Notes under the pieces: generated by a model
Told to the model about the DNA's origin: nothing
Database searches by the model: none
What the model saw: only the letters and a program-made list of their open reading frames with translations
Shown here: piece after piece, positions 1 to 64,000 of the stretch
How the letters are laid out: each line of letters begins with the position of its first letter
Position numbering within the stretch: the stretch's first letter is position 1
Program-made: the position numbers and the translations under genes
From: a virus
DNA length: 64,000 bases
Reading direction: 5' to 3' (one strand)
Virus record (IMG/VR): IMGVR_UViG_3300032308_001297
Span: 62,001 to 126,000 of that record

Positions 1-251
1 TGGTTGTTCCATTCTTTTAGACGGTCAACGCCAACTAACTCCATATCAGGAAACTCGTTCCATATCACCCATGTTGTAGGAAAGAAATATGTTGTTCCAT
101 AGATCCAAGCAATCCAGAGTTTCTGCTCTGTATTATGCTCGAATCTATCGAACAAGTAATTGGTCATAAAGATAGCGGGGTCGCAATCTTTAATGGAAAG
201 CGACCACCGATACCAGTTTATGAAGTCTTGCTTACGCTGCTCTGAATTCAT
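1..251 (-). CDS. Partial protein resembling phage amino acid:DNA transferase / thymine-modification family
   Basis: Open from an ATG at 251 to the window edge (83 residues visible, C-terminus missing). The N-terminus reads MNSEQRKQDFINWYRWSLS and is followed by KDCDPAIFMTNYLFDRFEHN, then NTEQKLWIAWIYGTTYFFPT, then WVIWNEFPDMELVGVDRL. From memory this pattern (DPA, RFE.N.EQ, WLYG.TY..PT.W, NEFPD, DRL..WN) matches a phage family annotated as amino acid:DNA transferase or alpha-glutamyl/putrescinyl-thymine pyrophosphorylase-like. That naming is unverified. The start overlaps the stop of the upstream GIY-YIG/ParB gene by 20 nt, so the two are probably cotranscribed. Its place beside a TET/JBP dioxygenase, amidoligase and GNAT gene supports a role in base modification, by inference only. 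Confidence 0.5.
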   Translation of the reverse strand, partial: MNSEQRKQDFINWYRWSLSIKDCDPAIFMTNYLFDRFEHNTEQKLWIAWIYGTTYFFPTTWVIWNEFPDMELVGVDRLKEWNN

Positions 252-1527
252 ACGTTTTTGTATCAATAAAAGAAGGAAGATATCGAATTTCGATATCGAT
301 ATCGGATCTTACATACTTCAGAGCGTTCTTTAACTTGCGTTCATGGTCATGTCTCTTCTCATAATTATCTAAAGAATTATGACTGATTAGCATAATACCT
401 TTAGTAACTCCCATTTCGCCCAGCTTATTAAGAATAGCACCAACACCATTATTGTAACTGGCGTTCGAACTGATACCAATGATCGCTATATTTTTCTCTG
501 ATCCAGGATTATACTTTTTGTCAAGTTTCTTTACTTCTGCAGAAACCTCATCGTTTGTCCACTTCTTAAAGTTATGAGTCTTGAGAATTTCTTCTTCCTT
601 AATATTCTTTTTAATAGCAAGAAGATTACCAGAAATTTCGTTAGGACTCCAATACCTGTTTAGGTTGGCTAAACATACATCAGAAAAATACTTAGAATTA
701 ATATCACCACCAATACGATCGTAAAGATTCAATATTGCTTTTTTACAATCTTCTTTAGTGTTTCCTTTTTTAATTTTTTCCTGATGATTCATCTCGTAAC
801 CAAAATCATCATAATTGGCTTGAGAGTCTTCAAACTCAGAACTGTTAATGTAGATTGCTGGAATATTTGTCCATCCTGCTTTAAGAGCAGCATAGCTAGT
901 ATGATTGCCATCCAAAATTAATTGGCGATCAATTTCAACACAAATAATGATAGGAGAAATACTGTTTCTAGCTCGAGCAGGATCAGAAACCATTCTTTCT
1001 TCAATCGAGTCTACATGTTTCTGATCAAATTGCTCCAAACGAACTTGGTTTCTTGGCAAGATAGATAGTTCTTCGACATTAGCTTCTACAATATCATAAT
1101 AACCACTTTCGATTCGTTGTTTGACCCGCATAACCAAATTGTGGTTTGCGACCCTCAGTGCGCTATTGTCTTCGTTAATAACTTCTTTAGTATTAAGCCA
1201 CTTAGTTGCTGAAGAAATAGCTGATTCTGAAAGATCTTCAACGCTACCCATTCCTTTACCGCCACCCTGATTATTGTTATACCATTTTGGGTTAGAAGCA
1301 GCCTTTACTTTTGAAAGAATATAATGTTCTAGAGCCAAACATTCTTCTCTAGATCCACGCCAAATAACGCTCTTACGTAGTAGCCCATTAGACCATGCAT
1401 GTTTTAATTCAAAGTCTTTAGAGGAAAAGTTATAGTTGTCATCTTCGTTTTCTGTTTGATGAAAACCTACGTATCTTTTACCATTATTAATATTAAACCA
1501 GCCATAGACGATAGCTTCGTATGTCAC
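232..1527 (-). CDS. GIY-YIG-like / ParB-like domain fusion protein
   Basis: 431 residues with a GTG start, chosen because a GGAG ribosome site lies about 8 nt upstream. Residues 5-90 resemble a GIY-YIG nuclease: VYGW in place of GIY, YVG at 19-21 before GFHQ, Glu67 in LALEHYIL, and a WYNNNQGGG tail. The first tyrosine motif is degenerate, so catalysis is uncertain. Residues 155-230 resemble a ParB/sulfiredoxin-like domain (LPRNQVRLEQF, SPIIICVE, LILDGNHTSYAALKAG). The last 200 residues are unrecognised. The gene has its own sigma70-like promoter directly upstream. A nuclease or DNA-binding role is plausible. A link to the neighbouring base-modification genes is inferred from position. Confidence 0.6.
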   Translation of the reverse strand: MTYEAIVYGWFNINNGKRYVGFHQTENEDDNYNFSSKDFELKHAWSNGLLRKSVIWRGSREECLALEHYILSKVKAASNPKWYNNNQGGGKGMGSVEDLSESAISSATKWLNTKEVINEDNSALRVANHNLVMRVKQRIESGYYDIVEANVEELSILPRNQVRLEQFDQKHVDSIEERMVSDPARARNSISPIIICVEIDRQLILDGNHTSYAALKAGWTNIPAIYINSSEFEDSQANYDDFGYEMNHQEKIKKGNTKEDCKKAILNLYDRIGGDINSKYFSDVCLANLNRYWSPNEISGNLLAIKKNIKEEEILKTHNFKKWTNDEVSAEVKKLDKKYNPGSEKNIAIIGISSNASYNNGVGAILNKLGEMGVTKGIMLISHNSLDNYEKRHDHERKLKNALKYVRSDIDIEIRYLPSFIDTKTYEFRAA

Positions 1528-1554
1528 TTGAGTTCTCCATTAACTTAGAGATAT

Positions 1555-1582
1555 AGTATACTACATTTTTAAAAATTTTCAA
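1555..1582 (-). promoter_or_regulatory. Sigma70-like promoter for the GIY-YIG/ParB gene
   Basis: On the minus strand, TTGAAA (1582-1577), a 16-nt spacer and TATACT (1560-1555). The -10 sits in the palindrome TAGTATACTA. The predicted start of transcription near 1548 leaves a leader of about 20 nt before the GTG at 1527. The promoter overlaps the 3' end of the upstream GNAT gene. It shares its core with the uvsY promoter at 13578-13606. Confidence 0.6.
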
Positions 1583-2099
1583 CACCTTTATACTCGACGA
1601 AACATTCGATACATCCACCTTTACCTTTACGATTCATTTGTTTCCAAATATACGAATCAATATTATCCATATCATTTTCTAGAATGTCTGGTCTCAATAG
1701 AACAAACATTGCAAGCTGTGCTGTTTTCTGTCTGCAGATCATTTTAAATCCGTATTTCTCATAGAATGGAACAGCGTCTAGTTCTGCGGACACTCTGAAA
1801 TAATCAGCCTTATTATCAAAAGCGTATTGTAATGCGTAGTCACAGAGAAGAGATCCAACTCCTCTGCCACGAAACTTATAGAAGGTATGAAGTAATTGTA
1901 GATTAGCTACTAATGGTTGACGTTTAGAAACAGTAACAACGATAGCACCAGCTAACTCGTCGCCGTCCCAAGCTCCCATCAATAGACTCCAATCATTCAT
2001 CATATCACATTTGGATACGAATCTCTTAGCGAATCTATCTTCTTTTTTATCTGTTAGATGAGCAACAAATTCCTCACGACTGGTTTGTCGCAACTTCAT
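1569..2099 (-). CDS. GNAT-family N-acetyltransferase
   Basis: About 176 residues from the ATG at 2099. An ATG at 2135 is also possible but would overlap the amidoligase gene more. The GNAT core is visible: MGAWDGDELAGAIVVTV, a long beta4, the acetyl-CoA loop in FRGRGVGSLLCDYAL (the R-G-x-G-x-G/A pattern), then VPFYEKYGFKMICRQ near the end of the fold. The C-terminus has two cysteines (KGGCIECFVEY). It is the last gene of the MazG/TET-JBP/amidotransferase/amidoligase run. Amidoligase, class II amidotransferase and acetyltransferase genes are known to co-occur in operons predicted to make modified peptides or metabolites. The acyl acceptor here is unknown. Confidence 0.75.
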   Translation of the reverse strand: MKLRQTSREEFVAHLTDKKEDRFAKRFVSKCDMMNDWSLLMGAWDGDELAGAIVVTVSKRQPLVANLQLLHTFYKFRGRGVGSLLCDYALQYAFDNKADYFRVSAELDAVPFYEKYGFKMICRQKTAQLAMFVLLRPDILENDMDNIDSYIWKQMNRKGKGGCIECFVEYKGVENF

Positions 2100-2961
2100 G
2101 GAATTCACGCTGCTTCTTGCCTCTTGATTTGTCATACTTTGTCTTTTCCCAAGCAAGATACATTTCGTGATCATATTTAAATTCTGGGAAAGTATATTTG
2201 TCGTTCATTAAAATTTCTTGAACGTCAGGTCCACCATTAAGAGCAGCATCAATAAACTTCTCAACAAATTTAAACGAGTCTTCTATTTCCTTGCGTTTAA
2301 TAGAAGAACGGAAACAACGGAACTCAATTGTTCCTGTGTGCTTCATACAATATGTATTGATTGCATGCCGGAAAGGACGACCCATAGAAACGCCATCTTT
2401 ACCAGCAGCATGCAAACGAATAAAATCTTCAAAATTATTTGCTAGATTAATAATATTAGCGCACATATAATCTGGCATAGGACGACCGCCATCCCATTTC
2501 AGATAAGTCTTAGCAGTCTTAGAACGAGACATATTTGAATCTTGTTGAAACTGATAACAACGATCAATAACGACGTGCTGATTTTCCTGGATATATTTCA
2601 CAAGACGTTTTAGCGATTCAATGTCGTCTTTTAATCCTGGAACGTATACGTGAAGATGACCATGGTTGACGCATGAAGCAGTAGGACTATCCCCGTTTTT
2701 TTCAAAAACATTGTATATATCAAATATACGATCGACCTGCTCCTGCCACGTTTTAGTTGGTTTGGTATTAACCTCTCCACCAACTGGTGGTTGCAACCCT
2801 AAAGGATCGCAAGCAAGACCACGATAATCACCATTAAGATTTACAATATCCGTTTCTGCATATTCCCATTTACCAAGATGTTCTGGTATAACTAGATCTC
2901 TTGATATATCACCCCATTCAATTTCAAACCCCCATGTAAAATTCTTTGGGTCATACTTCAT
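2074..2961 (-). CDS. Amidoligase-family (COOH-NH2 ligase, GCS-like) enzyme
   Basis: 295 residues. Motifs of the glutamine-synthetase-like amidoligase family are visible: TWGFEIEWG near the N-terminus (acidic metal ligands), VNHGHLHVYVP around residue 100 (His/His), and GTIEFRCFRSS around residue 215 (Glu and Arg). These enzymes use ATP to join a carboxylate to an amine. The ATG overlaps the TGA of the class II amidotransferase upstream (ATGA), so the two are translationally coupled. The pairing suggests that glutamine-derived ammonia or a gamma-glutamyl unit is supplied by the neighbour. The target could be a modified base, a peptide or a small metabolite. I favour DNA modification because of the TET/JBP neighbour, as an inference. 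Confidence 0.75.
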   Translation of the reverse strand: MKYDPKNFTWGFEIEWGDISRDLVIPEHLGKWEYAETDIVNLNGDYRGLACDPLGLQPPVGGEVNTKPTKTWQEQVDRIFDIYNVFEKNGDSPTASCVNHGHLHVYVPGLKDDIESLKRLVKYIQENQHVVIDRCYQFQQDSNMSRSKTAKTYLKWDGGRPMPDYMCANIINLANNFEDFIRLHAAGKDGVSMGRPFRHAINTYCMKHTGTIEFRCFRSSIKRKEIEDSFKFVEKFIDAALNGGPDVQEILMNDKYTFPEFKYDHEMYLAWEKTKYDKSRGKKQREFHEVATNQS

Positions 2962-3641
2962 TGTAAATCCTCAACCATTGGAAATTCATACTTATTATAG
3001 CTTATTAATTTAAATTTTTCAACAATAAAAACTTCATACATAGGAGCAGCTACTTGAATAGTCAGTCCACTTCTTTTAAGAATATCTTTTGTAGAAGCAA
3101 ATATAATACCATTTTCTCCATATGAATAATGCAATGGCCTAGCTTCGTTACGAAAAGCAGTAATTACTTTATCTTTATCTAAAGTGCATACAGACATACT
3201 TGCTGGACGAAACTTATGTAAAGGAATTTCTCCAGCCTCTAAACATCGAAGAATTAATTCGCTATCATTCTTTGTGATAACATCATATCCAAAAGTTCCT
3301 TTCCAATTTTCTGGATTTTCTTGAGAAATAACTCCATTATGAGCAATAGAAAGTTCTTCTGACGCCATTGGTTGATTGTAAGCAAGATCGCTAGTTGAAT
3401 AACGAACATGACCAATACAATAAAGATTACCATCTTCATTGACCCAACTAGGAATGTCTTGATTGTTTATAAATGTGCAAGCATTAACAGGTTCTTTAAT
3501 AGTGTGAACCTTGCCACCCTTAACATAAGAAACTCCAGTGGCATGTTTACCACGGATCATTGATTGAATAAAGAGCCGACGAACAAGTTCGAACTCTTGC
3601 TCGCTCGGTTTCTTTATCGCTATTCCTAGCACACCACACAT
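2958..3641 (-). CDS. Class II glutamine amidotransferase
   Basis: 227 residues. It starts MCGVLGIAI, so Cys2 becomes the N-terminal nucleophile after Met removal, as in Ntn-type amidotransferases (GlmS, PurF and AsnB families). Other family motifs are present: YCIGHVRYSTS (substrate-binding Arg), SIAHNGVIS (oxyanion Asn and Gly) and TKNDSELIL (Asp). It is a stand-alone glutaminase domain with no synthetase or isomerase domain, so the ammonia acceptor must be a separate protein. The downstream amidoligase is the obvious candidate. Its ATG overlaps the stop of the TET/JBP gene (TAATG), and its TGA overlaps the amidoligase ATG, so three enzymes are coupled in translation. Confidence 0.85.
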   Translation of the reverse strand: MCGVLGIAIKKPSEQEFELVRRLFIQSMIRGKHATGVSYVKGGKVHTIKEPVNACTFINNQDIPSWVNEDGNLYCIGHVRYSTSDLAYNQPMASEELSIAHNGVISQENPENWKGTFGYDVITKNDSELILRCLEAGEIPLHKFRPASMSVCTLDKDKVITAFRNEARPLHYSYGENGIIFASTKDILKRSGLTIQVAAPMYEVFIVEKFKLISYNKYEFPMVEDLQ

Positions 3642-5011
3642 TAGAAAAATGACTCCAACGAAGCTATCTCAGTTCCACCGTATGGATCTTTCATATCATG
3701 AGCAGTAAGATAGTCATACCATTCTTTATCTTCCCACATTCCTGGTGAAACTCCATTCCACAACGGACGATGTAAAGGATGATCTTTATTGGTACGACGA
3801 TCTTCTACAAATTGTTTACGTAACATTTCGTAATTATAAGATTGTAATTCTAACATCTTTTCTCGGAAATAGCAAACTACAGATATTCTTTCATTAGTAA
3901 CATCGTCCGGATTGTTAAGAACAATAGGAGTATTACCATGAATGATTTCGTGGTTGTTAACAAGGAGCAAATCGCCGGGACGAACATTAACAGCAATACG
4001 ATATTCAGGAAATACAAGATAGCCTCCAGTGTATTCTCCAGTCCCAAGAACTAGAAGATTTGATAGACCTGCATCAAGATCACCAGCATCTCGATGACAA
4101 GCAGTGCGGAAAGTTTTATTTACTGTAATAGTAGTGAATACTGTTTCAGGAACTAAGAAACGTGGATCAAGTTTATCTGCTGCTGCTTTCTGATTACCCC
4201 AACGCCAAGGTAGTAAATCCTTGAAACCTCTATTTAATGATTGGAGGAATGGATATGCAAGTTCAAATAATTCTGGATGTTTTTCAGTGTATGACGTTGC
4301 ACGCCCGTAAGGAATGCGAGGGTAACGATCGTACCAACCAGCAACACCTGAGAATACTGACTTTGCATAGTTAGTTGTTGATGCCCATTTTTCTGCAACC
4401 ATTCTTGCTTCTTCATAGACATCCTCCTTAGATTTATTAGATAAACCATCAACCCATTTATCAAACCAACCATGATATTCTGGATATACTTTCTGAACTT
4501 CTGAACGTAGCCAAACAGTGCCACGTGTTTCGTCAACTGGTTTATATTTAGGATCGTTATACTTTGCGCGAATACTTTCAATTGAATTATCTTCGAATAA
4601 CGAAGCACCATCATTCATCAAGAACTCAAGAACTTCCATTTGATATGGTGAAACCCAATCTCTGCCACCACGTCCTTCAGTGGAAAGCATTTCACCACGT
4701 GGACCAGCAGCAAGACCACGATTCTGACTTTCTGTTGCAGCGCCTCTCAGACCACGATAAGCACTATCCTGTTCTTCTTTAGTGAAGTAATTTTTACGAA
4801 ACTTGAATGCAATACGTAATTCATCATTACCTTTATCACAATCTTCACAATCCTTCATACCACAATCTGCTTTCTCAAGCGGATCGCAAAGCGGAGGCAT
4901 ATAACAATCAGTATCTTCCTCGATTAATTTATCGTAATGACTTTCATCGACGAAAGTACCTAATAGATGTTCGCAATCATGTTTTGTCTTTGCTACAATG
5001 CGTCTTACCAT
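3641..5011 (-). CDS. TET/JBP-family 2-oxoglutarate/Fe(II) dioxygenase
   Basis: 456 residues from the ATG at 5011, which overlaps the MazG-like stop (TGATG). A GTG one codon earlier is possible. The C-terminal half has the JBP/TET signature: TFRTACHRDAGD gives the iron ligands H306 and D308, then GEYTGGYLVFPEYRIAV, NNHEIIHGNTP with distal H358, and ERISVVCYFRE with 2OG-binding R385. Family members oxidise the methyl of thymine or 5-methylcytosine in DNA. The N-terminal 60 residues hold a Cys cluster (C13, C36, C42, C50, C55, C58) that may bind metal. Residues 60-250 are unassigned. Which base is oxidised cannot be told from sequence. The DNA-modification function is strongly supported by the family but untested. 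Confidence 0.85.
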   Translation of the reverse strand: MVRRIVAKTKHDCEHLLGTFVDESHYDKLIEEDTDCYMPPLCDPLEKADCGMKDCEDCDKGNDELRIAFKFRKNYFTKEEQDSAYRGLRGAATESQNRGLAAGPRGEMLSTEGRGGRDWVSPYQMEVLEFLMNDGASLFEDNSIESIRAKYNDPKYKPVDETRGTVWLRSEVQKVYPEYHGWFDKWVDGLSNKSKEDVYEEARMVAEKWASTTNYAKSVFSGVAGWYDRYPRIPYGRATSYTEKHPELFELAYPFLQSLNRGFKDLLPWRWGNQKAAADKLDPRFLVPETVFTTITVNKTFRTACHRDAGDLDAGLSNLLVLGTGEYTGGYLVFPEYRIAVNVRPGDLLLVNNHEIIHGNTPIVLNNPDDVTNERISVVCYFREKMLELQSYNYEMLRKQFVEDRRTNKDHPLHRPLWNGVSPGMWEDKEWYDYLTAHDMKDPYGGTEIASLESFF

Positions 5012-5391
5012 CACTCATCCCCATAAAGAATAGATTTAATATCAGGCGGTCTCCAACCATCTGGTTTTAAAATCTTACCATCAGCACGACGAACTGGTTT
5101 TCCATCAACTAATTTTGCCATGTTTGATTTATGCACTTCGGCGAACACTTTATCGAGGGGAATACCGTAAGATGCAGCAGTGCCACACACAATGTAAATA
5201 ATATCAGCGAGCTCTTTAGCAATATTCTCCACATCGTTTTTGCACTCTCCTTGAATGTATTCTTCATATTCTTCCTTTAGTAATCTAAGTCTAAGTTCAC
5301 GTTCTGCTGGATCAGGAAGTTCTGGCTTTACACCAATATTCTGACCAACTGCTGTTTGAAAATCTTTAACATCTTGAAACATATTACTCAT
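5011..5391 (-). CDS. MazG-like nucleotide pyrophosphohydrolase
   Basis: 126 residues of the all-alpha NTP-pyrophosphatase superfamily. The metal-binding motifs are LLKEEYEEYI (ExxE-type) and IAKELADIIYIVCGTAASYG (ELxDxxY), followed by FAEVHKSNMAKLVDG. These enzymes hydrolyse nucleoside triphosphates to monophosphates. In phages they may remove unwanted dNTPs or lower alarmone levels. In this operon a role in trimming the nucleotide pool for base modification is possible but not shown. The gene overlaps both neighbours by a few bases. Confidence 0.8.
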   Translation of the reverse strand: MSNMFQDVKDFQTAVGQNIGVKPELPDPAERELRLRLLKEEYEEYIQGECKNDVENIAKELADIIYIVCGTAASYGIPLDKVFAEVHKSNMAKLVDGKPVRRADGKILKPDGWRPPDIKSILYGDE

Positions 5392-5947
5392 TCATCCACT
5401 CCGGAGGGTTGCGTTTCTTCCAACTATGAAGATGAGTTTTACCCATCTTATAATAATTACGATAATTTGTTATGGGATCTGATGAAATAATATATTCGTC
5501 AGCCATACAAGAAGGCATAGTTGTCATATCATACTCTTCTAGTTTCTTAGGCGGAGACTGAAGCATATAAGATATCTCACCAAAACATTTATGTTGCTTT
5601 TCATAACGATGAGTGTATTCTTGCATCAATGCAAAGAAATGATCAACTAACCAATTATAATTCTCGATACTTGTGCGAGCCCAGACAGCACTCGGATGAT
5701 TAATGTGCGTAGCTGAATATATAACTTCTTCACGTGCATCTCCTAATAGCCACCATTTTTTCTTGCGAGTTTTTATAGATCCATCTTCTTGTTCAACCTG
5801 GACTTCTAACTGTATTTCTCTACCATCGAGAATACGATGCGCAGTAGAAAGAAGCTGAGCAGATTCTAAGATCATCTTCACAACGTGACGATCTACCATC
5901 CACTCTGCTGCTGTTACAGGATTTTTATCAAGATAAAAGATGTTCAT
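5384..5947 (-). CDS. Conserved phage protein of unknown function
   Basis: 187 residues beginning MNIFYLDKNPVTAAEWMVDR. It continues HVVKMILESAQLLSTAHRIL, and later SATHINHPSAVWARTSIENY and FALMQEYTHRY, ending KTHLHSWKKRNPPEWMNE. It is rich in conserved-looking His, Trp and Tyr, which suggests an enzyme active site. I recall similar proteins as uncharacterised genes in marine T4-like phages. No function is assigned. It is the first gene of the run leading into the MazG-like and TET/JBP genes and overlaps the MazG-like start by 8 nt. Confidence 0.7.
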   Translation of the reverse strand: MNIFYLDKNPVTAAEWMVDRHVVKMILESAQLLSTAHRILDGREIQLEVQVEQEDGSIKTRKKKWWLLGDAREEVIYSATHINHPSAVWARTSIENYNWLVDHFFALMQEYTHRYEKQHKCFGEISYMLQSPPKKLEEYDMTTMPSCMADEYIISSDPITNYRNYYKMGKTHLHSWKKRNPPEWMNE

Positions 5948-6093
5948 ATATCGTATTTCTCAAACAATTTATATGCAGTATAAACCATTAACAGAATAAT
6001 AGCAAGCCAAATATAATCAGAGATAAGTTCTAGAGCTTCTTGATAGTGTTTATTAAGCATATCAAAATCAAAGTATTTAACATGCTTCATCAT
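5944..6093 (-). CDS. Small single-span membrane peptide (candidate holin-like)
   Basis: 49 codons, MMKHVKYFDFDMLNKH onward. One hydrophobic helix, YIWLAIILLMVYTAY (about residues 28-42), is preceded by a polar, amphipathic stretch and followed by a charged tail. The ATG overlaps the TGA of peptide deformylase (ATGA), and the TGA overlaps the next gene's ATG. GAGG upstream serves as the ribosome site. It sits two genes after the endolysin in the same transcription unit, so a holin or lysis-timing role is conceivable. Nothing in the sequence proves this. Confidence 0.65.
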   Translation of the reverse strand: MMKHVKYFDFDMLNKHYQEALELISDYIWLAIILLMVYTAYKLFEKYDI

Positions 6094-6587
6094 AATTTAA
6101 TCCTCATTTCCACTTTCTCTCCTTCGCGCCATTTCTTTAGAGCTTTATCTCTATAATATCTATTTGCTCTATCATAAAAACGAATACCATCTAGATGATC
6201 CATTTCGTGTTGAAACACTCTAGCAGACATACCTGTGAAAGTTTCAGTTCTAGTATCTCCGTTTGGAGTTCTGAATCTAACACGAATGTGTTGAGATCTT
6301 TTTATTTTAACTAACATTCCAGGATAAGACAAGCATCCTTCTTCTAAAGATACTTGAGCTTCACTTGGCTGAATAATTCTAGGATTAAAACAAACAAAAT
6401 TCTCAGGAGCACCTCTCATAGCAAAAACTCTAAAAGGATATCCTACTTGATTTGCTGCTAATCCTAAACCATTTTTTTCATACATTGTCTTTACGAGTTC
6501 TTGAGCAAACTCGATAGGTTCAACTTGTGGTTGATCGAAATTAAAATCGCTGCATTTTTTATGCAGATATCTATCTTGAAGTTCCAT
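6090..6587 (-). CDS. def: Peptide deformylase
   Basis: 165 residues from the ATG at 6587, chosen because GAGG lies 7 nt upstream and MELQDRYLHKK fits the family start; the longer open frame upstream has no conserved content. All three deformylase motifs are intact: GLGLAANQVG (motif 1), EGCLSYPG (motif 2, metal Cys) and FQHEMDHLDG (motif 3, HExxH-type metal ligands). The enzyme removes formyl groups from nascent peptides. Phage versions are common in marine myoviruses and probably support fast synthesis of phage or host proteins. It starts 8 nt after the endolysin stop. Confidence 0.93.
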   Translation of the reverse strand: MELQDRYLHKKCSDFNFDQPQVEPIEFAQELVKTMYEKNGLGLAANQVGYPFRVFAMRGAPENFVCFNPRIIQPSEAQVSLEEGCLSYPGMLVKIKRSQHIRVRFRTPNGDTRTETFTGMSARVFQHEMDHLDGIRFYDRANRYYRDKALKKWREGEKVEMRIKL

Positions 6588-6594
6588 AATTACC

Positions 6595-7314
6595 TCAGAG
6601 TAATGATTTAGCGAACGCTTCTCTGTTTGCCCAGCCATGTCCAGCACGTGGGTTTTGTGGAGTGTAATGAGCAGGACGTTCGTAACCAATAGCAACTTCT
6701 AATGCTTCGTCAATATTCTTAGAAGCAGAAAGTCTTTTACCAGTTCCTCTTTCAGAACCTTTACGTAGTTCCCAATCAGCAAAACGAACCTGCGTATCAA
6801 GATCATGAATTGGTCTGTTACGATCAGCAGCAAATTTCATAAGATCAGTTAGTCGTCCTGGTGAATGTGCGCCAGTTTTTCTATCATAGTTGTCACGCCA
6901 CTGGCCTATACCAAATGCTGTCTTTTGATCGCCCCAAACATTTGTGCGAAGATCAGAATATGATTCCTGCATAAACTGTCCAACCATAGCAGCTGCCTGA
7001 TAATCTTTCCAACCAAGATCCATTAGAACTTTTTTGGCATATAATGGACGATCTCTACCTTTTAACGTATTAGCATCAATCTCTACAGATGGCGGAGGAG
7101 CAACTTTTTCCACTGCTACTTTAGCAACATCTTTTGCTTTCTCAACAACAGGAATTGTTTTAGCAACAACTGTTTCTTTTACAACTGTGACATTGGCAGA
7201 AAGAAGTTTCTTCATTGCTGCAAGAGTTTTTGGTCCAAGATCACCATCAATCGGTCCTGGATCATATCCTCTTTCCTTGAGTTTCTGCTGAATTTCTTTT
7301 ACAATCTTATCCAT
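6595..7314 (-). CDS. Endolysin: peptidoglycan-binding domain plus tail-lysozyme-type domain
   Basis: 239 residues. Residues 1-40 form a PG_binding_1-like domain (IQQKLKERGYDPGPIDGDLG). A Val/Lys-rich linker covers about 41-80. Residues 88-239 match the phage lysozyme-2/tail lysozyme fold: AAAMVGQFMQESYSDLR, with probable catalytic Glu117, then WGDQKTAFGIGQWR. No signal peptide is seen, so export would need a holin. The gp5-like spike genes at 58.2-61.1 kb have no lysozyme domain, which makes this the only recognised muralytic enzyme in the window. Confidence 0.85.
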   Translation of the reverse strand: MDKIVKEIQQKLKERGYDPGPIDGDLGPKTLAAMKKLLSANVTVVKETVVAKTIPVVEKAKDVAKVAVEKVAPPPSVEIDANTLKGRDRPLYAKKVLMDLGWKDYQAAAMVGQFMQESYSDLRTNVWGDQKTAFGIGQWRDNYDRKTGAHSPGRLTDLMKFAADRNRPIHDLDTQVRFADWELRKGSERGTGKRLSASKNIDEALEVAIGYERPAHYTPQNPRAGHGWANREAFAKSLL

Positions 7315-7317
7315 TTT

Positions 7318-9024
7318 TTACCTCTGCATCTGTGAAAAGTTTTTATTCTTAACGAATTTAACTACATTACTAAATTTCTCATTCATATGTTCCTTATGAG
7401 AAATAATAAAGATATTGTTATCCTTAGCAACGTCGTTAATAATATTAAACAAATAATCAGTAGAGTTTTGATCTAGAGAAGAATCAAACACTTCATCCAT
7501 AATTAATAGATTAGTGTTAATAGAATTACGTAATTTGGCTATTGATCTCCAAGTAAACAATAGAGCCAAATCAATCTTTTGTTTCTCTCCTTCTGAGAAA
7601 GAAGCATACGTAAAGTTATCTCTATATCTAGATTTAATAGTTTCGTTGAACTCTTCATTCAATTCAAACGACACAAAAAAATCCATAGCCGAAAGATATT
7701 TGTTAATTAACTTATTAATAATAGGAATATATTGTCTAATAATTTTAGATTTAATACCACCATCTTTCAATAATGTTCCAGCTGCCATAAGAATATGTTT
7801 ATCTTCAACCAGTTCATTATAACCAATTTCAATATATTTCAACCCGTTTTCAAACTCTAACAATTTATTATCAGATTGTTCTGTTTGTGATTGTATTAAA
7901 CCTTTAATTTCAGAATCTAATTGTTTGGCGTATTTAGTTAATGAATTCATATTTGTTTTCGCCTCGATTTTTTTCATCTCGAGATTTTGTATATCTGTCA
8001 TGACAGACATGATTTCATTCAATCTTACATTCGCTGTTTCGTATTCCTCAGATAATTTATCCAATCCATCTTCAATTTCTTTAATTTGATCATGCTTTTC
8101 TGAAACAGATTTTTCTCGGAAATCTTTTTCAATTTCTTGTTTACAGGTGGGACAGCTTGTGTGATTGTTGAGGAACTCAACGTCCTCATTGAGAACCGCC
8201 ACCTTCGCCTGAATTTTGTGCCGTAGTTGCGAGAGTTTATTGATCTTCTTGGATATGATTTCATTATCTTCTACTTTAGATTGTAAATCTTCTATTTTTA
8301 CGATTATATTACTATGTTCTTTTTGTAATTCTAGAATATGTTTATTTGTGTCATCCAGTTGAGATTGTTTTTCTGCAACAAACTTATCATTATTCTGTTG
8401 GAGCTCTTTCATATGCTCTTTTGTCATCTCAATTTTAGATTCGATAAGTTTTTTCTCTGCATATTTACTGTTAATAGCTTCGTTATTAATTCCTACTTTA
8501 TCTTTTAATAATGAATTCATAACAGTAAAAATCTGCAGATCTAATAACTCTTCAATAATTTCTCTACGTTGACCTGCAGGTAATTGCATAAAAGGTTGAA
8601 AGGTCGCCGATCCAAGAACAACGACCTGACAAAACGATCTCTGATTTACTTTTAAAATTTGTTTTTCTAAAATCTCCTGATAATCTTTCATTTCAGCAGA
8701 CTGATTTAACAGATTACCGTTCTGGTATACTTCGAAAACATTTGGTTTCAAACCACGAACAATTTTATATTGAACTGTTCCAATAGAAAACTCTAATTCC
8801 ACTAAACAGTTTTTCTGCGTAATACTATTAACCAATTGTGGTTTATTAATCTTTCGAAATGGCTTACCAAAAAGAGCAAATGTAAGAGCATCAAGAATAG
8901 TAGATTTACCAGCACCATTTGTTCCAATGATGAGGGTCATATCTTTTGCTTCTAGATCAAATTCGGTAAATACATTACCTGTTGATAGAAAATTTTTATA
9001 ACGAAGTTTTCTGAAATAAATCAT
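7318..9024 (-). CDS. 46: Recombination endonuclease subunit gp46 (SbcC/Rad50-like ATPase)
   Basis: 568 residues. Walker A is GTNGAGKST (about residues 34-42). Two coiled-coil arms flank the zinc hook CPTC. The ABC signature FSEGEKQKIDLALL, Walker B LLIMDEVFDSSLD and the switch His in IFIISHK are near the C-terminus. With gp47 it forms the Mre11/Rad50-type complex that resects ends for recombination-dependent replication and helps degrade host DNA. The length is close to that of T4 gp46 (560). It starts directly after the stop of a small secreted protein gene. Confidence 0.96.
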   Translation of the reverse strand: MIYFRKLRYKNFLSTGNVFTEFDLEAKDMTLIIGTNGAGKSTILDALTFALFGKPFRKINKPQLVNSITQKNCLVELEFSIGTVQYKIVRGLKPNVFEVYQNGNLLNQSAEMKDYQEILEKQILKVNQRSFCQVVVLGSATFQPFMQLPAGQRREIIEELLDLQIFTVMNSLLKDKVGINNEAINSKYAEKKLIESKIEMTKEHMKELQQNNDKFVAEKQSQLDDTNKHILELQKEHSNIIVKIEDLQSKVEDNEIISKKINKLSQLRHKIQAKVAVLNEDVEFLNNHTSCPTCKQEIEKDFREKSVSEKHDQIKEIEDGLDKLSEEYETANVRLNEIMSVMTDIQNLEMKKIEAKTNMNSLTKYAKQLDSEIKGLIQSQTEQSDNKLLEFENGLKYIEIGYNELVEDKHILMAAGTLLKDGGIKSKIIRQYIPIINKLINKYLSAMDFFVSFELNEEFNETIKSRYRDNFTYASFSEGEKQKIDLALLFTWRSIAKLRNSINTNLLIMDEVFDSSLDQNSTDYLFNIINDVAKDNNIFIISHKEHMNEKFSNVVKFVKNKNFSQMQR

Positions 9025-9282
9025 TTAATCCATGTTCCCGAAGTCATTGTTCAAACGAGATGCTGGAGCAGAACCTCCACCACCACTTCCGGCTGACGTG
9101 GAACCAGAAACAGGAAAGTTATGATGGCTGGCATTGAAAGATGTAGAACCTTCACTCCAACCAGGGTTCTCCCATGAGAAAGCAGGAATATCCGTTACAG
9201 GACCACCACTCAGAGAATGATACTGAGCACTAGCAACCGTGGGGAATACCACCATTGAGATTATCATCAAATATTTCATCAT
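9025..9282 (-). CDS. Small exported protein of unknown function
   Basis: 85 residues with a clear signal peptide: MMKYLMIISMVVFPTVASAQ, with a likely signal peptidase I site after ASA. There is no lipobox cysteine. The mature part is short, Ser/Gly-rich and low-complexity (STSAGSGGGGSAPASR). It is probably sent to the periplasm. It lies between a 47-residue protein and gp46, and the TAA abuts the gp46 ATG. No family is recognised. Confidence 0.65.
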   Translation of the reverse strand: MMKYLMIISMVVFPTVASAQYHSLSGGPVTDIPAFSWENPGWSEGSTSFNASHHNFPVSGSTSAGSGGGGSAPASRLNNDFGNMD

Positions 9283-9287
9283 ACATT

Positions 9288-9431
9288 CTAAAACCCAAAC
9301 TGCGATTTAACAACCTTAACAACTTCGTCAATAGTTTCTTTTAAGTCTTGATCAGAAACAGTATCAACAGGCAAACGATCTCTTAATACAGCAATTATGT
9401 TAGCTTTTGTTTCTTCTGAAAGTTCAAACAT
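9288..9431 (-). CDS. Small acidic/helical protein, unknown function
   Basis: 47 residues, MFELSEETKANIIAVLRDRL onward, ending VVKVVKSQFGF. It is preceded by GAAGGAGAATAAC, a strong ribosome-binding site 7-8 nt before the ATG. It has helical, charged character and no recognisable domain. It fills the gap between the Cys-cluster protein and the exported protein, and its stop is 5 nt from the next start. Supported by the ribosome site and operon packing only. Confidence 0.55.
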   Translation of the reverse strand: MFELSEETKANIIAVLRDRLPVDTVSDQDLKETIDEVVKVVKSQFGF

Positions 9432-9444
9432 GTTATTCTCCTTC

Positions 9445-9475
9445 ATTCAATTGTTAACTTTTCGTGATATAATTC
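9445..9475. repeat. 31-bp direct repeat, copy 1
   Basis: ATTCAATTGTTAA, a variable 5-nt block, then CGTGATATAATTC. It matches the copy at 9847-9877 at 27 of 31 positions. It covers the 3' end and stop of the Cys-cluster gene. The two copies bracket that gene. Confidence 0.8.
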
Positions 9476-9843
9476 CATCCACCATCTAATTGATATTTTA
9501 TATTATGCAAATTACCTCTAGCGTATTCCATAAAAAACCAAGATAAAACTTTTGCGTCTAATTTTGATCCAGCTTCAGTTATTTCAATATATTCTTTTTC
9601 GTTTTCGATTCTTTTGTATATTATAGCGTTTATTATATTTGGTTTAAACCATTCTGGTAATTTATCATTTATTAACCATTCACACTTAAAACTTTTACAA
9701 GGGGTTTCTGGTCTATTATTGTATATAGAACATCCTTCTTTATTCATAAAATGACAAGGTCTTCCTGGCCAAAAATCATGATCGTAAGCCTTGCCCCAAA
9801 GCCAACCTTCGCAACATTTAGTACATCCTTCGCAAGATCTCAT
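9454..9843 (-). CDS. Cysteine-cluster (YkgJ-like, putative metal-binding) protein
   Basis: About 129 residues from the ATG at 9843; a TTG three codons earlier is possible. Eight cysteines lie in the first 54 residues: C4, C7, C10 and C11 in CEGCTKCCEGW, C30 in GRPCHF, C38 in GCSIYNNRPETPC, C49 and C54. This spacing matches the YkgJ/UPF0153 zinc- or iron-chelating family of unknown function. The C-terminal half has no known motif. The gene lies between gp47 and gp46 genes and is flanked by 31-bp direct repeats, suggesting it was inserted or that its ends recombined. Confidence 0.7.
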   Translation of the reverse strand: MRSCEGCTKCCEGWLWGKAYDHDFWPGRPCHFMNKEGCSIYNNRPETPCKSFKCEWLINDKLPEWFKPNIINAIIYKRIENEKEYIEITEAGSKLDAKVLSWFFMEYARGNLHNIKYQLDGGWNYITKS

Positions 9844-9844
9844 A

Positions 9845-10903
9845 TTATTCAATTGTTAATGCCTCGTGATATAATTCTATTATTTTATTTTCTAACTTTT
9901 CTTTATTAATACCTTTCGATTCAGTATTACGAATATACTTTTTAAATATATCAATCGTAGATTCTGCTTCGTCGACAATATCTTGATCGTCCTCTAAATT
10001 TAAGTTTAGATGATCTTCTACGATTTGAATGTCGATTGGATTTTTCTTTTCTATATTCTCAATAAATTTTTCGAACCAATAAGGGTTATTTTTTTCGGTA
10101 ATAATAATTTTAATTATTTTACCTTCAAATTGATCATAGTCAATGTCGGAGTCCACAAACTTTGGATCCCCGTCGTTATACCAGAACTTATGAAACATCT
10201 TATATGGGTTTTCAATAAACTTTAGTTCTCTCGTTTCCGTATCAAAGACATGAAAGCCTCTTGGATCATTATAATCAGACCAAGTGAATTCAGCAGGAGA
10301 CCCGAGATAATAAATGTTGTCGCGAGTAGACTTATGGTGATAATGACCACTAGCAACGATATCGAATCTAGAAAACAGTTTAGGATCATCGCCATGCGAG
10401 ATGATGGATCCTTTAAACATTTCGAAACCCTGTAGTTCAAGATGTCCAAAACAGATTTGAGCATTTGTTTCCTTAATTAACTTGATAGCGTGTTCTCTGT
10501 TCTCATCATTAATCCATGGCATAAGAAGAATATTACAACCATCAAAGTCAATTTCAGTTGCTTCTTCATAAATATTTAGCGGAAACTTATTAAAAAGTTC
10601 AATAAAAGAACTGATACTATTAGTGTTCTTATGCATGACATCATGATTACCTAGGATCTGATGCCAGGTAATATTACGATCTAATGCTGGTTCGATCAAG
10701 TCTTTTCTGAGACGATAAGCAGTATTAATATTAATATACTTACGACGGTCAACAATATCCCCACAATGAACCACATTTCGAATGCCGTTTGTATCGAGGT
10801 ATTTGAAAAACACATCATCATAAAACCTTTTCATATAATCGTGAAATGCAACAGAGTCGTTACGAACTCCTGCATGACTATCGGTTAAAAGTGCGATTTT
10901 CAT
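9845..10903 (-). CDS. 47: Recombination endonuclease subunit gp47 (SbcD/Mre11-like nuclease)
   Basis: 352 residues of the calcineurin-like phosphoesterase fold. Metal-binding motifs appear in order: DSHAG (D8, H10), CGDIVDRR, LGNHD, GHLE and GHYHH. It is the nuclease partner of gp46. Its length is close to T4 gp47 (339). Its start lies inside the 3' end of the 59-codon gene upstream. A stretch at its own 3' end is repeated 400 bp downstream (see the direct repeats). Confidence 0.96.
   Translation of the reverse strand: MKIALLTDSHAGVRNDSVAFHDYMKRFYDDVFFKYLDTNGIRNVVHCGDIVDRRKYININTAYRLRKDLIEPALDRNITWHQILGNHDVMHKNTNSISSFIELFNKFPLNIYEEATEIDFDGCNILLMPWINDENREHAIKLIKETNAQICFGHLELQGFEMFKGSIISHGDDPKLFSRFDIVASGHYHHKSTRDNIYYLGSPAEFTWSDYNDPRGFHVFDTETRELKFIENPYKMFHKFWYNDGDPKFVDSDIDYDQFEGKIIKIIITEKNNPYWFEKFIENIEKKNPIDIQIVEDHLNLNLEDDQDIVDEAESTIDIFKKYIRNTESKGINKEKLENKIIELYHEALTIE
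9847..9877. repeat. 31-bp direct repeat, copy 2
   Basis: Second copy of the repeat at 9445-9475. Here it encodes the last codons of gp47 (frame ELYHEALTIE). In copy 1 the same DNA is read in another frame (NYITKS), so the match is not due to protein homology. Confidence 0.8.
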
Positions 10904-11057
10904 TATGTACTTTCACAACAGCTGCTGTAACGTAATCACAAATAGCGTCCAGTCTAATTAATAGATTAGCTTTCTCATTTTCTCGAATGTTTTTGTCATT
11001 CAATCTATTAACGATGTCCTGAATGTTAACAGGAACTAGATGATTATTCTTCATCAT
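10878..11057 (-). CDS. Small protein between gp55 and gp47, unknown function
   Basis: 59 residues (58 if the second ATG at 11054 is used), MMKNNHLVPVNIQDIVNRLN onward, with VTAAVVKVHNENRTFNR at the end. AGAGG lies about 10 nt before the first ATG. It overlaps the gp55 stop by 14 nt and the gp47 start by 26 nt, which is normal packing for this genome. No domain recognised. Confidence 0.55.
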   Translation of the reverse strand: MMKNNHLVPVNIQDIVNRLNDKNIRENEKANLLIRLDAICDYVTAAVVKVHNENRTFNR

Positions 11058-11601
11058 TTTCTTCTACCTCTGAAAATTTTTCTACTCCAACAAGTTTACT
11101 AGGTTTTTTGTTTTTAGTCAACTTATCTTCATAAGAACGTACGATGTCTGCTGAATAGTCGTTTGATTTCAAATGTGTAGCGTGATTAGCGTCTTCGGAA
11201 ATCTCAGAGAATAAATGAGAGTTCTCGAAATTTTTATGTTTAATATAAGTCTGTTTCTTTTCTTTCTGAATTCTACGAAGAAAAGCGTTCCATGCTATCT
11301 GAGTAAAATAAGCGAATGGGTTATTTGTTTTATCAGGATTAAAATTGTCCACGGCTGCAATACAATCCATGATGCCATCGCTAATCATATCTTGTTTGTA
11401 TGTATAACCAGAGAAATTTGGTTTCTTTGCAAGGTTATTACAAATCAAAAGAATAGATTCTCCAATATATTTCGGGACTATCGGTTCCTCTTTTTCGGAT
11501 TCAATAGCCTCTTTCAATTCATTTTTATAATGAATCATCGCTCCATAGAGAGTTTTGTTATTGATATAATTGGTTTTTCTCTTTGGTTTTGTCTCGCTCA
11601 T
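11044..11601 (-). CDS. 55: Late-transcription sigma factor gp55
   Basis: 185 residues, the same length as T4 gp55. It has the same opening (MSETKPK, then YINNK) and the same core (NFSGYTYKQDMISDGIMDCI, then DNFNPDKTNNPFAYFTQIAW and FLRRIQKEKK). In T4 this minimal sigma protein binds host RNA polymerase and recognises only a TATAAATA -10 element, with gp33 and the sliding clamp as partners. Exact and near-exact TATAAATA elements are present before late genes in this window, so the recognition rule appears conserved. gp33 was not found here. AAGGA precedes the ATG. Confidence 0.93.
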   Translation of the reverse strand: MSETKPKRKTNYINNKTLYGAMIHYKNELKEAIESEKEEPIVPKYIGESILLICNNLAKKPNFSGYTYKQDMISDGIMDCIAAVDNFNPDKTNNPFAYFTQIAWNAFLRRIQKEKKQTYIKHKNFENSHLFSEISEDANHATHLKSNDYSADIVRSYEDKLTKNKKPSKLVGVEKFSEVEENDEE

Positions 11602-11659
11602 AATATAGTCCTTGACTTTTTTTGGAACACAGGTATAATCACTAGTGCCCCAGTTGAAA

Positions 11660-13114
11660 TTAAATCTTCAATTCTATCTTATACAGTTTATACTTAAACT
11701 TCTCTTCGTTATAGATCTTTACTCTCTCCATGAAATGTAAAAGAGTAAAGTTTTTCTTACTTTTCCAAGTAAGATCATCTGCTATATCATATAAGGTAGC
11801 AGAATTCTTCGTATCAGACTTGCGTAGTCCACGACCAATTGACTGGAGATTCCGTACGCGAGACTTGCTTGGGCTAGCAAAAATAATAGAATGGAGATTC
11901 TTAATATTGACTCCGGTAGAAAAAGTACCAACACTAGCGACAATAATAGCATTTGACTCATTTTCAACAATCCTTCTAATTTCTTCTCTTTCTTCGCCAT
12001 CAACTGCTCCATGAACGAAGAAAATCTTACGATCTCCTGCTTCTGATAATATTTTATTATAGAGATCTTTACCATGTTTTTCAACAAATTGAAATAGAAT
12101 TAGAGTGTTACCATCTAAAGAAAGAGCAAGGTTCTTGATAAAATTATTTCTTGCATCGCATCTTACAATGTAATCTAATTCAGATTGATAATCACCAGAG
12201 CGAGCAATCATCTTTCTAATATCGTCTGGATAAGTTAAGACGATACCTTTAATAGAAAAGTCTGCTAAATGTTTTTTCTCAATTAGCTCTGCTGTTGAGA
12301 TGACTTTTCTGACTGGTCCGAATAACCCTTCAAGAACGAGGCGGTGGGTTTGGGTACCATCCAATGTTCCGGTAAGTCCAAAACGGTAGCGGCATCCGGA
12401 TAGTTTAGTAAGTATAGAAGTAAGAGATTTTGCTTTGAAGAGATGAGCTTCGTCTCCGATGACAACATCAAACGAACTAAAAAATTCTTTAGGTAGCTTG
12501 TATATACTCTGCCAAGTGGTAATTGTGATTGGTCGTTTTGTGACCTTATCTTTTCCAGCGTACACACGATGTACGTAAGTGGAAGAGTCGAAACCATAAT
12601 CAGCAAAATCAGAGGCAAGCTGACTAACAAGAGAAGTAGTTGGTACAATAATGAGAGTTCTTTTCGCATAATACCTCACAAGCAAATAAATGATAAACGA
12701 TTTACCAGAAGCAGTTGGTGAAAGTAACAAAGCTCTACGCTCTCTTACTGCATGAACAAAAGCGTCTAACTGATAATCTCTTGGTTGAAAAGTAGGTTTA
12801 ATTTTATTAACAAAATCTTTTGCTTCTTTAATAGAAAATTCTTCTGTAGAAAAATCTGACAGGTATTCTATTTGATATTCTCTTTTATGACAGAATTCTT
12901 CAATGTATGAAAGCAAACCATAATATATTAATCCAGTCATAGTGTTGAGCATACGAATCTTACCATCCCAAAACTTATTACGATAAGCGGGAGTAAACTT
13001 CGCTCCAGGAACAGTGAATGTAAAGAACTCACTCATTTCCATCATAAGTCCAGGTTCACATTTAACCTTTATATAAGTCTCGTCGAATTTCTCAACCTGA
13101 ATTGTTTCTGTCAT
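11660..13114 (-). CDS. uvsW: UvsW helicase (recombination, origin-to-recombination replication switch)
   Basis: 484 residues from the ATG at 13114, where TAATG overlaps the UvsY stop and GGGAG lies upstream. An N-terminal T4-type domain (EPGLMMEMSEFFTFTVPG, KFWDGKIRML) is followed by an SF2 helicase: motif Ia region FQPRDYQLDA, Walker A SPTASGKS, DEAH box GDEAHLF, motif III GLTGTLDG and motif VI QSIGRGLRKS. T4 UvsW unwinds R-loops and branched DNA, ending origin-primed replication and driving branch migration. The length is close to T4 UvsW (503). Confidence 0.96.
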   Translation of the reverse strand: MTETIQVEKFDETYIKVKCEPGLMMEMSEFFTFTVPGAKFTPAYRNKFWDGKIRMLNTMTGLIYYGLLSYIEEFCHKREYQIEYLSDFSTEEFSIKEAKDFVNKIKPTFQPRDYQLDAFVHAVRERRALLLSPTASGKSFIIYLLVRYYAKRTLIIVPTTSLVSQLASDFADYGFDSSTYVHRVYAGKDKVTKRPITITTWQSIYKLPKEFFSSFDVVIGDEAHLFKAKSLTSILTKLSGCRYRFGLTGTLDGTQTHRLVLEGLFGPVRKVISTAELIEKKHLADFSIKGIVLTYPDDIRKMIARSGDYQSELDYIVRCDARNNFIKNLALSLDGNTLILFQFVEKHGKDLYNKILSEAGDRKIFFVHGAVDGEEREEIRRIVENESNAIIVASVGTFSTGVNIKNLHSIIFASPSKSRVRNLQSIGRGLRKSDTKNSATLYDIADDLTWKSKKNFTLLHFMERVKIYNEEKFKYKLYKIELKI

Positions 13115-13548
13115 TATGCTCCCATAGTGAACTTCTGCCAATCAATTGCATTACGAATGATATAATTCCTATTCATTATAATTCTAACAATCGACTCAAG
13201 TAGTTCAATTTTTTCTTGCTGAAGTCCAATCTTCAAAGATATATTAACAATATCATCATCAGCGTCAAGATACATTGGAATGTCTCCTTTTAGAACCATT
13301 CCCCTTGCAGGTAAACGCCAACCTTTATCTTTTGTTTCTTCGTTTGGGCCTTGAGTTAAAAATTCATATTTGTCTAGTTTAAGTTGTTTTAACTCTGCCT
13401 CAAACTTGCGTAGAGTTAATCTTTCCTTAACTAAGAACTGAAAATATTTATGATGTAGTTTAGGGGTATCTAAAGATGCATCCCCTAGTTCCGTTTTATC
13501 AACTTGAACGTCTTTTTCCCAATGCTCAAAAATCTCATCAATCTTCAT
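13114..13548 (-). CDS. uvsY: UvsY recombination mediator
   Basis: 144 residues. It matches the UvsY family as found in marine T4-like phages: DEIFEHWEKDVQVDKTEL, then DTPKLHHKYFQFL, GWRLPARGMVLKGDIPMYLD and IIRNAIDWQKFTMG at the end. UvsY loads the UvsX recombinase onto gp32-coated single-stranded DNA. It is coupled to uvsW by TAATG. A strong sigma70-like promoter lies just upstream, consistent with early or middle expression separate from the late gene gp3 next door. UvsX and gp32 are outside the window. Confidence 0.9.
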   Translation of the reverse strand: MKIDEIFEHWEKDVQVDKTELGDASLDTPKLHHKYFQFLVKERLTLRKFEAELKQLKLDKYEFLTQGPNEETKDKGWRLPARGMVLKGDIPMYLDADDDIVNISLKIGLQQEKIELLESIVRIIMNRNYIIRNAIDWQKFTMGA

Positions 13549-13557
13549 GGTTCATCC

Positions 13558-13585
13558 TTGACTTTTAAACTGTCAATAGTATACT
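13558..13585 (+). promoter_or_regulatory. Possible opposite-facing sigma70-like promoter
   Basis: On the plus strand, TTGACT (13558-13563), a 16-nt spacer and TATACT (13580-13585). It shares the palindromic -10 TAGTATACTA with the uvsY promoter. It would transcribe antisense through gp3 toward the plus-strand oxygenase at 14170. The match is good, but activity is uncertain. Confidence 0.35.
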
Positions 13586-13606
13586 ATATTTTTAGGAAAA
13601 AGTAAA
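13578..13606 (-). promoter_or_regulatory. Sigma70-like promoter for uvsY-uvsW
   Basis: On the minus strand, TTTACT (13606-13601), a 17-nt spacer and TATACT (13583-13578). It precedes the uvsY ATG at 13548 by 30 nt. It has the same TAGTATACTA core as the promoter at 1555-1582, suggesting a shared early/middle class read by host polymerase before gp55 takes over. Confidence 0.6.
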
Positions 13607-13611
13607 GATCT

Positions 13612-14133
13612 TTATACGTTATTAATGTCGTAATAAGTATATTTGAAAGTAGCAGAGGCTTCGACATAATTAACGTCGTCGTCTGTTGTATTAAAAACAG
13701 CGCCAGATAAACTGATCGGATGAGCGTCTGTAAAGATAATTTCGTAATTAGCCATTTTTGTTGATGAAAGAATCATTAAAGAAATATCAGAAGTTTCACC
13801 ATCTCCAGTATAAGAAGGTTTTTGCATGATAGCTTTTCTATCAACAAAATCTTTTGGTTTACCAAGAGCCTTAACCCAGTTGTGAATTTCTAAGTAGTTT
13901 TGTAAATCTTCGTCAACTTTAAAAGTAATATTAAGTAAACCATAATCCAAATGATCTCCAATCTGAGGAATATTAACCATAGGATTTGGAGTGATTACTG
14001 GTTTCAAAGAAAGATCTGGTATATTAACTTTTTGAATAAAGAAGTTGACATGCGGTGCTTTCTTAATCGTGAATTTAAAATTCAGAGGACTTAGAAAGTT
14101 TTTATTAGACGGTGTATTATCTATCGCTGTCAT
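13612..14133 (-). CDS. 3: Tail completion / tube terminator protein gp3
   Basis: 173 residues (T4 gp3 is 176). It has a tail-tube-like fold signature: FKFTIKKAPHVNFFIQKVNI, then NIPQIGDHLDYGLLNITFKV, DEDLQNYLEIHNWVKALG and VNYVEASATFKYTYYDI at the end. gp3 caps the tail tube at its head-proximal end and fixes tube length. The order capsid-gp3-uvsY-uvsW-gp55 is as I recall it from cyanophages, which favours gp3 over a second gp19 tube protein. An exact TATAAATA late promoter lies 17 nt upstream of the ATG, and AAGGAG serves as the ribosome site. Confidence 0.8.
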   Translation of the reverse strand: MTAIDNTPSNKNFLSPLNFKFTIKKAPHVNFFIQKVNIPDLSLKPVITPNPMVNIPQIGDHLDYGLLNITFKVDEDLQNYLEIHNWVKALGKPKDFVDRKAIMQKPSYTGDGETSDISLMILSSTKMANYEIIFTDAHPISLSGAVFNTTDDDVNYVEASATFKYTYYDINNV

Positions 14134-14149
14134 ATTAACTCCTTTCTAC

Positions 14150-14157
14150 TATTTATA
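14150..14157 (-). promoter_or_regulatory. T4-type late promoter (TATAAATA) for gp3
   Basis: Exact TATAAATA on the minus strand, 17 nt before the gp3 start codon. The leader is very short, and AAGGAG falls within it. It lies in the 36-nt gap between gp3 and the plus-strand oxygenase. Confidence 0.7.
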
Positions 14158-14169
14158 TTGGGGTAAATC

Positions 14170-14781
14170 ATGGATTATAAACATATCAAAACCACAGAAT
14201 TTTCATTTATTTTATTTGAGAATATTTTTAATTTTGAAGAACAAAAAAGTATTTTCAAAGAATGTATGTTTCTTTGTGACCCTATCAAATTACAACTAAC
14301 AGAAAGATCTTCAGCTGCTCGTAGAAAAGATGGAAAATTGAAAAAATCTAATAAAGGTTTATTTCTCGAGGAAATTTATAAAGATAGGAAATATTCTAAT
14401 TATCTCGCTTTATATAAGAAACCGTTTGAATTATTAGATATGAACACCATAGCGAAACAAGACGATAACTTTTTACCTTATACAACAACTAATGTAGATA
14501 ATACTTTATTCAGTTATTATCAAGATGGAGACTATTACGAATCTCATATAGACGATGCAAAATTTACTTATTTATTTTGGGCTTGTTCTGAGCCAAAACA
14601 ATTTACAGGCGGAGAATTGGTTTTAGACGATATCAATTATACAGTAGAAATAAAAAACAATTCTGGTATTTTATTTCCATCTAAAGCTAGACATACTGTT
14701 AATAAAATTGCAATGGAAGATAAAACACCATTTAATTGTAGAGGAAGGTTTTCTTTCTCGACGTTTTTCGGGGTAAAATGA
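14170..14781 (+). CDS. 2OG-Fe(II) oxygenase (prolyl-4-hydroxylase-like), the only plus-strand gene
   Basis: 203 residues. The double-stranded beta-helix motifs are clear: FSYYQDGDYYESHIDDAKFT gives H126 and D128; ELVLDD sits mid-fold; FPSKARHTVNKI gives distal H175; and CRGRFSFSTFFG gives a 2OG-binding Arg (R191 or R193). Related P4H-type proteins hydroxylate proline or other residues, and the substrate here is unknown. GGGGTAAATC before the ATG is a good ribosome site. It faces against all its neighbours, sits between capsid and gp3, and shares a bidirectional terminator with the capsid gene. It looks like an inserted cassette. Confidence 0.85.
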   Translation: MDYKHIKTTEFSFILFENIFNFEEQKSIFKECMFLCDPIKLQLTERSSAARRKDGKLKKSNKGLFLEEIYKDRKYSNYLALYKKPFELLDMNTIAKQDDNFLPYTTTNVDNTLFSYYQDGDYYESHIDDAKFTYLFWACSEPKQFTGGELVLDDINYTVEIKNNSGILFPSKARHTVNKIAMEDKTPFNCRGRFSFSTFFGVK

Positions 14782-14784
14782 AAA

Positions 14785-14813
14785 GGGGGAGCCGAAGCTC
14801 CCCCAAGTTTTTT
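14785..14813. terminator. Bidirectional intrinsic terminator between capsid and plus-strand oxygenase
   Basis: Perfect 8-bp stem GGGGGAGC/GCTCCCCC (14785-14792 with 14797-14804). On the minus strand the loop is TTCG, a classic stable tetraloop, followed by TTTTC. On the plus strand the stem is followed by AAGTTTTTT. It can end both the capsid transcript and the convergent oxygenase transcript. Confidence 0.9.
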
Positions 14814-14834
14814 GCCACCTTGCTTATGTGGTTC

Positions 14835-16223
14835 TTACATAAGGTTGTTGACGATAATTCTGCGATAGTACTTGTTAGTAGTAATCGCACGACGTCCAAG
14901 ACCTGGGTTAGTACCTTCGGCGAATGGATTTGCAACCATGCCGTAACGAGTCTTAAAGCCGATCTTTGGCTGGAATGAGCTCTGATCAACTGCACGAACC
15001 ATCTGTAGTGGAACGTATGGGCAGTAGAAAAGGCCAGCGTCGAAGGCTGATGAACCCTTATAGCCAACAGTGAGATAGTTACCACCGAGAGCGTAAGGAT
15101 CGATATAAACCTTTAGACGACCATTGAGAACACCAGCGAAAGTGTTACCAGTATCATCAACCTGAAGGTTGTTTGAGTTAAGGGCAGGAGCGTAGTCGAG
15201 AACACCAGCCATCTGTAGAGCAGAAGCAACGTCTGAAGAACAGATAACGATGTTACCTTTACCACGACGAGTCTGCTTAGCAATAGCGTTAGCTTCGCGT
15301 TCTAGCTGGAACATAAGACCCTTGAACTTCTCAACTGACCAACGACCGTTTGAATCAGTGTCAAGATCGAAGACACCAGCAGTAGTTGTATTTTCCTGAG
15401 CGCCAGCTTCAGCAGTGATGTTGATAGTACGAACAACTTCACGGTTGATTTCGGCTAGGATTTCAGCTGAAAGAATGTTAGCTAGTTCTGTCTCAGCGTC
15501 TAGACCATGGATTGCTTTAAGATCCTGAGCAAGTTCCATAGTGTACTCAGCTTTTAGAGCACGAGTGTTAGCAGAAACAGTAACCTTCTCGATTGAGAAA
15601 GCCATTTCTGGGAATGCAGTATTAGCATCAGTTCCGAGAGCTTCAGCCTGGAAAGTTGACATACCATAACCAGTGTTATAAGTGTTAACAGCAGTTAGTG
15701 GTGATGTGTTAGTAGCACCTGGAATAGTTCCAACGTGCTTCTGACCAAGAGTGTTAGCTCCTGAAGTAACAGAAGAGAACTGAGTGTTAACTTCGTTGTA
15801 GAAAGTTTCTGCACCAGCATTGTTGAATGACTGAGTAGCAGCATTTCCGCCAGTAGCATAACGTGAACGCATTGCGAAGATAAGGCCAGTTGGGCCAGTC
15901 ATTGGCTGAACGCCGCAGATATCGTAAGCAATTAGGTTAGGCATTGCACGACGAACTAGGGAGATAAGAACAGGATCGAAAGTATCGATACCGCCAGTTC
16001 CCTGAGTTGAAGATGAAGCGCCCATAAGGTTGTTATGAACGAATGATGATGTCTCAGTTAGAGTCTGATAATCACCATGAGCGGATGACTCACGAAGAGC
16101 CTTTTCTGTGTTCTCAAGCATAACAGCAGTTACTGAACGGCGATGCTGGTCCTTAATAGTACCAAGAGCGTCGTGGTCAAGAACTGGTGCCCACTTGTTT
16201 TGAATTTCCTCAGCTAGATACAT
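14835..16223 (-). CDS. 23: Major capsid protein gp23
   Basis: 462 residues (T4 gp23 is 521). Hallmarks of the family: MPNLIAYDICGVQPMTGPTG, then AEYTMELAQDLKAIHGLDAE, ILAEINREVV, VGYKGSSAFDAGLFYCPYVP and IGFKTRYGMVANPFAEG near the C-terminus. Residues 1-60 correspond to a shortened delta region that the gp21 protease probably removes. It forms the hexamers of the head shell, and no gp24 vertex gene is seen here. It is preceded by an exact late promoter and followed by the UUCG terminator, consistent with high expression. Confidence 0.97.
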   Translation of the reverse strand: MYLAEEIQNKWAPVLDHDALGTIKDQHRRSVTAVMLENTEKALRESSAHGDYQTLTETSSFVHNNLMGASSSTQGTGGIDTFDPVLISLVRRAMPNLIAYDICGVQPMTGPTGLIFAMRSRYATGGNAATQSFNNAGAETFYNEVNTQFSSVTSGANTLGQKHVGTIPGATNTSPLTAVNTYNTGYGMSTFQAEALGTDANTAFPEMAFSIEKVTVSANTRALKAEYTMELAQDLKAIHGLDAETELANILSAEILAEINREVVRTINITAEAGAQENTTTAGVFDLDTDSNGRWSVEKFKGLMFQLEREANAIAKQTRRGKGNIVICSSDVASALQMAGVLDYAPALNSNNLQVDDTGNTFAGVLNGRLKVYIDPYALGGNYLTVGYKGSSAFDAGLFYCPYVPLQMVRAVDQSSFQPKIGFKTRYGMVANPFAEGTNPGLGRRAITTNKYYRRIIVNNLM

Positions 16224-16256
16224 TTGTTTTCCTTTCTTAAGAAATAATATCTTTTT

Positions 16257-16264
16257 TATTTATA
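16257..16264 (-). promoter_or_regulatory. T4-type late promoter (TATAAATA) for the capsid gene
   Basis: Exact TATAAATA on the minus strand, 34 nt before the gp23 start codon. It overlaps the last codons region of gp22 minimally, in the 46-nt gap between the genes. Confidence 0.8.
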
Positions 16265-16269
16265 AAATA

Positions 16270-17421
16270 TTACTTTTTAACTGTTCTTGCGAGAGCCTGA
16301 ACGTAACGATTGACTGATGGGTCAACAGTTACAGTTGATTCAGTAATCTCGCCTTCAAAAGTTTCTTCTTCAATGTTTGAAGAGCCGACAGTATTGTCAC
16401 TCTTGAAATAATTTTCTTTAACGATCATAAGTTTCTTAGCATAAGTTTCTAGATCGCCGTCAAACTCAATACCTTCAGCAAGCGCCGAAAATTTTTCTTT
16501 CTGAGTCAGTGCAAGATCAGAAGAAATTTCTTCGAAAATATCAGTTGCTTTTGATTCTACAATAAGGTTCTTTAGTTCAACATTTTCAGAAATTACTTCA
16601 TCCATTTTTTCTTCTAGAGCAGCAACTTTTTCTGCCATTGCTTCTAGAACTTCAACCTTATCCTCTGGAACATTGATGTAATGCTCAGCGAATAAGCTCT
16701 TCAATCCATCAATAAACTCTTCAGCGAGTTCATTGCGTAGAGTTGATTCGATAGCTACTTCATTTTCTCTCATCCATTGTTCAACACAATAATCAAGATA
16801 AGTGTCGAGCTTTGATGTTACGCTTTCACCGAAGTTAGCAATTTCTTCTTGTAGCTTTGTTTCAAACTCTTCTTCGAGACGAGTCTGTTCAGCAATAACT
16901 CTAGCTGATACAGCTGCTTCGAATAGTGTTGAAACGTTTTCTTTAAATTCTTCTGAAAGATCTTGTCCGTTAAACATTTCTTCGATGTCTTCTTTGACAT
17001 TTAGTTTTGGCATTGGATCTTTAGTCTTTGGACCTTTACCAGTTTTCATATCAACTGTTGCTTGATTGGCGGCTGACTTATCGCCAACACCCCAATCCTT
17101 ACCAGGACCATATAGTGACTGAACCTGATTGAAGAAACCAGTCCATTCATCTTTGTTCATATTAGCAATCATGTTTGTTACATGAGAGATAGCGCCAATC
17201 TTTGAAATTGGATCTGACTGACGAGCTTTTGGATGAAGTGAAGATGCAGCGAGTGTTTCCTCGTCCATTTTTTCTTTCTTCTCTTTCTTTTCTTTTTTCT
17301 CTGATTTAGAAGACTCTTCCTCTTCTTCCTCTTTTTCCTCTTCTTCTTGCTTTCCACCAGACTCGTATTTTGCTTCGTCTAGGTTAGCAACGTCTTCGAG
17401 ATCGAATTCTTGGTTATCCAT
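16270..17421 (-). CDS. 22: Prohead core scaffold protein gp22
   Basis: 383 residues. The N-terminus has a highly charged Glu/Lys/Ser tract (about residues 25-55), followed by the core domain: KIGAISHVTNMIANM, QSLYGPGKDWGVGDKSAA and a long helical acidic region (residues 130-320). T4 gp22 (269 residues) forms the internal scaffold and is cut to peptides by gp21. The charged insertion makes this one longer. Its position between protease and capsid, behind its own exact late promoter, matches T4. Confidence 0.88.
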   Translation of the reverse strand: MDNQEFDLEDVANLDEAKYESGGKQEEEEKEEEEEESSKSEKKEKKEKKEKMDEETLAASSLHPKARQSDPISKIGAISHVTNMIANMNKDEWTGFFNQVQSLYGPGKDWGVGDKSAANQATVDMKTGKGPKTKDPMPKLNVKEDIEEMFNGQDLSEEFKENVSTLFEAAVSARVIAEQTRLEEEFETKLQEEIANFGESVTSKLDTYLDYCVEQWMRENEVAIESTLRNELAEEFIDGLKSLFAEHYINVPEDKVEVLEAMAEKVAALEEKMDEVISENVELKNLIVESKATDIFEEISSDLALTQKEKFSALAEGIEFDGDLETYAKKLMIVKENYFKSDNTVGSSNIEEETFEGEITESTVTVDPSVNRYVQALARTVKK

Positions 17422-17453
17422 TGAAATAGTCTCCTATTAGTGAAATTTACATA

Positions 17454-17461
17454 TATTTATA
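17454..17461 (-). promoter_or_regulatory. T4-type late promoter (TATAAATA) for gp22
   Basis: Exact TATAAATA on the minus strand, 33 nt before the gp22 start. It overlaps the stop codon of the prohead protease gene. Confidence 0.75.
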
Positions 17462-18128
17462 ATAATTTAGATTTTGCTGTTAGAGAAGCTAGATAGTCCT
17501 CAAAAATAGCAAGTTTCTGTTCTTCTAACTGTGCTTTTGAAATTTTATTCACAGTCTTTTTAATTTCATGAAGTTTTTCTTCATGCCAAGTGTTCTTAAC
17601 TGGATCAAAAATCCATTCAACGTTTTCCATAATACCATTTACGAAACATCCAGGACCACTTGGGTCTGAAACAATATCAACTGTTGATAGCTTGAAGTCT
17701 GATTGAACGACCATGACACCTTTTTCTTCTTTCAAAGAACCCATGCCACGTGTTGAAACGCCAAGCTGACCACCTGATTCTAGGAGACCTCTAGCAATTT
17801 CACCCATTGGTGTTGATGTAATTTTAGCCTTACCGTTTACATAATTACCATCCCATGACAGTTCTGTGATGATATGTGAAACACGGTCTAGGTTAATTGT
17901 TGGACCAGAAGGATGATTCAATTCGCCGAAAGCTCTTTTAGCTTGAACAACTTCTCTAAGATATCTAGAAACTTCGTTTTCTAGGATATCTTTTTTATAC
18001 ATTCTGCCGTTCTTATTTTTTTCTTCTGCAGTCATAAAGCGACCAGTAATATAATGGTGCTTATTACCGTCTTCAGATCTCTCAGTAATATATTGAGTAT
18101 CTTCGTTTAATTCGGCGATGAGTTTCAT
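17457..18128 (-). CDS. 21: Prohead core protease gp21
   Basis: 223 residues (T4 gp21 is 212). This is a herpes-assemblin-like serine protease: catalytic His in FGELNHPSGP, nucleophile Ser in QLGVSTRGMGSL, and the DFKLSTVDIVSDPSGPGCFV strand that packs the active site. The upstream NGRMYKKDILENEV is also typical. It processes scaffold and capsid proteins during head maturation. The C-terminal 40 residues are helical and lysine-rich. Confidence 0.95.
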   Translation of the reverse strand: MKLIAELNEDTQYITERSEDGNKHHYITGRFMTAEEKNKNGRMYKKDILENEVSRYLREVVQAKRAFGELNHPSGPTINLDRVSHIITELSWDGNYVNGKAKITSTPMGEIARGLLESGGQLGVSTRGMGSLKEEKGVMVVQSDFKLSTVDIVSDPSGPGCFVNGIMENVEWIFDPVKNTWHEEKLHEIKKTVNKISKAQLEEQKLAIFEDYLASLTAKSKLL

Positions 18129-18131
18129 CTC

Positions 18132-18377
18132 TTATCCTCTGTATGCTACTGGAGTTGCTAATAAACCAGTACCTTGAAGTGTATCTGTTAAATCTTTAAC
18201 AACAAAGATTGGTGCTGTATTTGTAACAGTAGTGTTAGCATATACAACTCCGTTAGCATAAGCGATATTTAAAACAGCAGCAGTAGTTGGGTTTACAACT
18301 CTACAAAGATTTGCAGTGTTGCCAAAATTATTTGCTGTTGTAATTGCTCTTTCGGCGCTAAGTAATTTAATAAACAT
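18132..18377 (-). CDS. Small protein between core gene and protease, probable virion component
   Basis: 81 residues, starting MFIKLLSAERAITTANNFGN. The rest is a Thr/Asn/Ala-rich beta-type sequence (YANGVVYANTTVTNTAPIFV). The composition resembles a small structural domain. It ends four bases before the gp21 start and touches the previous gene's stop. No family name can be given. A minor head protein is likely from context. Confidence 0.6.
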   Translation of the reverse strand: MFIKLLSAERAITTANNFGNTANLCRVVNPTTAAVLNIAYANGVVYANTTVTNTAPIFVVKDLTDTLQGTGLLATPVAYRG

Positions 18378-19183
18378 TATAGAGTCCCCACATCGTGTCT
18401 ACCAGTTGACCATCCAGCAGCACCTGGACCAGCATAATCTGTTTCAGTAGCTGCACCTGATTCTGACTGACCATGCATTTTCCATGCTTTGGCATAAAGA
18501 ACCTGAGTACCTTTTTCTTTACCGTATTCTTTAACGAAACGCTCTTTATTAGCTTTAATCCATTTTTCGATTTTTGGATTTGGTGGAGCAACTTCATCAA
18601 GAATTTCTTCTTTAATACCTTTTGCTTTACCAGCTGGTAACTTTGTAATTGGTTTATCCTCAATAGCTTTTGATACAATAGATCTTAAATCTGATTTTGA
18701 AGGAGTTCCTGGCTGTTTAAAACTTTTTGGGTATTCATTTGAAAGGCGTCTTGGATTATCTTTATAAGCAGTATCTTTTCGCTTCATATCACGTATGCCT
18801 TCATCAACAATTTCTTCTGCTACTCTTTTCTTATCGAGAAGAACTTTCTGTCCTTTTTTTGGCATGTCTTTTGGTTCTGAACCAGGGCATGCAGCCATTT
18901 CATGAGTTGGACAACTTACGCCTTCGCCGGATTTATTACATTCGGCGGCTTCATAAACTTTTTGATCCTGCTTTTTATATGGAGCAGTTTTGATCTTTGA
19001 GGCGTTATAGATTTCATCGCCGTTACCAGCAACGTCGTCTTTTCTCTGGATCTTATGCTTTTTAGCAAATTCGATTTCGCCCTTGTTACCTTCGGGAGAC
19101 ATGGCGAGATTTGTTAGATCGTTTGGTACTTCTTTGCTGGAATTTACTCCATGCTTCGTAATATCTCTAAGCGGTTTCGCCAT
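18377..19183 (-). CDS. Lys-rich head-region protein, possible core or internal protein
   Basis: 268 residues, basic and low in hydrophobics. It has a Cys group (AAECNKSGEGVSCPTHEMAA, ending AACPGSE), a long polar middle, and a C-terminal segment of the type PKIEKWIKANKERFVKEYGK followed by YAKAWKMHGQ. That pattern recurs in phage head-associated proteins, ending with WK.H. In T4 this slot holds the small core proteins gp67 and gp68. It is much longer than T4 gp68 (141), so gp68 identity is unproven. It overlaps the gp67-like gene by 17 nt. Confidence 0.6.
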   Translation of the reverse strand: MAKPLRDITKHGVNSSKEVPNDLTNLAMSPEGNKGEIEFAKKHKIQRKDDVAGNGDEIYNASKIKTAPYKKQDQKVYEAAECNKSGEGVSCPTHEMAACPGSEPKDMPKKGQKVLLDKKRVAEEIVDEGIRDMKRKDTAYKDNPRRLSNEYPKSFKQPGTPSKSDLRSIVSKAIEDKPITKLPAGKAKGIKEEILDEVAPPNPKIEKWIKANKERFVKEYGKEKGTQVLYAKAWKMHGQSESGAATETDYAGPGAAGWSTGRHDVGTL

Positions 19184-19418
19184 TTTCCTCTTCCTCTGAG
19201 TTGTCGATTTCTAAGTCACCAGCACCAAACTCGTCATCATTTTCAACTTCTGGTTCATAATTATAAAGTTGCTGAGCGACTTCTATTTTTTTATTTTCTA
19301 CTGCGGCTCTAATTCTATCAATAACAATATCATTGAAAGCAGCTTCAAAATTTGAAGGTTTTTGTTCAACGGCTGCAGAAATTAAATCTTCTATACCATA
19401 TTTATTATATTCTGACAT
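19167..19418 (-). CDS. 67: Prohead core protein gp67-like
   Basis: 83 residues from the ATG at 19418, chosen because GAGGTAAT lies just upstream. Residues 1-55 are helical: FEAAFNDIVIDRIRAAVENK then IEVAQQLY. The C-terminus is strongly acidic (EPEVENDDEF, EEEENGE). T4 gp67 (80 residues) has the same plan and lies in the same place, directly after the portal gene. It would be a scaffold-core component that is degraded during head maturation. Confidence 0.75.
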   Translation of the reverse strand: MSEYNKYGIEDLISAAVEQKPSNFEAAFNDIVIDRIRAAVENKKIEVAQQLYNYEPEVENDDEFGAGDLEIDNSEEEENGETA

Positions 19419-19428
19419 TATAATTACC

Positions 19429-21240
19429 TCACTGTTGTTGTGTTTGAGGAGCACCACCAGCTAGCGCCTTTGATGATAATCCTGGATTTTTGGCTATAAC
19501 TTGAACAGCTGCTTTGTATTTGGCTTCGTCAGCCATAGTTCTGTTAGCTTTTGGCATCTTTTTCATTTGATCTACAATAATTTCAGCTTGTCGAACTTGT
19601 TCCATTTTTTGCTGAGTTTCTGGATCAGGACCACCCATTTGACCTTCAACTCCAGGTTGAAGTCCTTGTTGACCCTGTTGACCCTGTTGTTCCATCGAAT
19701 CAGTTTGCATTGCCATCTGTTCATTACTAAGAATAGTTGGATTAATCCATCTAGACTCACCTGAATTTTGTTCTTTGTCGATTTTACTGTCTTGTTCCTT
19801 CATATCAGTATCAGTCTGTTTAAGGATATTCTTACGAATCCACTGATGACTATAATACTGTCCGGCCAATGGCTGAATTTGCGCAGCTAGCTGAATTCTA
19901 CCATTAGTTATCTCGGCATCTTTTAGCTCGCCAAAATAATTATCTGAAGAGAAATCAAAACGAATATTAGCTGACATAAACTTCCAGTCATCAAGAGTGG
20001 TAACACCTTTGAGGACCAACTGTTTTTCAAGTAACTTTAAGAATAACTGAGAAAATCTATTTCTAAGTCTTGTGACAAACTTTTCAAATTTAAGTTCGTC
20101 TCTTGTAATTTCTGTAGCTCTACCGATTGAAAATAGAGCATCTGAATTAAGTCTTGACACTGGAACATTAAGCGCCTGTAAAAACTTCTTTTGGAAGTAT
20201 AGGACGTCGTCCATTTGCCCCAGTGTCTGGCCACCTGGTAGGGTAGTAACCTCCGTACCTCTACCACCTTCACGGCGTGGTAGCCAATAGTCTTCAAGCA
20301 TAGTCATGAACTTACGATCGTCACGAATATCGCCAGTCTGTGCGTCGTAAATTAGACGGTTCTTATGCTTAACCATAATGTCGCGAACATACTGCTCTGC
20401 CTTCATCTTTGGCAAATTGCCAACATCAATATACCAAATACGACGTTCTGGTGCACGAGCAAGACGATAGATAACTAGAGCGTCTTCTAATGTTCTTAAC
20501 TGGTTAAGTGGCTTGATTGCTTTATGTAGATATGAGAGAACCATTGTTCCCTGATTGTCAGTAAGACCTGACACAATATGTAGAACTGAATCTTTAGCGA
20601 TTTTCAAACCAGTGGTTGATGGTCCAACTGATTTGTTACCAAAATTAAAACCCTTTTCATTGAAAATAAAATATTCATTAGTTGTTTTAGTAACAACTGC
20701 ATCGCCTGGATTATTTGCTTGAATTCTTTTCTTTTGCACTTCTCTAATTTTACGGATCTTACGTGGATCAACGTAACGAAGTTCTTGGATGCCTAATTGT
20801 GGAGCCTTGTCATCAATAACGACATGATAATAAAGTCGACCATCGATATACCAACGACGATAAACTTCATAAGCGTATTTGTTAAACTCTAACAAATTAA
20901 GACAATAATTAAATTCGTCTGTAATTATTTTCTTAATATTATCATTAACTTTCAAATCATCTAAATTAATTGTAACTACGTGTTCTTCGTCAATAGCAAT
21001 AGACTCGTTAACAATTTCATCAATAGCAGCATCGCATTCTGGCTGTAATGACATTTCGCGATATTTTGTAACAAGTTCTGCTTCTGATCTTACTGTGCCA
21101 TCAAGGTCAACATAAGTTCCGAATGCACCGCCAGCAGATACGACTACTGCTCCGTCATCCGTATTACTTGGTGGTGTAAAGGATGGGAGCTCTTGATCTT
21201 TAAGTTTTTTACGGAATTCGAAACCGAATAATTCTGCCAT
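19429..21240 (-). CDS. 20: Portal vertex protein gp20
   Basis: 603 residues (T4 gp20 is 524). Family motifs: RSEAELVTKYREMSLQPECD, AIDEIVNESI, YIDGRLYYHVVIDDK, LRYVDPRKIRKIREV, RAPERRIWYIDVGNLPK and TLPGGQTLGQMDDVLYFQKK. It forms the dodecameric ring through which DNA enters and to which neck and terminase bind. A Gln/Gly-rich stretch (about residues 515-545) extends the C-terminus compared with T4. GGAGA precedes the ATG, inside the arm of the gp19 terminator. Confidence 0.97.
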   Translation of the reverse strand: MAELFGFEFRKKLKDQELPSFTPPSNTDDGAVVVSAGGAFGTYVDLDGTVRSEAELVTKYREMSLQPECDAAIDEIVNESIAIDEEHVVTINLDDLKVNDNIKKIITDEFNYCLNLLEFNKYAYEVYRRWYIDGRLYYHVVIDDKAPQLGIQELRYVDPRKIRKIREVQKKRIQANNPGDAVVTKTTNEYFIFNEKGFNFGNKSVGPSTTGLKIAKDSVLHIVSGLTDNQGTMVLSYLHKAIKPLNQLRTLEDALVIYRLARAPERRIWYIDVGNLPKMKAEQYVRDIMVKHKNRLIYDAQTGDIRDDRKFMTMLEDYWLPRREGGRGTEVTTLPGGQTLGQMDDVLYFQKKFLQALNVPVSRLNSDALFSIGRATEITRDELKFEKFVTRLRNRFSQLFLKLLEKQLVLKGVTTLDDWKFMSANIRFDFSSDNYFGELKDAEITNGRIQLAAQIQPLAGQYYSHQWIRKNILKQTDTDMKEQDSKIDKEQNSGESRWINPTILSNEQMAMQTDSMEQQGQQGQQGLQPGVEGQMGGPDPETQQKMEQVRQAEIIVDQMKKMPKANRTMADEAKYKAAVQVIAKNPGLSSKALAGGAPQTQQQ

Positions 21241-21256
21241 TTAATTCTCCAATAAT

Positions 21257-21277
21257 GGGAGAGGATTAACCTCTCCC
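21257..21277 (-). terminator. Hairpin terminator after the tail tube gene
   Basis: Perfect 8-bp stem GGGAGAGG/CCTCTCCC with a 5-nt loop. On the minus strand it is followed by ATTATTGG, only moderately U-rich, so some read-through into the portal gene is likely. It lies in the 58-nt gap after gp19 and would keep tube mRNA in excess over portal mRNA. Confidence 0.7.
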
Positions 21278-21298
21278 TTCATGTTATACTTATAATTA

Positions 21299-21913
21299 TT
21301 AAGATGGACCGTTTGGACCGTCAATAATTGACTGTGGTCCGTAAATATTGATTCCACCAGCCTTCTTATCAGATGCTTCAACCACTGGAACCCAGTAATC
21401 GTATGCAAAGGCAACAGTGAATTCTTCAATGTTATTTGCTGAATTCCAATCAACGCCGATACCGCTAACTGCAGTTGGGAAAGCTCCAACTAGAAGATAT
21501 GAACGGATGTCTGAACCGTCAACACTATATTGGATGATCTCAAGATCAGCTTTATACTGTTCGGCAGCAACAGCAGGATCACGAACGTTAGCAACCATAC
21601 GATTAATAGCGTTTGACCATGCTTCGAACATTGAACGAACAGCGAAATCTTCGTCGTTCATTACAGTTACTGACCAATCAGCAAAAGTTCTTTCGCCAGC
21701 AACCTTAACCTTACGGCCAAAGTATGGAACGTCGATTGAGCTTATTGTTGATTCTGGAAGTTCCGCTGCACGACAAACGAAGCGAAACTTGTCTACTGAA
21801 ACCAAATCAATGCCAATACCAGCAGGAACTGATAGAAAAACATTGAAGAGGGATGGTCTGGCGCCACCATACACCAGACCGTTTGATTTGAAAGCTGCGA
21901 TATTAAAAGGCAT
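21299..21913 (-). CDS. 19: Tail tube protein gp19
   Basis: 204 residues (T4 gp19 is 163). Recognisable stretches: ARPSLFNVFLSVPAGIG, FVCRAAELPESTISSIDVPY, FGRKVKVAGERTFADWSVTV, MNDEDFAVRSMFEAWSNAIN and EFTVAFAYDYWVP. It stacks as hexamer rings to form the tail tube. The C-terminus has a short extra tail rich in Gly and Pro. It lies between sheath and portal genes, with a late-promoter variant upstream and a hairpin downstream. Confidence 0.95.
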   Translation of the reverse strand: MPFNIAAFKSNGLVYGGARPSLFNVFLSVPAGIGIDLVSVDKFRFVCRAAELPESTISSIDVPYFGRKVKVAGERTFADWSVTVMNDEDFAVRSMFEAWSNAINRMVANVRDPAVAAEQYKADLEIIQYSVDGSDIRSYLLVGAFPTAVSGIGVDWNSANNIEEFTVAFAYDYWVPVVEASDKKAGGINIYGPQSIIDGPNGPS

Positions 21914-21937
21914 CTATGTACTCCTTTGAGTTTTATC

Positions 21938-21945
21938 TATTTATT
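21938..21945 (-). promoter_or_regulatory. Late-promoter variant (AATAAATA) for gp19
   Basis: One mismatch from TATAAATA, 25 nt before the gp19 start. It overlaps the stop of the sheath gene. The same variant occurs before two fibre genes, at 29966 and 42344. Confidence 0.5.
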
Positions 21946-24514
21946 AAAACTTGCCAACAACTTCGGAGAACTGAACGCCAGATGGAACAGCCACGAAATT
22001 AAGTTGGATGAAGTTGATGCTTCTCGCAGGTTTAATATAAATGTCGCCAACAAACTGGTTACTGTCGATAATCTGTGGAGTGTTATTGGTGTCGTCACAG
22101 ACAACCATGAAGTCAGTAATACCACGACGACCTTGAACAGTTCTTAGGTATGGTGTTACAAGGTTCTTGAACTGTGCTCTAGTGAATGCATCGTTGAACT
22201 CGAATAGTGAGTATTTAGCAGCAGTAGAGATAGCTTTTTCAAGAACAATGAACAGACGACGAACATTGATTCGATCGAACGCTGATGGTTTGGCCTGTAG
22301 AGTTTTATCTCCGAATAGGACAGTTCCCTGACCAGGAGAAGTAATAACAGGGTTAATACCATTGGAGTAGATTACATCACGTTCAGACTTGCGTGGATTC
22401 CAAGCAAGTTTTATAACGTTTTTAATCTGACCACGGTTATAACCAGCTGGCGACCACCAAGCATCGTTTGTATTATCAGTGCGTACGCATGTACCAGCGA
22501 TATCACCATTAAGCGGAATCCAACGGTACAGATCGTTATACTTATCGTATTGATACTTATAACCAGAATCCAATACAGCGTAAGAAGTGCTACGTAGAGC
22601 TCCTCTCCAGTTTTTGAGACTTGTAGCTTCGTTTCCGAGATTATTAAGAACCATGTTCTTGTCTGGAGAAATTAAAGCAACGCAATCTTTTCTTGTTTCA
22701 ACTAGGTTATCAATGATATAGTTAGCTAGTTGATAATTCTGTATTGTCTGACCATTAACAACAGTAGTACCACCGATTGGTTTACCTTGAAGAACAAGAG
22801 AAATATCAATATCTTCAGCTGACTGGAACATATCATAAGCTGAACCCAAGATAGATAGGGTTGCTGATGATTCGTTCAGACCGTCTGCACCGCATGTGAA
22901 GTTTGCGTTCAACGGAGCAGTAGCAGAAGAGCTAGTTAAGTTTAGAGCGTTATTTGAAGTAGCCTGTGAGCGATCACGAGCCCACCAAACATATTCAGAA
23001 ACCTGATTGATAACATCTTTATAATAATTACTTGAACCATCATCAGTCTTAGCGTCTGTTGCGCGAGATAGACCTCTGAATGTTTCAAGAACAGTTCCTG
23101 GAGTGCCGGAGAATAAACCGTCCTCATCAACTACAACAACGTGAAGTTCGTCGTGTGCAGAAGTATTACCACTAAAAAGCTGGTAATTAGACTGACCTGG
23201 AGCAGTTTCAACAACGTTAAAGAACTCCCAATAACGCTGAACAGTGTTTGAAACATATCCTTCGCGAAGTCTATATGGATCTTCGAAGTTAATTTTCAAC
23301 ACGTTAGTGTTTGAAACAAAAAGACCATTGGCGCCAGAAGTAGCAATTACACTTATTTCTGAGCCGTAAGGAGTAGTGGATAGTTTGAAACCAGTGCTAT
23401 TAGCAGCAACGATATAATAATTTGTTCCAGAAGTTAGACCAGAAACAACAGAATTACCCGCAGCATTACTATAAACAACTGTTTCGCCGTTGCTGAAAGG
23501 ATGACCAGAAGCAGTTATGAATCCAGTATTACTGTTAATATCGCTATTACCATTAAAGGTGGCGTTAGCAGCAACATTTCCGTTTAACACAAAAGTGTTT
23601 GAAACAGATACGCTTGTAACTTGTAGGTACTGCATTCCAATAGAAGCATTTCCTGATAGAATCTGATCGCCTGTTGAAATTAGACCAGCAACAACGTTGG
23701 CTGACGCATTAGTTGTTCCAGAGAACATTACTAGCGCTGCATTAGATCCAACACGGAAATCAACCATAGCAGTTATAGAAGAGTTTGTAACTGCAACATT
23801 TGACTGATATGAGGCAGCGTTATCGCAAACGCCGATACGTAGAGAGTTACCCATAGCTCCTGGATATTTTGCAACCCAAGCGATATCTGCGTCGAAAGTT
23901 CCGTCTTTCTGGGTGTAAGTTTCTGAATTTTTTACAATCTGATTTACTAGATTTGCAGCAACTCCACCAGAAGTAGAAGTATTTGAGTCGAAAGCAATAG
24001 CAGTATAAACTGTTTGTGGGCGACCGAAATATAAAGAAACTGCACCGTTAGTAGAAGGATTATATGAAAGAACAATAGCTGAAGAGTTCTTCGAAAGAAC
24101 AGTAACATTTTCTCCAGCAGTTCTAATTGATGCATTTGAAGTTTGAGTTACATACATACCAACTTCAATAGCAGCCAAAGCTGTAGAATTAGCAACTATG
24201 TAAGCGTTAACAGAAGTGTTTCCTACTGCAGAAACCCATGGCGTTGAACCGCCAGTATTAGCAGCACGAGAAATCCACAAACGATTAGCGTATGATAGGA
24301 AGTTAGCAGCAGTAAACCATGTTTCTGGGTTGAAATTTGTTGGTTTAGCGAATCTATTAACAAGCTGATTTTCGGAATCAACGAGAATTCTTTCGCCAAT
24401 CGGACCCCAACGGAAAACGCCAGCAAAAGCGCCATCTGATGTGGCAACGGCTGGAACTACCGTAGTAAGATCGATTTCTGAAACGTTAACACCTGGGCTT
24501 AATTGAAATGCCAT
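21944..24514 (-). CDS. 18: Tail sheath protein gp18
   Basis: 856 residues (T4 gp18 is 659). The N-terminus reads LSPGVNVSEIDLTTVVPAVA then GVFRWGPIGERILVDSENQL. The C-terminal domain has GDKTLQAKPSAFDRINVRRL, FIVLEKAIS, FEFNDAFTRAQFKNLVTPYL and GDIYIKPARSINFIQLNFVA. These are diagnostic of contractile sheath proteins. The middle (about 140-450) is an Asn/Ser/Thr-rich protrusion longer than in T4, exposed on the tail surface. An exact late promoter lies upstream. Confidence 0.96.
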   Translation of the reverse strand: MAFQLSPGVNVSEIDLTTVVPAVATSDGAFAGVFRWGPIGERILVDSENQLVNRFAKPTNFNPETWFTAANFLSYANRLWISRAANTGGSTPWVSAVGNTSVNAYIVANSTALAAIEVGMYVTQTSNASIRTAGENVTVLSKNSSAIVLSYNPSTNGAVSLYFGRPQTVYTAIAFDSNTSTSGGVAANLVNQIVKNSETYTQKDGTFDADIAWVAKYPGAMGNSLRIGVCDNAASYQSNVAVTNSSITAMVDFRVGSNAALVMFSGTTNASANVVAGLISTGDQILSGNASIGMQYLQVTSVSVSNTFVLNGNVAANATFNGNSDINSNTGFITASGHPFSNGETVVYSNAAGNSVVSGLTSGTNYYIVAANSTGFKLSTTPYGSEISVIATSGANGLFVSNTNVLKINFEDPYRLREGYVSNTVQRYWEFFNVVETAPGQSNYQLFSGNTSAHDELHVVVVDEDGLFSGTPGTVLETFRGLSRATDAKTDDGSSNYYKDVINQVSEYVWWARDRSQATSNNALNLTSSSATAPLNANFTCGADGLNESSATLSILGSAYDMFQSAEDIDISLVLQGKPIGGTTVVNGQTIQNYQLANYIIDNLVETRKDCVALISPDKNMVLNNLGNEATSLKNWRGALRSTSYAVLDSGYKYQYDKYNDLYRWIPLNGDIAGTCVRTDNTNDAWWSPAGYNRGQIKNVIKLAWNPRKSERDVIYSNGINPVITSPGQGTVLFGDKTLQAKPSAFDRINVRRLFIVLEKAISTAAKYSLFEFNDAFTRAQFKNLVTPYLRTVQGRRGITDFMVVCDDTNNTPQIIDSNQFVGDIYIKPARSINFIQLNFVAVPSGVQFSEVVGKF

Positions 24515-24558
24515 TTTTATATCTCCCTGTATGCGAGAACTTGGTTATTATTTTCTTA

Positions 24559-24566
24559 TATTTATA
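24559..24566 (-). promoter_or_regulatory. T4-type late promoter (TATAAATA) for the sheath gene
   Basis: Exact TATAAATA on the minus strand, 45 nt before the gp18 start, in the 64-nt gap after the terminase gene. Confidence 0.75.
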
Positions 24567-24578
24567 AAATGACCTTCT

Positions 24579-26219
24579 TTAGAACATGTCAGGAGTGTTC
24601 CACATCCAGGCGTCACCAACGTATTTTTCATATTCTTCTTCATAAAATTCTTCTCTTCCAGAATCCACAAACCCAAAAGGAGCCAGATCTTGCTCCATAT
24701 CATCTTCAGTTTTATCCCTCAAAGAATTTAGGGTGTTGATATTAGTATAATCTTTAAAATATTGCTGGTCTGACAACCAAGCAAAAAGAACCAGACACAT
24801 CACCAAGTCATCATGTTTTCCTGGCTCTGCCTCGTAAGAAGTTCCTTTTTTAGAAAAAGTTCCTAATTCGCTAATTGTATTAATTTCATTCACAATAAAT
24901 TGGTTTTGTTCGATCAAAAGTTTTAGAATTGAACATCCAACCGATTTGACTATTTTAGTAGTTCTAATGCCTTTATCAACATTAGTGCCGCCAAACCCAG
25001 CAGTAATTCTTTTCCCTGAACGACCAGCGTTTTCAGTAAACAAAACATGTTCGTAGCCGAAATCGTAGTGAAGAGAGTGTGAAACCTGTTCGCCAATGTC
25101 GTTTACCTCTACTAGAACTGAAGCGTTGTTATATGCTTTGGCTATTCGGTGAATAACATCGGCATAATCAACAGGAGTAATATTATTGTTCCTATAAACC
25201 CCGACCTGATTATATGGCATAGATGTAACATCAACTAACTGAAACGCTGAATAATCTAGACCTTTACCACGAGAAACGTCGCAAACCATCATATAAACAC
25301 GGTTTGGTTCTGGTTGAATGAATTGTGTAAAACCTTCTTTTTGTAAGACAGGAGCTCGAGCTACCAATTCTTTTAATTTCCAACCAGCAATAAGAGTGCC
25401 CGACGAACCTAAGAATTCGCAGTTATATTCCTGATCGAACTTCTCTAAGTCGAAGTTCATACCAGCCAGAGTATCAGCTTTCCACTTTTCGTCTCTACCA
25501 GGAACAGCTGTCCAATGAACTAGAATTGGATGATAACCATTAGTTCCCTGTTGAGCGTTTGCCCAAGTAGCATGGAAATGGTTCAAACCATTTGGAGTGG
25601 AAACGAGAATAATCTTTGATTCTGAACCTGATGAAATTGTAGGATAAACCGAAGTAAAGAATTCGTCCCAGTTCTCAATGAACGCCGCTTCGTCGATGAA
25701 TAAAAGGTTGATAGAATATCCACGGATGGCAGAAGCTGACGTTGCAGCAGCCAAAACACGGCTGTTATTTTCAAGAACGAACGAACCTTTGTTCCATTCA
25801 ACCACACCTTGCTGTAACCATTTCGGCAGATGCTGATAAGCAAGCTGAATACGACCCAAAATTTCTCTAGCCGTATCGCCTTTATTGGCTAGTAGAGCGA
25901 CTGTTTTGTCTGGGTTGAATATGATATACCAAAGAATAAATGCACAGGTTGTAGTCGACTTACCTGCCTGACGAGCGGTTGTAACAATAGAATAACGATT
26001 GTCTTTGAAAGAACGAACCATCTCTTTCTGATATTCATACATATCAAAACTAGTGAGACCCTCATTAATCGAGATAATTTTCATATAGTTTTCGGTAAAA
26101 TATACAGGGTCTTGTTGACACTTAACATATTCTTGAACTAAATCTTCAGTCCATTCAATGTTTTGATTAGTTTTCTTTAGAAGAACATTACCCTTATAAC
26201 CACCAGTCAAATCATTCAT
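24579..26219 (-). CDS. 17: Terminase large subunit gp17
   Basis: 546 residues (T4 gp17 is 610). ATPase domain: Walker A TTARQAGKSTTT, Walker B LLFIDEAAF and coupling motif LVSTPNGLNHF. RNase H-like nuclease domain: VCDVSRGKGLDYSAFQLVDV (first Asp), LVEVNDIGEQ and HDDLVMCLVLFAW (last Asp). It cuts concatemeric DNA and pumps it into the head through the portal. It starts inside the 3' end of gp16 (8-nt overlap). Confidence 0.97.
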   Translation of the reverse strand: MNDLTGGYKGNVLLKKTNQNIEWTEDLVQEYVKCQQDPVYFTENYMKIISINEGLTSFDMYEYQKEMVRSFKDNRYSIVTTARQAGKSTTTCAFILWYIIFNPDKTVALLANKGDTAREILGRIQLAYQHLPKWLQQGVVEWNKGSFVLENNSRVLAAATSASAIRGYSINLLFIDEAAFIENWDEFFTSVYPTISSGSESKIILVSTPNGLNHFHATWANAQQGTNGYHPILVHWTAVPGRDEKWKADTLAGMNFDLEKFDQEYNCEFLGSSGTLIAGWKLKELVARAPVLQKEGFTQFIQPEPNRVYMMVCDVSRGKGLDYSAFQLVDVTSMPYNQVGVYRNNNITPVDYADVIHRIAKAYNNASVLVEVNDIGEQVSHSLHYDFGYEHVLFTENAGRSGKRITAGFGGTNVDKGIRTTKIVKSVGCSILKLLIEQNQFIVNEINTISELGTFSKKGTSYEAEPGKHDDLVMCLVLFAWLSDQQYFKDYTNINTLNSLRDKTEDDMEQDLAPFGFVDSGREEFYEEEYEKYVGDAWMWNTPDMF

Positions 26220-26628
26220 TGTTCTTCATATCCTTGAGAACTTTTTGTAATTCTGCAGTTGAACCAACGAATAGATTATTATTGATGGTTTGGGCTTTTT
26301 CATTGATTGGAGAATCTTTAGCGTCTATCTCGCGGATTTTGGTTTGTAGCTCCAATAGTTCTTTATTGGTGTTTACCATTGTATCCATAAGTTTAGCCAA
26401 AACTTCGAAAGCTCTCGGATGTTGCGACTGGCCAGCTATTTCTGATAACTTGTCCATAGCCTCTTGACCTGTTTGGATTACTTCGTATAAATTTGCACGT
26501 GCTGCTTCGAAATCATTTCGAGCAGAATCATCATGCGCTTTAGCAATTAAAGCATCTATTTGTTTTTCGTTGACCAATGGAGCAAGATCTAGAGCTTTGC
26601 CGATTGGATCCTTTTCGTCATCATTCAT
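26212..26628 (-). CDS. 16: Terminase small subunit gp16
   Basis: 138 residues (T4 gp16 is 164). Helical, with the central coiled-coil hairpin ARNDFEAARANLYEVIQTGQ then HPRAFEVLAKLMDTMVNTNK. Its position directly upstream of gp17 with overlap, and its length, match T4-like small terminases. It recognises viral DNA and regulates gp17 packaging and cutting. Confidence 0.88.
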   Translation of the reverse strand: MNDDEKDPIGKALDLAPLVNEKQIDALIAKAHDDSARNDFEAARANLYEVIQTGQEAMDKLSEIAGQSQHPRAFEVLAKLMDTMVNTNKELLELQTKIREIDAKDSPINEKAQTINNNLFVGSTAELQKVLKDMKNNE

Positions 26629-27493
26629 TCAACTCATCTGAATTGTATATCATGGTAATGTATCCATAATCATCATCAGCCTCAATTTCAGTATATGGTA
26701 TAGTTCCGGTGCTTGTATTTGGGCCACCCGTCCAGTTTATCGCCACTCCTGTGTTCGATAATCCTGGTTGTATCGTGACCTTTTCTGCGATTTCAGTGTT
26801 GCCAACCGCATCTGCGAGTTTACCATCAGCGACCGAAGGGATATAAAAGTTAGTATTGATAAACTTAATAATACCAGATTTTTTAACAGGTCCATAGAAA
26901 TATCCTTTCAATAAGAAATCCAAAGACCAGATAATCATTCGACGATCTTTGTAATCTCCATCGTATTTATCTTCATAATTAATATTAGTTAATATGATTG
27001 GTATGTCCATTGTAATTTCCATTTCTGGAATAAGATTACAAGTGGTTGTCCAATCTGGAGTAAAATACGGAAGTATTTGCTCCATAATTTTAGTTCCATC
27101 TTCAACATTTTTTACATATATAAACGCTTTAAATGATATATTATAAGGAACTGGGTTATATTGATATTTTAGTTTACTTGGGGAACCAGTAATAGCAGTG
27201 TTTACTACACTTTTTCCAATAGTGTTTAACTTACGTGTTCCATCATATTTTATTTCTCCCATTTCGAAAGAAATCATAGGTAGCGGTCCAACAGCTGTTC
27301 CTTTATCTAATGCTGGATCTTGAAAGACACGAGCAAGCATTTTGTCTTTTGGACCATATGTAATCGGAACCTTTAATAACGCTGTTACATTTCCCGAACT
27401 ATCTGTTCTGGTTATACGAATATTATTGAGCAAAGTTCCCATGAGGATAACATATTTGCGCATTAAACTGAAATAAAATGGAGCGCCAAACAT
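26621..27493 (-). CDS. 15: Tail sheath stabiliser / tail terminator gp15
   Basis: 290 residues (T4 gp15 is 272). The N-terminus MFGAPFYFSLMRKYVILMGT resembles that of T4 gp15. Other shared parts are VPITYGPKDKMLARV, YNPVPYNISFKAFIYVKNVE, MEQILPYFTPDW and RRMIIWSLDFLLKGYFYGPV. It forms the hexamer that joins the finished tail to the head. Its ATG overlaps the gp14 stop (TAATG). Confidence 0.93.
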   Translation of the reverse strand: MFGAPFYFSLMRKYVILMGTLLNNIRITRTDSSGNVTALLKVPITYGPKDKMLARVFQDPALDKGTAVGPLPMISFEMGEIKYDGTRKLNTIGKSVVNTAITGSPSKLKYQYNPVPYNISFKAFIYVKNVEDGTKIMEQILPYFTPDWTTTCNLIPEMEITMDIPIILTNINYEDKYDGDYKDRRMIIWSLDFLLKGYFYGPVKKSGIIKFINTNFYIPSVADGKLADAVGNTEIAEKVTIQPGLSNTGVAINWTGGPNTSTGTIPYTEIEADDDYGYITMIYNSDELNE

Positions 27494-28218
27494 TAAATGG
27501 TTCCTTCGCTAAATGGATCTGCAGAACTGAAGTCGACAAATAAATCGGATTCTCTTTGAATTTCGTCGCTATCGTCTGCGATAACTAAGTCAGAAGCAGA
27601 TTTACCTTCTAGAATTAGATAATCACCATCTTCTGTTTTAATTGGACCTCCGTCCGAATCATCATCAATAGACCAATCAAGAATATTAGTGCTATAATTC
27701 TGTTGAATGATATCTATTTCTGGTATGCCTGTGCTGAATTTTTCTCCAGCATATTCGAATACTTCGCAAGTCATTTCCCAAGTTTGTAGAGCGCCCAACT
27801 GATAAAACATTTCATACTTATTAACATAACGAATAACAAATGCTCTTTGGTTTAATGGGAAATAAATTATATCTCCTTCGTTTGGTCTAACCTGTGTTGT
27901 ATATTCCCCGACGTCTTCATTAAATCTTCTTCTTGCAATAGAGAATACAACTTGATTACGAATTTCCACACCAAACTTAGAAAGAAACTCGCCATCCCCA
28001 GTAAATCCATCAATAGATTTGATATACATTTCTACAGGATATGAAGATTCATAGCTAGAAATATCATCTGAACCATAAACATCATCGTAATTATTAAGTT
28101 TACGAGGAAGGTAATAAATGTCATGTCCATAAATTTTGATAGCTTCAATAACCAGATCTTCCAGAAGAAGCTGCTCTTGAGATGCTTGAAAGTTATTGAA
28201 GAAAAAATTTGTGGCCAT
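27493..28218 (-). CDS. 14: Neck protein gp14 (head completion)
   Basis: 241 residues (T4 gp14 is 256). MATNFFFNNFQASQEQLLLE, DLVIEAIKIYGHDIYYLPRK, then GDIIYFPLNQRAFVIRYVNK, FYQLGALQTWEMTCEVFEYA and PEIDIIQQNYS match the family. It sits at the head-tail neck with gp13. The C-terminus adds an acidic tail. Confidence 0.94.
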   Translation of the reverse strand: MATNFFFNNFQASQEQLLLEDLVIEAIKIYGHDIYYLPRKLNNYDDVYGSDDISSYESSYPVEMYIKSIDGFTGDGEFLSKFGVEIRNQVVFSIARRRFNEDVGEYTTQVRPNEGDIIYFPLNQRAFVIRYVNKYEMFYQLGALQTWEMTCEVFEYAGEKFSTGIPEIDIIQQNYSTNILDWSIDDDSDGGPIKTEDGDYLILEGKSASDLVIADDSDEIQRESDLFVDFSSADPFSEGTI

Positions 28219-28220
28219 GA

Positions 28221-28961
28221 TTATCCAATCATATCAGTTGCTGGCAAGCTGTATGAGTAGATCATTTCTTTTTCGAGTTGTTCTCTTTCGGCTGTTGCCT
28301 CGTCATAAATCTGTTGGCCGTTGAATTCAATTCCACCAGGAAGTTTCATTCCACGGAACTTCTTCATGTTCTGACCCCATTGCTGTTTAATCAAACAAGA
28401 AGCATAACGTCCTAACCAACGATCACCCCAAGCATCTGTATAAACGTCAGGATCAACGACTTGATATGCTTCAACAATAAGATAATTATTAACAGAAACC
28501 TGATCCCAAGACATATCAATATAAAGTCTATTAATGTGTCTATTATATCTTAAAGGTTGTTTACCAACTAGCATCTGTTCTAAGAATTGAACATGATTCA
28601 TAGCCATATAATATGGAACCATGGAAACTGATGTTAGGGTATAAAGGTCATTAAGAGCAATTTGATAACGAATATTGAATAAATTATTCAAACCTAAAGC
28701 AGAACCAAGGTCAAAAATATTTACAACGCCGATAATGTTTTCTGGCATTGTGATATATTTGTTATCAATATCTGATTGCGTTAACAATCTTTTATAATAA
28801 GTTTTCTCGGAACCATCAAAATGATAATCCCAATAATATCTTAATGCTTCGTCGATACGATCACCTACTTGGTCCTCGTCGACATTAATTTCAATAACTG
28901 GTTTACCTAATTTTCTTAGGCAAAATTCTGTAAATTCTGCTCTTGATGTTGGTACTGCCAT
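28221..28961 (-). CDS. 13: Neck protein gp13 (head completion)
   Basis: 246 residues (T4 gp13 is 309). Features: TSRAEFTEFCLRKLGKPVIE, INVDEDQVGDRIDEALRYYW, and SMVPYYMAMNHVQFLEQML, then RWLGRYASCLIKQQWGQNMK. It binds the portal and forms the docking site for the tail together with gp14. It is shorter than T4 gp13, as I recall for marine relatives. The sequence ATTAAATA upstream, at the end of the fibre gene, is a weak late-promoter candidate. Confidence 0.94.
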   Translation of the reverse strand: MAVPTSRAEFTEFCLRKLGKPVIEINVDEDQVGDRIDEALRYYWDYHFDGSEKTYYKRLLTQSDIDNKYITMPENIIGVVNIFDLGSALGLNNLFNIRYQIALNDLYTLTSVSMVPYYMAMNHVQFLEQMLVGKQPLRYNRHINRLYIDMSWDQVSVNNYLIVEAYQVVDPDVYTDAWGDRWLGRYASCLIKQQWGQNMKKFRGMKLPGGIEFNGQQIYDEATAEREQLEKEMIYSYSLPATDMIG

Positions 28962-28971
28962 TTTCCTGTCC

Positions 28972-29937
28972 TTATTGGATCTTTTTATTTAATTCTTTAA
29001 TAGCTTCAATCAACAGAGCAACAATTCTATCATATTTAACAGCTTTAGTTCCATCATTTCTTGTAACAACTACTTCTGGTAGAACCTTTTCGAGTTGGTC
29101 GGCGATAACACCAACGTCATGTTTACGAATAAAATAACCATCTTCGCCGCCATGCTCTTCGATGTATTGGTCAGTCCAATCGAACTCAACGCCATCAAGC
29201 CACAGAACTTTATCAAGAGCGTTTGGAATTGGTTTAATGTTTTCTTTAAGAGAAGCATCAGAAGAATAGTAAGCAGTAATATTATTAACAGCACGAATTT
29301 CGCCAGATGTTCCAGAGGCTGGAGTTCCAACACCAAGAGATTGAATCTGCGAAACACCAGTTGTTACTGCAGTGTTCATTGTTGTAAGACCAGAAACAGT
29401 AAGGTTATTACTCATGTTAACAAGTCTAAGATTAGTTGTAGAGCTTACAACATTAAGAGTTCCGCCAATAACAGCGTTTCCTGTAACAGATATACTAGAA
29501 CTGAAATTACCATTACCGCTGAAACTCATTTGATTAGAAAAAGTAGCTGCGCCCGTAATCAATACAGTATTAGAAAAAGTAGCTGCGCCATTAACATTTA
29601 ACGGTCCATTGAAAGTACCATTGCCACTAAAATTCATCTGGTTGGAAAAGGTAGCAGAGCCAGTTACTAAGATTGTATTGGCGAATGTAGCTGCACCATT
29701 TATATTAAGACCACCAGTAGCAGTAATAGTGGAGATCGTAGCAGTATTAACGTTTAATGTTCCAGTAATTTGACAATTACCGATAACGTTGGCAAACCCT
29801 GTTATTTCGGTGTTACCGTTTACTGATAGAACTTGACCTGGAGTTAATGTGTTTATACCAACCTTTCCGTTTCTTACAGACAGAAGGCTGGTATTTACTA
29901 TAAGACCGTTCTTTACGATAAAATCTGAATTTGCCAT
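28972..29937 (-). CDS. Fibre protein with peptidase S74 chaperone domain
   Basis: 321 residues from the ATG at 29937 (GGGAACC upstream and a late-promoter variant behind it; the longer frame is discounted). The N-terminus reads MANSDFIVKNGLIVNTSLLS. The middle holds two near-identical units of about 40 residues (GAATFSN then SFSGNG types) in a beta-helix-like repeat. The C-terminus is an S74 intramolecular chaperone starting at SSDASLKENIKPIPNALDKV, with Ser226 and the following Lys as the usual self-cleavage pair, then GVIADQLEKVLPEVV. The domain helps a trimeric fibre fold and then cuts itself off. It lies unusually between the neck genes and the other fibres. Confidence 0.85.
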   Translation of the reverse strand: MANSDFIVKNGLIVNTSLLSVRNGKVGINTLTPGQVLSVNGNTEITGFANVIGNCQITGTLNVNTATISTITATGGLNINGAATFANTILVTGSATFSNQMNFSGNGTFNGPLNVNGAATFSNTVLITGAATFSNQMSFSGNGNFSSSISVTGNAVIGGTLNVVSSTTNLRLVNMSNNLTVSGLTTMNTAVTTGVSQIQSLGVGTPASGTSGEIRAVNNITAYYSSDASLKENIKPIPNALDKVLWLDGVEFDWTDQYIEEHGGEDGYFIRKHDVGVIADQLEKVLPEVVVTRNDGTKAVKYDRIVALLIEAIKELNKKIQ

Positions 29938-29965
29938 GGTTCCCTTTCCCCTATGTCGTTTTAAG

Positions 29966-29973
29966 TATTTATT
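29966..29973 (-). promoter_or_regulatory. Late-promoter variant (AATAAATA) for the S74 fibre gene
   Basis: One mismatch from TATAAATA, 29 nt before the start codon at 29937. It lies over the stop of the upstream oxygenase gene and supports the shorter start. Confidence 0.5.
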
Positions 29974-30595
29974 TAAATTTTGGACCCTCAACCCAAATCA
30001 CTAAAGATTTTCTTATACCACGAAGAACAGGAGTAACTTTATGAATAAGAAAAGAAGGAAATGCTACTATTCTGCCTTTATGTAATGGTACAGGTAAAGC
30101 GTTATTTTCCATACCCATATTCATCAATAAATCGCCGCCAACAAAATCAGTACCAGATTCATTTAACAATAGGATCAAAGATAATTTTCTTGTGTCTTCA
30201 GTTTCGTTGATATTTTTTCCTAAAAACGTGTCCATATGCCAATCATAAGTTCCTTCGTTCTCAGAATCGTAAACTGTAAACTGAATTTTTTCGTAGCCAT
30301 TCAAATCAAAACCATAAAAATTATCGTTTATACTTTTAATGATATTATTAAATCTCTCAAAAATCCATCCAGTTTCTTTGTTTTTAGAAAAAAAATTAAC
30401 TTTTGATCTTCTGATATTATTATTTTCCGACAACCCATTTTTATCAAAAATTTTAGAATCGTCAAAAGAAAAAGTTTTTTCTAAATTTTGTAATTGAATT
30501 ATTTCTTCTTCCGAAAATCCATTATCCCAGAACACATAAGGATAAGTTGTTTTTTTCCTATCAGTAGGATTATTATGTATAGTAGTATAATTCAT
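29969..30595 (-). CDS. 2OG-Fe(II) oxygenase (PKHD/prolyl-hydroxylase-like)
   Basis: 208 residues. Iron and 2OG motifs are present: FTVYDSENEGTYDWHMDTFL gives H120 and D122; VGGDLLMN sits mid-fold; GRIVAFPSFLIHKVTPVLRG gives H185; and RKSLVIWVEGP gives R195. This arrangement is close to PKHD-type hydroxylases and to P4H-like phage proteins. The target is unknown. It is embedded in the late fibre operon between a 116-residue protein and the S74 fibre, so modification of a virion protein is one possibility. It is not closely similar to the plus-strand oxygenase at 14170. Confidence 0.88.
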   Translation of the reverse strand: MNYTTIHNNPTDRKKTTYPYVFWDNGFSEEEIIQLQNLEKTFSFDDSKIFDKNGLSENNNIRRSKVNFFSKNKETGWIFERFNNIIKSINDNFYGFDLNGYEKIQFTVYDSENEGTYDWHMDTFLGKNINETEDTRKLSLILLLNESGTDFVGGDLLMNMGMENNALPVPLHKGRIVAFPSFLIHKVTPVLRGIRKSLVIWVEGPKFK

Positions 30596-30608
30596 GACAA
30601 AAACTTTC

Positions 30609-30959
30609 TTAAATATTTGCTTCGAAACTATTAATTTTTCCTAACAATTCTTTGACTACACTAAGATCTTTTTTAATAAAAGGATCTAAAACTTCTTCTT
30701 TATGTTTTAACCAAACAGTTGGAGCGCTACGAATAACAAAATATTCCAATTCTTCTAAAGTTGGTATAGGTTTGTCGTAAAACATCAAATTATAATCAGA
30801 AGCACATCTTGTAGGATAACCATATTTTGTGGTTCTGATTTTTCCATTTTGTTCAAATTCAGTGGCTAACATTTCTTCGGTTACAATATCAGTCCAATAT
30901 CTAACAACCATAGAATGTTGCATTTCATCAACAGAAATAATTCTATAATTAATTTTCAT
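30609..30959 (-). CDS. Small protein following the glycine-rich adhesin, possible fibre accessory
   Basis: 116 residues. The N-terminal part is beta-like (MKINYRIISVDEMQHSMVVR then YWTDIVTEEMLATEF). It continues CASDYNLMFYDKPIPTLEEL and ends in helices (WLKHKEEVLDPFIKKDLSVV). I recall similar small genes next to tail-fibre genes in marine phages, with no known function. Its position directly after the putative adhesin suggests a role in fibre assembly or attachment. Confidence 0.55.
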   Translation of the reverse strand: MKINYRIISVDEMQHSMVVRYWTDIVTEEMLATEFEQNGKIRTTKYGYPTRCASDYNLMFYDKPIPTLEELEYFVIRSAPTVWLKHKEEVLDPFIKKDLSVVKELLGKINSFEANI

Positions 30960-30960
30960 A

Positions 30961-32313
30961 TTATACCTTTGGACCGTTAATTGTTCCTGAGTTCACGTAA
31001 ATAATATTTGAGTTTCCACTGATTGCAGAACCTTGTGGTCCTGTTGCTCCTGTTGGACCTGTTGCACCTGTTGATCCTTTTGGACCGCTAGATCCTGGTG
31101 CGCCCGTTGGTCCTGTTGCACCTGCTGCTCCGTTTGGTCCTTTTGGTCCTGTTCCACCAGCACCACCACCTGAGCCGCCAGCAGCACCATCACCTCCATG
31201 AAAATGAGAATGTCCATCATACCAAGAAGATTGGCTGTGCGTCCCACCTGCGCCTGGATTACCAGCACCACCGATATTGCCACCAGAACCACCAGCACCA
31301 CCATGACTGTGATAACCATGATCATTAACGTGGTTGTGTGCTCCACCACCACCAGCGCCTCCACTGTTACCACTACCAGCACTACCTGCTCCGCCGCCCT
31401 CGACAGCACCACCACCGGCACCAACAGGGCTTCCACCGCCACCACCACCACCGCCGCCGCCAGTGTTGTGAATATGACGACCACCGCCACCACCACCACC
31501 GCCGCCACCGCCTCCGGTGCCGCCTGGACCCCCTGGACCTCCTGCACCGCCTGATCCTCCAGGACCTCCTGGACCGCCAGTACCGCCAGTACCTCCTGGA
31601 CCACCAACACCTCCGGCGCCACCAGTTCCGCCAGTGCCACCAGTGATAGTATTAGCGTTGTTTAATAGAATTCTAATACCTGAAACTGTATCTGCTTGTA
31701 GAGAAATACCACCAGAACCTCCGGTAGCGCCTGTACCACCAGCGTTGCCTATGCCACCAGGTCCACCAGCATTACCTGTGCCTCCAGTGCCACCAGCATT
31801 ACCTGTGCCTCCAGTGCCACCAGAACCTCCGGTAGCACCACCACCACCAGCATTTCCTGCTTGAACGTCAGTGTTATGGTTATGACCTTCCCAATGATCG
31901 CACCAATGATGGCCAGTTGGACCAGCCCAACCACCCCATCCACCGCCACCACCAGCACCTACGCCACCAGTAGAACCTGTACCACCAGCATTTCCTGCTG
32001 TTCCTGTAGTTCCTGTAGTTCCAGCAGTTCCTGTGGTTCCAGTAGTTCCGGAAGATCCAGTATTTCCTGTTGTTCCTGTAGCGCCTGTGATTACTGCATT
32101 ATTTTTAATATAAAGCCATGATCCACTTTTCCAAGAAGTTCCTGTTTTGAACGCTGCAGTTCCTGAACTTGTACTAGCAACATTCGCATCAATAAAACAG
32201 AAAACTGAAAGAGGATAGGCAGGATTAGATGCTTTGGCGTACAAATCTACGTTGTTTTCAGAAGCACTAATCTTAACAATTTTGGTTGGTCTTGGTAAAG
32301 GTACAACAAACAT
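30961..32313 (-). CDS. Glycine-rich putative receptor-binding adhesin (PGII/collagen-like)
   Basis: 450 residues. Residues 1-72 form a compact N-terminal domain (MFVVPLPRPTKIVKISASEN, YPLSVFCFIDANVA, GSWLYIKNNAVITG). Residues 77-200 and 224-390 are Gly-X-X repeats, broken by ISLQADTVSGIRILLNNANT at 203-222. Residues 388-428 are collagen-like GXX (GATGPTGATGPQG). Four His-rich loops interrupt the glycine blocks (134-146, 280-282, 326-337, 359-372). Glycine-rich motifs of this kind form polyglycine-II bundles in the S16-type gp38 tail-tip adhesin, with variable loops contacting the receptor. The same role is inferred here. Its DNA is locally GC-rich for this genome because of Gly codons. Confidence 0.7.
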   Translation of the reverse strand: MFVVPLPRPTKIVKISASENNVDLYAKASNPAYPLSVFCFIDANVASTSSGTAAFKTGTSWKSGSWLYIKNNAVITGATGTTGNTGSSGTTGTTGTAGTTGTTGTAGNAGGTGSTGGVGAGGGGGWGGWAGPTGHHWCDHWEGHNHNTDVQAGNAGGGGATGGSGGTGGTGNAGGTGGTGNAGGPGGIGNAGGTGATGGSGGISLQADTVSGIRILLNNANTITGGTGGTGGAGGVGGPGGTGGTGGPGGPGGSGGAGGPGGPGGTGGGGGGGGGGGGRHIHNTGGGGGGGGGGSPVGAGGGAVEGGGAGSAGSGNSGGAGGGGAHNHVNDHGYHSHGGAGGSGGNIGGAGNPGAGGTHSQSSWYDGHSHFHGGDGAAGGSGGGAGGTGPKGPNGAAGATGPTGAPGSSGPKGSTGATGPTGATGPQGSAISGNSNIIYVNSGTINGPKV

Positions 32314-33869
32314 TATTTCACGTCCGTTAAGTAAGAGCCATATAAATTATTTCCGTCAGAGATAAACGAGAACACGTCTCTGGCATTAGCTGTGGTAGTC
32401 AAAACAGGTGCTACACCAGCTGGCCATTTGAAAACTGAGTTCCAAGTCAAAGTTCTGCTTCCCGTTGCATCCTGAACCACATGTAATATATAGGTTCCTA
32501 TTTTAAGGTTGGATGGAGCAGCCATAGTTCTATTTCCACCAAGAGTAACAGTAGCAACCTGACCGGAAGCTGTGTTCCAAGAAACAGTAACGCCATCTGT
32601 TAGAGTCTGATTAAGAACGTTAGATGAAGCAATATCAATAGTTCCTGCAACTTTTAACGTTGTGGTGTTGGCAATAAAATTAGAACCAACAGTATAAGAA
32701 GCAGCATTAATAGTTCCAGTGGTATATACACCAGAAGTATTAGCAATAAACCAGTTAGTACTAGTGTTACCGCCAAAAAGAGTGTTAGCCTGAAAGTTAG
32801 CTACTTTAAAAGAAGTATTGGTTGTATCAATATAAACGTTGGCATCTGGCTCAGGAAGATAGCTATCAAAAACTTTCCAAATGCCATCAGATGCGTCTCT
32901 AAAGAATCCTGTATGACGGTATGTTCCATCATTATAATTACCAGCGAATCCAAGATCTGGGTTAGCAGTATTATTATTAGCATTCAAATAAATCATATTA
33001 TCGATGACAGAAAGATTGTTTGCACCGATAACATTAACATTAGAACCAACATATAGATTACCAGTAAGGGTAAGGTTTCCTAAAGTAATACTATCTGTCG
33101 ATCTTATATCTTGATTCATTCTATATGGAAGTCTGGCTTCGGCAAGAGTTCCACTAGAAATATTAGTAGCATTGGCTGCAAAAGTAGTAGCATTAGTATA
33201 AGTGTTTGCCGCTTTTAAATCAGTATAAGAACTAGAATTTGAGTATGCAGCGCCAGCGTTTGAAGTGATCCAAGAAGCAACATTGGCTACAGTGGCAGAA
33301 GAATTACCGAGATAAGTTGCTACGTTAGCAGTACCAGTAAAGTTAGTAGCAACAACAGTGTTACCGACTGTTAATGTATTAGAAACTTTGTCAAAAGTAA
33401 ATCCAGCAGAAGCATTAGAAAACTGCTGGTCATTAAACTGAACCTGTGTGTTTGAACCTGCAACCGAAGTAACATTTGCCCAATAAACAGAAGATCCGTT
33501 AGACTGAAGCGCCTGACCAGCAACACCAACACCACCGTTGGCAATCAAACCACTTGAAATAACAATATTAGCACTATAAGTGTGGATACCAGAGATTGTA
33601 TAATCTCCAGCAGTATTTACATAAGAGGCTGCAGCAACACCGCCTAAGTTGTTAGCATTATTCGCTGTTCCTGGGTAGGAAGAAGAACTAAGAGGCAATC
33701 CATCAATAGTAACACCAGTTGAATGTACTGAAGTATTTCCTATTGTGAAACCAGTGGAATGCACTGTTGAATTACCAACAGCAATCTGGCTAGTAAGAGT
33801 TACCGTATTACCAGCTGTATTAACTGTAAGATATTGACCTAAAGTACCTAACTGTTGGTTCTGAGCCAT
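32313..33869 (-). CDS. Long fibre protein with shared C-terminal domain
   Basis: 518 residues, Asn/Ser/Thr/Gly-rich. After MAQNQQLGTLGQYLTVNTAG come short repeats (GNSTVHSTG, twice), then GQALQSNGSSVYWANV, a linker with EARLPYRMNQDIRSTDSITL, and the conserved block RHTGFFRDASDGIWKVFDSY-LPEPDANVYI. The last 100 residues (VLNQTLTDGVTVSW, VTLGGNRTMAAPSNLKIGTY, GNNLYGSYLTDVK) form a separate domain. The same domain ends the fibre at 51341-53107. It is a trimeric-fibre type shaft protein. A weak late-promoter-like element (ACTAAATA, 33897-33904) lies upstream. Stop and next start overlap. Confidence 0.8.
   Translation of the reverse strand: MAQNQQLGTLGQYLTVNTAGNTVTLTSQIAVGNSTVHSTGFTIGNTSVHSTGVTIDGLPLSSSSYPGTANNANNLGGVAAASYVNTAGDYTISGIHTYSANIVISSGLIANGGVGVAGQALQSNGSSVYWANVTSVAGSNTQVQFNDQQFSNASAGFTFDKVSNTLTVGNTVVATNFTGTANVATYLGNSSATVANVASWITSNAGAAYSNSSSYTDLKAANTYTNATTFAANATNISSGTLAEARLPYRMNQDIRSTDSITLGNLTLTGNLYVGSNVNVIGANNLSVIDNMIYLNANNNTANPDLGFAGNYNDGTYRHTGFFRDASDGIWKVFDSYLPEPDANVYIDTTNTSFKVANFQANTLFGGNTSTNWFIANTSGVYTTGTINAASYTVGSNFIANTTTLKVAGTIDIASSNVLNQTLTDGVTVSWNTASGQVATVTLGGNRTMAAPSNLKIGTYILHVVQDATGSRTLTWNSVFKWPAGVAPVLTTTANARDVFSFISDGNNLYGSYLTDVK
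32824..32880. repeat. 57-bp exact repeat shared by two fibre genes, copy 1
   Basis: Identical over 57 nt to 37783-37839. It encodes the KVFDSYLPEPDANVYIDT block. The flanks diverge quickly at DNA level while the protein stays similar. It could serve as a recombination site between fibre genes. Confidence 0.85.
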
Positions 33870-33924
33870 AGCATTCTTTTCCTAATGTTTTATTCTTATT
33901 TAGTTAAACGGGATTTGATCCTAT

Positions 33925-34167
33925 CTATGTTGTAAATATGTCTGGCCAGAATGCTTTGAGTTCTTCAATATTAGAAACATTATCAAGGTCTGAATGAGTT
34001 GTAACATCTCTGAGTTCTTGTTTCTTAGCAACTATCTCAGTTGTATCTCCACCTTGTTCTAATGTTCTCATATACTCGACATCAAGTTTTTCTAATAGAG
34101 GTTTTCTTGCATCCCTTAGTTTGTTTTTGTGTATCTCTTTTGCTTTGTCCATATTGATAGTAATCAT
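33925..34167 (-). CDS. Small fibre-associated protein
   Basis: 80 residues: MITINMDKAKEIHKNKLRDA, RKPLLEKLDVEYMRTLEQGG, KKQELRDVTTHSDLDNVSNI. This small helical type commonly follows tail-fibre genes, together with a protein like the next one upstream, in many tailed phages. I recall it as an uncharacterised tail-fibre assembly or attachment helper. It overlaps the upstream gene by 4 nt. Confidence 0.65.
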   Translation of the reverse strand: MITINMDKAKEIHKNKLRDARKPLLEKLDVEYMRTLEQGGDTTEIVAKKQELRDVTTHSDLDNVSNIEELKAFWPDIFTT

Positions 34168-34418
34168 TGTTTCGCCTCCTGTTCTGCAAACCAGGCTTCG
34201 TGTCCAACACCATGTCCATGCGGATTAGAGAAATCTGCTTCCCATGCATTAAAATAGCTATCATCTTCTGGCAAATCTTGATCATTGACAATTAGATACG
34301 GAATACCAGGCGGCACATCTTTTCGAGCAATCTCCTCGATTGATACTCCACAATTAGATGCGGGTATGATCATTGCAATTGAACCGTTTTCTTGTGGATA
34401 TATAATCTTTTGCGACAT
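34164..34418 (-). CDS. Small fibre-associated protein (partner of the following gene)
   Basis: 84 residues. KIIYPQENGSIAMIIPASNC, GVSIEEIARKDVPPGIPYLI and VNDQDLPEDDSYFNAWEADF are strongly reminiscent of a small family usually adjacent to the previous one in phage tail-fibre loci. A tail-assembly or fibre-chaperone role is guessed. It ends NPHGHGVGHEAWFAEQEAK. Confidence 0.65.
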   Translation of the reverse strand: MSQKIIYPQENGSIAMIIPASNCGVSIEEIARKDVPPGIPYLIVNDQDLPEDDSYFNAWEADFSNPHGHGVGHEAWFAEQEAKQ

Positions 34419-34427
34419 AATAAAATC

Positions 34428-35084
34428 CTATCTAACTACTATTATGTTGAGATACTTAGCATCTTGGCCGCCAGAGCCATTATTCCACACACAGGTAGCA
34501 AATCTAAAAGTAGTTGTGGTTGGTGCAACTTCTGCGTTACCTATTGTTGAATTAAACATAGGAGTTGCTCCTAGCGTAGTGCCGCCGACATAAGATGATA
34601 TTCCAATAATATAAGAGTAGTTTATATCTGGCATAGTAAAGTTAAGATTTACGGTGTAATCACCTGTAGCATTTTTAGTAATACTTGTAACACCTTGACT
34701 GGCACGAATAGAATTTGCTTGTGCATTGTAGTTTACCCATGCACGACAACCATAAGCATTACCTACAGAACCAAAACCGGAGTTAAAGGCGAATAGACCA
34801 TTAACGTCAATGCTTGCTCTGGCTGTATTATTTGTACCTAAAATCAATGATGAATTATCAACATTAATAAGATGTAGTCCGCTATAACCATATGGTGAAG
34901 CGGATTTCCAACCAATATATGATCTACTACTACCAGAAGCGTCTGTAGAGTTGATAAGACCAACAACATCAAGTTTTTGTTGAGGATTGGTTGAACCAAT
35001 ACCTACATCACCAGTATTAGAAAAAGTAATATTATTACTGGTTGCTGTAGGGTGTTTTAGATTAATTATCTGTAATGTTGACAT
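34428..35084 (-). CDS. Fibre-tip protein, type A
   Basis: 218 residues. The N-terminal adaptor reads MSTLQIINLKHPTATSNNIT and GDVGIGSTNPQQKLDVVGLI. The C-terminus is a beta-sandwich-like tip: YGCRAWVNYNAQANSIRASQ, GVTSITKNATGDYTVNLNFT, PDINYSYIIGISSY. Tips of this sort occur at the ends of cyanophage and other marine fibres and are candidate receptor binders. It is one of three interchangeable-looking tip genes between 34.4 and 37.1 kb. Confidence 0.7.
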   Translation of the reverse strand: MSTLQIINLKHPTATSNNITFSNTGDVGIGSTNPQQKLDVVGLINSTDASGSSRSYIGWKSASPYGYSGLHLINVDNSSLILGTNNTARASIDVNGLFAFNSGFGSVGNAYGCRAWVNYNAQANSIRASQGVTSITKNATGDYTVNLNFTMPDINYSYIIGISSYVGGTTLGATPMFNSTIGNAEVAPTTTTFRFATCVWNNGSGGQDAKYLNIIVVR

Positions 35085-35086
35085 TA

Positions 35087-35437
35087 TTAACCCTTTGGAT
35101 ATTTATCTTTGACTGCTTGTATTTGCGCAGACATTTCAGGCGAAAACGCACCAGCATGAAAGAGATCGTCTAACTGGTCGCCAATTGGTGGATATTCTGT
35201 TTTTCTTAAACGCTGATATTCTGTGTTATTGTATTCTTGTGTAATTCTATTCAACTCTGCTGATACTTGATTCCAAGTAATATCAAAGGTAGAAACATCA
35301 TCAGATAGAATGGAGCTTTGATTTTCGTCTTCACCAACAACTTTTCTGAACATAGAGTTGAACTCCTGTTCGTTTTTTGGATCACCCAGTAATACATAAT
35401 CCCATACTCCTAAGTTTTCTAAAGCCTTACCTATCAT
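35087..35437 (-). CDS. Fibre-tip accessory protein 1
   Basis: 116 residues. The C-terminal motif YQRLRKTEYPPIGDQLDDLF then IQAVKDKYPK matches the neighbouring 36081-36383 protein (YQRDRAKAYPSFADQFDTLY, VKNKFPK). It is therefore a paralogue with a different N-terminus (MIGKALENLGVWDYVLLGDP). This small family is recurrent in phage fibre regions, and its function is unknown. The ATG overlaps the upstream tip's stop (ATGA). Confidence 0.65.
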   Translation of the reverse strand: MIGKALENLGVWDYVLLGDPKNEQEFNSMFRKVVGEDENQSSILSDDVSTFDITWNQVSAELNRITQEYNNTEYQRLRKTEYPPIGDQLDDLFHAGAFSPEMSAQIQAVKDKYPKG

Positions 35438-36081
35438 GCCGCTACCTCCATAACAGTTATAGATGATGTTGTTCTTTGCGCCCAGTCAGAATTATCGGCG
35501 TCATTGACAGAACGGTTGAGATACGCTGTTGCACTACTCTGCATTTTTAATTGTATTCTATACGTCAAAGCGGATGTTGTTCCTGGTGAATCGAGATACT
35601 GATAATTCCATGGAGTAAACTGATGGTTACCGTCACCAATCGTCTGAAGGCCACCGAAAGTAGAAAGGACTCTTGAACCTGCGGCAGCAGCAATTCCGAT
35701 AGGTGTGTCATTTCTAGTAAATCTCGCCTGCATCGTTACGTTATAGACGACAGCCTGCATCGAAACCATAACTAATATGTTACTAGTCGCAGATGTTGGC
35801 GTGATTGATACAGATAAGTTTGGATGATTGGTAAAAGAGCCTGCAGCAAGAGTTGCTGTACCATTCCACCATGTTTGTTGAACTTGAAAAATACAACCTG
35901 CAAACATTCTTGCTCTAGGAATTGTTCCTGCAGACAAAGCTGAGGCGTTAATTCCAGAAGCCGAAACAGATGTAATAATTGCTGCAGTTTCAGCAGGAGC
36001 AGTAAGCGTATAAGTAGATGCCGTCGAAGGAACATCAATTGTTACTGCTCCTCCACCCGAAGATTGTAATTTAATTGGCAT
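35434..36081 (-). CDS. Fibre-tip protein, type B
   Basis: 215 residues. The short N-terminus is MPIKLQSSGGGAVTIDVPST, with TLTAPAETAAIITS. The tip domain reads AGCIFQVQQTWWNGTATLAA, SITPTSATSNILVMVSMQAV, then SSATAYLNRSVNDADNSDWA and ends SSITVMEVAA. It is a paralogue of the 36449-37093 protein, sharing the ILQVVQT/IFQVQQT, SITPT-S-ILVMV and ending patterns. It is probably an alternative receptor-binding tip. Confidence 0.7.
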   Translation of the reverse strand: MPIKLQSSGGGAVTIDVPSTASTYTLTAPAETAAIITSVSASGINASALSAGTIPRARMFAGCIFQVQQTWWNGTATLAAGSFTNHPNLSVSITPTSATSNILVMVSMQAVVYNVTMQARFTRNDTPIGIAAAAGSRVLSTFGGLQTIGDGNHQFTPWNYQYLDSPGTTSALTYRIQLKMQSSATAYLNRSVNDADNSDWAQRTTSSITVMEVAA

Positions 36082-36383
36082 TAGTTACCCTTTGGAAACT
36101 TGTTCTTTACTTCGTCAATAGTTGCTTTCCATGCGTCATAACCACCGTGATACAGTGTATCAAACTGATCGGCGAATGATGGATATGCTTTTGCTCTATC
36201 TCTTTGATACTGGTTATTTAACCAAATCTGATGAAGACGATCACATTCATCTTCCAACTCTTTCTGAGTTGGCTTTGGTTTGTCATTACCTTCTAGCCAG
36301 TCTAGCCCAGAGTATTCTTCACCGTTGAGAACCCACTGTGCTCCTGGATATAATGATGTAAGTGCTTTTGATAAATCTCTCAT
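36081..36383 (-). CDS. Fibre-tip accessory protein 2
   Basis: 100 residues. MRDLSKALTSLYPGAQWVLN is followed by GEEYSGLDWLEGNDKPKPTQ and the shared motif YQRDRAKAYPSFADQFDTLY, VKNKFPK. It is a paralogue of 35087-35437. An AGAGGAA ribosome site precedes it. It lies directly after a 16-codon relic of a tip gene. Confidence 0.65.
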   Translation of the reverse strand: MRDLSKALTSLYPGAQWVLNGEEYSGLDWLEGNDKPKPTQKELEDECDRLHQIWLNNQYQRDRAKAYPSFADQFDTLYHGGYDAWKATIDEVKNKFPKGN

Positions 36384-36398
36384 AATTTCCTCTTATTG

Positions 36399-36449
36399 CT
36401 ATTGTGCTATTTCCATAACTGTGATATTTTGAATGCTAAGGGTTGACAT
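36399..36449 (-). pseudogene. 16-codon relic of a fibre-tip gene
   Basis: The frame encodes MSTLSIQNITVMEIAQ and stops. Its first half resembles the start of the type A tip (MSTLQIINL), and its last half resembles the end of the type B tip (ITVMEVAA). The ATG forms a TAATG overlap with the stop of the upstream tip gene, as real genes here do. It looks like a tip gene that lost its interior by an in-frame deletion. A tiny functional peptide cannot be excluded. Confidence 0.55.
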
Positions 36450-37093
36450 TATACGGCAATTTCCTTTGCTATAAACGTTGAGGTCATTGTACCACCTAAG
36501 AAATTATCCGAATAGCTGATTGATCTGTTGAAATGATAAGTTGTGCTAACGTCTTGACCAAACTGTATTCTATAAATTATGGATGATGTGGTAGCTGGAC
36601 TATGTAAAAGTTCCATACTACATGTATTAAACTGGTTAGTATCACCATTAACAGCGTATCCAAAGTGACCACGAGAACGATTGCTATTAGCATCACCAAT
36701 TGGTGTCACATCGCTCCATGAGGATCCACCATTGGTGCTAAATTGAAACTTATAACGAACTGTACCTGTGTTTTGAGCACCAGTAATACAAGCTGTTAGT
36801 AATATTCTACTACTGCTTAAAGTTGGTGTTATTGTTACTCGAAACGCACTATCAAACTCATTCCAACTATTTCCACTAACCGCAATACTTGTAGTGCTTG
36901 TCTTAGCTGTTTGAACAACCTGTAAAATAGAACCAGCAGGCATAGATCCTGTTGTAATACCCCTCGAAGAAGTAGATAATGTGTTTGAACCAGAAATAGC
37001 GCCAGTAACACCTAAAGTTCCGCTAAAAGAAGCATTAGAAGAAAACGCTGAAGCTCCAGTAATAGTTCCAGAACCGTTAATTGTAATTGGCAT
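36449..37093 (-). CDS. Fibre-tip protein, type B paralogue
   Basis: 214 residues: MPITINGSGTITGASAFSSN, then the tip SILQVVQTAKTSTTSIAVSG, FRVTITPTLSSSRILLTACI, STTYHFNRSISYSDNF and MTSTFIAKEIAV. It is related to 35434-36081 but clearly diverged, consistent with different receptor specificities. It lies 10 nt after the long fibre gene at 37104-40001. Confidence 0.7.
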   Translation of the reverse strand: MPITINGSGTITGASAFSSNASFSGTLGVTGAISGSNTLSTSSRGITTGSMPAGSILQVVQTAKTSTTSIAVSGNSWNEFDSAFRVTITPTLSSSRILLTACITGAQNTGTVRYKFQFSTNGGSSWSDVTPIGDANSNRSRGHFGYAVNGDTNQFNTCSMELLHSPATTSSIIYRIQFGQDVSTTYHFNRSISYSDNFLGGTMTSTFIAKEIAV

Positions 37094-37103
37094 ACGAAAC
37101 TCC

Positions 37104-40001
37104 TTAAACGATAGTCCAAGTTGAACCAGAAGGAACTGTAACAGTTACACCACTATCTATTGTTACTGGACCAACAGTCAAAGCATTATAATTGTTTGAC
37201 ACTGTATAATTAGAACTTATGTTTACTGTCATTTCTATGAAAGGACTAGAAGACATTTTAATAGGCGAATTCACAAAACCATTCAAAGCAACATTAGCAC
37301 TAAATGTGTGATTATTAGTCCAAGTATATTGAGCAGCTGTATTAGTTCCGACAATTGTTGACCAATAAACAGCTGAACCGTTAGATGTTAGTGCTTGACC
37401 GTTTGACCCGAAACCACCATTAGCAGAAACACCAGCACCAGAAGAAATGACAACATTGGCGTTATATGTATGCACTCCTGTGATGGTATAAGCGCCAGCA
37501 GTATTTACATAAGAGGCTGCAGCAACACCACCAAGATTGGTAGAATTATTTGAAGTTAATGCGCTATTAACATTCAGATTACCTTCAGTTTTACTATAAG
37601 CAGTTGTGGCATTATTAACGTTTAGGCTACCTTCAGTTTTACCATAAGCGCCAGTAGAATTACCAACTAAAGTTGAGCCAGCAAAAATACCACTAGTGTT
37701 AATAACTGCCCAGTTAGTTGAGGTATTACCAAGAGCGATAGAATTGGCTTGGAAATTAGATAATTTAAAAGAACTGTTTGAAGTATCAATATAAACGTTG
37801 GCATCTGGCTCAGGAAGATAGCTATCAAAAACTTTCCAATATCCGTCTGATGCATCTCTAAAGAAACCAGCATGACGATACGTTCCATCATTATATCCAG
37901 CTGCTAAACCAATATCAGGATTAACATCGCTTTTACCTCTTGCTGTTCCGCCTGAAATATATGAAGCAGTATTCGTATTAGCAACAACGAAATGAGTGCC
38001 ATTTGCAGATATAATATTTTGATAATCACCATTATAAGAACTGGGGTTTACATTAGTTACAGATACGTCCCAACCAGCTGAATAGTTATTATTGGCTGTG
38101 AATATTATCTGAGTTCCATTACCAGATATATTAGTTATATTCGCAGATACGCCTTGATTAAGAAATAACATATTATCTGTAAAAGTAATATTATTTCCTT
38201 GTAATACAGTAGAAGTTCCTGATACTGTCAGATTACCAGTCAAAGTAAGATTTACGAAAGTAACATTGTTAGATGATGTCACATTCTGATCCATACGATA
38301 TGGAAGTCTAGCTTCTGCAAGAGTTCCAGTATTGATATTGGATGCATTAGAAGCAAATATTACAGCATTAGAATAAGCGTTTCCAGCTTTAGCGTCAGTA
38401 TAACTTACAGCATTAGAATAAGCATTGGCTGCTTTATTAGTAGCATCTGTAGATGCATCAGAAACAGCATTAGAATAAGCATTAGCAGCTTTATTGTCTG
38501 CGTAAGTTTGAAGAGTTGTTACGTTGCCTTGTAATTGAGCATTAGAAACAACATTAGCAGCAGCCACCGTACCAACGAAAGAAGTATTATTGGCAGTAAG
38601 TTTAGCAACGTTAGCTGATAGTCCAACAGAAGTCTGATAATTTGCTAGATTAGAACTTAACTGAGCATTAGAAACAACATTGGCTGCTGGTAGAGAACCA
38701 ATAAACAACGCTGAATTTGATGTTGCGTTAATAGTTTGTGAGAATGTAATGGTATTGGTAAATGTTTGGGTATTGGTCCAAGTATATCGTGCAGATGTAT
38801 TAATTGTTGCTACAATATTTCCACCAATAGCAACACCACCAACATAGATAGAAGAAGAATTAATGAAAACGTTTACGCTGGAATTACCAAGAGAAATTAC
38901 AGAACTGTTTACTGCAGCGCCAGAAGTTGTTGAACCCCAATAATGATTATTAGTCCAAGTATAAGTGTCTGCAGTGTTAACAGCTGAAGTAGATGGAACA
39001 TATATTCCATAAACGTCAATGACAGAATTTAAAACAGGAGGAACAACAAAGACAATATCTACACCATTGATGATAGAAACATCATCAGAGCTCATTCTTA
39101 CGCCATTAAGATATACATTCAAACGTTCTGGATTATATGGAAGAGTTGTAGAAAAAGTGTCAGTGGCACCATCGCCAATAAAAGATTCTATTACGAAATT
39201 AGCTTCTGGATTTAGATTCTTAACACCAAAAACGTCAATATTTGTTCCATTTGCAGGAGCAACAGCGAATACGATATTAGCTCCTGAAGCTGTATTTACT
39301 TCTGTTCCTGTTGCTCTAACACCGTTTAAATAAACGTTTAGTGCATTGGAAGTATATCCATTAGCAACAACAAACGAAGTATTTGAACCATTACCTATAT
39401 AAGATTGTTTTACATAAACGCCGTCTGAAGCGTCTAATTCATACCCAATAAAATCAATATTAACTCCGTTAGCAGGAGCAACAGCAAATACTACGTTGGA
39501 ACCCGAAGAAGTATTAGCTTCGCCGCCAGTCATTCTTATGCCATTGACATATACATTCAAATAATCGGCATCATAACCGCCAGTAATAGCATAAGACGTT
39601 CTTACACCATTTCCTGTCGCTGATCTTATAATATGAGGAATATTAATTTCTGTTGAAGTAGAAGCCCAATAAACAGCCGAACCATTTGATGTGAGGAATA
39701 GTCCAGAATTGCCATAAGATCCACCAGCTGACACGCCACCATTAAGAACCACGTTCCCGAAAAATGTAGCTGTATTATGTGTAGTGGTATTTCCGATAAG
39801 GTTTGCGCCATGTATTACAGCGTTGCTTTGGACGTGCAAAACATCTAAATTGGAACCAAGCACGAAAACATTGGCACCATCAGAACTAAAAAGTTTTCTA
39901 TCAGTGAGATTGATTGCTAGCTCAGCAATGGAGAGCGTTGATGTGTTAGGGTATTTCCCAGCGACAGATGAACGTCGCAGTTTGAAAACAGTATTTGCCA
40001 T
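37104..40001 (-). CDS. Long tail-fibre-like protein with three tandem domains
   Basis: 965 residues. The N-terminus KLRRSSVAGKYPNTSTLSIA, ELAINLTDRKLFSSDGANVF resembles the Mtd-N/fibre adaptor module. Residues 126-333 hold three units of 55-65 residues with YLNVYVNGIRM / LNVYLNGVRATG / VYLNGVRMSS strands. Next come Asn/Ala-rich coiled or helical stretches (NAYSNAVS repeats), the RHAGFFRDASDGYWKVFDSY block and the end domain ALTVGPVTIDSGVTVTVPSG-STWTIV. I recall that ending from many marine-phage fibres. It is probably a trimeric distal or lateral fibre. Confidence 0.8.
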   Translation of the reverse strand: MANTVFKLRRSSVAGKYPNTSTLSIAELAINLTDRKLFSSDGANVFVLGSNLDVLHVQSNAVIHGANLIGNTTTHNTATFFGNVVLNGGVSAGGSYGNSGLFLTSNGSAVYWASTSTEINIPHIIRSATGNGVRTSYAITGGYDADYLNVYVNGIRMTGGEANTSSGSNVVFAVAPANGVNIDFIGYELDASDGVYVKQSYIGNGSNTSFVVANGYTSNALNVYLNGVRATGTEVNTASGANIVFAVAPANGTNIDVFGVKNLNPEANFVIESFIGDGATDTFSTTLPYNPERLNVYLNGVRMSSDDVSIINGVDIVFVVPPVLNSVIDVYGIYVPSTSAVNTADTYTWTNNHYWGSTTSGAAVNSSVISLGNSSVNVFINSSSIYVGGVAIGGNIVATINTSARYTWTNTQTFTNTITFSQTINATSNSALFIGSLPAANVVSNAQLSSNLANYQTSVGLSANVAKLTANNTSFVGTVAAANVVSNAQLQGNVTTLQTYADNKAANAYSNAVSDASTDATNKAANAYSNAVSYTDAKAGNAYSNAVIFASNASNINTGTLAEARLPYRMDQNVTSSNNVTFVNLTLTGNLTVSGTSTVLQGNNITFTDNMLFLNQGVSANITNISGNGTQIIFTANNNYSAGWDVSVTNVNPSSYNGDYQNIISANGTHFVVANTNTASYISGGTARGKSDVNPDIGLAAGYNDGTYRHAGFFRDASDGYWKVFDSYLPEPDANVYIDTSNSSFKLSNFQANSIALGNTSTNWAVINTSGIFAGSTLVGNSTGAYGKTEGSLNVNNATTAYSKTEGNLNVNSALTSNNSTNLGGVAAASYVNTAGAYTITGVHTYNANVVISSGAGVSANGGFGSNGQALTSNGSAVYWSTIVGTNTAAQYTWTNNHTFSANVALNGFVNSPIKMSSSPFIEMTVNISSNYTVSNNYNALTVGPVTIDSGVTVTVPSGSTWTIV
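37783..37839. repeat. 57-bp exact repeat shared by two fibre genes, copy 2
   Basis: Identical over 57 nt to 32824-32880, in direct orientation and in the same reading frame relative to the protein. The two copies are 5 kb apart and flank the tip and accessory genes. Confidence 0.85.
39003..39626. repeat. Three tandem protein-level repeats in the long fibre
   Basis: Residues about 126-187, 199-260 and 281-333 of the 965-residue fibre repeat the pattern NG-.TSF.....Y....LNVY(V/L)NG(I/V)R...-E.NT.SG....FAVAPANG..ID. Divergence between copies is high enough to be old. Confidence 0.75.
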
Positions 40002-40015
40002 ATGGCTCTCCCAAA

Positions 40016-40031
40016 CTCAGTATATACTGAG
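40016..40031. other. Perfect 16-bp palindrome between fibre and coiled-coil genes
   Basis: CTCAGTATATACTGAG is its own reverse complement. It lies in the 31-nt gap after the coiled-coil gene stop and before the long fibre start. No poly-U follows. It could be a protein-binding site, a weak hairpin or chance. Confidence 0.5.
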
Positions 40032-40032
40032 A

Positions 40033-40560
40033 TTAAAATTCGTCAACCGATTTAGGGGATTCCTTAATCTTAGGTTTGCCCTTTTTTAATTCTTCATTCT
40101 CTTTGAATAATATATTTAGTTCTTCTGTTTGCCTTTTATATTCTTCTTTTAATTGTTTTAATTCTGAAATAAGATTGGCTCTCTCTTCGTTACAAGAATC
40201 CCACTCATTTCTTTTGTCCATTATCTTTTTATTCAAATTATCATATTCATTCTTTTTATTAGAAAGCATCTGTTCAAGGTTTTTAATAGTGTTCTCAAGT
40301 TTTTTCTTTTCAAGAGTAACAGCTTCGACGCCATTAGCAGCTTGCTGCATCATTTCGTTTTGAATATCGACTTGTTTCTGAGATTCCTCGTACTTACCAG
40401 AAAAATCGTTAACCGAATGAACCAAACCTTCTATTTTTATTTCATATTCTAAGTTTTTTCTAATATGATCCAGAAGCAATTTTTCTTGTTTCTGGATATA
40501 TTTTTGTAAATAATTAACAGCTTCTTCTAATTTTTTAACTTGACTATCATCAATTTCCAT
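40033..40560 (-). CDS. Coiled-coil protein in the fibre operon
   Basis: 175 residues, almost wholly heptad-patterned and charged (KLEEAVNYLQKYIQKQEKLL, LEKKKLENTIKNLEQMLSNK, LISELKQLKEEYKRQTEELN). There is no signal peptide or membrane segment. It ends in a Lys/Pro-rich tail. A structural rod, fibre chaperone or assembly scaffold are all possible. Its position between two fibre genes favours a fibre-related role. Confidence 0.6.
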   Translation of the reverse strand: MEIDDSQVKKLEEAVNYLQKYIQKQEKLLLDHIRKNLEYEIKIEGLVHSVNDFSGKYEESQKQVDIQNEMMQQAANGVEAVTLEKKKLENTIKNLEQMLSNKKNEYDNLNKKIMDKRNEWDSCNEERANLISELKQLKEEYKRQTEELNILFKENEELKKGKPKIKESPKSVDEF

Positions 40561-40588
40561 AGTATAATTCCTTTGTCAACGATTAATA

Positions 40589-42316
40589 TTAGAAAGAACC
40601 ACCATCTAGTACGTCATAGACCAATGCTGTTCCGTTAGACTGTAGAACATATCCACTGGTGCCAAGAGTTAGTTGGTTATATCCGTTTGTTGAATTACCA
40701 ACAAGTAATGCATTATTTGTAGTTGTCTTATAACCAGTACCACCTTCTGTTCCTGCAAGAGCAGTAGATAGAGTTAGAGTATTAGCAACGATACTTACAG
40801 AGAAAGTTGCATTAGCTGTTAGATTTGCAGCTGTTGAATTAATGGATAGCCCACCGGATTTTATATAAGTGTGTAGAACTGCTAGAGTAAACCCGTTAGC
40901 AGCTGTGTTAACGTGGTTATTTCCTGCTAGTTCTTGCTCAGAACCTGTAAATAGCTTATACTCTCCATCGGTAAAATCTCTGAATAGACCAGTATGTCTT
41001 GCTTTGGCGCCATCAAAATAATTAGCAGCAAAACCAATATCCACAAGATCGCTGGTGTAGTTATTACCAGCAAGATAGATCATAGGATCAGAAATAATGA
41101 CTGACTGAACGTTAGTTGTTACTAGGTTACCAGTAACGAAAATATCTCCGCCAATATATACAGAACTATCGAAATGACCTTCTACGCCATGCACGTTACC
41201 GGCATGCATTTCATTCCATCTAAGCGTGTTGTTACCAACGTTATATGTTAGATTAGCAGAAGGAATAATGTTTGTGTTAACTGCAGCGACAATTGAAAGA
41301 ACGTCTGAGAACGAATCGCCAATTACAACGTTACCAGTTGTTGATAATTTACCAGTTACAACATTAGCAAAAGTTACGTTATCCGTTGTTCCAACTGGCT
41401 GACCGATGCTAACTCCTGTGGAGTTAACTGTAACACCAGTACCAGCGTCAACCCAAACTCCTGAAGAGTTAGAAATAAGACCGCCATCTAGACCAGCCTT
41501 AACAGCAACTGTTGTTGCGTTTACTTCAATACCGTTACCAGCACCAACATCGATAGTAATATCACCAGTGTTTCCGCCACCATTTAGACCGTCGCCAGCA
41601 GTGATAGAAGAAATATCACCAACGTCGTTGTCCCAGTAAATACTAGAACCGTTAGATCTAAGAACCTGATTAGCTGAACCAAGAGAACCGTTAGCAGAGA
41701 ATCCGACACCTGAGCCAACAGTTACTTGAGTTGTATTAGCTCTAAAGTAAGATCCAACAGCTAAGATATCGGCGTTAACAATACCGCTAGTATAAACACC
41801 ACCATTATTGGCGATAACCCATCCACCAACACTAAGAACAGAAGCGTTGACTGTATTGGTTGCAAAAACATTAGCAACGTTTAGAGTATTTGCAACAGAA
41901 AGATTGTTTGAAACTTTATCGAAAGTAAATCCAGCCGAAGCATTAGCAACGCCAGAATCATTAAACTGAACTTGGGTGTTAGAACCAGAAGTACCAGTTC
42001 CCCAATAAATTGCAGTTCCATTAGTAACAAGAACCTGACCATTCGACCCTGCGGAACCGTTAGCTGTGATCGAAGTAATAACAGCGTTGGCTACGATAAC
42101 TTTATCAATACCACCAGTAGCATTAGCTACTAGAGCATGACTATTAGTCAGGGTTCCTGGGTATTGAGCGCCTCCAATACGAAGAACGCCAGAACCATCA
42201 GGAAGGCCAATGTGAAGAGTGTTTGAGGCTTGTGTAAAAGCTAATTCGCCGTTAGACAGACCTGAAACAACAGCATTAGCTACCGATCTCTTGATTTGAA
42301 TTTTATTATTAGCCAT
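40589..42316 (-). CDS. Tail fibre protein
   Basis: 575 residues. The N-terminal adaptor reads NKIQIKRSVANAVVSGLSNG, ELAFTQASNTLHIGLPDGSG. The shaft is a series of short beta repeats (NTQVQFNDSGVANASAGFTF, GNGIEVNATTVAVKAG). Later come ARHTGLFRDFTDGEYKLFTG and a C-terminal GTEGGTGYKTTTNNALLVGN, ending LVYDVLDGGSF. The NTQVQFND block and the RHTG.FRD block are shared with the fibre at 32313. A late-promoter variant lies 28 nt upstream of the start. Confidence 0.8.
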   Translation of the reverse strand: MANNKIQIKRSVANAVVSGLSNGELAFTQASNTLHIGLPDGSGVLRIGGAQYPGTLTNSHALVANATGGIDKVIVANAVITSITANGSAGSNGQVLVTNGTAIYWGTGTSGSNTQVQFNDSGVANASAGFTFDKVSNNLSVANTLNVANVFATNTVNASVLSVGGWVIANNGGVYTSGIVNADILAVGSYFRANTTQVTVGSGVGFSANGSLGSANQVLRSNGSSIYWDNDVGDISSITAGDGLNGGGNTGDITIDVGAGNGIEVNATTVAVKAGLDGGLISNSSGVWVDAGTGVTVNSTGVSIGQPVGTTDNVTFANVVTGKLSTTGNVVIGDSFSDVLSIVAAVNTNIIPSANLTYNVGNNTLRWNEMHAGNVHGVEGHFDSSVYIGGDIFVTGNLVTTNVQSVIISDPMIYLAGNNYTSDLVDIGFAANYFDGAKARHTGLFRDFTDGEYKLFTGSEQELAGNNHVNTAANGFTLAVLHTYIKSGGLSINSTAANLTANATFSVSIVANTLTLSTALAGTEGGTGYKTTTNNALLVGNSTNGYNQLTLGTSGYVLQSNGTALVYDVLDGGSF

Positions 42317-42343
42317 TAATGATGGTCCTTTGTTATTTTTATC

Positions 42344-42351
42344 TATTTATT
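42344..42351 (-). promoter_or_regulatory. Late-promoter variant (AATAAATA) for the 575-residue fibre
   Basis: One mismatch from TATAAATA, 28 nt before the start at 42316, just before the stop of the 92-residue gene. Confidence 0.45.
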
Positions 42352-42353
42352 AT

Positions 42354-42632
42354 TTAAAAAGTTCCACCGTCTAGATCGCCTATAACGTCTGCCATTTCAA
42401 GAGGTTTTACAAAATATTTATCAGTAACTAAATCATAAACTAGGGTCGAACCGTCGTTTCTTTGTGATAAATCTATATCTGTTAATTCATCTATAGCAAC
42501 GTTTCCCGAAGTCGAAAGACTAGGCGTGTTTTTAAGAGTTACTGGAGTTTTAGTGTCTAATACTCCAGCAGTCCCGTTTGCAGAGACCTGAACATTTCTT
42601 TTTCTGCCTACGACTACGTTTATTGTACTCAT
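42354..42632 (-). CDS. Small virion-region protein ending DLDGGTF
   Basis: 92 residues, MSTINVVVGRKRNVQVSANG onward, with LSQRNDGSTLVYDLVTDKYF and the terminal VIGDLDGGTF. The ending resembles that of the following fibre (VYDVLDGGSF), so the two may share a capping or trimerisation peptide. It is probably structural. No domain recognised. Confidence 0.6.
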   Translation of the reverse strand: MSTINVVVGRKRNVQVSANGTAGVLDTKTPVTLKNTPSLSTSGNVAIDELTDIDLSQRNDGSTLVYDLVTDKYFVKPLEMADVIGDLDGGTF

Positions 42633-42633
42633 T

Positions 42634-42960
42634 TTATCTTGTTGCGTTTGGTGTTACCGTTATAATACCCTCTACCACTCTAGAAATAACTCCGCTCTGG
42701 GCGACTTCAACATCGTAAACATATCTTCCTGCCACAAGATTTGCAGTCTGGACAGCAGTAAGAGAAAGAGTTATAGTCCCAGTAGAAACATTAATAGCTG
42801 TAGAAAAGGTAGTTGAGTTTGATGAAGTATACCACTTCCTCATTTGAGAATTTGCTGTATATCCGTTAAGGTTCATAACATCGCCATTGTCGTCTGTTAA
42901 CGATAAATCGGCGGAAAAGGTCGCTCCTTGATCTATGACTAAATTAGCTTTTGTTGCCAT
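42634..42960 (-). CDS. Small beta-type structural protein
   Basis: 108 residues: NLVIDQGATFSADLSLTDDN, DVMNLNGYTANSQMRKWYTS, LVAGRYVYDVEVAQSGVISR and VVEGIITVTPNATR. I recall this type as common in marine T4-like phages, where it is annotated as a structural protein, perhaps Ig- or baseplate-decoration-like. It directly precedes the 92-residue gene and touches the stop of the upstream one. Confidence 0.65.
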   Translation of the reverse strand: MATKANLVIDQGATFSADLSLTDDNGDVMNLNGYTANSQMRKWYTSSNSTTFSTAINVSTGTITLSLTAVQTANLVAGRYVYDVEVAQSGVISRVVEGIITVTPNATR

Positions 42961-43550
42961 TATGCTGTGAACCTTGTGAAAGTAACAGATAAAGGAGTAA
43001 CGGATGTACTAATATACAATCTCACAGAACCAGCACTAATATTAGCATTGAATGTTGCAAATGTAGTATTAGAACCAAGAATTCCGTATTCTGTATTATA
43101 AGTGCTTGAACCGTCTTGAGATAATAAAAATTTAGTGGCCAATACTTTGGTATTAGCAGAATCATTGACTGCAATTAAATATTCTGCAGCGCTGCATTCG
43201 GAAACAGAAAAGGTGTCTAAAAGAGTTGATCCTGAAGAAGAAACAGAAACAGATGTTCTAGATCCTGGAGTTTCAACCCACGCTCCGTTAGCGTTTAGGT
43301 AATATTTTCCAGCGCTCTGTAATGTGGAATTTGCTGCTGTGATGGCAACATTAACAGAAGAATTACCTATAGAAATTACATTAGCAGAAAACGTACCGCC
43401 TAGAACAGCATTGCCAGAAGTAACGTTATTATTTCCAGTACCATCAGAGGTTAATACAGCCCCAGAAGTGTGATACGCTAATTCGTTTACTCTGTTAATG
43501 AAATATTCCCAAGTATTCGTATTAGCTGTATTTGCTATTGTAATTGTCAT
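42960..43550 (-). CDS. Structural protein of the fibre/baseplate region
   Basis: 196 residues. The N-terminus MTITIANTANTNTWEYFINR, VNELAYHTSGAVLT is followed by a beta-rich middle. The C-terminal domain has LLDTFSVSECSAAEYLIAVN, TKFLLSQDGSSTYNTEYGIL and VTFTRFTA. The WEYFINRVNE opening recurs in marine-phage virion proteins. Function is not known. Confidence 0.6.
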   Translation of the reverse strand: MTITIANTANTNTWEYFINRVNELAYHTSGAVLTSDGTGNNNVTSGNAVLGGTFSANVISIGNSSVNVAITAANSTLQSAGKYYLNANGAWVETPGSRTSVSVSSSGSTLLDTFSVSECSAAEYLIAVNDSANTKVLATKFLLSQDGSSTYNTEYGILGSNTTFATFNANISAGSVRLYISTSVTPLSVTFTRFTA

Positions 43551-43553
43551 TTA

Positions 43554-43754
43554 TTACTTTCCGTTTTCTACTAGCTGTAATAATAGAGACTTTACTTCAT
43601 CTATACTCGATTCAATCTTTTTAATTCTTTCTTCATGAGTGGAAAGATTTCTTAAAGTTTCTCTTTGACGTTTATATGCTGTCAACCCAGCATTATCGAC
43701 GTTCAATAAAGCCGCTTTATTATTTGGTTGTCGAATATACTCTTTAGTTTCCAT
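43554..43754 (-). CDS. Small conserved helical protein
   Basis: 66 residues: EYIRQPNNKAALLNVDNAGL, TAYKRQRETLRNLSTHEERI, KKIESSIDEVKSLLLQLVEN. It has a helical, coiled-coil C-terminus. Similar short proteins (N.GALLN.D..GL.AYK.QR) occur next to structural genes in T4-like marine phages. Function unknown. It abuts the giant structural gene. Confidence 0.65.
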   Translation of the reverse strand: METKEYIRQPNNKAALLNVDNAGLTAYKRQRETLRNLSTHEERIKKIESSIDEVKSLLLQLVENGK

Positions 43755-43755
43755 T

Positions 43756-46700
43756 TTACACCATTAAGGCTATGCCACGAAGATCGTCGATCTTAGGTAC
43801 AAACACTCCGCTTGTACTTAGTAGAACAATCTTGATAGCAAAAGTTTTGTAATCTTGGTATCTAGCGCCAGATTCGCTGTTATATTCAATGATTCCGAAA
43901 TTAGAAGCATTGGCGAAAGCTCTATGAACAACTGGTCCAGTAATAGTATGAACTTCACCAGCGCCAGTTCTTGATTCAGTGATATTTACATTAGCACCAC
44001 CAGGAGTGTTTGCAACAGCAATTGCCGAAGAATTAGCAAACGAAACGTAATAATAACTATTAGCCGTCAGACCACCAATAGCTGTGTTTGAGGCTGGTAC
44101 AGCGTAATAAACTTTATTACCAACGCTGAATATAGAATTAGCTGCTTCGATAGCAATAGTTTCGGAAGTGTTACTTACACCAGTTGTATTGGCGGTTACA
44201 TTATATGAACTGTAACCTACAGATGATGGAAGAGTGTAAACAAATTCCTTGAAATCATAACGATCGATTGGGCTACAATACAGTTCAGAACTATCGTTAT
44301 TAAGTTTAGTCCAATCTTTGTCAACTAATGTTTCAGGATCGGAAGCGGATAGGAACTTAGCGTAAACTTCAACATCAGTGTTATATGGGCGATATGCAGA
44401 TAGATAAATCTTCATATCTTCTGAGTCTTGACCATCAGCAAGAACGATTGGTTGACTGATATATCGGCATAGTGCATTACCGTTTCCAGTGTCTTCGCCG
44501 AAGCTACTGAAATTAATTGTGTTATTAATAACTTTAGCTCCCTTTCTCGAAATATCAATAGCAGGAGAAACGTATTTCTGAACACAAGTTAATTGGTTTT
44601 TAATAGTTAGAGATTTAGTATTTCCACCAAGAATTCCAGGTTCGTTAGAACGACTGTAAATCTTTCTCTCGTAATCTAACATTTCTCTTTCGATATCAAA
44701 TTCTAATTCGCTGTATGTTGTATCAATTATGCCCGAATTCGAAGAACCTACGAATTCAGTAGTAATAGCAGTGCCAAGAGGAGTAATTGTCGAGAATCTT
44801 GGAACTATAGCATGATATGCATAATCATCGATACTCACAACATTCGCAGTAGCAATTAGAGTGTTTAAGTTAGCAGCAGCTTCCGCTGTATTACCAGCAG
44901 TTCTAAATCTAAAGAAACCAATTTTTTGCGCTGGTGAGAAATTACCAGTTGAACTGTCAAGAATCAATTGATTATTTGCAAGATCGATAGACTGCAGAGA
45001 ACCATGAATAGTGGCTGGAGAGTTAATAATTGCATTTGAAGATGCATTAATAACATAAACTTCGTCTCCACTAGCCGACGAAGGAGTGACCAGAGAATTT
45101 GCTAGTGCTATACTATTATAGGTAATGAATTCGTCGTTTTCATTATCGAAATATGCCTGACCTGTACCAACAGTAAAGTTAGCAACATATAGGTTAAACT
45201 TGACGTCTTCTCTTGGTAGAGCAGTCCAAGTTCTGGCGTTTGACGAACGGAAAGATTCTCCAGTGTATGGGTTTGAACCAATTTGCGAACCAGTAATTGT
45301 ATCAAAATCGCCCATTTCAGCGACCCACATATTATAATCTGGAGTGCTTGATTCGGGTTCAACCCAGAATGCATATTCTGTGTTTCCTGCAAGATAAATT
45401 GGATCGTTGAAAACAATTGTTGTTGCAGCGTTTGCAATATCAGAAATACTGACATTGTTTGCGTCAACACGACCCCATCCGAAAATCTTATTGTTGTCTG
45501 GGAGTCCTGCGTTCATTCCACAAATGATTGCTCTTATACCAGTGTTTGCGTCTTTAGATTTGAAGAACAAATCAATCTTAGTTGCGAACACACCGCTTTC
45601 TTGTTGTGGAGATTCGACTTTGAACGATTGGGCGATAGGGTCGCGGAAGTATGTAGTCGTATAATTATAACTGTAACATGTTCTTACATCAGGGGTGATT
45701 GTAGTAATTGTTGCTTCCTGAGAAGTAGTTGTAATGTTACTTGCGACATAAGTTCCAACAGCTTTAGAGAGAGCAGCATCATCGCCGTAAACCAAACTAT
45801 CGGCGTCCATGATCATGAATCTTCTTTCACCAACACGGAACTGTCCTTGTGGAATATTGAATACACCAAAAACGTTTCCGAATTGATCAGAGAAAATTGG
45901 ATCTCCAAAATTTCCAGTTCTATTTACAGCAGTATCTGGGCGTCCAGTTCTAGCGGCTGCTGAAACAATAGCAGAAGCAGTAGCGCCAAGAGAAGTATTT
46001 AATGATCCTGGAGCACAGTAGGCGCTAACTGGAGTTTCATCAAAATAAGCATACATTCTTGAAGATGGCTTAACACCCGTAGCAATAAATGCGATAGTTT
46101 TAGATTTAATATATGGTTGAACAGCAATATCAGTCAAGAACCTTCCTAGTTCTACTGTATTAGTCATTGGAACATACCAATGAGTTGTTACAAGCTGTTG
46201 CCAATAAGTCCAAAGACCACTATAAACGTTACCTGATTGCGCATAAACCTGCCATGGTCCATAATGAGAACCCCAAATATTACCAGCTTCGCCCAATTCA
46301 ATGAATGGTTGCATTAGGTCTAGCACAGCATCAGCGTTTGGAATGGATGTTTCGTCTTTATTCATATCATAGTTTGGATAAAGATTTAGCGTTCCGTTCC
46401 AAGTCCAAATGTCTTGGTTGTTGTTTCTATATTTTGTAGCGTATGGCTGGAAAATATATTGCTCGTGACTATAAGGACGAGTAACAAGTTTACCAGTTAA
46501 TGTTACACCAGTGCTTGTGGTGTTATTAAACGCTAGATCTATATCTTTTGTAGTGAAGGTTGGACGACCATGACCTTGACGAATATCAATACACCATCTA
46601 TAACCTTCATCGCTTGCTTCTGCAAAAAGATGGGAGGTCATAGGATCAGCAAAAATACCGTTCTTGAAACGATTTAATCCAGATGCATCAGGAACCTGAA

Positions 46701-49700
46701 TGCTCTGAGTTTTCTGTTCTAATTGATTAAGAGTTGTGTAATATTCAAGCCTTTTAATTCTTTGATCTAGCTGACCAATATCTTTCATTGTATAAACTCT
46801 ATTAGAAAATAGAGATGTTCTTACAGCAAGATCTTTACGTCTATAAGTTTCAAGTTCTCTAGCATTTAGAGTTGGGAATGGTGCAACATTAGCTGCAGCG
46901 ATAACCATGGAATCAACGTCAGGGTTTGGCGCTTTTGGATCTTCAGTAGGAACGCCTTGAATAACGCCAAGCTGTCCTTGTTGACTGATTGTAACGAGAT
47001 CCATACGACCTAAGAAGTATTCAATATCAGCCTGGAAGTTTGAATCTGGTTCTGAAAGATATGAGAAAGTTCCGGAAACAAACGTATTTGTTATTGATGG
47101 GTTAACAGTCGCACCAGCCATAGTAGTTGAACTATTGGCAGTGTTAGCTTTATATGCACGGAAATCTACAGAGTCTCTTAGATCGTAAGTAATATTTCCA
47201 GTTGTATATGTTGGTATTTCAGCCCAAGAAATTGTTGTATTAGTAACAGCTGAATTTATGGTTGGATACGAATCAACGGAGAAAAACCCAACGCCATTGT
47301 TCAAGTTAGCTGTAAAATGATCAACTTCAACTGTTAAATATGGAATTGAAGAAAGATAACCTCTATATTCAGGTCTTAATGCTAATGTTCCGTGATCGTA
47401 GTAGTCGTCTTTTTGCCCAGAACCGAAAACGAAAAATCTAGTTATATTTTCAGCTGTTGTGTTTGAGTATGAAGAATTCGATGAACCCCAAACATTTCTT
47501 AACTTCAACAAATCAGGAAGACCAAGATTCCATGGCCCATTAAAACCGCCAGAATTGTTTGCTAAATTTAATTTAACATATCTATTTTTCTTTACGTCTT
47601 TCCTAGCCTGTGTAGCTTGGCTTCTTCTCATTTTATATTGAACAGACATAGCTGTTGACGTGGTGGTTAATGGCAGAGAAGAATTGGCAGAACCAGTGCT
47701 AATATCAAAAGTAGTAGAGCTAGTAATGTTTACATAACGACTGCCTGGATACGTAGCGTCAAGCGGAACTTCATAACCAACTGGATAGAACTTAGCAACG
47801 TTAGCAGAAGCGTTAGTGAACGCACAGTTTGCATCCATAAACATGACAGTGCTGTTTGTGGAAACAATACGACGATAGTCCACAGTTCCACCAGAATTAA
47901 AAATCTTAACATATTCGCCATTAGCAAAATAAGTTGTTAAATTTGTTCCAGTTAATCTGTTATTTGAAGTGCTTACACCAAAAGAACCACCAACATTTAC
48001 AGTAGCAGCGTTTGCTCTAAAAGTAACAATGAATTCGTTTTCTAAAGTGTCGCCTAACTGAAATGGATAAGAACCACTATACCCTAGAGTATCAGAACCG
48101 CCAGTATAAGAAGAATTTGATGTTACGGATAGAATGCCTAAATTTGAAAGGTTAGAAGTAGATGTTGCTCTGAAATAAAACTCAGTAGCATTTACAGAAC
48201 CATTAGAACTACGTAGAGTTCTTAATGCTTTCTTACCAAACGGGAACACAAGGTTTGTTCTGCCGCTCTGGTTAAGAATTGCAGTAGTAGAAGAATTAGC
48301 AATATCGGCTCTGAATTCACCATAAGTGTTAACTGCAGAATTAGCAACGATAGCTTTAGCGTCGTTTAGGAAACTTTTGCCGCTATTCATTGTAATATCA
48401 GTCAAGTAAACACGATAAGTTGTTCCTGGTAGACCTGGATCTCCTTCGTCATGAACAATCTGTTTTACTTTGGCTGTACCAATTTTACTACCATTTACTG
48501 TATAATCAGCAACACCAACAGAGATAGTTGATTGTTGAGTGTCGTATAGATCAACAGTAATAAAGTTGGAGAAATCAAGAGCTCCCATGACTTCGTTAGC
48601 GTATACGAAGTTGCCATAATTTGTGGTAATTACCTGAGAATTGGCTTCTCTAGTTGTAATAGCTTTGTTTGTATCGATTTTAAGAGAAGAAAGGAAATCT
48701 ACTCTCTTACCGTGCACATAACCTGTACCAGAAGAAACTTCGTAAGAAAAGGCGTCAGTGTTTGAAGTGTTAGATGGATATGTTGCTTCGACTTGGAATG
48801 GCTTAATTACATAGTCGCCAGACTCTTCATAAGTTCTTTTATCAATATGATCGCCTAATTTTGAGTACGGATCATCTTGTCTGTTTAATACAATCTCATT
48901 AGTGATATTCGAGAATTCGAATACAATAAAGAAAGATTCGTTGTTAGCAATACTTGTTCTTAAACGAGAAGTTAAAGATGGAACCAATTTCAAACGATGA
49001 GCGCCAGGAGCGTTTTCGTTTGAATAACCTAGAGCGTTATCTAGTAGGCTTTCGTCTTCGGTTTCAGTAACAATTGACTCGGTTGTTTCAAACCCAACAA
49101 CATAATTCGCGACATTTGTATTATAATGATTAACTACGATTGTCTGACCATCAACTTTCTGGAAGAAACCTTTCTGGAAACACCATCCCTCTTCGATAGT
49201 TAATCCATAACCTTTACCGATGGCGTTGATTGTTGCATTAGTTGATATTACGTAAATAGAGTTAATTAAATTATTAGAATTTATAGCCCCTAGTTTAGAC
49301 TGATTTTGATTGTAGATTCTAATAAGTTCGCCATTAGCAAATGTAGTATTACCATTAACTCCTGTGTTTAGATATTTCACATGGAAGTGGTTAGTATCTG
49401 GATAATTTACCTCTAGACCTGCAGTTGTAACGAGAGCAACTGCACGAACATTTGAAGTTTGACCAACTAATAGACATTGGTTGTTTACGGCTGCGAATAC
49501 ACCATTAGCGTTAGCTGTGAAATTATCAACAACTCGAACGAAATCGAAACTTTTAATTGTGGTTGGAGAGCAACCGCTAATAACGCTACCATCGGTGAGA
49601 ATTTTTGTACCAAATTTATCAATTTGGTTCTGGAGCATAGTCTGAAGCTGGGTTAATTCTCTAGCCTGAACTGCAACTGTTGGGCGAAATAAAATTCTAT

Positions 49701-49767
49701 AGAATTTTTTGTTTTCGTCGAAATCATCAAAATAAGGGGATGTATTAAAATCAGTTTCTAAAGGCAT
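43756..49767 (-). CDS. Giant virion structural protein (DUF4815-like)
   Basis: 2003 residues, the largest gene in the window. The N-terminus TDFNTSPYFDDFDENKKFYR, ILFRPTVAVQARELTQLQTM, QNQIDKFGTKILTDGSVISG matches a family I recall as DUF4815 in T4-like cyanophages. The middle includes RLEYYTTLNQLEQKTQSIQV and long beta-rich parts. The C-terminus has YRYDFKEFVYTLPSSVGYSS-type and YQDYKTFAIKIVLLSTSGVF strands. It comes directly after the gp8-like gene, where T4 has gp9-gp10, so a baseplate-peripheral or fibre-anchoring role is inferred. The start MPLETDFN has no alternative nearby. Confidence 0.75.
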   Translation of the reverse strand: MPLETDFNTSPYFDDFDENKKFYRILFRPTVAVQARELTQLQTMLQNQIDKFGTKILTDGSVISGCSPTTIKSFDFVRVVDNFTANANGVFAAVNNQCLLVGQTSNVRAVALVTTAGLEVNYPDTNHFHVKYLNTGVNGNTTFANGELIRIYNQNQSKLGAINSNNLINSIYVISTNATINAIGKGYGLTIEEGWCFQKGFFQKVDGQTIVVNHYNTNVANYVVGFETTESIVTETEDESLLDNALGYSNENAPGAHRLKLVPSLTSRLRTSIANNESFFIVFEFSNITNEIVLNRQDDPYSKLGDHIDKRTYEESGDYVIKPFQVEATYPSNTSNTDAFSYEVSSGTGYVHGKRVDFLSSLKIDTNKAITTREANSQVITTNYGNFVYANEVMGALDFSNFITVDLYDTQQSTISVGVADYTVNGSKIGTAKVKQIVHDEGDPGLPGTTYRVYLTDITMNSGKSFLNDAKAIVANSAVNTYGEFRADIANSSTTAILNQSGRTNLVFPFGKKALRTLRSSNGSVNATEFYFRATSTSNLSNLGILSVTSNSSYTGGSDTLGYSGSYPFQLGDTLENEFIVTFRANAATVNVGGSFGVSTSNNRLTGTNLTTYFANGEYVKIFNSGGTVDYRRIVSTNSTVMFMDANCAFTNASANVAKFYPVGYEVPLDATYPGSRYVNITSSTTFDISTGSANSSLPLTTTSTAMSVQYKMRRSQATQARKDVKKNRYVKLNLANNSGGFNGPWNLGLPDLLKLRNVWGSSNSSYSNTTAENITRFFVFGSGQKDDYYDHGTLALRPEYRGYLSSIPYLTVEVDHFTANLNNGVGFFSVDSYPTINSAVTNTTISWAEIPTYTTGNITYDLRDSVDFRAYKANTANSSTTMAGATVNPSITNTFVSGTFSYLSEPDSNFQADIEYFLGRMDLVTISQQGQLGVIQGVPTEDPKAPNPDVDSMVIAAANVAPFPTLNARELETYRRKDLAVRTSLFSNRVYTMKDIGQLDQRIKRLEYYTTLNQLEQKTQSIQVPDASGLNRFKNGIFADPMTSHLFAEASDEGYRWCIDIRQGHGRPTFTTKDIDLAFNNTTSTGVTLTGKLVTRPYSHEQYIFQPYATKYRNNNQDIWTWNGTLNLYPNYDMNKDETSIPNADAVLDLMQPFIELGEAGNIWGSHYGPWQVYAQSGNVYSGLWTYWQQLVTTHWYVPMTNTVELGRFLTDIAVQPYIKSKTIAFIATGVKPSSRMYAYFDETPVSAYCAPGSLNTSLGATASAIVSAAARTGRPDTAVNRTGNFGDPIFSDQFGNVFGVFNIPQGQFRVGERRFMIMDADSLVYGDDAALSKAVGTYVASNITTTSQEATITTITPDVRTCYSYNYTTTYFRDPIAQSFKVESPQQESGVFATKIDLFFKSKDANTGIRAIICGMNAGLPDNNKIFGWGRVDANNVSISDIANAATTIVFNDPIYLAGNTEYAFWVEPESSTPDYNMWVAEMGDFDTITGSQIGSNPYTGESFRSSNARTWTALPREDVKFNLYVANFTVGTGQAYFDNENDEFITYNSIALANSLVTPSSASGDEVYVINASSNAIINSPATIHGSLQSIDLANNQLILDSSTGNFSPAQKIGFFRFRTAGNTAEAAANLNTLIATANVVSIDDYAYHAIVPRFSTITPLGTAITTEFVGSSNSGIIDTTYSELEFDIEREMLDYERKIYSRSNEPGILGGNTKSLTIKNQLTCVQKYVSPAIDISRKGAKVINNTINFSSFGEDTGNGNALCRYISQPIVLADGQDSEDMKIYLSAYRPYNTDVEVYAKFLSASDPETLVDKDWTKLNNDSSELYCSPIDRYDFKEFVYTLPSSVGYSSYNVTANTTGVSNTSETIAIEAANSIFSVGNKVYYAVPASNTAIGGLTANSYYYVSFANSSAIAVANTPGGANVNITESRTGAGEVHTITGPVVHRAFANASNFGIIEYNSESGARYQDYKTFAIKIVLLSTSGVFVPKIDDLRGIALMV

Positions 49768-49784
49768 ATTTTGCTAACCCTATC

Positions 49785-51341
49785 TTATAACTTGATTACC
49801 AGTCTAAAAGTTTCCGACTGTGTGTTTGATCTTACTGTATTATTTATGTTCTGGATATACATTGTATAGATGTCTTGAGAGAAGATATCGCCTCTATCTT
49901 GTAAAGCAAAAGAAGTTACGACAGCGCCATTGGAGTTTTTAATATATTCTCCATCAACAAAATATTTGTCTCCAACAAAATGTGCAACAGAGCCGTTTGA
50001 CCAAACTATTGTGGCTCTAGCGTTACTAGTAGCGCCGATAATAACATCAGTATTAGTAAATGTATAAGCTGGGGAACATGTTGCTATTCCAATCTGACTG
50101 AAGGTATTTGAACTATATCTTGAACCCTTAGATTGATTGTTTGCAATCAATGCGTATGGATTCTTAACTAGACCAATTTTATTATATGTGACATTTGAAG
50201 ATATAGCGTTTGATTCAGTGTTTGAAAATGTAAAGGAAATCGATAATCCCTGCATATCCAATTCAATCGCAGGATCTTTACCATGACCTCCTGGTGGAGG
50301 AACGATAGGATAAACAGTAGCCCCCGAACCATATGATGAATTACTAACAACAACTGCATTAGCCCATGTAATAGAGGATCCTCTATCTAAACAAACCACA
50401 GAAGCGATAGAATTAGTTACAGCGTTAACGACTGTATAAGCTGTTGGGTTATTACCGCTAGCAGAATCACTGGTGAATAAAATTCTTGGAGAAATTTTAT
50501 ACAAAGAAGCGCCAGCAGTAATAGCAGCAGTGTTAGCTGCTGAATCTAAAGAAACTGTTCTTACTGGTCCAGAAACTGTATAGTCTGTAATATTGAAAAT
50601 TTGATATGAATTATTACTTGAACTGTAAATATAAATGCTGTTATTTACATAATGGCCTGGAATCGAAGAAGCATTAGCTTCAATAACCAAAGCTGTAGTA
50701 TTTGTTACGCCCTGGATTGTGCCGTTATGATATGTTTCATACCCAGATCCACCAGTATTAACAACAACAGTTTCAATTCCAGAATATGTTAAAGAAGAAG
50801 ACTGAATAGTAGTGTTAGGGTAAATTGGACAATAATTAATAGTAGAAAATCTATCAAAATCTTCTGTTGAAACAGAAGCTACATATCTCCATTTATAACC
50901 ATCTTCGGTAGTCTGGAAAGTTGTTGATTGAGTTGGAGTTCCTATGGATGCTGGATTTTTTATAGAAGCAGCGCCATTTGCATTGTCAATGCATTTGTAA
51001 AAATGATATGTTCCACCAATAGCTGTTGGAGGAGCGACTACATAAAACACACTATTAGACAAGTCTTTGGTGTTATCGTATCTATCATAAACTGTATTAG
51101 AATTCCAAACATACTTTTTTACTATAGGTGCGAAATTATTTGCTAATAATTTTTTACCAAATAACATTTGCCAATCATTTATGAAATATTTTTCATAATC
51201 GTTATTTTCTATAGATGGTGTATCTCCTGGCCATGGTTCAGCGCCAGCTGCGAATGCATAATAATGAGAAGTATTAGTTGAAACATTATCAACAATCTCG
51301 TCGTAAATAGCTTTTTTGAAAGACGGCGTTAGTTTTCCCAT
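49785..51341 (-). CDS. 8: Baseplate wedge protein gp8-like
   Basis: 518 residues (T4 gp8 is 334). The N-terminus HYYAFAAGAEPWPGDTPSIE and the segment NTVYDRYDNTKDLSNSVFYV, FYKCIDN, TTEDGYKWRYVASVS parallel T4 gp8 (GRSEPW; YRCLD; GDGYVWEYLFEI). A long Ser/Asn-rich insertion (residues 195-420) makes it larger. gp8 dimers bridge gp7 and gp10 in the T4 wedge. The order gp25-gp6-gp7-gp8 agrees with T4, apart from a fibre gene inserted before it. Confidence 0.75.
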   Translation of the reverse strand: MGKLTPSFKKAIYDEIVDNVSTNTSHYYAFAAGAEPWPGDTPSIENNDYEKYFINDWQMLFGKKLLANNFAPIVKKYVWNSNTVYDRYDNTKDLSNSVFYVVAPPTAIGGTYHFYKCIDNANGAASIKNPASIGTPTQSTTFQTTEDGYKWRYVASVSTEDFDRFSTINYCPIYPNTTIQSSSLTYSGIETVVVNTGGSGYETYHNGTIQGVTNTTALVIEANASSIPGHYVNNSIYIYSSSNNSYQIFNITDYTVSGPVRTVSLDSAANTAAITAGASLYKISPRILFTSDSASGNNPTAYTVVNAVTNSIASVVCLDRGSSITWANAVVVSNSSYGSGATVYPIVPPPGGHGKDPAIELDMQGLSISFTFSNTESNAISSNVTYNKIGLVKNPYALIANNQSKGSRYSSNTFSQIGIATCSPAYTFTNTDVIIGATSNARATIVWSNGSVAHFVGDKYFVDGEYIKNSNGAVVTSFALQDRGDIFSQDIYTMYIQNINNTVRSNTQSETFRLVIKL

Positions 51342-53107
51342 TATTTGACATCCATTAAATATGAACCATAAAGATTTGTGCCATCTGAAATGAACATTAC
51401 AATATCTCTGGCGCCAGCAGTCGTAGTAAGTTCAGGTGCAACACCAGCAGTCCATTTAAATACAGAGTTCCAACTAATAGTTCTACTTCCAGGACTATCT
51501 TGAATCACGTGAAGAATATAATTTCCTATTTTTAGATTAGTTGGTGCAGCCATAGTTCTGTTACCACCAAGAGTAACTGTTGCTACCTGACCCAATGCAG
51601 TGTTCCAATTAATAGTTGAACCGTCTGTTAAAGTCTGCGAAAGAACATTAGCTGCTGCAACACTTACCGTTCCGCCAAAATTAGTATTGGCGTTGAAATT
51701 GGCAACACCGTTACAATTAACTACGCCAGTGAAAGCAGAATTACCAGTAACATTCAAATTACCGCCAACGTTTGCCGTGCTAGATAAAGTGGCAGAGCCA
51801 GTAACAGAAATAGTGTTAGCAAAAGAAACATTTGATGTAATTGATGGTATAGTAACATTTGCATTAAAAGATACAGTATTATTAAATTGAAAAATACCAT
51901 AAACATTAACAGTAGCAGTATTGGTTATTGTTACGTTTGCTGCGAAAGAAGAAACATTTGATACATATGTTGGACCAAGAATATACAGATTAGTATTTGT
52001 AATTACGTTTGCGAAAAAGCTCGTGTTTCCAGTAAAAGTGGCTGCATTACTCCACGAGTAAAATGCGCTCGTATTTACACCTGGAACGGTCGACCAATAC
52101 ACAGTCGATCCATTAGAAGTTAATAGCTGTCCAGCTGAACCTGTGGATCCATTGGCTTCTAGGAATTTTGTATTAGGGATCACAAACCCAGAAGAGTTAA
52201 TAACAAAACTATTAACAGAAATAGTATTGGCTTGAATTTCTTTATTAAAGATATGAGTATTGGACCATATGAAATAGCCAGCTGTATTAACAGAGGCAAC
52301 GCCAGGAGAAGACCAGTAAACTCTTGAACTACCGTCAGAAGTCAAATATTGACCAGCTGTACCGAGAGAACCATTGGCTTCAACAGGAAGAGCGTCGCCG
52401 AAAGAAAGCTGTGTGCTATTTACAACAAGTTTTCCACCAACTTGAACGACAGCTGCATTTACTGTTCCTGTGAAAACACCAGTGCTGTTTGCTACAGTAC
52501 TGGTTCCAACAGTGTGAGAAGAAGAGTTTATAACTCCGGTATGATAGATACCAGTAGAATTAGCAATGAGATCAGAACCAACAGTATGCGCTGCAGAATT
52601 GACCGTTCCTGTATGGTACAAGCCAGTGCTATTCCCAATAAGGTTAGTGCCGACAGTATGAGAGGCTGCATTAATTACTCCTGTGTGATATACTCCTGTA
52701 GCATTACCAACAAGGTTAGATCCAACAGTGAAAGAAGCGGCGTTAGCAGAACCATTAACAGTAAGGACAGTAGAATTTACAAATAGGTAATTAGCGACGT
52801 TTGCAGTACCACCAACATTCAAGTTAGCCGAAGCGTTAACAAGGGTTGAATTAACGATTAAGCTATTTGCTAAGTTTAAGAGGCTATTGTTGGCTGTAAA
52901 TCTGACAGTAGAATTACCGAAATAGAAACCAACTGCATTAGATACAGAAGAATTTACAGTTGAATTACCAACTGTGATCATACCAGAAGCTATGTAAGTG
53001 GTATAAATTTCTGTAAAATTATTATTGATTTTGATCATACCGTTTCGAACGGTATCACCAGTTCCATCGTTTGGCGCTGAACCTACGTTAACAACCTGTT
53101 GAGCCAA
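51341..53107 (-). CDS. Baseplate-linked fibre protein with 24-residue repeats
   Basis: 588 residues. The N-terminus VVNVGSAPNDGTGDTVRNGM, IKINNNFTEIYTTY is a common attachment module of phage fibres. Residues 123-217 are four tandem repeats of 24 residues (AASHTVGTNLIGNSTGLYHT-G type). The last 100 residues (VTLGGNRTMAAPTNLKIGNY, GTNLYGSYLMDVK) match the end of the fibre at 32313-33869. It sits between gp7-like and gp8-like genes, where T4 gp9 or gp12-type fibres would be expected nearby. Confidence 0.75.
   Translation of the reverse strand: MAQQVVNVGSAPNDGTGDTVRNGMIKINNNFTEIYTTYIASGMITVGNSTVNSSVSNAVGFYFGNSTVRFTANNSLLNLANSLIVNSTLVNASANLNVGGTANVANYLFVNSTVLTVNGSANAASFTVGSNLVGNATGVYHTGVINAASHTVGTNLIGNSTGLYHTGTVNSAAHTVGSDLIANSTGIYHTGVINSSSHTVGTSTVANSTGVFTGTVNAAVVQVGGKLVVNSTQLSFGDALPVEANGSLGTAGQYLTSDGSSRVYWSSPGVASVNTAGYFIWSNTHIFNKEIQANTISVNSFVINSSGFVIPNTKFLEANGSTGSAGQLLTSNGSTVYWSTVPGVNTSAFYSWSNAATFTGNTSFFANVITNTNLYILGPTYVSNVSSFAANVTITNTATVNVYGIFQFNNTVSFNANVTIPSITSNVSFANTISVTGSATLSSTANVGGNLNVTGNSAFTGVVNCNGVANFNANTNFGGTVSVAAANVLSQTLTDGSTINWNTALGQVATVTLGGNRTMAAPTNLKIGNYILHVIQDSPGSRTISWNSVFKWTAGVAPELTTTAGARDIVMFISDGTNLYGSYLMDVK
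52457..52741. repeat. Four tandem 24-residue (72-bp) repeats
   Basis: Protein residues 123-146, 147-170, 171-194 and 195-217 of the 588-residue fibre. The consensus is (A/S)(A/S)SHTVG(T/S)(N/D)L(I/V)(G/A)NSTG(L/I/V)YHTG(V/T)(I/V)N. Copies vary by several residues each, and the last is one residue shorter. Confidence 0.85.
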
Positions 53108-53121
53108 TTTCTATCCCCTTA

Positions 53122-55899
53122 TTATGAAATTCTGTCTGTAGTGGTCGAAGAATCACAACGTAATATCGCACTCGAACACAAAAATTGATAACCAATTATG
53201 AGCGTGTCAGCCTGAGATGGTTCTTCTAGAATACCTAAAAGTTCTTCTTCTAGATTAATTAGTAGAAATTTACCAAATAATTCCGATCCAGAAGAATGAA
53301 AAGTTTCGTATAAAATATTCTTATATTTATCTAATGTTCTGGCGACTTGAATTTCGTAAGAATAATCTTGATAATAATAACTGTCTTGGATATATTTATT
53401 TGAGTTTAAAAACCCTTGAGTGTTTATCCAATATCCTCTACCTCTACCAGATCCTCTTAGATTAACTCTGCCTGTAATTTCTGCAGAAACATTAAAAGGA
53501 GCCAATGTAGCTTCTAAAAACGCTCCAGAACCATTAACTGTTTGGATAGATATTTTAGGAATAACATCATAACCAGCGCCAGTTTCAGTTAAAGTTGTAG
53601 ATATAATAGAACCGTTAGCGTCAGTGGTGATATAACCTTGAGAAGTCACAGAAGGGAAACCGCCCGAAAATATCAATTTTTCATTGTTAGCGTAACCCTG
53701 ACCTGTTTGTAAAATACTAATAGTATTAGAAACCGCACCATAGAGGTAAGCCTTTACGTATTCTCCTTGAACGTAACCTTTACCAGAAGAAAACAATTTT
53801 ACTTGTGCAACAACGCCAGCGCCGCCAGTATAGTTAGCGTCAATACTTGCATTCTCGCCGTATGTTTCACCTGCAGGGTTAGCCATTAAAGATTCGTAAG
53901 TTGCAAACTGCGAAGGAAGAATAGTTGGCATAACTCTATAGTTCGCAGAAGGTGTAGAATTTAAAGTTGGTTTTCCATACAAAAACATACTAGTAGAGTT
54001 AACAACTTGTCTTACAACTATTAGCTGTTTAGAGCTAGAAAGCGAACTATTGGCCTGAACCTGGATAACACTATTACCGCTGAAGATAGTAGTAAATGCA
54101 GTATTGACACCAGTTATATAAGGTAAAAATGTAGCTTCAAATGCAGCACCAGAACCAGCAGAATTACCGCCAGTAGAATTAGAAACAGTAATATTTGAAG
54201 TTGGTGCAGAGAAATTTGCTCCATAGTTTGATAGAATTATAGAAGTAATACCACCTGTAGCATTTGTAGTGACATTTGCTACGGCGTTTGTTCCAGTAGG
54301 ATTGACAACAGTAACATAATCCGTGTTACTATAACCTGACATAGTTCCAGCAGCACCAATAGAGAAAACTCGAGTGTTTGTAGAACTATAAGAAACATTG
54401 CCTCTCATAGTGTTCGAAGCAAGAGTTGATCTTACGAATGTATTAGCTCTCTGTACGTAACTGTTACCAATACGAATGCTTGCAAGAGAAGAAATTTTAC
54501 CAAAAACACTATTTGTGAAAGTTAAACACCCATTAGTAGTATTAACTGTATAAGAGAGTATTGATGTATTTGTATTACCGTAAGCAGAACCATAAGCCAC
54601 ATTAGTAATCAATACAGTAGGAGTTGCGTTAACAAAAGCAGAACCATTATTAGATATAGTAAAATAAAGAGCCCCACCAGTTGTATTTGTTACCATAGTT
54701 ACTGTGGCATTAACTCCTCCTGGTTGATCGCTAACAAATACGATAACATCGTTATTGTTATAACCTAATGGAGTTCCAGTGTATGAAATGGCGTTCAAAC
54801 TTATGTTAGAGCCAATGGCGGAAACTATATTAGCTCCTGGATTATTAGGGAATCCATAAGAAGTAGCGTTAATAACTTTGTTAACATCAACCATATTACA
54901 AATAAGATCGGTGTTATAAGTTATGGTCTGAGGAGAAATAACAGAACCAATTTCAAAAGAAGCGCCTTGACCATAATTATCACGGAGACCTCTATATGTA
55001 AATGTAGAAGCGTTTGCAGTGTAACCCCAACCACCATCTAAAATATCAAAATAGATAGATCCATAGCCAATAGCAATTTCACTGGCTTTAATTAAACCTT
55101 CAACGCCCTCTGAAATTCTTTGACCTGTTTCTAAATCATTTGATGCGATTTTAAATATCGATCCAATTTTAAAACCTTGACCGCCAGAGAAAACCTCAAT
55201 GTTATCTAAAGAACCTAAATTGCGTGGAGCGGCGACAGTAGCCGAAGTATTAGCTTCTTGACCTTTTAAAACGATTGGTTCATCGATAGTAAATTCACCA
55301 CCATATGGTCTTACATTAGTGATATAAAGAATACTAGAATTTTTACCGGAAAAATTTTCTCTTACATAATTTTCCACTACAGCGGTTGTGCCTGATGTAA
55401 TGCCTATGATAGTTTTTCCAACATAATCAGAAAGAACCAGAGAATCAGAAAGTTCTAGATATCTTGGTTCAACCCAAATACCATCTGAAGCTCTAAGAAT
55501 ATCTTTACCTGGAAGATAAATTTCAACGTCTTCTCCATAAACAAGTTTGAACAAAAGACGATAACATTGAATTGTACCTTTTGAGCGGTAAACGTCAAGA
55601 ATATGTTTTAGAAGGAATCTTTTACTTGTAATAGTTTTGAATGGGATACCATAAAGATATTTTTGTTGAAAGTGAGAAAGAAATTTAGTAAGAGTTTCGT
55701 CAATATCTCTGTAGCTTAAAAGTTCTCTCGTTTCTGCAATAGGTCCACCATCAGGAGTTTGATGTTCAATACTCTCTGTTTCCATCCATTCATAATATGC
55801 TTTTAAGAATAGGATAAAATTCTCGCCCTCTTCTTGATAGAAACGAGGTAATTGAGATTCAATAAAATTTGATATAAATTTTTCTTGTGAAAAATCCAT
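53122..55899 (-). CDS. 7: Baseplate wedge protein gp7-like
   Basis: 925 residues (T4 gp7 is 1032). The N-terminal helical domain reads NFIESQLPRFYQEEGENFIL, FLKAYYEWMETESIE and SKRFLLKHILDVYRSKGTIQ, CYRLLFKLVYGEDVEIYLPG. Beyond residue 170 it is beta-repeat-rich, with GSGYD/GAGYD-type turns (ITTTLTETGAGYDVIPKISI-like). The C-terminus (LFGKFLLINLEEELLGILEE) is helical. Assignment as gp7 rests mainly on position directly after gp6 and on length. Direct similarity to T4 gp7 is not obvious to me. Confidence 0.65.
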   Translation of the reverse strand: MDFSQEKFISNFIESQLPRFYQEEGENFILFLKAYYEWMETESIEHQTPDGGPIAETRELLSYRDIDETLTKFLSHFQQKYLYGIPFKTITSKRFLLKHILDVYRSKGTIQCYRLLFKLVYGEDVEIYLPGKDILRASDGIWVEPRYLELSDSLVLSDYVGKTIIGITSGTTAVVENYVRENFSGKNSSILYITNVRPYGGEFTIDEPIVLKGQEANTSATVAAPRNLGSLDNIEVFSGGQGFKIGSIFKIASNDLETGQRISEGVEGLIKASEIAIGYGSIYFDILDGGWGYTANASTFTYRGLRDNYGQGASFEIGSVISPQTITYNTDLICNMVDVNKVINATSYGFPNNPGANIVSAIGSNISLNAISYTGTPLGYNNNDVIVFVSDQPGGVNATVTMVTNTTGGALYFTISNNGSAFVNATPTVLITNVAYGSAYGNTNTSILSYTVNTTNGCLTFTNSVFGKISSLASIRIGNSYVQRANTFVRSTLASNTMRGNVSYSSTNTRVFSIGAAGTMSGYSNTDYVTVVNPTGTNAVANVTTNATGGITSIILSNYGANFSAPTSNITVSNSTGGNSAGSGAAFEATFLPYITGVNTAFTTIFSGNSVIQVQANSSLSSSKQLIVVRQVVNSTSMFLYGKPTLNSTPSANYRVMPTILPSQFATYESLMANPAGETYGENASIDANYTGGAGVVAQVKLFSSGKGYVQGEYVKAYLYGAVSNTISILQTGQGYANNEKLIFSGGFPSVTSQGYITTDANGSIISTTLTETGAGYDVIPKISIQTVNGSGAFLEATLAPFNVSAEITGRVNLRGSGRGRGYWINTQGFLNSNKYIQDSYYYQDYSYEIQVARTLDKYKNILYETFHSSGSELFGKFLLINLEEELLGILEEPSQADTLIIGYQFLCSSAILRCDSSTTTDRIS

Positions 55900-57761
55900 T
55901 AGTTTCTTTTCTCTTCTACATTAATCGTAACATCATTTGGATCAATCACAATAATATTTTTAGGGCCAGCGAAAATATCTCTATCAGCTGTTTTAGCATA
56001 AACAGAAACATGGCTATTATAATCAGCTATATTAATATTCACAAATATGACTTTGCCGGAAGTGTAATCTACTGTTCCAATAGTGTCTATTTTAGTAACT
56101 TGGTTACCAACTAAAGAATAAACATCGATATTGCCGTTTGAATCGTCTTCGAAATAACTAAATGGATAAGCGACACCATCAGTGTGATTATATGTGAATA
56201 AAGAAGAAATTATAGAAGCATGCACGTAATGTGTATTGTAGTTTGAACCATGAAAATCAATATGACTTTGCGAGTATACTGGTTGATTTTCCAGATAAAT
56301 TCTATTATTAAAGTATAAAGTTTCTGTGTAAGTTCTATTCACCAGAGGTGATATTCTTTTAATAATACGGAAATCGGTTTGGTTACTTACTATACCTGGA
56401 TCGCTATCGTCAATATGAGCGACCAAACGACTATAACGTAAATCTTCCGCAAACAAACCCAAATGGTCACTGTTATAATTATCAATAGCAGTTAAAACAA
56501 CATTTTTAAGTTCTGAAACTGTTTTATCTGTTAAATATTGATCGTATTGGACTTTTGAATCCAAACGAACATAAAGGTAATCGGGATCAGCAGTTTCAAC
56601 TCTATTAGGTAAAGCGATATAATCTTGTAAATATCTTATGATACTCTCTTTAACATAATTAGGAGCGATATCACCAGCCGAAGGTTTCAAACAAATAATA
56701 ACTCTACCGTATTTCTTTTCTGGTAGTGTTTCGCCGCCGAACACAGCAACGTCAGAAATTTCCCCTTGGAAATTAGATCTAACAAGAGAAGCATAATCGT
56801 CAGAAGAAACCGCTCTTTGCTGTGTAGCAAAATATCTAGGCGCATTGAAACGGATAGAATCCAAGTTTTCTGAATTTGCTCCACCAGCAGAGTTAGCTGA
56901 AACCGTTACCGGAGCAGAAACGATTGTTCCGCCGTTTGATGGTCCAATATCGTCGGATAAAGTTAATTCAGAAATACCATTTCCATCTGAACCATTGGTT
57001 ACAATGTATTTCACCAAAACAGTTGAAGCGTTTAATGGTTTTCTTCCGAAATTACCATCTCCGAATAATATTTCATACTGACCATTTTGGGTTGCTTGTA
57101 GAAAGTAAACATTAGAAGTGGAATCTAAACCAAATAGTGTTGGCTTTCTAGAAAATAAAGTATTAGAAGCCCCAAAATTTTCTACAACATTAACGTCTAT
57201 GGTGTCAATATCAACTTTAGGATCCGAAATAACAAATCTCTGATTTTCAATATCATAATTTACTAGGTAGGATTCACTAGCATATGTTCCTTCTTTTACT
57301 TGAAGGTTAGCTACTTGGAAAGTGTCGTTTGTTGAAGCATATGATTGCGTATCAGTTGTAACGAACTGATATGTTCCATTCGAATTTGTACCGAAAAGTC
57401 TAGTTCCTCTAGGAACTGAAAGAACACCAGTAGTCGTAGAAATACCTGTAGTTTCGAATACAATATTAACGTTTGCTACTGCACCACTATATGATATTGG
57501 AACGTAGTTAAGTTCTTTGGCGTGAGAGATAACTGAATCTAGCTTCTGTGCTGAGTCCAAGAACATCTCGGAAGCAATCATGTTCAAATAAAATGCATTC
57601 AAATATGAATTGTATGATAGAACGTCAAGAAGGACATTCATATTTGAACCTTCATAATTATAGTCTTTCAGTGCAGACTGAGACTTTAAGAAGGTTTTAA
57701 GGTTTTCTTTTAGCGTATCAAAATCAAGAGAGCTAAGATTTAGTGAACTATTTGCGGCCAT
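55899..57761 (-). CDS. 6: Baseplate wedge protein gp6
   Basis: 620 residues (T4 gp6 is 660). The N-terminus LDFDTLKENLKTFLKSQSAL, KDYNYEGSNMNVLLDVLSYN, SYLNAFYLNMIASEMFLDSA is diagnostic, followed by AKELNYVPISYSGAVANVNI. A Baseplate_J-type core follows: NGQYEILFGDGNFGRKPLNA, APRYFATQQRAVSSDDYASL, VRSNFQGEISDVAVFGGET. gp6 forms the inner iris ring of the baseplate. Its start abuts the gp25 stop. Confidence 0.93.
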   Translation of the reverse strand: MAANSSLNLSSLDFDTLKENLKTFLKSQSALKDYNYEGSNMNVLLDVLSYNSYLNAFYLNMIASEMFLDSAQKLDSVISHAKELNYVPISYSGAVANVNIVFETTGISTTTGVLSVPRGTRLFGTNSNGTYQFVTTDTQSYASTNDTFQVANLQVKEGTYASESYLVNYDIENQRFVISDPKVDIDTIDVNVVENFGASNTLFSRKPTLFGLDSTSNVYFLQATQNGQYEILFGDGNFGRKPLNASTVLVKYIVTNGSDGNGISELTLSDDIGPSNGGTIVSAPVTVSANSAGGANSENLDSIRFNAPRYFATQQRAVSSDDYASLVRSNFQGEISDVAVFGGETLPEKKYGRVIICLKPSAGDIAPNYVKESIIRYLQDYIALPNRVETADPDYLYVRLDSKVQYDQYLTDKTVSELKNVVLTAIDNYNSDHLGLFAEDLRYSRLVAHIDDSDPGIVSNQTDFRIIKRISPLVNRTYTETLYFNNRIYLENQPVYSQSHIDFHGSNYNTHYVHASIISSLFTYNHTDGVAYPFSYFEDDSNGNIDVYSLVGNQVTKIDTIGTVDYTSGKVIFVNINIADYNSHVSVYAKTADRDIFAGPKNIIVIDPNDVTINVEEKRN

Positions 57762-58187
57762 TTATCGGACTCTTTTTAAGACTAGATTAAGAGTAATCGG
57801 TTCTATGTTATTTATTACTCTATAGATAATAGTGATCTCTACAGAAGTTTCATCGAAAGTTTCTGGGAATAATACCTGTTCAACTTGAGCTCTTGGTTCG
57901 TGGTTTTCTATAGTGCTTCTGACATAAAGTTCGATTTCAGATGCATAATCTCTATAATTAGGTTCAAATAACATGGCTGTGATATCAGAACCAATAGTTG
58001 GTTGGAACAATCTTTCTCCTAATTCAGTTAAGATCAAGTTTTTTAAAGATTGAGTTATTGATTTCTCATTTATAATTTTAGTAAGCTCGTTGCCAAAAGG
58101 AGTTTGTGCAAAACTATTAGGAATATCTGAATAATATTCTGTTTTCTTTGATGAACTTGTTAAAGTTTCTGCTCTTGTTACTGCCAT
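57762..58187 (-). CDS. 25: Baseplate wedge protein gp25
   Basis: 141 residues (T4 gp25 is 132). A lysozyme-like inactive fold: DIPNSFAQTPFGNELTKIIN, EKSITQSLKNLILTELGERL, FQPTIGSDITAMLFEP, and RAQVEQVLFPETFDETSVEI. gp25 nucleates the sheath and binds gp6 and gp53. Homologues occur in every contractile system, including type VI secretion TssE. Confidence 0.95.
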   Translation of the reverse strand: MAVTRAETLTSSSKKTEYYSDIPNSFAQTPFGNELTKIINEKSITQSLKNLILTELGERLFQPTIGSDITAMLFEPNYRDYASEIELYVRSTIENHEPRAQVEQVLFPETFDETSVEITIIYRVINNIEPITLNLVLKRVR

Positions 58188-58198
58188 TTATCCTACTC

Positions 58199-59197
58199 TT
58201 ACGTAAAAGTTACTGGTGGCGATGGTAAGCCGCCATTTTGTACCTTAGTGGTTGCGCCCTTAGTTCTAACGTCACCAGTTGCAGTAATATCAACTTTTCC
58301 ACTACCTGCATCAATAGTAATACCGCTTGAAGAAATTTCTATCTTATTGCTACCAACTTTTAAAGTAATTTTTGTATCTGCTGTAATTGTTATTTCTTGT
58401 GCTGTAATATTAGCTGAACTACTAGCAGTTATCATAACCTTTGCTTGAGAATTTACACTATAATCTTGTTGTGATTTAACGCTATATTTTGCACCAGAAT
58501 TAGCAGTCATGTCTTTATCAGACTGCATAAGCATAGTATCTTGAGAAAACGCCTGGAATGCTTGTTTCGACTCAAGTTTAAGTTTTTGTTTGGCGAAAGC
58601 GTCCCAGTTTTTATCGAAATAGAAAGCAGCATCGTCATTGTTGAGCATAATATGTTTGCCCTCGTGACCAGTCACCGTATCGCCTTCTACCTTTGTATAT
58701 TTTTTACCTTTAATAGTTGTTCTATAATCGCCATTAATACCAAGTTCGTGAGTTCCAGAAGAACCACCAGCAATAACTTTGGCCGATCCATCTTTGACTA
58801 GTTCAATTTTTTTACCACCCATTCCAAACAAACCGTCCTGAGCAGTAACAAAAGAAGCGTCTCCTCCTGCTTCGATTCTACAAGTAGATTCAGTGTTAAA
58901 ATCGTAATGACCATCAGCATGAACCGACATTCCAGCACCAGCATAAAAATGTTTATTACCTGGACTTACTTCGAAATGTCCTTCTTTAACATCGTCGTCT
59001 GCTTCTGTGACTTTATAACCACCAGAAGGTTTCAATTCTTGACTGAAAGTTTTCTTTCCTTCTTCGGCGTTTCTATAAACCCATTTATGACCACCACATT
59101 CGTCCCATTCTCCATGGACGTGACCATATTTTGGTTTGGTTTTTTGATTACAAACCTTAGTTTTTGGAACTTTTTTATTATAATCTTTATGAGCCAT
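58199..59197 (-). CDS. 5: Central spike protein, gp5/VgrG-type beta-helix (no lysozyme domain)
   Basis: 332 residues from the ATG at 59197 (GAAGAG upstream); a TTG five codons earlier is less likely. The N-terminal 60 residues are polar with His and Cys (GHVHGEWDECGGHKWVYR). After that come repeats typical of gp5C/VgrG beta-helices: HYDFNTESTCRIEAGGDASF, KIELVKDGSAKVIAGGSSGT, GDYRTTIKGKKYTKVEGDTV. The C-terminal run is KITLKVGSNKIEISSSGITI, DAGSGKVDITATGD. No T4 lysozyme or other hydrolase motif is present. Together with the OB-fold protein at 60788 it appears to make up a split gp5. Confidence 0.75.
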   Translation of the reverse strand: MAHKDYNKKVPKTKVCNQKTKPKYGHVHGEWDECGGHKWVYRNAEEGKKTFSQELKPSGGYKVTEADDDVKEGHFEVSPGNKHFYAGAGMSVHADGHYDFNTESTCRIEAGGDASFVTAQDGLFGMGGKKIELVKDGSAKVIAGGSSGTHELGINGDYRTTIKGKKYTKVEGDTVTGHEGKHIMLNNDDAAFYFDKNWDAFAKQKLKLESKQAFQAFSQDTMLMQSDKDMTANSGAKYSVKSQQDYSVNSQAKVMITASSSANITAQEITITADTKITLKVGSNKIEISSSGITIDAGSGKVDITATGDVRTKGATTKVQNGGLPSPPVTFT

Positions 59198-60788
59198 TTG
59201 TAGTCTCTTCAATTCCTAGTAATGTTAATAGTTCTTGCATGTCTGAGATTTCGTTATTCGATAATCCACTATTGCTTGCATCATTCCATGCTCCGGATCC
59301 GCCAATTGTTGCATCTGGAAATCCAGATCCAGCGCCTCCGCCTCCACCACCAGAATTGCCTCCAAGAAATCCAAAACCTCCCATCAATCCACCAAGCATT
59401 CCACCAATATCTCCACCACCTAAAATACCACCAAGAGAACCAAATCCTCCCATACCACCGATCTGAGCAAGACTACTTAAACTTCCAAAAGCTCCACCAC
59501 CAAGAGCAGACATACCCATATTTAATATTTGACCACTCATTCCCATTTGTTTCTGAAAATCTTGAATTACGTTTGATACGCTACCAACTACTGTTCCGTT
59601 TTTAGAACCAATTTGTTCTTGTTGAAACATTTGAATAAGCTGCATCAATAATCCAATAAGCATACCCATCATTGCAGCCATATTTCCGCTGCCTCCACCA
59701 GAACCTACATTATTACCAATCATAAGATTACCTTGATATACTTCTATTTGTTTAATCCATTTATCAAGAACATCGTTTAGGTAACGTGGGAATAATGGTT
59801 CAGCGCCTTGAGCCATAGTGTATTGTGTTGGATCAACATAAAAATATTTGTCTAGATCGGCAGCAATACCACGCTCGACTTCAGAATAAATTTCTTCAGA
59901 AGCAGAAGTAAAAACATAAGTACCAAGTTCTCTTCTAACATAAACTATTTTTGTAGCATCGTTTGGATCAACCCATTGATCATAACCTGGATATGGTTCT
60001 GCAGAAACTCCATAATATTGTTTAACGTAAAAGTCTGGAACTTCTTCTTTAGTTACCAAATTTGTTGGAACAATATCACCATAATAAGTCTCATCATATG
60101 ATGAAACAGGAATGTTCAATGGCCCATAATAAATGGCTACTTTTAATAAAGTGGCAATAGCTTTTGTAACAATTGGTTGATACCAACTATCAAGTTGTGC
60201 CAATCCGCCATTTGGCAATGTAATAAGAACGAACATTTTTATTACTCGTTCGAAACCAAATTTTCTAACAAGGATAGCAAGAGCTCCAACAAAACCATCC
60301 GTAAGAACAATGTTCATACCTGATGGAGTTCCAGTTATTGTAAACGGCGTAGTTCCATTTCCTCCAGATCCACCACCAAGTCCAGCGCCCATGCTCAAAA
60401 TGCCCATAATCATAGACATTTGTTGATAGAGTTCTGGTAATTGTTGGGCCTTTCTTCCTGGATCTACTTCTTGAATAGTTTTTGGTAGTTTTTTGCCACC
60501 CTTTTTAGCAGATGCAGTTGTTGGCTTATCGCCACTGGGCGCAACTTTTTTTCTTACGTCTTCCAGTTCTTTTGATTTGCTTTTTTCAACACCAGGAGAT
60601 TCTGGATATTTTGGATCTTCAGTTTTTGGTTTATCTTGACCAAGAAACTGATTGAATAGAATAGTTTTTGCTTGTTCAAAAAAATCTTCTTCGTTTGTGC
60701 TAGTGAAACCTGGAGTGTCTGGACCAGCTGCTTTGGCTTCAATTTTTCCACCAGTTTTTTGATCTTTTTGTTTAATCTTGTTAGCCAT
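59187..60788 (-). CDS. Structural protein with glycine-rich hydrophobic C-terminus
   Basis: 533 residues lying between the two gp5 parts. It has a charged N-terminus (Lys/Pro/Glu-rich to residue 120), then GGGSGGNGTTPFTITGTPSG and a middle domain with KFGFERVIKMFVLITLPNGG, YYGVSAEPYPGYDQWVDPND. The C-terminal 150 residues alternate hydrophobic and Gly-rich stretches (MAAMMGMLIGLLMQLIQMFQ, GGMGGFGSLGGILGGGDIGG). I recall similar virion proteins in cyanophages but no function. A hub or tape-measure-associated role is guessed from position. Confidence 0.65.
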   Translation of the reverse strand: MANKIKQKDQKTGGKIEAKAAGPDTPGFTSTNEEDFFEQAKTILFNQFLGQDKPKTEDPKYPESPGVEKSKSKELEDVRKKVAPSGDKPTTASAKKGGKKLPKTIQEVDPGRKAQQLPELYQQMSMIMGILSMGAGLGGGSGGNGTTPFTITGTPSGMNIVLTDGFVGALAILVRKFGFERVIKMFVLITLPNGGLAQLDSWYQPIVTKAIATLLKVAIYYGPLNIPVSSYDETYYGDIVPTNLVTKEEVPDFYVKQYYGVSAEPYPGYDQWVDPNDATKIVYVRRELGTYVFTSASEEIYSEVERGIAADLDKYFYVDPTQYTMAQGAEPLFPRYLNDVLDKWIKQIEVYQGNLMIGNNVGSGGGSGNMAAMMGMLIGLLMQLIQMFQQEQIGSKNGTVVGSVSNVIQDFQKQMGMSGQILNMGMSALGGGAFGSLSSLAQIGGMGGFGSLGGILGGGDIGGMLGGLMGGFGFLGGNSGGGGGGAGSGFPDATIGGSGAWNDASNSGLSNNEISDMQELLTLLGIEETTNGS

Positions 60789-61081
60789 TATTCGTCCAAC
60801 TCTCCACGTGCAATAGATCCCAATACAATAGGATATAATTCTTCATGATCGTGTTCAAGATAACCAACAATCACTCTTGAACCAACTTTTAAACCAGAAG
60901 GCGTTGGACCAATTTTATGAGTTGCTGCATGAGTTACTGGCTGCATCAATATAGCCCAAGGAAGATCGTCGTCTTTCACTTGTTGCGTGTCATCTTGACG
61001 ACCATGTAATCTTATTTTCACACGTCCTGATTTAGTTGGGTCTTTTTTGTATTCAACAACATAACCTGTTCTTAATTTCAC
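60788..61081 (-). CDS. 5: Baseplate hub OB-fold protein (gp5 N-terminal domain)
   Basis: 97 residues, a stand-alone OB fold as in gp5/VgrG: YVVEYKKDPTKSGRVKIRLH, DDLPWAILMQPVTHAATHKI, GPTPSGLKVGSRVIVGYLEH and PIVLGSIARG. In T4 this domain is joined to lysozyme and beta-helix in one polypeptide of 575 residues. Here the parts are on separate genes and lysozyme is absent. The gene overlaps the gp27-like gene by 4 nt, consistent with the hub complex. Confidence 0.85.
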   Translation of the reverse strand: MKLRTGYVVEYKKDPTKSGRVKIRLHGRQDDTQQVKDDDLPWAILMQPVTHAATHKIGPTPSGLKVGSRVIVGYLEHDHEELYPIVLGSIARGELDE

Positions 61082-62325
61082 GGTTGACCTCCACCACTCT
61101 GATCAAACGCACCACCTTTAATAACTCTAAGAATCATTGTTGCTCTTGGAGTTTGTCCTAGTGGTTTGATCTTTGTTCTAATAGCAACTACACAAACTTG
61201 ACCATTAAATTGTTTTTCTTTTCCTGTACCATCAGCTGTTCTTGCAGGAATATCTAGTTTTATCATAGAACCTAATTTAATTTTTGGATTGAAATAAGTT
61301 TCTAACTCAGCAGAATTTTGAGACAAATATGAAAGAAAATTTGCTCTGCTATCTCTAGCATCAGCTGTTTTATGTTTTTCTTTGTCGTTTGCTTTATCAA
61401 AAGTTGTATAATGATGAACAGCGTTAGCGTGTTGTGCCTGACCTGAATATTCTGGTTGTCCTGGCAATTTAAATTGCTGTGGTTGTTCGGGGTCTGGCGA
61501 AGAAGGTTTATGTGTTGTTAAATTAAAAGTCTTTTGAGCCGATTTGGTTAAAACACGACTTGGTGTGAAAAAAGAATCAGAAGCTCTAAACCAAATAATA
61601 GAATTTTGTTTTTCTTGATCGCCACCTTTCGAAGCGTCAAGAGTAGTAGTCTGTTTTAAAGTAACTACTGATTCCTCTTTAAATAATTTCTCGAATGTAG
61701 AAAACACATATTTCTGTTGATCGCCAGTTTCTTGAAAAAGAACGTAACAGGAAGATTTATCCTCTTGAGAAACATGTAAAGTATTTAAATGTTTTATTGC
61801 ATCCAAAGGATGTTTATTATTGAGAATAACTCTTCTCTTACCATCGGTTTTACTTTTTTTGTCAATCTGAAGTTTGGTTTTGAACCCCTTTTTAACAACG
61901 TCTTCTACGATATTATCAGTCGTGTCATTATAACTTTTTTGCATAAAATTACCTTGAGCGTTTAATAACTCAGGCGAAACTGCACGAATATCATAATGCT
62001 TGTGTTTTAGATTACCAGCATTATGCATAGATCGATCATTGAGGTTTTTGTTTTGATACATTTTCAATTTAAATTTTTTCTGACCGCCACTGAAACCAGA
62101 ATCAGCCCCAGTTAGAGAAATTTCAACATCTTTGTCAAAAGATCCTTGGATATTGTTTTGACCAAGAGCGTCTTTATAATCAAGCACTCTTATTTCGGCC
62201 ATGGGTCCATATGGGTTTAAAATATCTTCGTAGATATTAAAACCAATGTAAGTGGCTTCTTTTGAATTGGTGAGATCTAAATCCCCAATTTTAAGAGAAG
62301 AAATTTTAATATCACCAACTGGCAT
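61078..62325 (-). CDS. 27: Baseplate hub protein gp27-like
   Basis: 415 residues (T4 gp27 is 391). The N-terminus ISSLKIGDLDLTNSKEATYI, GFNIYEDILNPYGPMAEIRV, LDYKDALGQNNIQGSFDKDV and the middle HPLDAIKHLNTLHVSQEDKS, SCYVLFQETGDQQKYVFSTF are typical of T4-like hub proteins. gp27 trimers carry the gp5 spike. The neighbouring OB-fold gene follows directly. Confidence 0.85.
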   Translation of the reverse strand: MPVGDIKISSLKIGDLDLTNSKEATYIGFNIYEDILNPYGPMAEIRVLDYKDALGQNNIQGSFDKDVEISLTGADSGFSGGQKKFKLKMYQNKNLNDRSMHNAGNLKHKHYDIRAVSPELLNAQGNFMQKSYNDTTDNIVEDVVKKGFKTKLQIDKKSKTDGKRRVILNNKHPLDAIKHLNTLHVSQEDKSSCYVLFQETGDQQKYVFSTFEKLFKEESVVTLKQTTTLDASKGGDQEKQNSIIWFRASDSFFTPSRVLTKSAQKTFNLTTHKPSSPDPEQPQQFKLPGQPEYSGQAQHANAVHHYTTFDKANDKEKHKTADARDSRANFLSYLSQNSAELETYFNPKIKLGSMIKLDIPARTADGTGKEKQFNGQVCVVAIRTKIKPLGQTPRATMILRVIKGGAFDQSGGGQP

Positions 62326-62326
62326 A

Positions 62327-63304
62327 TTAGAAAGGTTCCTTCATAAGATTAATTAAATTATCAACAGCAATATCAGAAAGATTTTTTTCCATAACTCTGA
62401 TAGTTTTATTGTATTCGTTTTTCTCATTTTCAACATCAAAATAAGTAACACCTTCCCAGTAAATTTCTTCATCTGCTGGAATATTATTAGATACAACTAA
62501 TACAGCATCATTAGTGGACTCGTTTTCCACAATAGAGATAGCTACGTTTACTTGGCTTTCTGTTCCATAAATATAACTATTTCCAGTGACAACAATACCA
62601 GAAGTATTATTGGTTTCGTATTGCCCTCTCATGTGTCGTAGAAACACGAAATTCAAATTTGTGTTTGTTGTTAACGAAGTATTAACATAAACATTAATAG
62701 TATTTGTCATGACAAATTGACCATTACCGCTGTTCATATTATCAAACACAATTTCTACTATCTCATTATTAACAAAAGAGCTTAATTGATAAGAATTAGC
62801 AGAAACAGAATATCTAACTATTTTATTAGTCTCTTTATTCCAATCATTTTCTTTTCTTTTATATCCATAAACAGAAGAACCTTGATAAATTGGTTCCCAA
62901 TAATATTGTTGTGCAACTGTTAATGAATTGTATTCTGCTGATTTTATATTTTCGTTTTTATTCACTTCCCAGTTGTTTCTATAATATTTAATTTTTTGTT
63001 GAGAATCAGGAATAGAATCATATTTTTTTGTTATAAAATCTGTAAACTGTTGATTGTTAAGATACCATTCATAGTAAGGATCTGTAATTCTATTAGAAAG
63101 ATAAACAATCCAACTTCTATATTGATCATCATAATACCTAAAAGAAAATTGATCTGCTCTTTCACCAGAAGTAATTTCATATGGATAAAATACGTATGGG
63201 TTTTCTGAAACTCTATCTAATAGAGTTACCCTTTTAGTTATATCAACAACTTCATTGTTGCTATAAGTTATTTTTGGAAACTTTTCGAAATATCTTTCTG
63301 GCAT
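62327..63304 (-). CDS. 53: Baseplate wedge protein gp53
   Basis: 325 residues (T4 gp53 is 196). It contains YFEKFPKITYSNNEVVDITK, RVTLLDRVSENPYVFYPYEI, TSGERADQFSFRYYDDQYRS, WIVYLSNRITDPYYEWYLNN and later the wedge module NIKSAEYNSLTVAQQYYWEP. The C-terminal half has an extra beta domain of about 120 residues. The PYYEWYL motif parallels PYYGWIT in T4. gp53 closes the wedge ring and binds gp25. Confidence 0.9.
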   Translation of the reverse strand: MPERYFEKFPKITYSNNEVVDITKRVTLLDRVSENPYVFYPYEITSGERADQFSFRYYDDQYRSWIVYLSNRITDPYYEWYLNNQQFTDFITKKYDSIPDSQQKIKYYRNNWEVNKNENIKSAEYNSLTVAQQYYWEPIYQGSSVYGYKRKENDWNKETNKIVRYSVSANSYQLSSFVNNEIVEIVFDNMNSGNGQFVMTNTINVYVNTSLTTNTNLNFVFLRHMRGQYETNNTSGIVVTGNSYIYGTESQVNVAISIVENESTNDAVLVVSNNIPADEEIYWEGVTYFDVENEKNEYNKTIRVMEKNLSDIAVDNLINLMKEPF

Positions 63305-63967
63305 TTATTGTCCCGTCTGCAGATCTTCGCGAGTCCATAATTGGACTTCTTTTAATCTTAGTACTAAACCTACTACCACTGGAGCTCCGCTTTTATAAAA
63401 CGATGGCCCACCAGCGGCTGTGTAATCAATAGTAACATTAATAACAGCACATGGTTTTAATTTAAACAAATAATCGCCTGGATGAAACGAAACTTGACAA
63501 ATCTTAGGATACTTATAAGCCAAACCACCCAACCCTAAACTTGGTGCAGAACTAGCTTTGAATTCGTTTATTATACGCTTTAGCGTGTCTGATTCTTCTC
63601 TATTAGCAGCTGTCAAAGACCATTGAAGGTCGTGTTCTTTATATGCTGGTCTTTTATAGGTCATAAATTGCAAAGGACTTAAGAATGAAGTTCCGCCACC
63701 AATTGCTCCACCTATTTGAGCCAACTGTGGAACTATCGAAGAAGCGTCTACTTCGCTCCATATTTGTGTGTTAACGTCATTAATTCTTCTCGGTAAAGGT
63801 AGTTTATAACCGCCACCAAAACTGAAATTATAACCCCCAAACCCTGCAGAATAGTCTGAAAATGAAATACTGGTATAATACTCTCTTCCGTTTTGTAACA
63901 GATCCGAAGGAAATTGACCTCCTGACCTTTGTTTCTGAGGAGGAGTAGGAAAGGTAAAATTTGCCAT
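63305..63967 (-). CDS. 48: Baseplate tail-tube cap/initiator, gp48 or gp54 family
   Basis: 220 residues. The conserved part is VSFHPGDYLFKLKPCAVINV, TIDYTAAGGPSFYKSGAPVV, VGLVLRLKEVQLWTREDL, a tube-like fold that caps the baseplate. T4 gp48 and gp54 share this fold, and I cannot separate them from one homologue. The N-terminus is Gly/Phe-rich. GGGACC lies upstream of the ATG, and ATATAAAA at the window edge could be part of a late promoter, but it is not an exact match. Confidence 0.75.
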   Translation of the reverse strand: MANFTFPTPPQKQRSGGQFPSDLLQNGREYYTSISFSDYSAGFGGYNFSFGGGYKLPLPRRINDVNTQIWSEVDASSIVPQLAQIGGAIGGGTSFLSPLQFMTYKRPAYKEHDLQWSLTAANREESDTLKRIINEFKASSAPSLGLGGLAYKYPKICQVSFHPGDYLFKLKPCAVINVTIDYTAAGGPSFYKSGAPVVVGLVLRLKEVQLWTREDLQTGQ

Positions 63968-64000
63968 TTGGTCCCTTTAGATAAATAAGTTTTTATATCT

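Follow-up and report, generated by a model that had tools for sequence, protein, structure and literature searches.

A probable long-shafted, histidine-tipped variant of gp38-like adhesins in an uncultured T4-like virus

The adhesin gene and its neighbours

The DNA analysed here, called the window in the following, is a stretch of 64,000 nucleotides (positions 62,001 to 126,000) of the IMG/VR virus record IMGVR_UViG_3300032308_001297, which comprises 162,364 bases in total. Judged by its major capsid protein, the virus belongs to the T4 superfamily. The genes relevant for this study are listed below, with their positions in the window.

14835-16223: major capsid protein; among isolates, closest to Stenotrophomonas phage DLP6 (71%), then Sinorhizobium phages phiN3 and phiM12 (64%)
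29969-30595, minus strand: 2OG-Fe(II) oxygenase, often linked to the adhesin module (PF13640, E=1.8e-13)
30609-30959, minus strand: unnamed partner gene, 116 aa, following the glycine-rich adhesin wherever a contig has upstream sequence
30961-32313, minus strand: glycine-rich putative tip adhesin, whole gene, 450 aa
32313-33869, minus strand: tail fibre gene; its C-terminal domain is found again directly before adhesins of this kind

The open reading frame of the adhesin is intact, running from an ATG at 32313 to a stop at 30961-30963, and its start codon overlaps the stop codon of the fibre gene before it (TAATG). Glycine accounts for 167 of the 450 residues (37%), next to 16 histidines, seven tryptophans and two cysteines. 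A relative of equal length, 81% identical, was found in contig L003; its sequence is identical in two further contigs, and a fourth copy is cut off by a contig end. The existence of this relative and the overall dN/dS of 0.17 between the two adhesins indicate that the adhesin is under selection as a protein, rather than being an artefact of the reading frame. Searches of 50,697 phage records with tblastn gave no match for the whole adhesin or its N-terminal domain, nor for two partner proteins or the N-terminal domains of two relatives. A profile search of PDB sequences returned chance glycine-rich matches only.

Profile searches with the C-terminal domain of the upstream fibre and with the 116-aa protein revealed a conserved gene order in contigs of T4-like and other tailed viruses, consisting of the fibre C-terminal domain (upstream of the adhesin in most loci), the glycine-rich adhesin, and the 116-aa partner. 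Among 47 contigs found via the partner, a glycine-rich adhesin precedes it in all those with enough upstream sequence, the two exceptions starting at a contig end. Contigs found via the adhesin of a relative have the same order, except L052, which is without the partner. In some contigs (L013, L015), the adhesin and partner pair is present twice in a row. A conserved gene of ~390 aa (MNKKLGFYTIG..., SYSGGSDSHN, PP-loop-like motif) lies after the partner in L013, L015, L020 and L022.

In L006 (3902-6664, Methylophilales phage MEP301), a SPRY-domain protein takes the place of the glycine-rich adhesin behind the fibre C-terminal domain, which may thus act as a general socket able to carry various tips. 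The window itself encodes a second fibre-like protein ending in this domain (51341-53107, minus strand, E 8e-64), with no adhesin after it. Another fibre-like protein, with an endosialidase-type intramolecular chaperone end (Peptidase_S74, E 1.2e-13), is found at 28972-29991 on the minus strand.

Pfam, PHROG, NCBIfam and PDB searches gave no specific match for the partner, and no relative was detected in 84,980 bacterial and archaeal genomes. From its gene position, and by analogy with phage Pam3, in which the glycine-rich tail fibre gp24 has a chaperone, gp25 (PMC9608196), the partner probably serves as a dedicated helper in folding, or as a cap. Both systems would share a glycine-rich distal lattice, a variable tip, and a helper gene encoded alongside. 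However, gp24 is trimeric and has an N-terminal helical bundle as well as a TNF-like domain, and gp25 resembles the Tfa protein of Mu. A Mu-type Tfa/Caudo_TAP chaperone was rejected as the identity of the partner, which has no PF02413 match and an hhalign probability of 0.1% to Mu gpU.

In the 2OG-Fe(II) oxygenase, the HxD motif, the distal histidine and the arginine are invariant. Of 21 module loci of this type, 16 have the gene beside the adhesin module, and its orientation varies. It is not an exclusive partner of the adhesin, as among its 80 best relatives, 51 have neither a recognised adhesin nor a recognised partner in the surrounding stretch. By eye, two more open reading frames of the window resemble 2OG-Fe(II) oxygenases (HxD, distal histidine), at 14170-14781 on the plus strand and 3641-5014 on the minus strand.

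Anatomy and predicted architecture

Along the protein, the following parts were distinguished, all on the minus strand. The four arms share the in-phase glycines and a length that covaries with that of the other arms.

32086-32313, minus strand: N-terminal beta-domain, residues 1-76 (AlphaFold2 block means 65-97, mostly >85; conserved in the family; no Gp38_N match)
31939-32085, minus strand: arm S1, Gly-X-X, residues 77-125
31858-31938, minus strand: His-rich loop 1, residues 126-152, GHHWCDHWEGHNHN (6 of 27 residues differ from L003)
31708-31857, minus strand: arm S2, Gly-X-X, residues 153-202
31642-31707, minus strand: spacer, residues 203-224, SLQADTVSGIRILLNNANTIT, predicted core beta-strands (AlphaFold2 strands 214-219 and 222-224 at pLDDT 87-96)
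31480-31641, minus strand: arm S3, Gly-Gly-X, residues 225-278
31462-31479, minus strand: His-rich loop 2, residues 279-284, RHIHNT
31303-31341, minus strand: His-rich loop 3, residues 325-337, AHNHVNDHGYHSH (1 of 13 residues differs from L003)
31192-31242, minus strand: His-rich loop 4, residues 358-374, THSQSSWYDGHSHFH (most diverged segment, 7 of 17 residues differing from L003)
31030-31191, minus strand: arm S4, collagen-like Gly-X-Y, residues 375-428
30964-31029, minus strand: predicted C-terminal core strand, residues 429-450, SAISGNSNIIYVNSGTINGPKV (AlphaFold2 83-95 over residues 421-450)

Glycine occupies strictly every third position over residues 77-134, about 153-202, 225-278 and 381-428. 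The first glycine block (residues 77-202) has loop 1 inside, and the second (residues 225-428) holds loops 2, 3 and 4 together with the collagen-like end. The initial annotation had recognised the N-terminal domain, glycine blocks, spacer and four His-rich loops, all of which are real, but had placed all loops after the spacer; loop 1 precedes it and only three follow. The collagen-like end that it had also described is confined to the last ~42 residues of the second block (residues 387-428, beginning TGPKGPNGAAGATGPTGAPGSSGPKG) and is better read as the last Gly-X-X shaft arm, its length changing together with that of the other arms.

The first 76 residues form a non-repetitive domain, modelled as all-beta. 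PHROG 10745, a family with no function assigned, matches residues 13-93 (E 1.6e-6) and five of 16 relatives, its best stretch spanning only the N-terminal part of the window adhesin. At the other end, the C-terminal 22 residues show no amino-acid change between the window and L003, and the strand motif ends nearly all family members.

In the AlphaFold2 model of the window adhesin, core residues 11-94, 182-250 and 411-450 mostly have pLDDT values of 80-97. Since these three non-glycine pieces are ordered together, the model suggests that the N-terminal domain, the spacer and the C-terminal strand make up one beta-core, from which the two glycine blocks extend. Structure prediction, proposed earlier as a check, thus gave a confident beta-core with two glycine-rich extensions, but the arms themselves stayed below pLDDT 50. 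When compared to the PDB, this model placed gp38 of PP01 and S16 at ranks 1-3, though weakly (E 0.23-5.4).

A clearer match came from the shorter relative in L012 (302 aa, 16 aligned sequences), modelled with a pLDDT of 83.5, a pTM of 0.72 and arms largely at 73-96. Its best Foldseek hit in the PDB was the receptor-binding domain of PP01 gp38 (9v85_C, E 4e-13; 9v85_A, 4e-12), while all other solved structures had E>=2.8, the polyproline/polyglycine antifreeze proteins being at 4.6-5.3. In BFVD, several entries named gp38 were retrieved (E 6e-16, 1e-14 and 5e-5). These Foldseek E-values reflect local geometry, and the glycine-rich sequence may have inflated them; the TM-scores to gp38 are only 0.3-0.4, with an rmsd of 18 angstrom, so that the likeness is one of building plan and not of a superposable fold.

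The Pfam family GP38 (PF05268) matched neither the window adhesin (E<=1) nor 16 relatives (E<=0.01), and the Gp38_N attachment domain (PF21721, conserved tryptophan on helices) was likewise missing from both. The control, S16 gp38, matched the GP38 profile at 4e-73 and Gp38_N as well. Therefore, we call the adhesin gp38-like for its building plan, without placing it in the Pfam GP38 family by sequence.

In S16 gp38, two turns of a beta-helix are drawn out into a polyglycine sandwich, and the protein contains long Gly-Gly-X and polyglycine runs (PMC6851490). With gp38 of the S16/PP01 type (6F45, 9V85, PF05268), the adhesin would share the beta-core and the two turns extended as glycine-rich arms with variable loops between, and it shares the position directly after a fibre gene. 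The order of motifs is also equivalent. In S16, RINNQGWICGGG stands before the long extension and WINVGNIAG at the end; here, the spacer has an NN-x-G-x-I-x-GG-like entry motif (NNxxxIxGG in common with S16) and the C-terminal strand reads IIYVNSGTING. An hhalign comparison of the two proteins aligned the RINNQGWICGGG motif only, and without significance. Unlike S16 gp38, the adhesin has a different, all-beta N-terminal domain, and ~330 residues in two glycine blocks compared to a glycine domain of 73 residues, which would make for a much longer shaft. A partner gene following the adhesin and a His-rich tip also set it apart from S16 and PP01.

Arm lengths are matched across the family. Three measures were taken from fixed anchors: the spacing of core strands 1 and 2, which covers two arms and loop 1, and the lengths of the in-phase glycine runs that follow strand 2 and precede the last strand. 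They are given here, in this order and in residues, for six members.

Window: 141, 51, 48
L079: 152, 63, 63
L034: 101, 30, 39
L012: 60, 18, 12
L148: 194, 81, 90
L165: 361, 165, 126

Over 31 non-redundant relatives the three measures covary (Pearson 0.98, 0.86, 0.87; Spearman 0.80, 0.75, 0.59), and the covariation stayed clear in independent contrasts on a core tree (0.89, 0.68 and 0.74); under the strict phase rule, L109 and the S4 value of L062 come out too low. Arms have lengthened independently in, among others, L034 when compared with its sister L048, and L122 when compared with L013. Matched lengths agree with arms that are bundled into a shaft and carry the loops at the end. In part, the covariation could also arise if repeats within a single gene generally tend to lengthen at the same time.

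Taken together, we consider it quite likely that the adhesin is the receptor-binding tip of a tail fibre, with a beta-core as cap, matched polyglycine-II arms as shaft, and host-contact loops at the end. The N-terminal domain, spacer and C-terminal strand would form a small beta-core capping the fibre encoded just upstream. Two turns would leave this core as long Gly-X-X arms, packed side by side as polyglycine-II helices. At least four matched arms of ~50 residues each would build a stiff shaft of roughly 16 nm (the polyglycine-II rise is 3.1 angstrom per residue), and the four loops at its far end would touch the host surface. We infer both the attachment to the upstream fibre with receptor contact and the polyglycine-II packing of the window adhesin, the packing being modelled in the shorter relative L012 only. 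The gp38-like polyglycine-II architecture with loops at the tip, first suspected from the sequence of the window, is supported by the core model and by the match of L012 to PP01 gp38. The adhesins of L165 and L168, with more than 850 residues and in-phase glycine runs of 126-213, would have shafts of ~40-65 nm if built alike.

Turnover and composition of the loops

Loop sequences change between close relatives. The adhesins of L036 and L037 differ by an in-frame tandem duplication of 153 bases (downstream DNA 99.7% identical), those of L026 and L028 by an in-frame insertion of 648 bases (downstream DNA 99.8% identical), those of L041 and L013 by an in-frame deletion of 210 bases, and those of L034, L038 and L039 by 18 and 21 bases, with an assembly error possible for any single case. 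Slippage and loop exchange, expected from the repeats, are thus supported by duplication, deletion and insertion in frame. Likewise, the loops are not invariant among relatives, as the divergence of loops 4 and 1 from L003 illustrates. The adhesins of L026 and L031 (1780-3321) carry an inserted domain of 216 residues where the first glycine block ends, just ahead of the spacer; outside of it, these adhesins are 97% identical to that of L028.

Histidine is concentrated in the loops. The window adhesin has six His-X-His motifs, at least one in each of the four loops, compared to 0.56 expected when all non-glycine residues are shuffled, and 1.7-2.6 when the local histidine density is kept (P about 0.02). 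Its relative in L003 has 15 histidines and three HxH motifs. Other His-rich relatives are L061 (13 histidines, CHIHGHYPGC), L109 (19), L120 (12) and L148 (27, CAHC and HHGC). The full-length His-rich members form one clade together with L130, which has four histidines (support 0.97). In several of them, most histidines lie in the second tip region (11 of 16 in the window, 13 of 13 in L061, 12 of 12 in L120, 16 of 19 in L109).

Two readings compete over the loops, and both are compatible with a fibre tip. We give a little better than an even chance to the first, in which the adhesin is a folded gp38-like tip and its His-rich loops are ordinary receptor loops, presenting histidine, tryptophan, tyrosine, asparagine and aspartate to a sugar or protein, without metal. 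The loops of other members, rich in tyrosine, proline and lysine, need no metal. Tryptophan, aspartate and asparagine are also present in the His-rich loops, and the HxH count over the clade is only modestly above that predicted from local composition (17 vs 10.8, P=0.025). This control lowered the motif from strong to modest evidence for metal binding. Such ordinary loops explain less readily that the enrichment of histidine at the tip persists in six members, several of them also rich in cysteine, with loops that are mostly not alignable, while all remaining members have 0-6 histidines and no HxH.

Metal binding by the His-rich tip is plausible as a hypothesis. That the loops bind iron, zinc, nickel or copper, and thereby stiffen the tip or dock on a metal-uptake receptor, is nevertheless a tentative reading, which we find rather doubtful. 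The HxH motifs present in every loop of the window and the His/Cys clusters of the relatives speak for it, and there are precedents: HxH motifs bind iron in T4 gp37, a Trojan Horse hypothesis has been put forward (PMC11705849), and repeated His-X-His in a receptor-binding fibre protein is common to the T4 gp37 tip, the R22Y-like fibres and the adhesin. However, those are trimeric fibres, with the T4 sites formed by three chains, whereas here the motifs sit in loops between glycine arms of a putative polyglycine-II tip and are only partly conserved. Two HxH loops of the window are without the motif in L003 (HIH to HIF; HSHFH to HSFYV). A gp37-type iron needle was also looked for, and the adhesin gave no gp37-like match in Pfam or PDB.

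Going further, one clade of gp38-like adhesins might have turned its tip into a metal-binding surface that docks, for example, on a metal or siderophore uptake receptor, with the linked oxygenase perhaps modifying Gly-Pro arms or tip residues; we regard this as unlikely. In such a scenario, loop sequences would turn over freely while their content of histidine, and in some members cysteine, is kept, and the virus would present metal bound at the end of a polyglycine shaft of unusual length.

Collagen-like alternatives and significance

The glycine repeats could also belong to a collagen-like trimeric fibre, in which three chains wind their Gly-X-Y stretches into triple helices and the protein would be part of the shaft rather than a monomeric polyglycine-II tip. 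Residues 387-428 do weakly match PHROG models of collagen-like and fibre proteins (E 1e-3 to 2e-4), and the neighbouring 2OG-Fe(II) oxygenase is of a broad superfamily that includes prolyl hydroxylases. Yet the three separated non-glycine pieces are predicted to fold as one core, so that each arm would leave the core and loop back to it, and independent triple helices need no matching of arm lengths. The long Gly-Gly-X and polyglycine runs are unlike collagen and present in S16 gp38, which L012 resembles structurally. Altogether, a collagen-like fibre appears improbable. Least probable of all is a decoration or structural protein of the virion with no direct role in host recognition, since despite the conservation of loop 3 between the window and L003, the adhesin follows a fibre gene in most loci, its tip domain diversifies, and a relative matches the receptor-binding gp38.

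The adhesin is probably a new long-shafted, His-tipped variant of the gp38-like adhesins. New here are the matched arm lengths, the three-gene module with its unnamed partner, the clade with His-rich tips, and the in-frame loop changes between near-identical viruses. Polyglycine tips of the gp38-like kind would thereby be extended to uncultured T4-like and other tailed viruses that have no Pfam GP38 match. The matched arms suggest that the shaft changes its length by adding repeats in all arms together, a building rule that can be tested, and the unnamed partner gene may represent a new family of helpers. Finally, the clade with His/Cys-rich tips offers a direct test of whether tailed viruses grip their hosts via bound metal.
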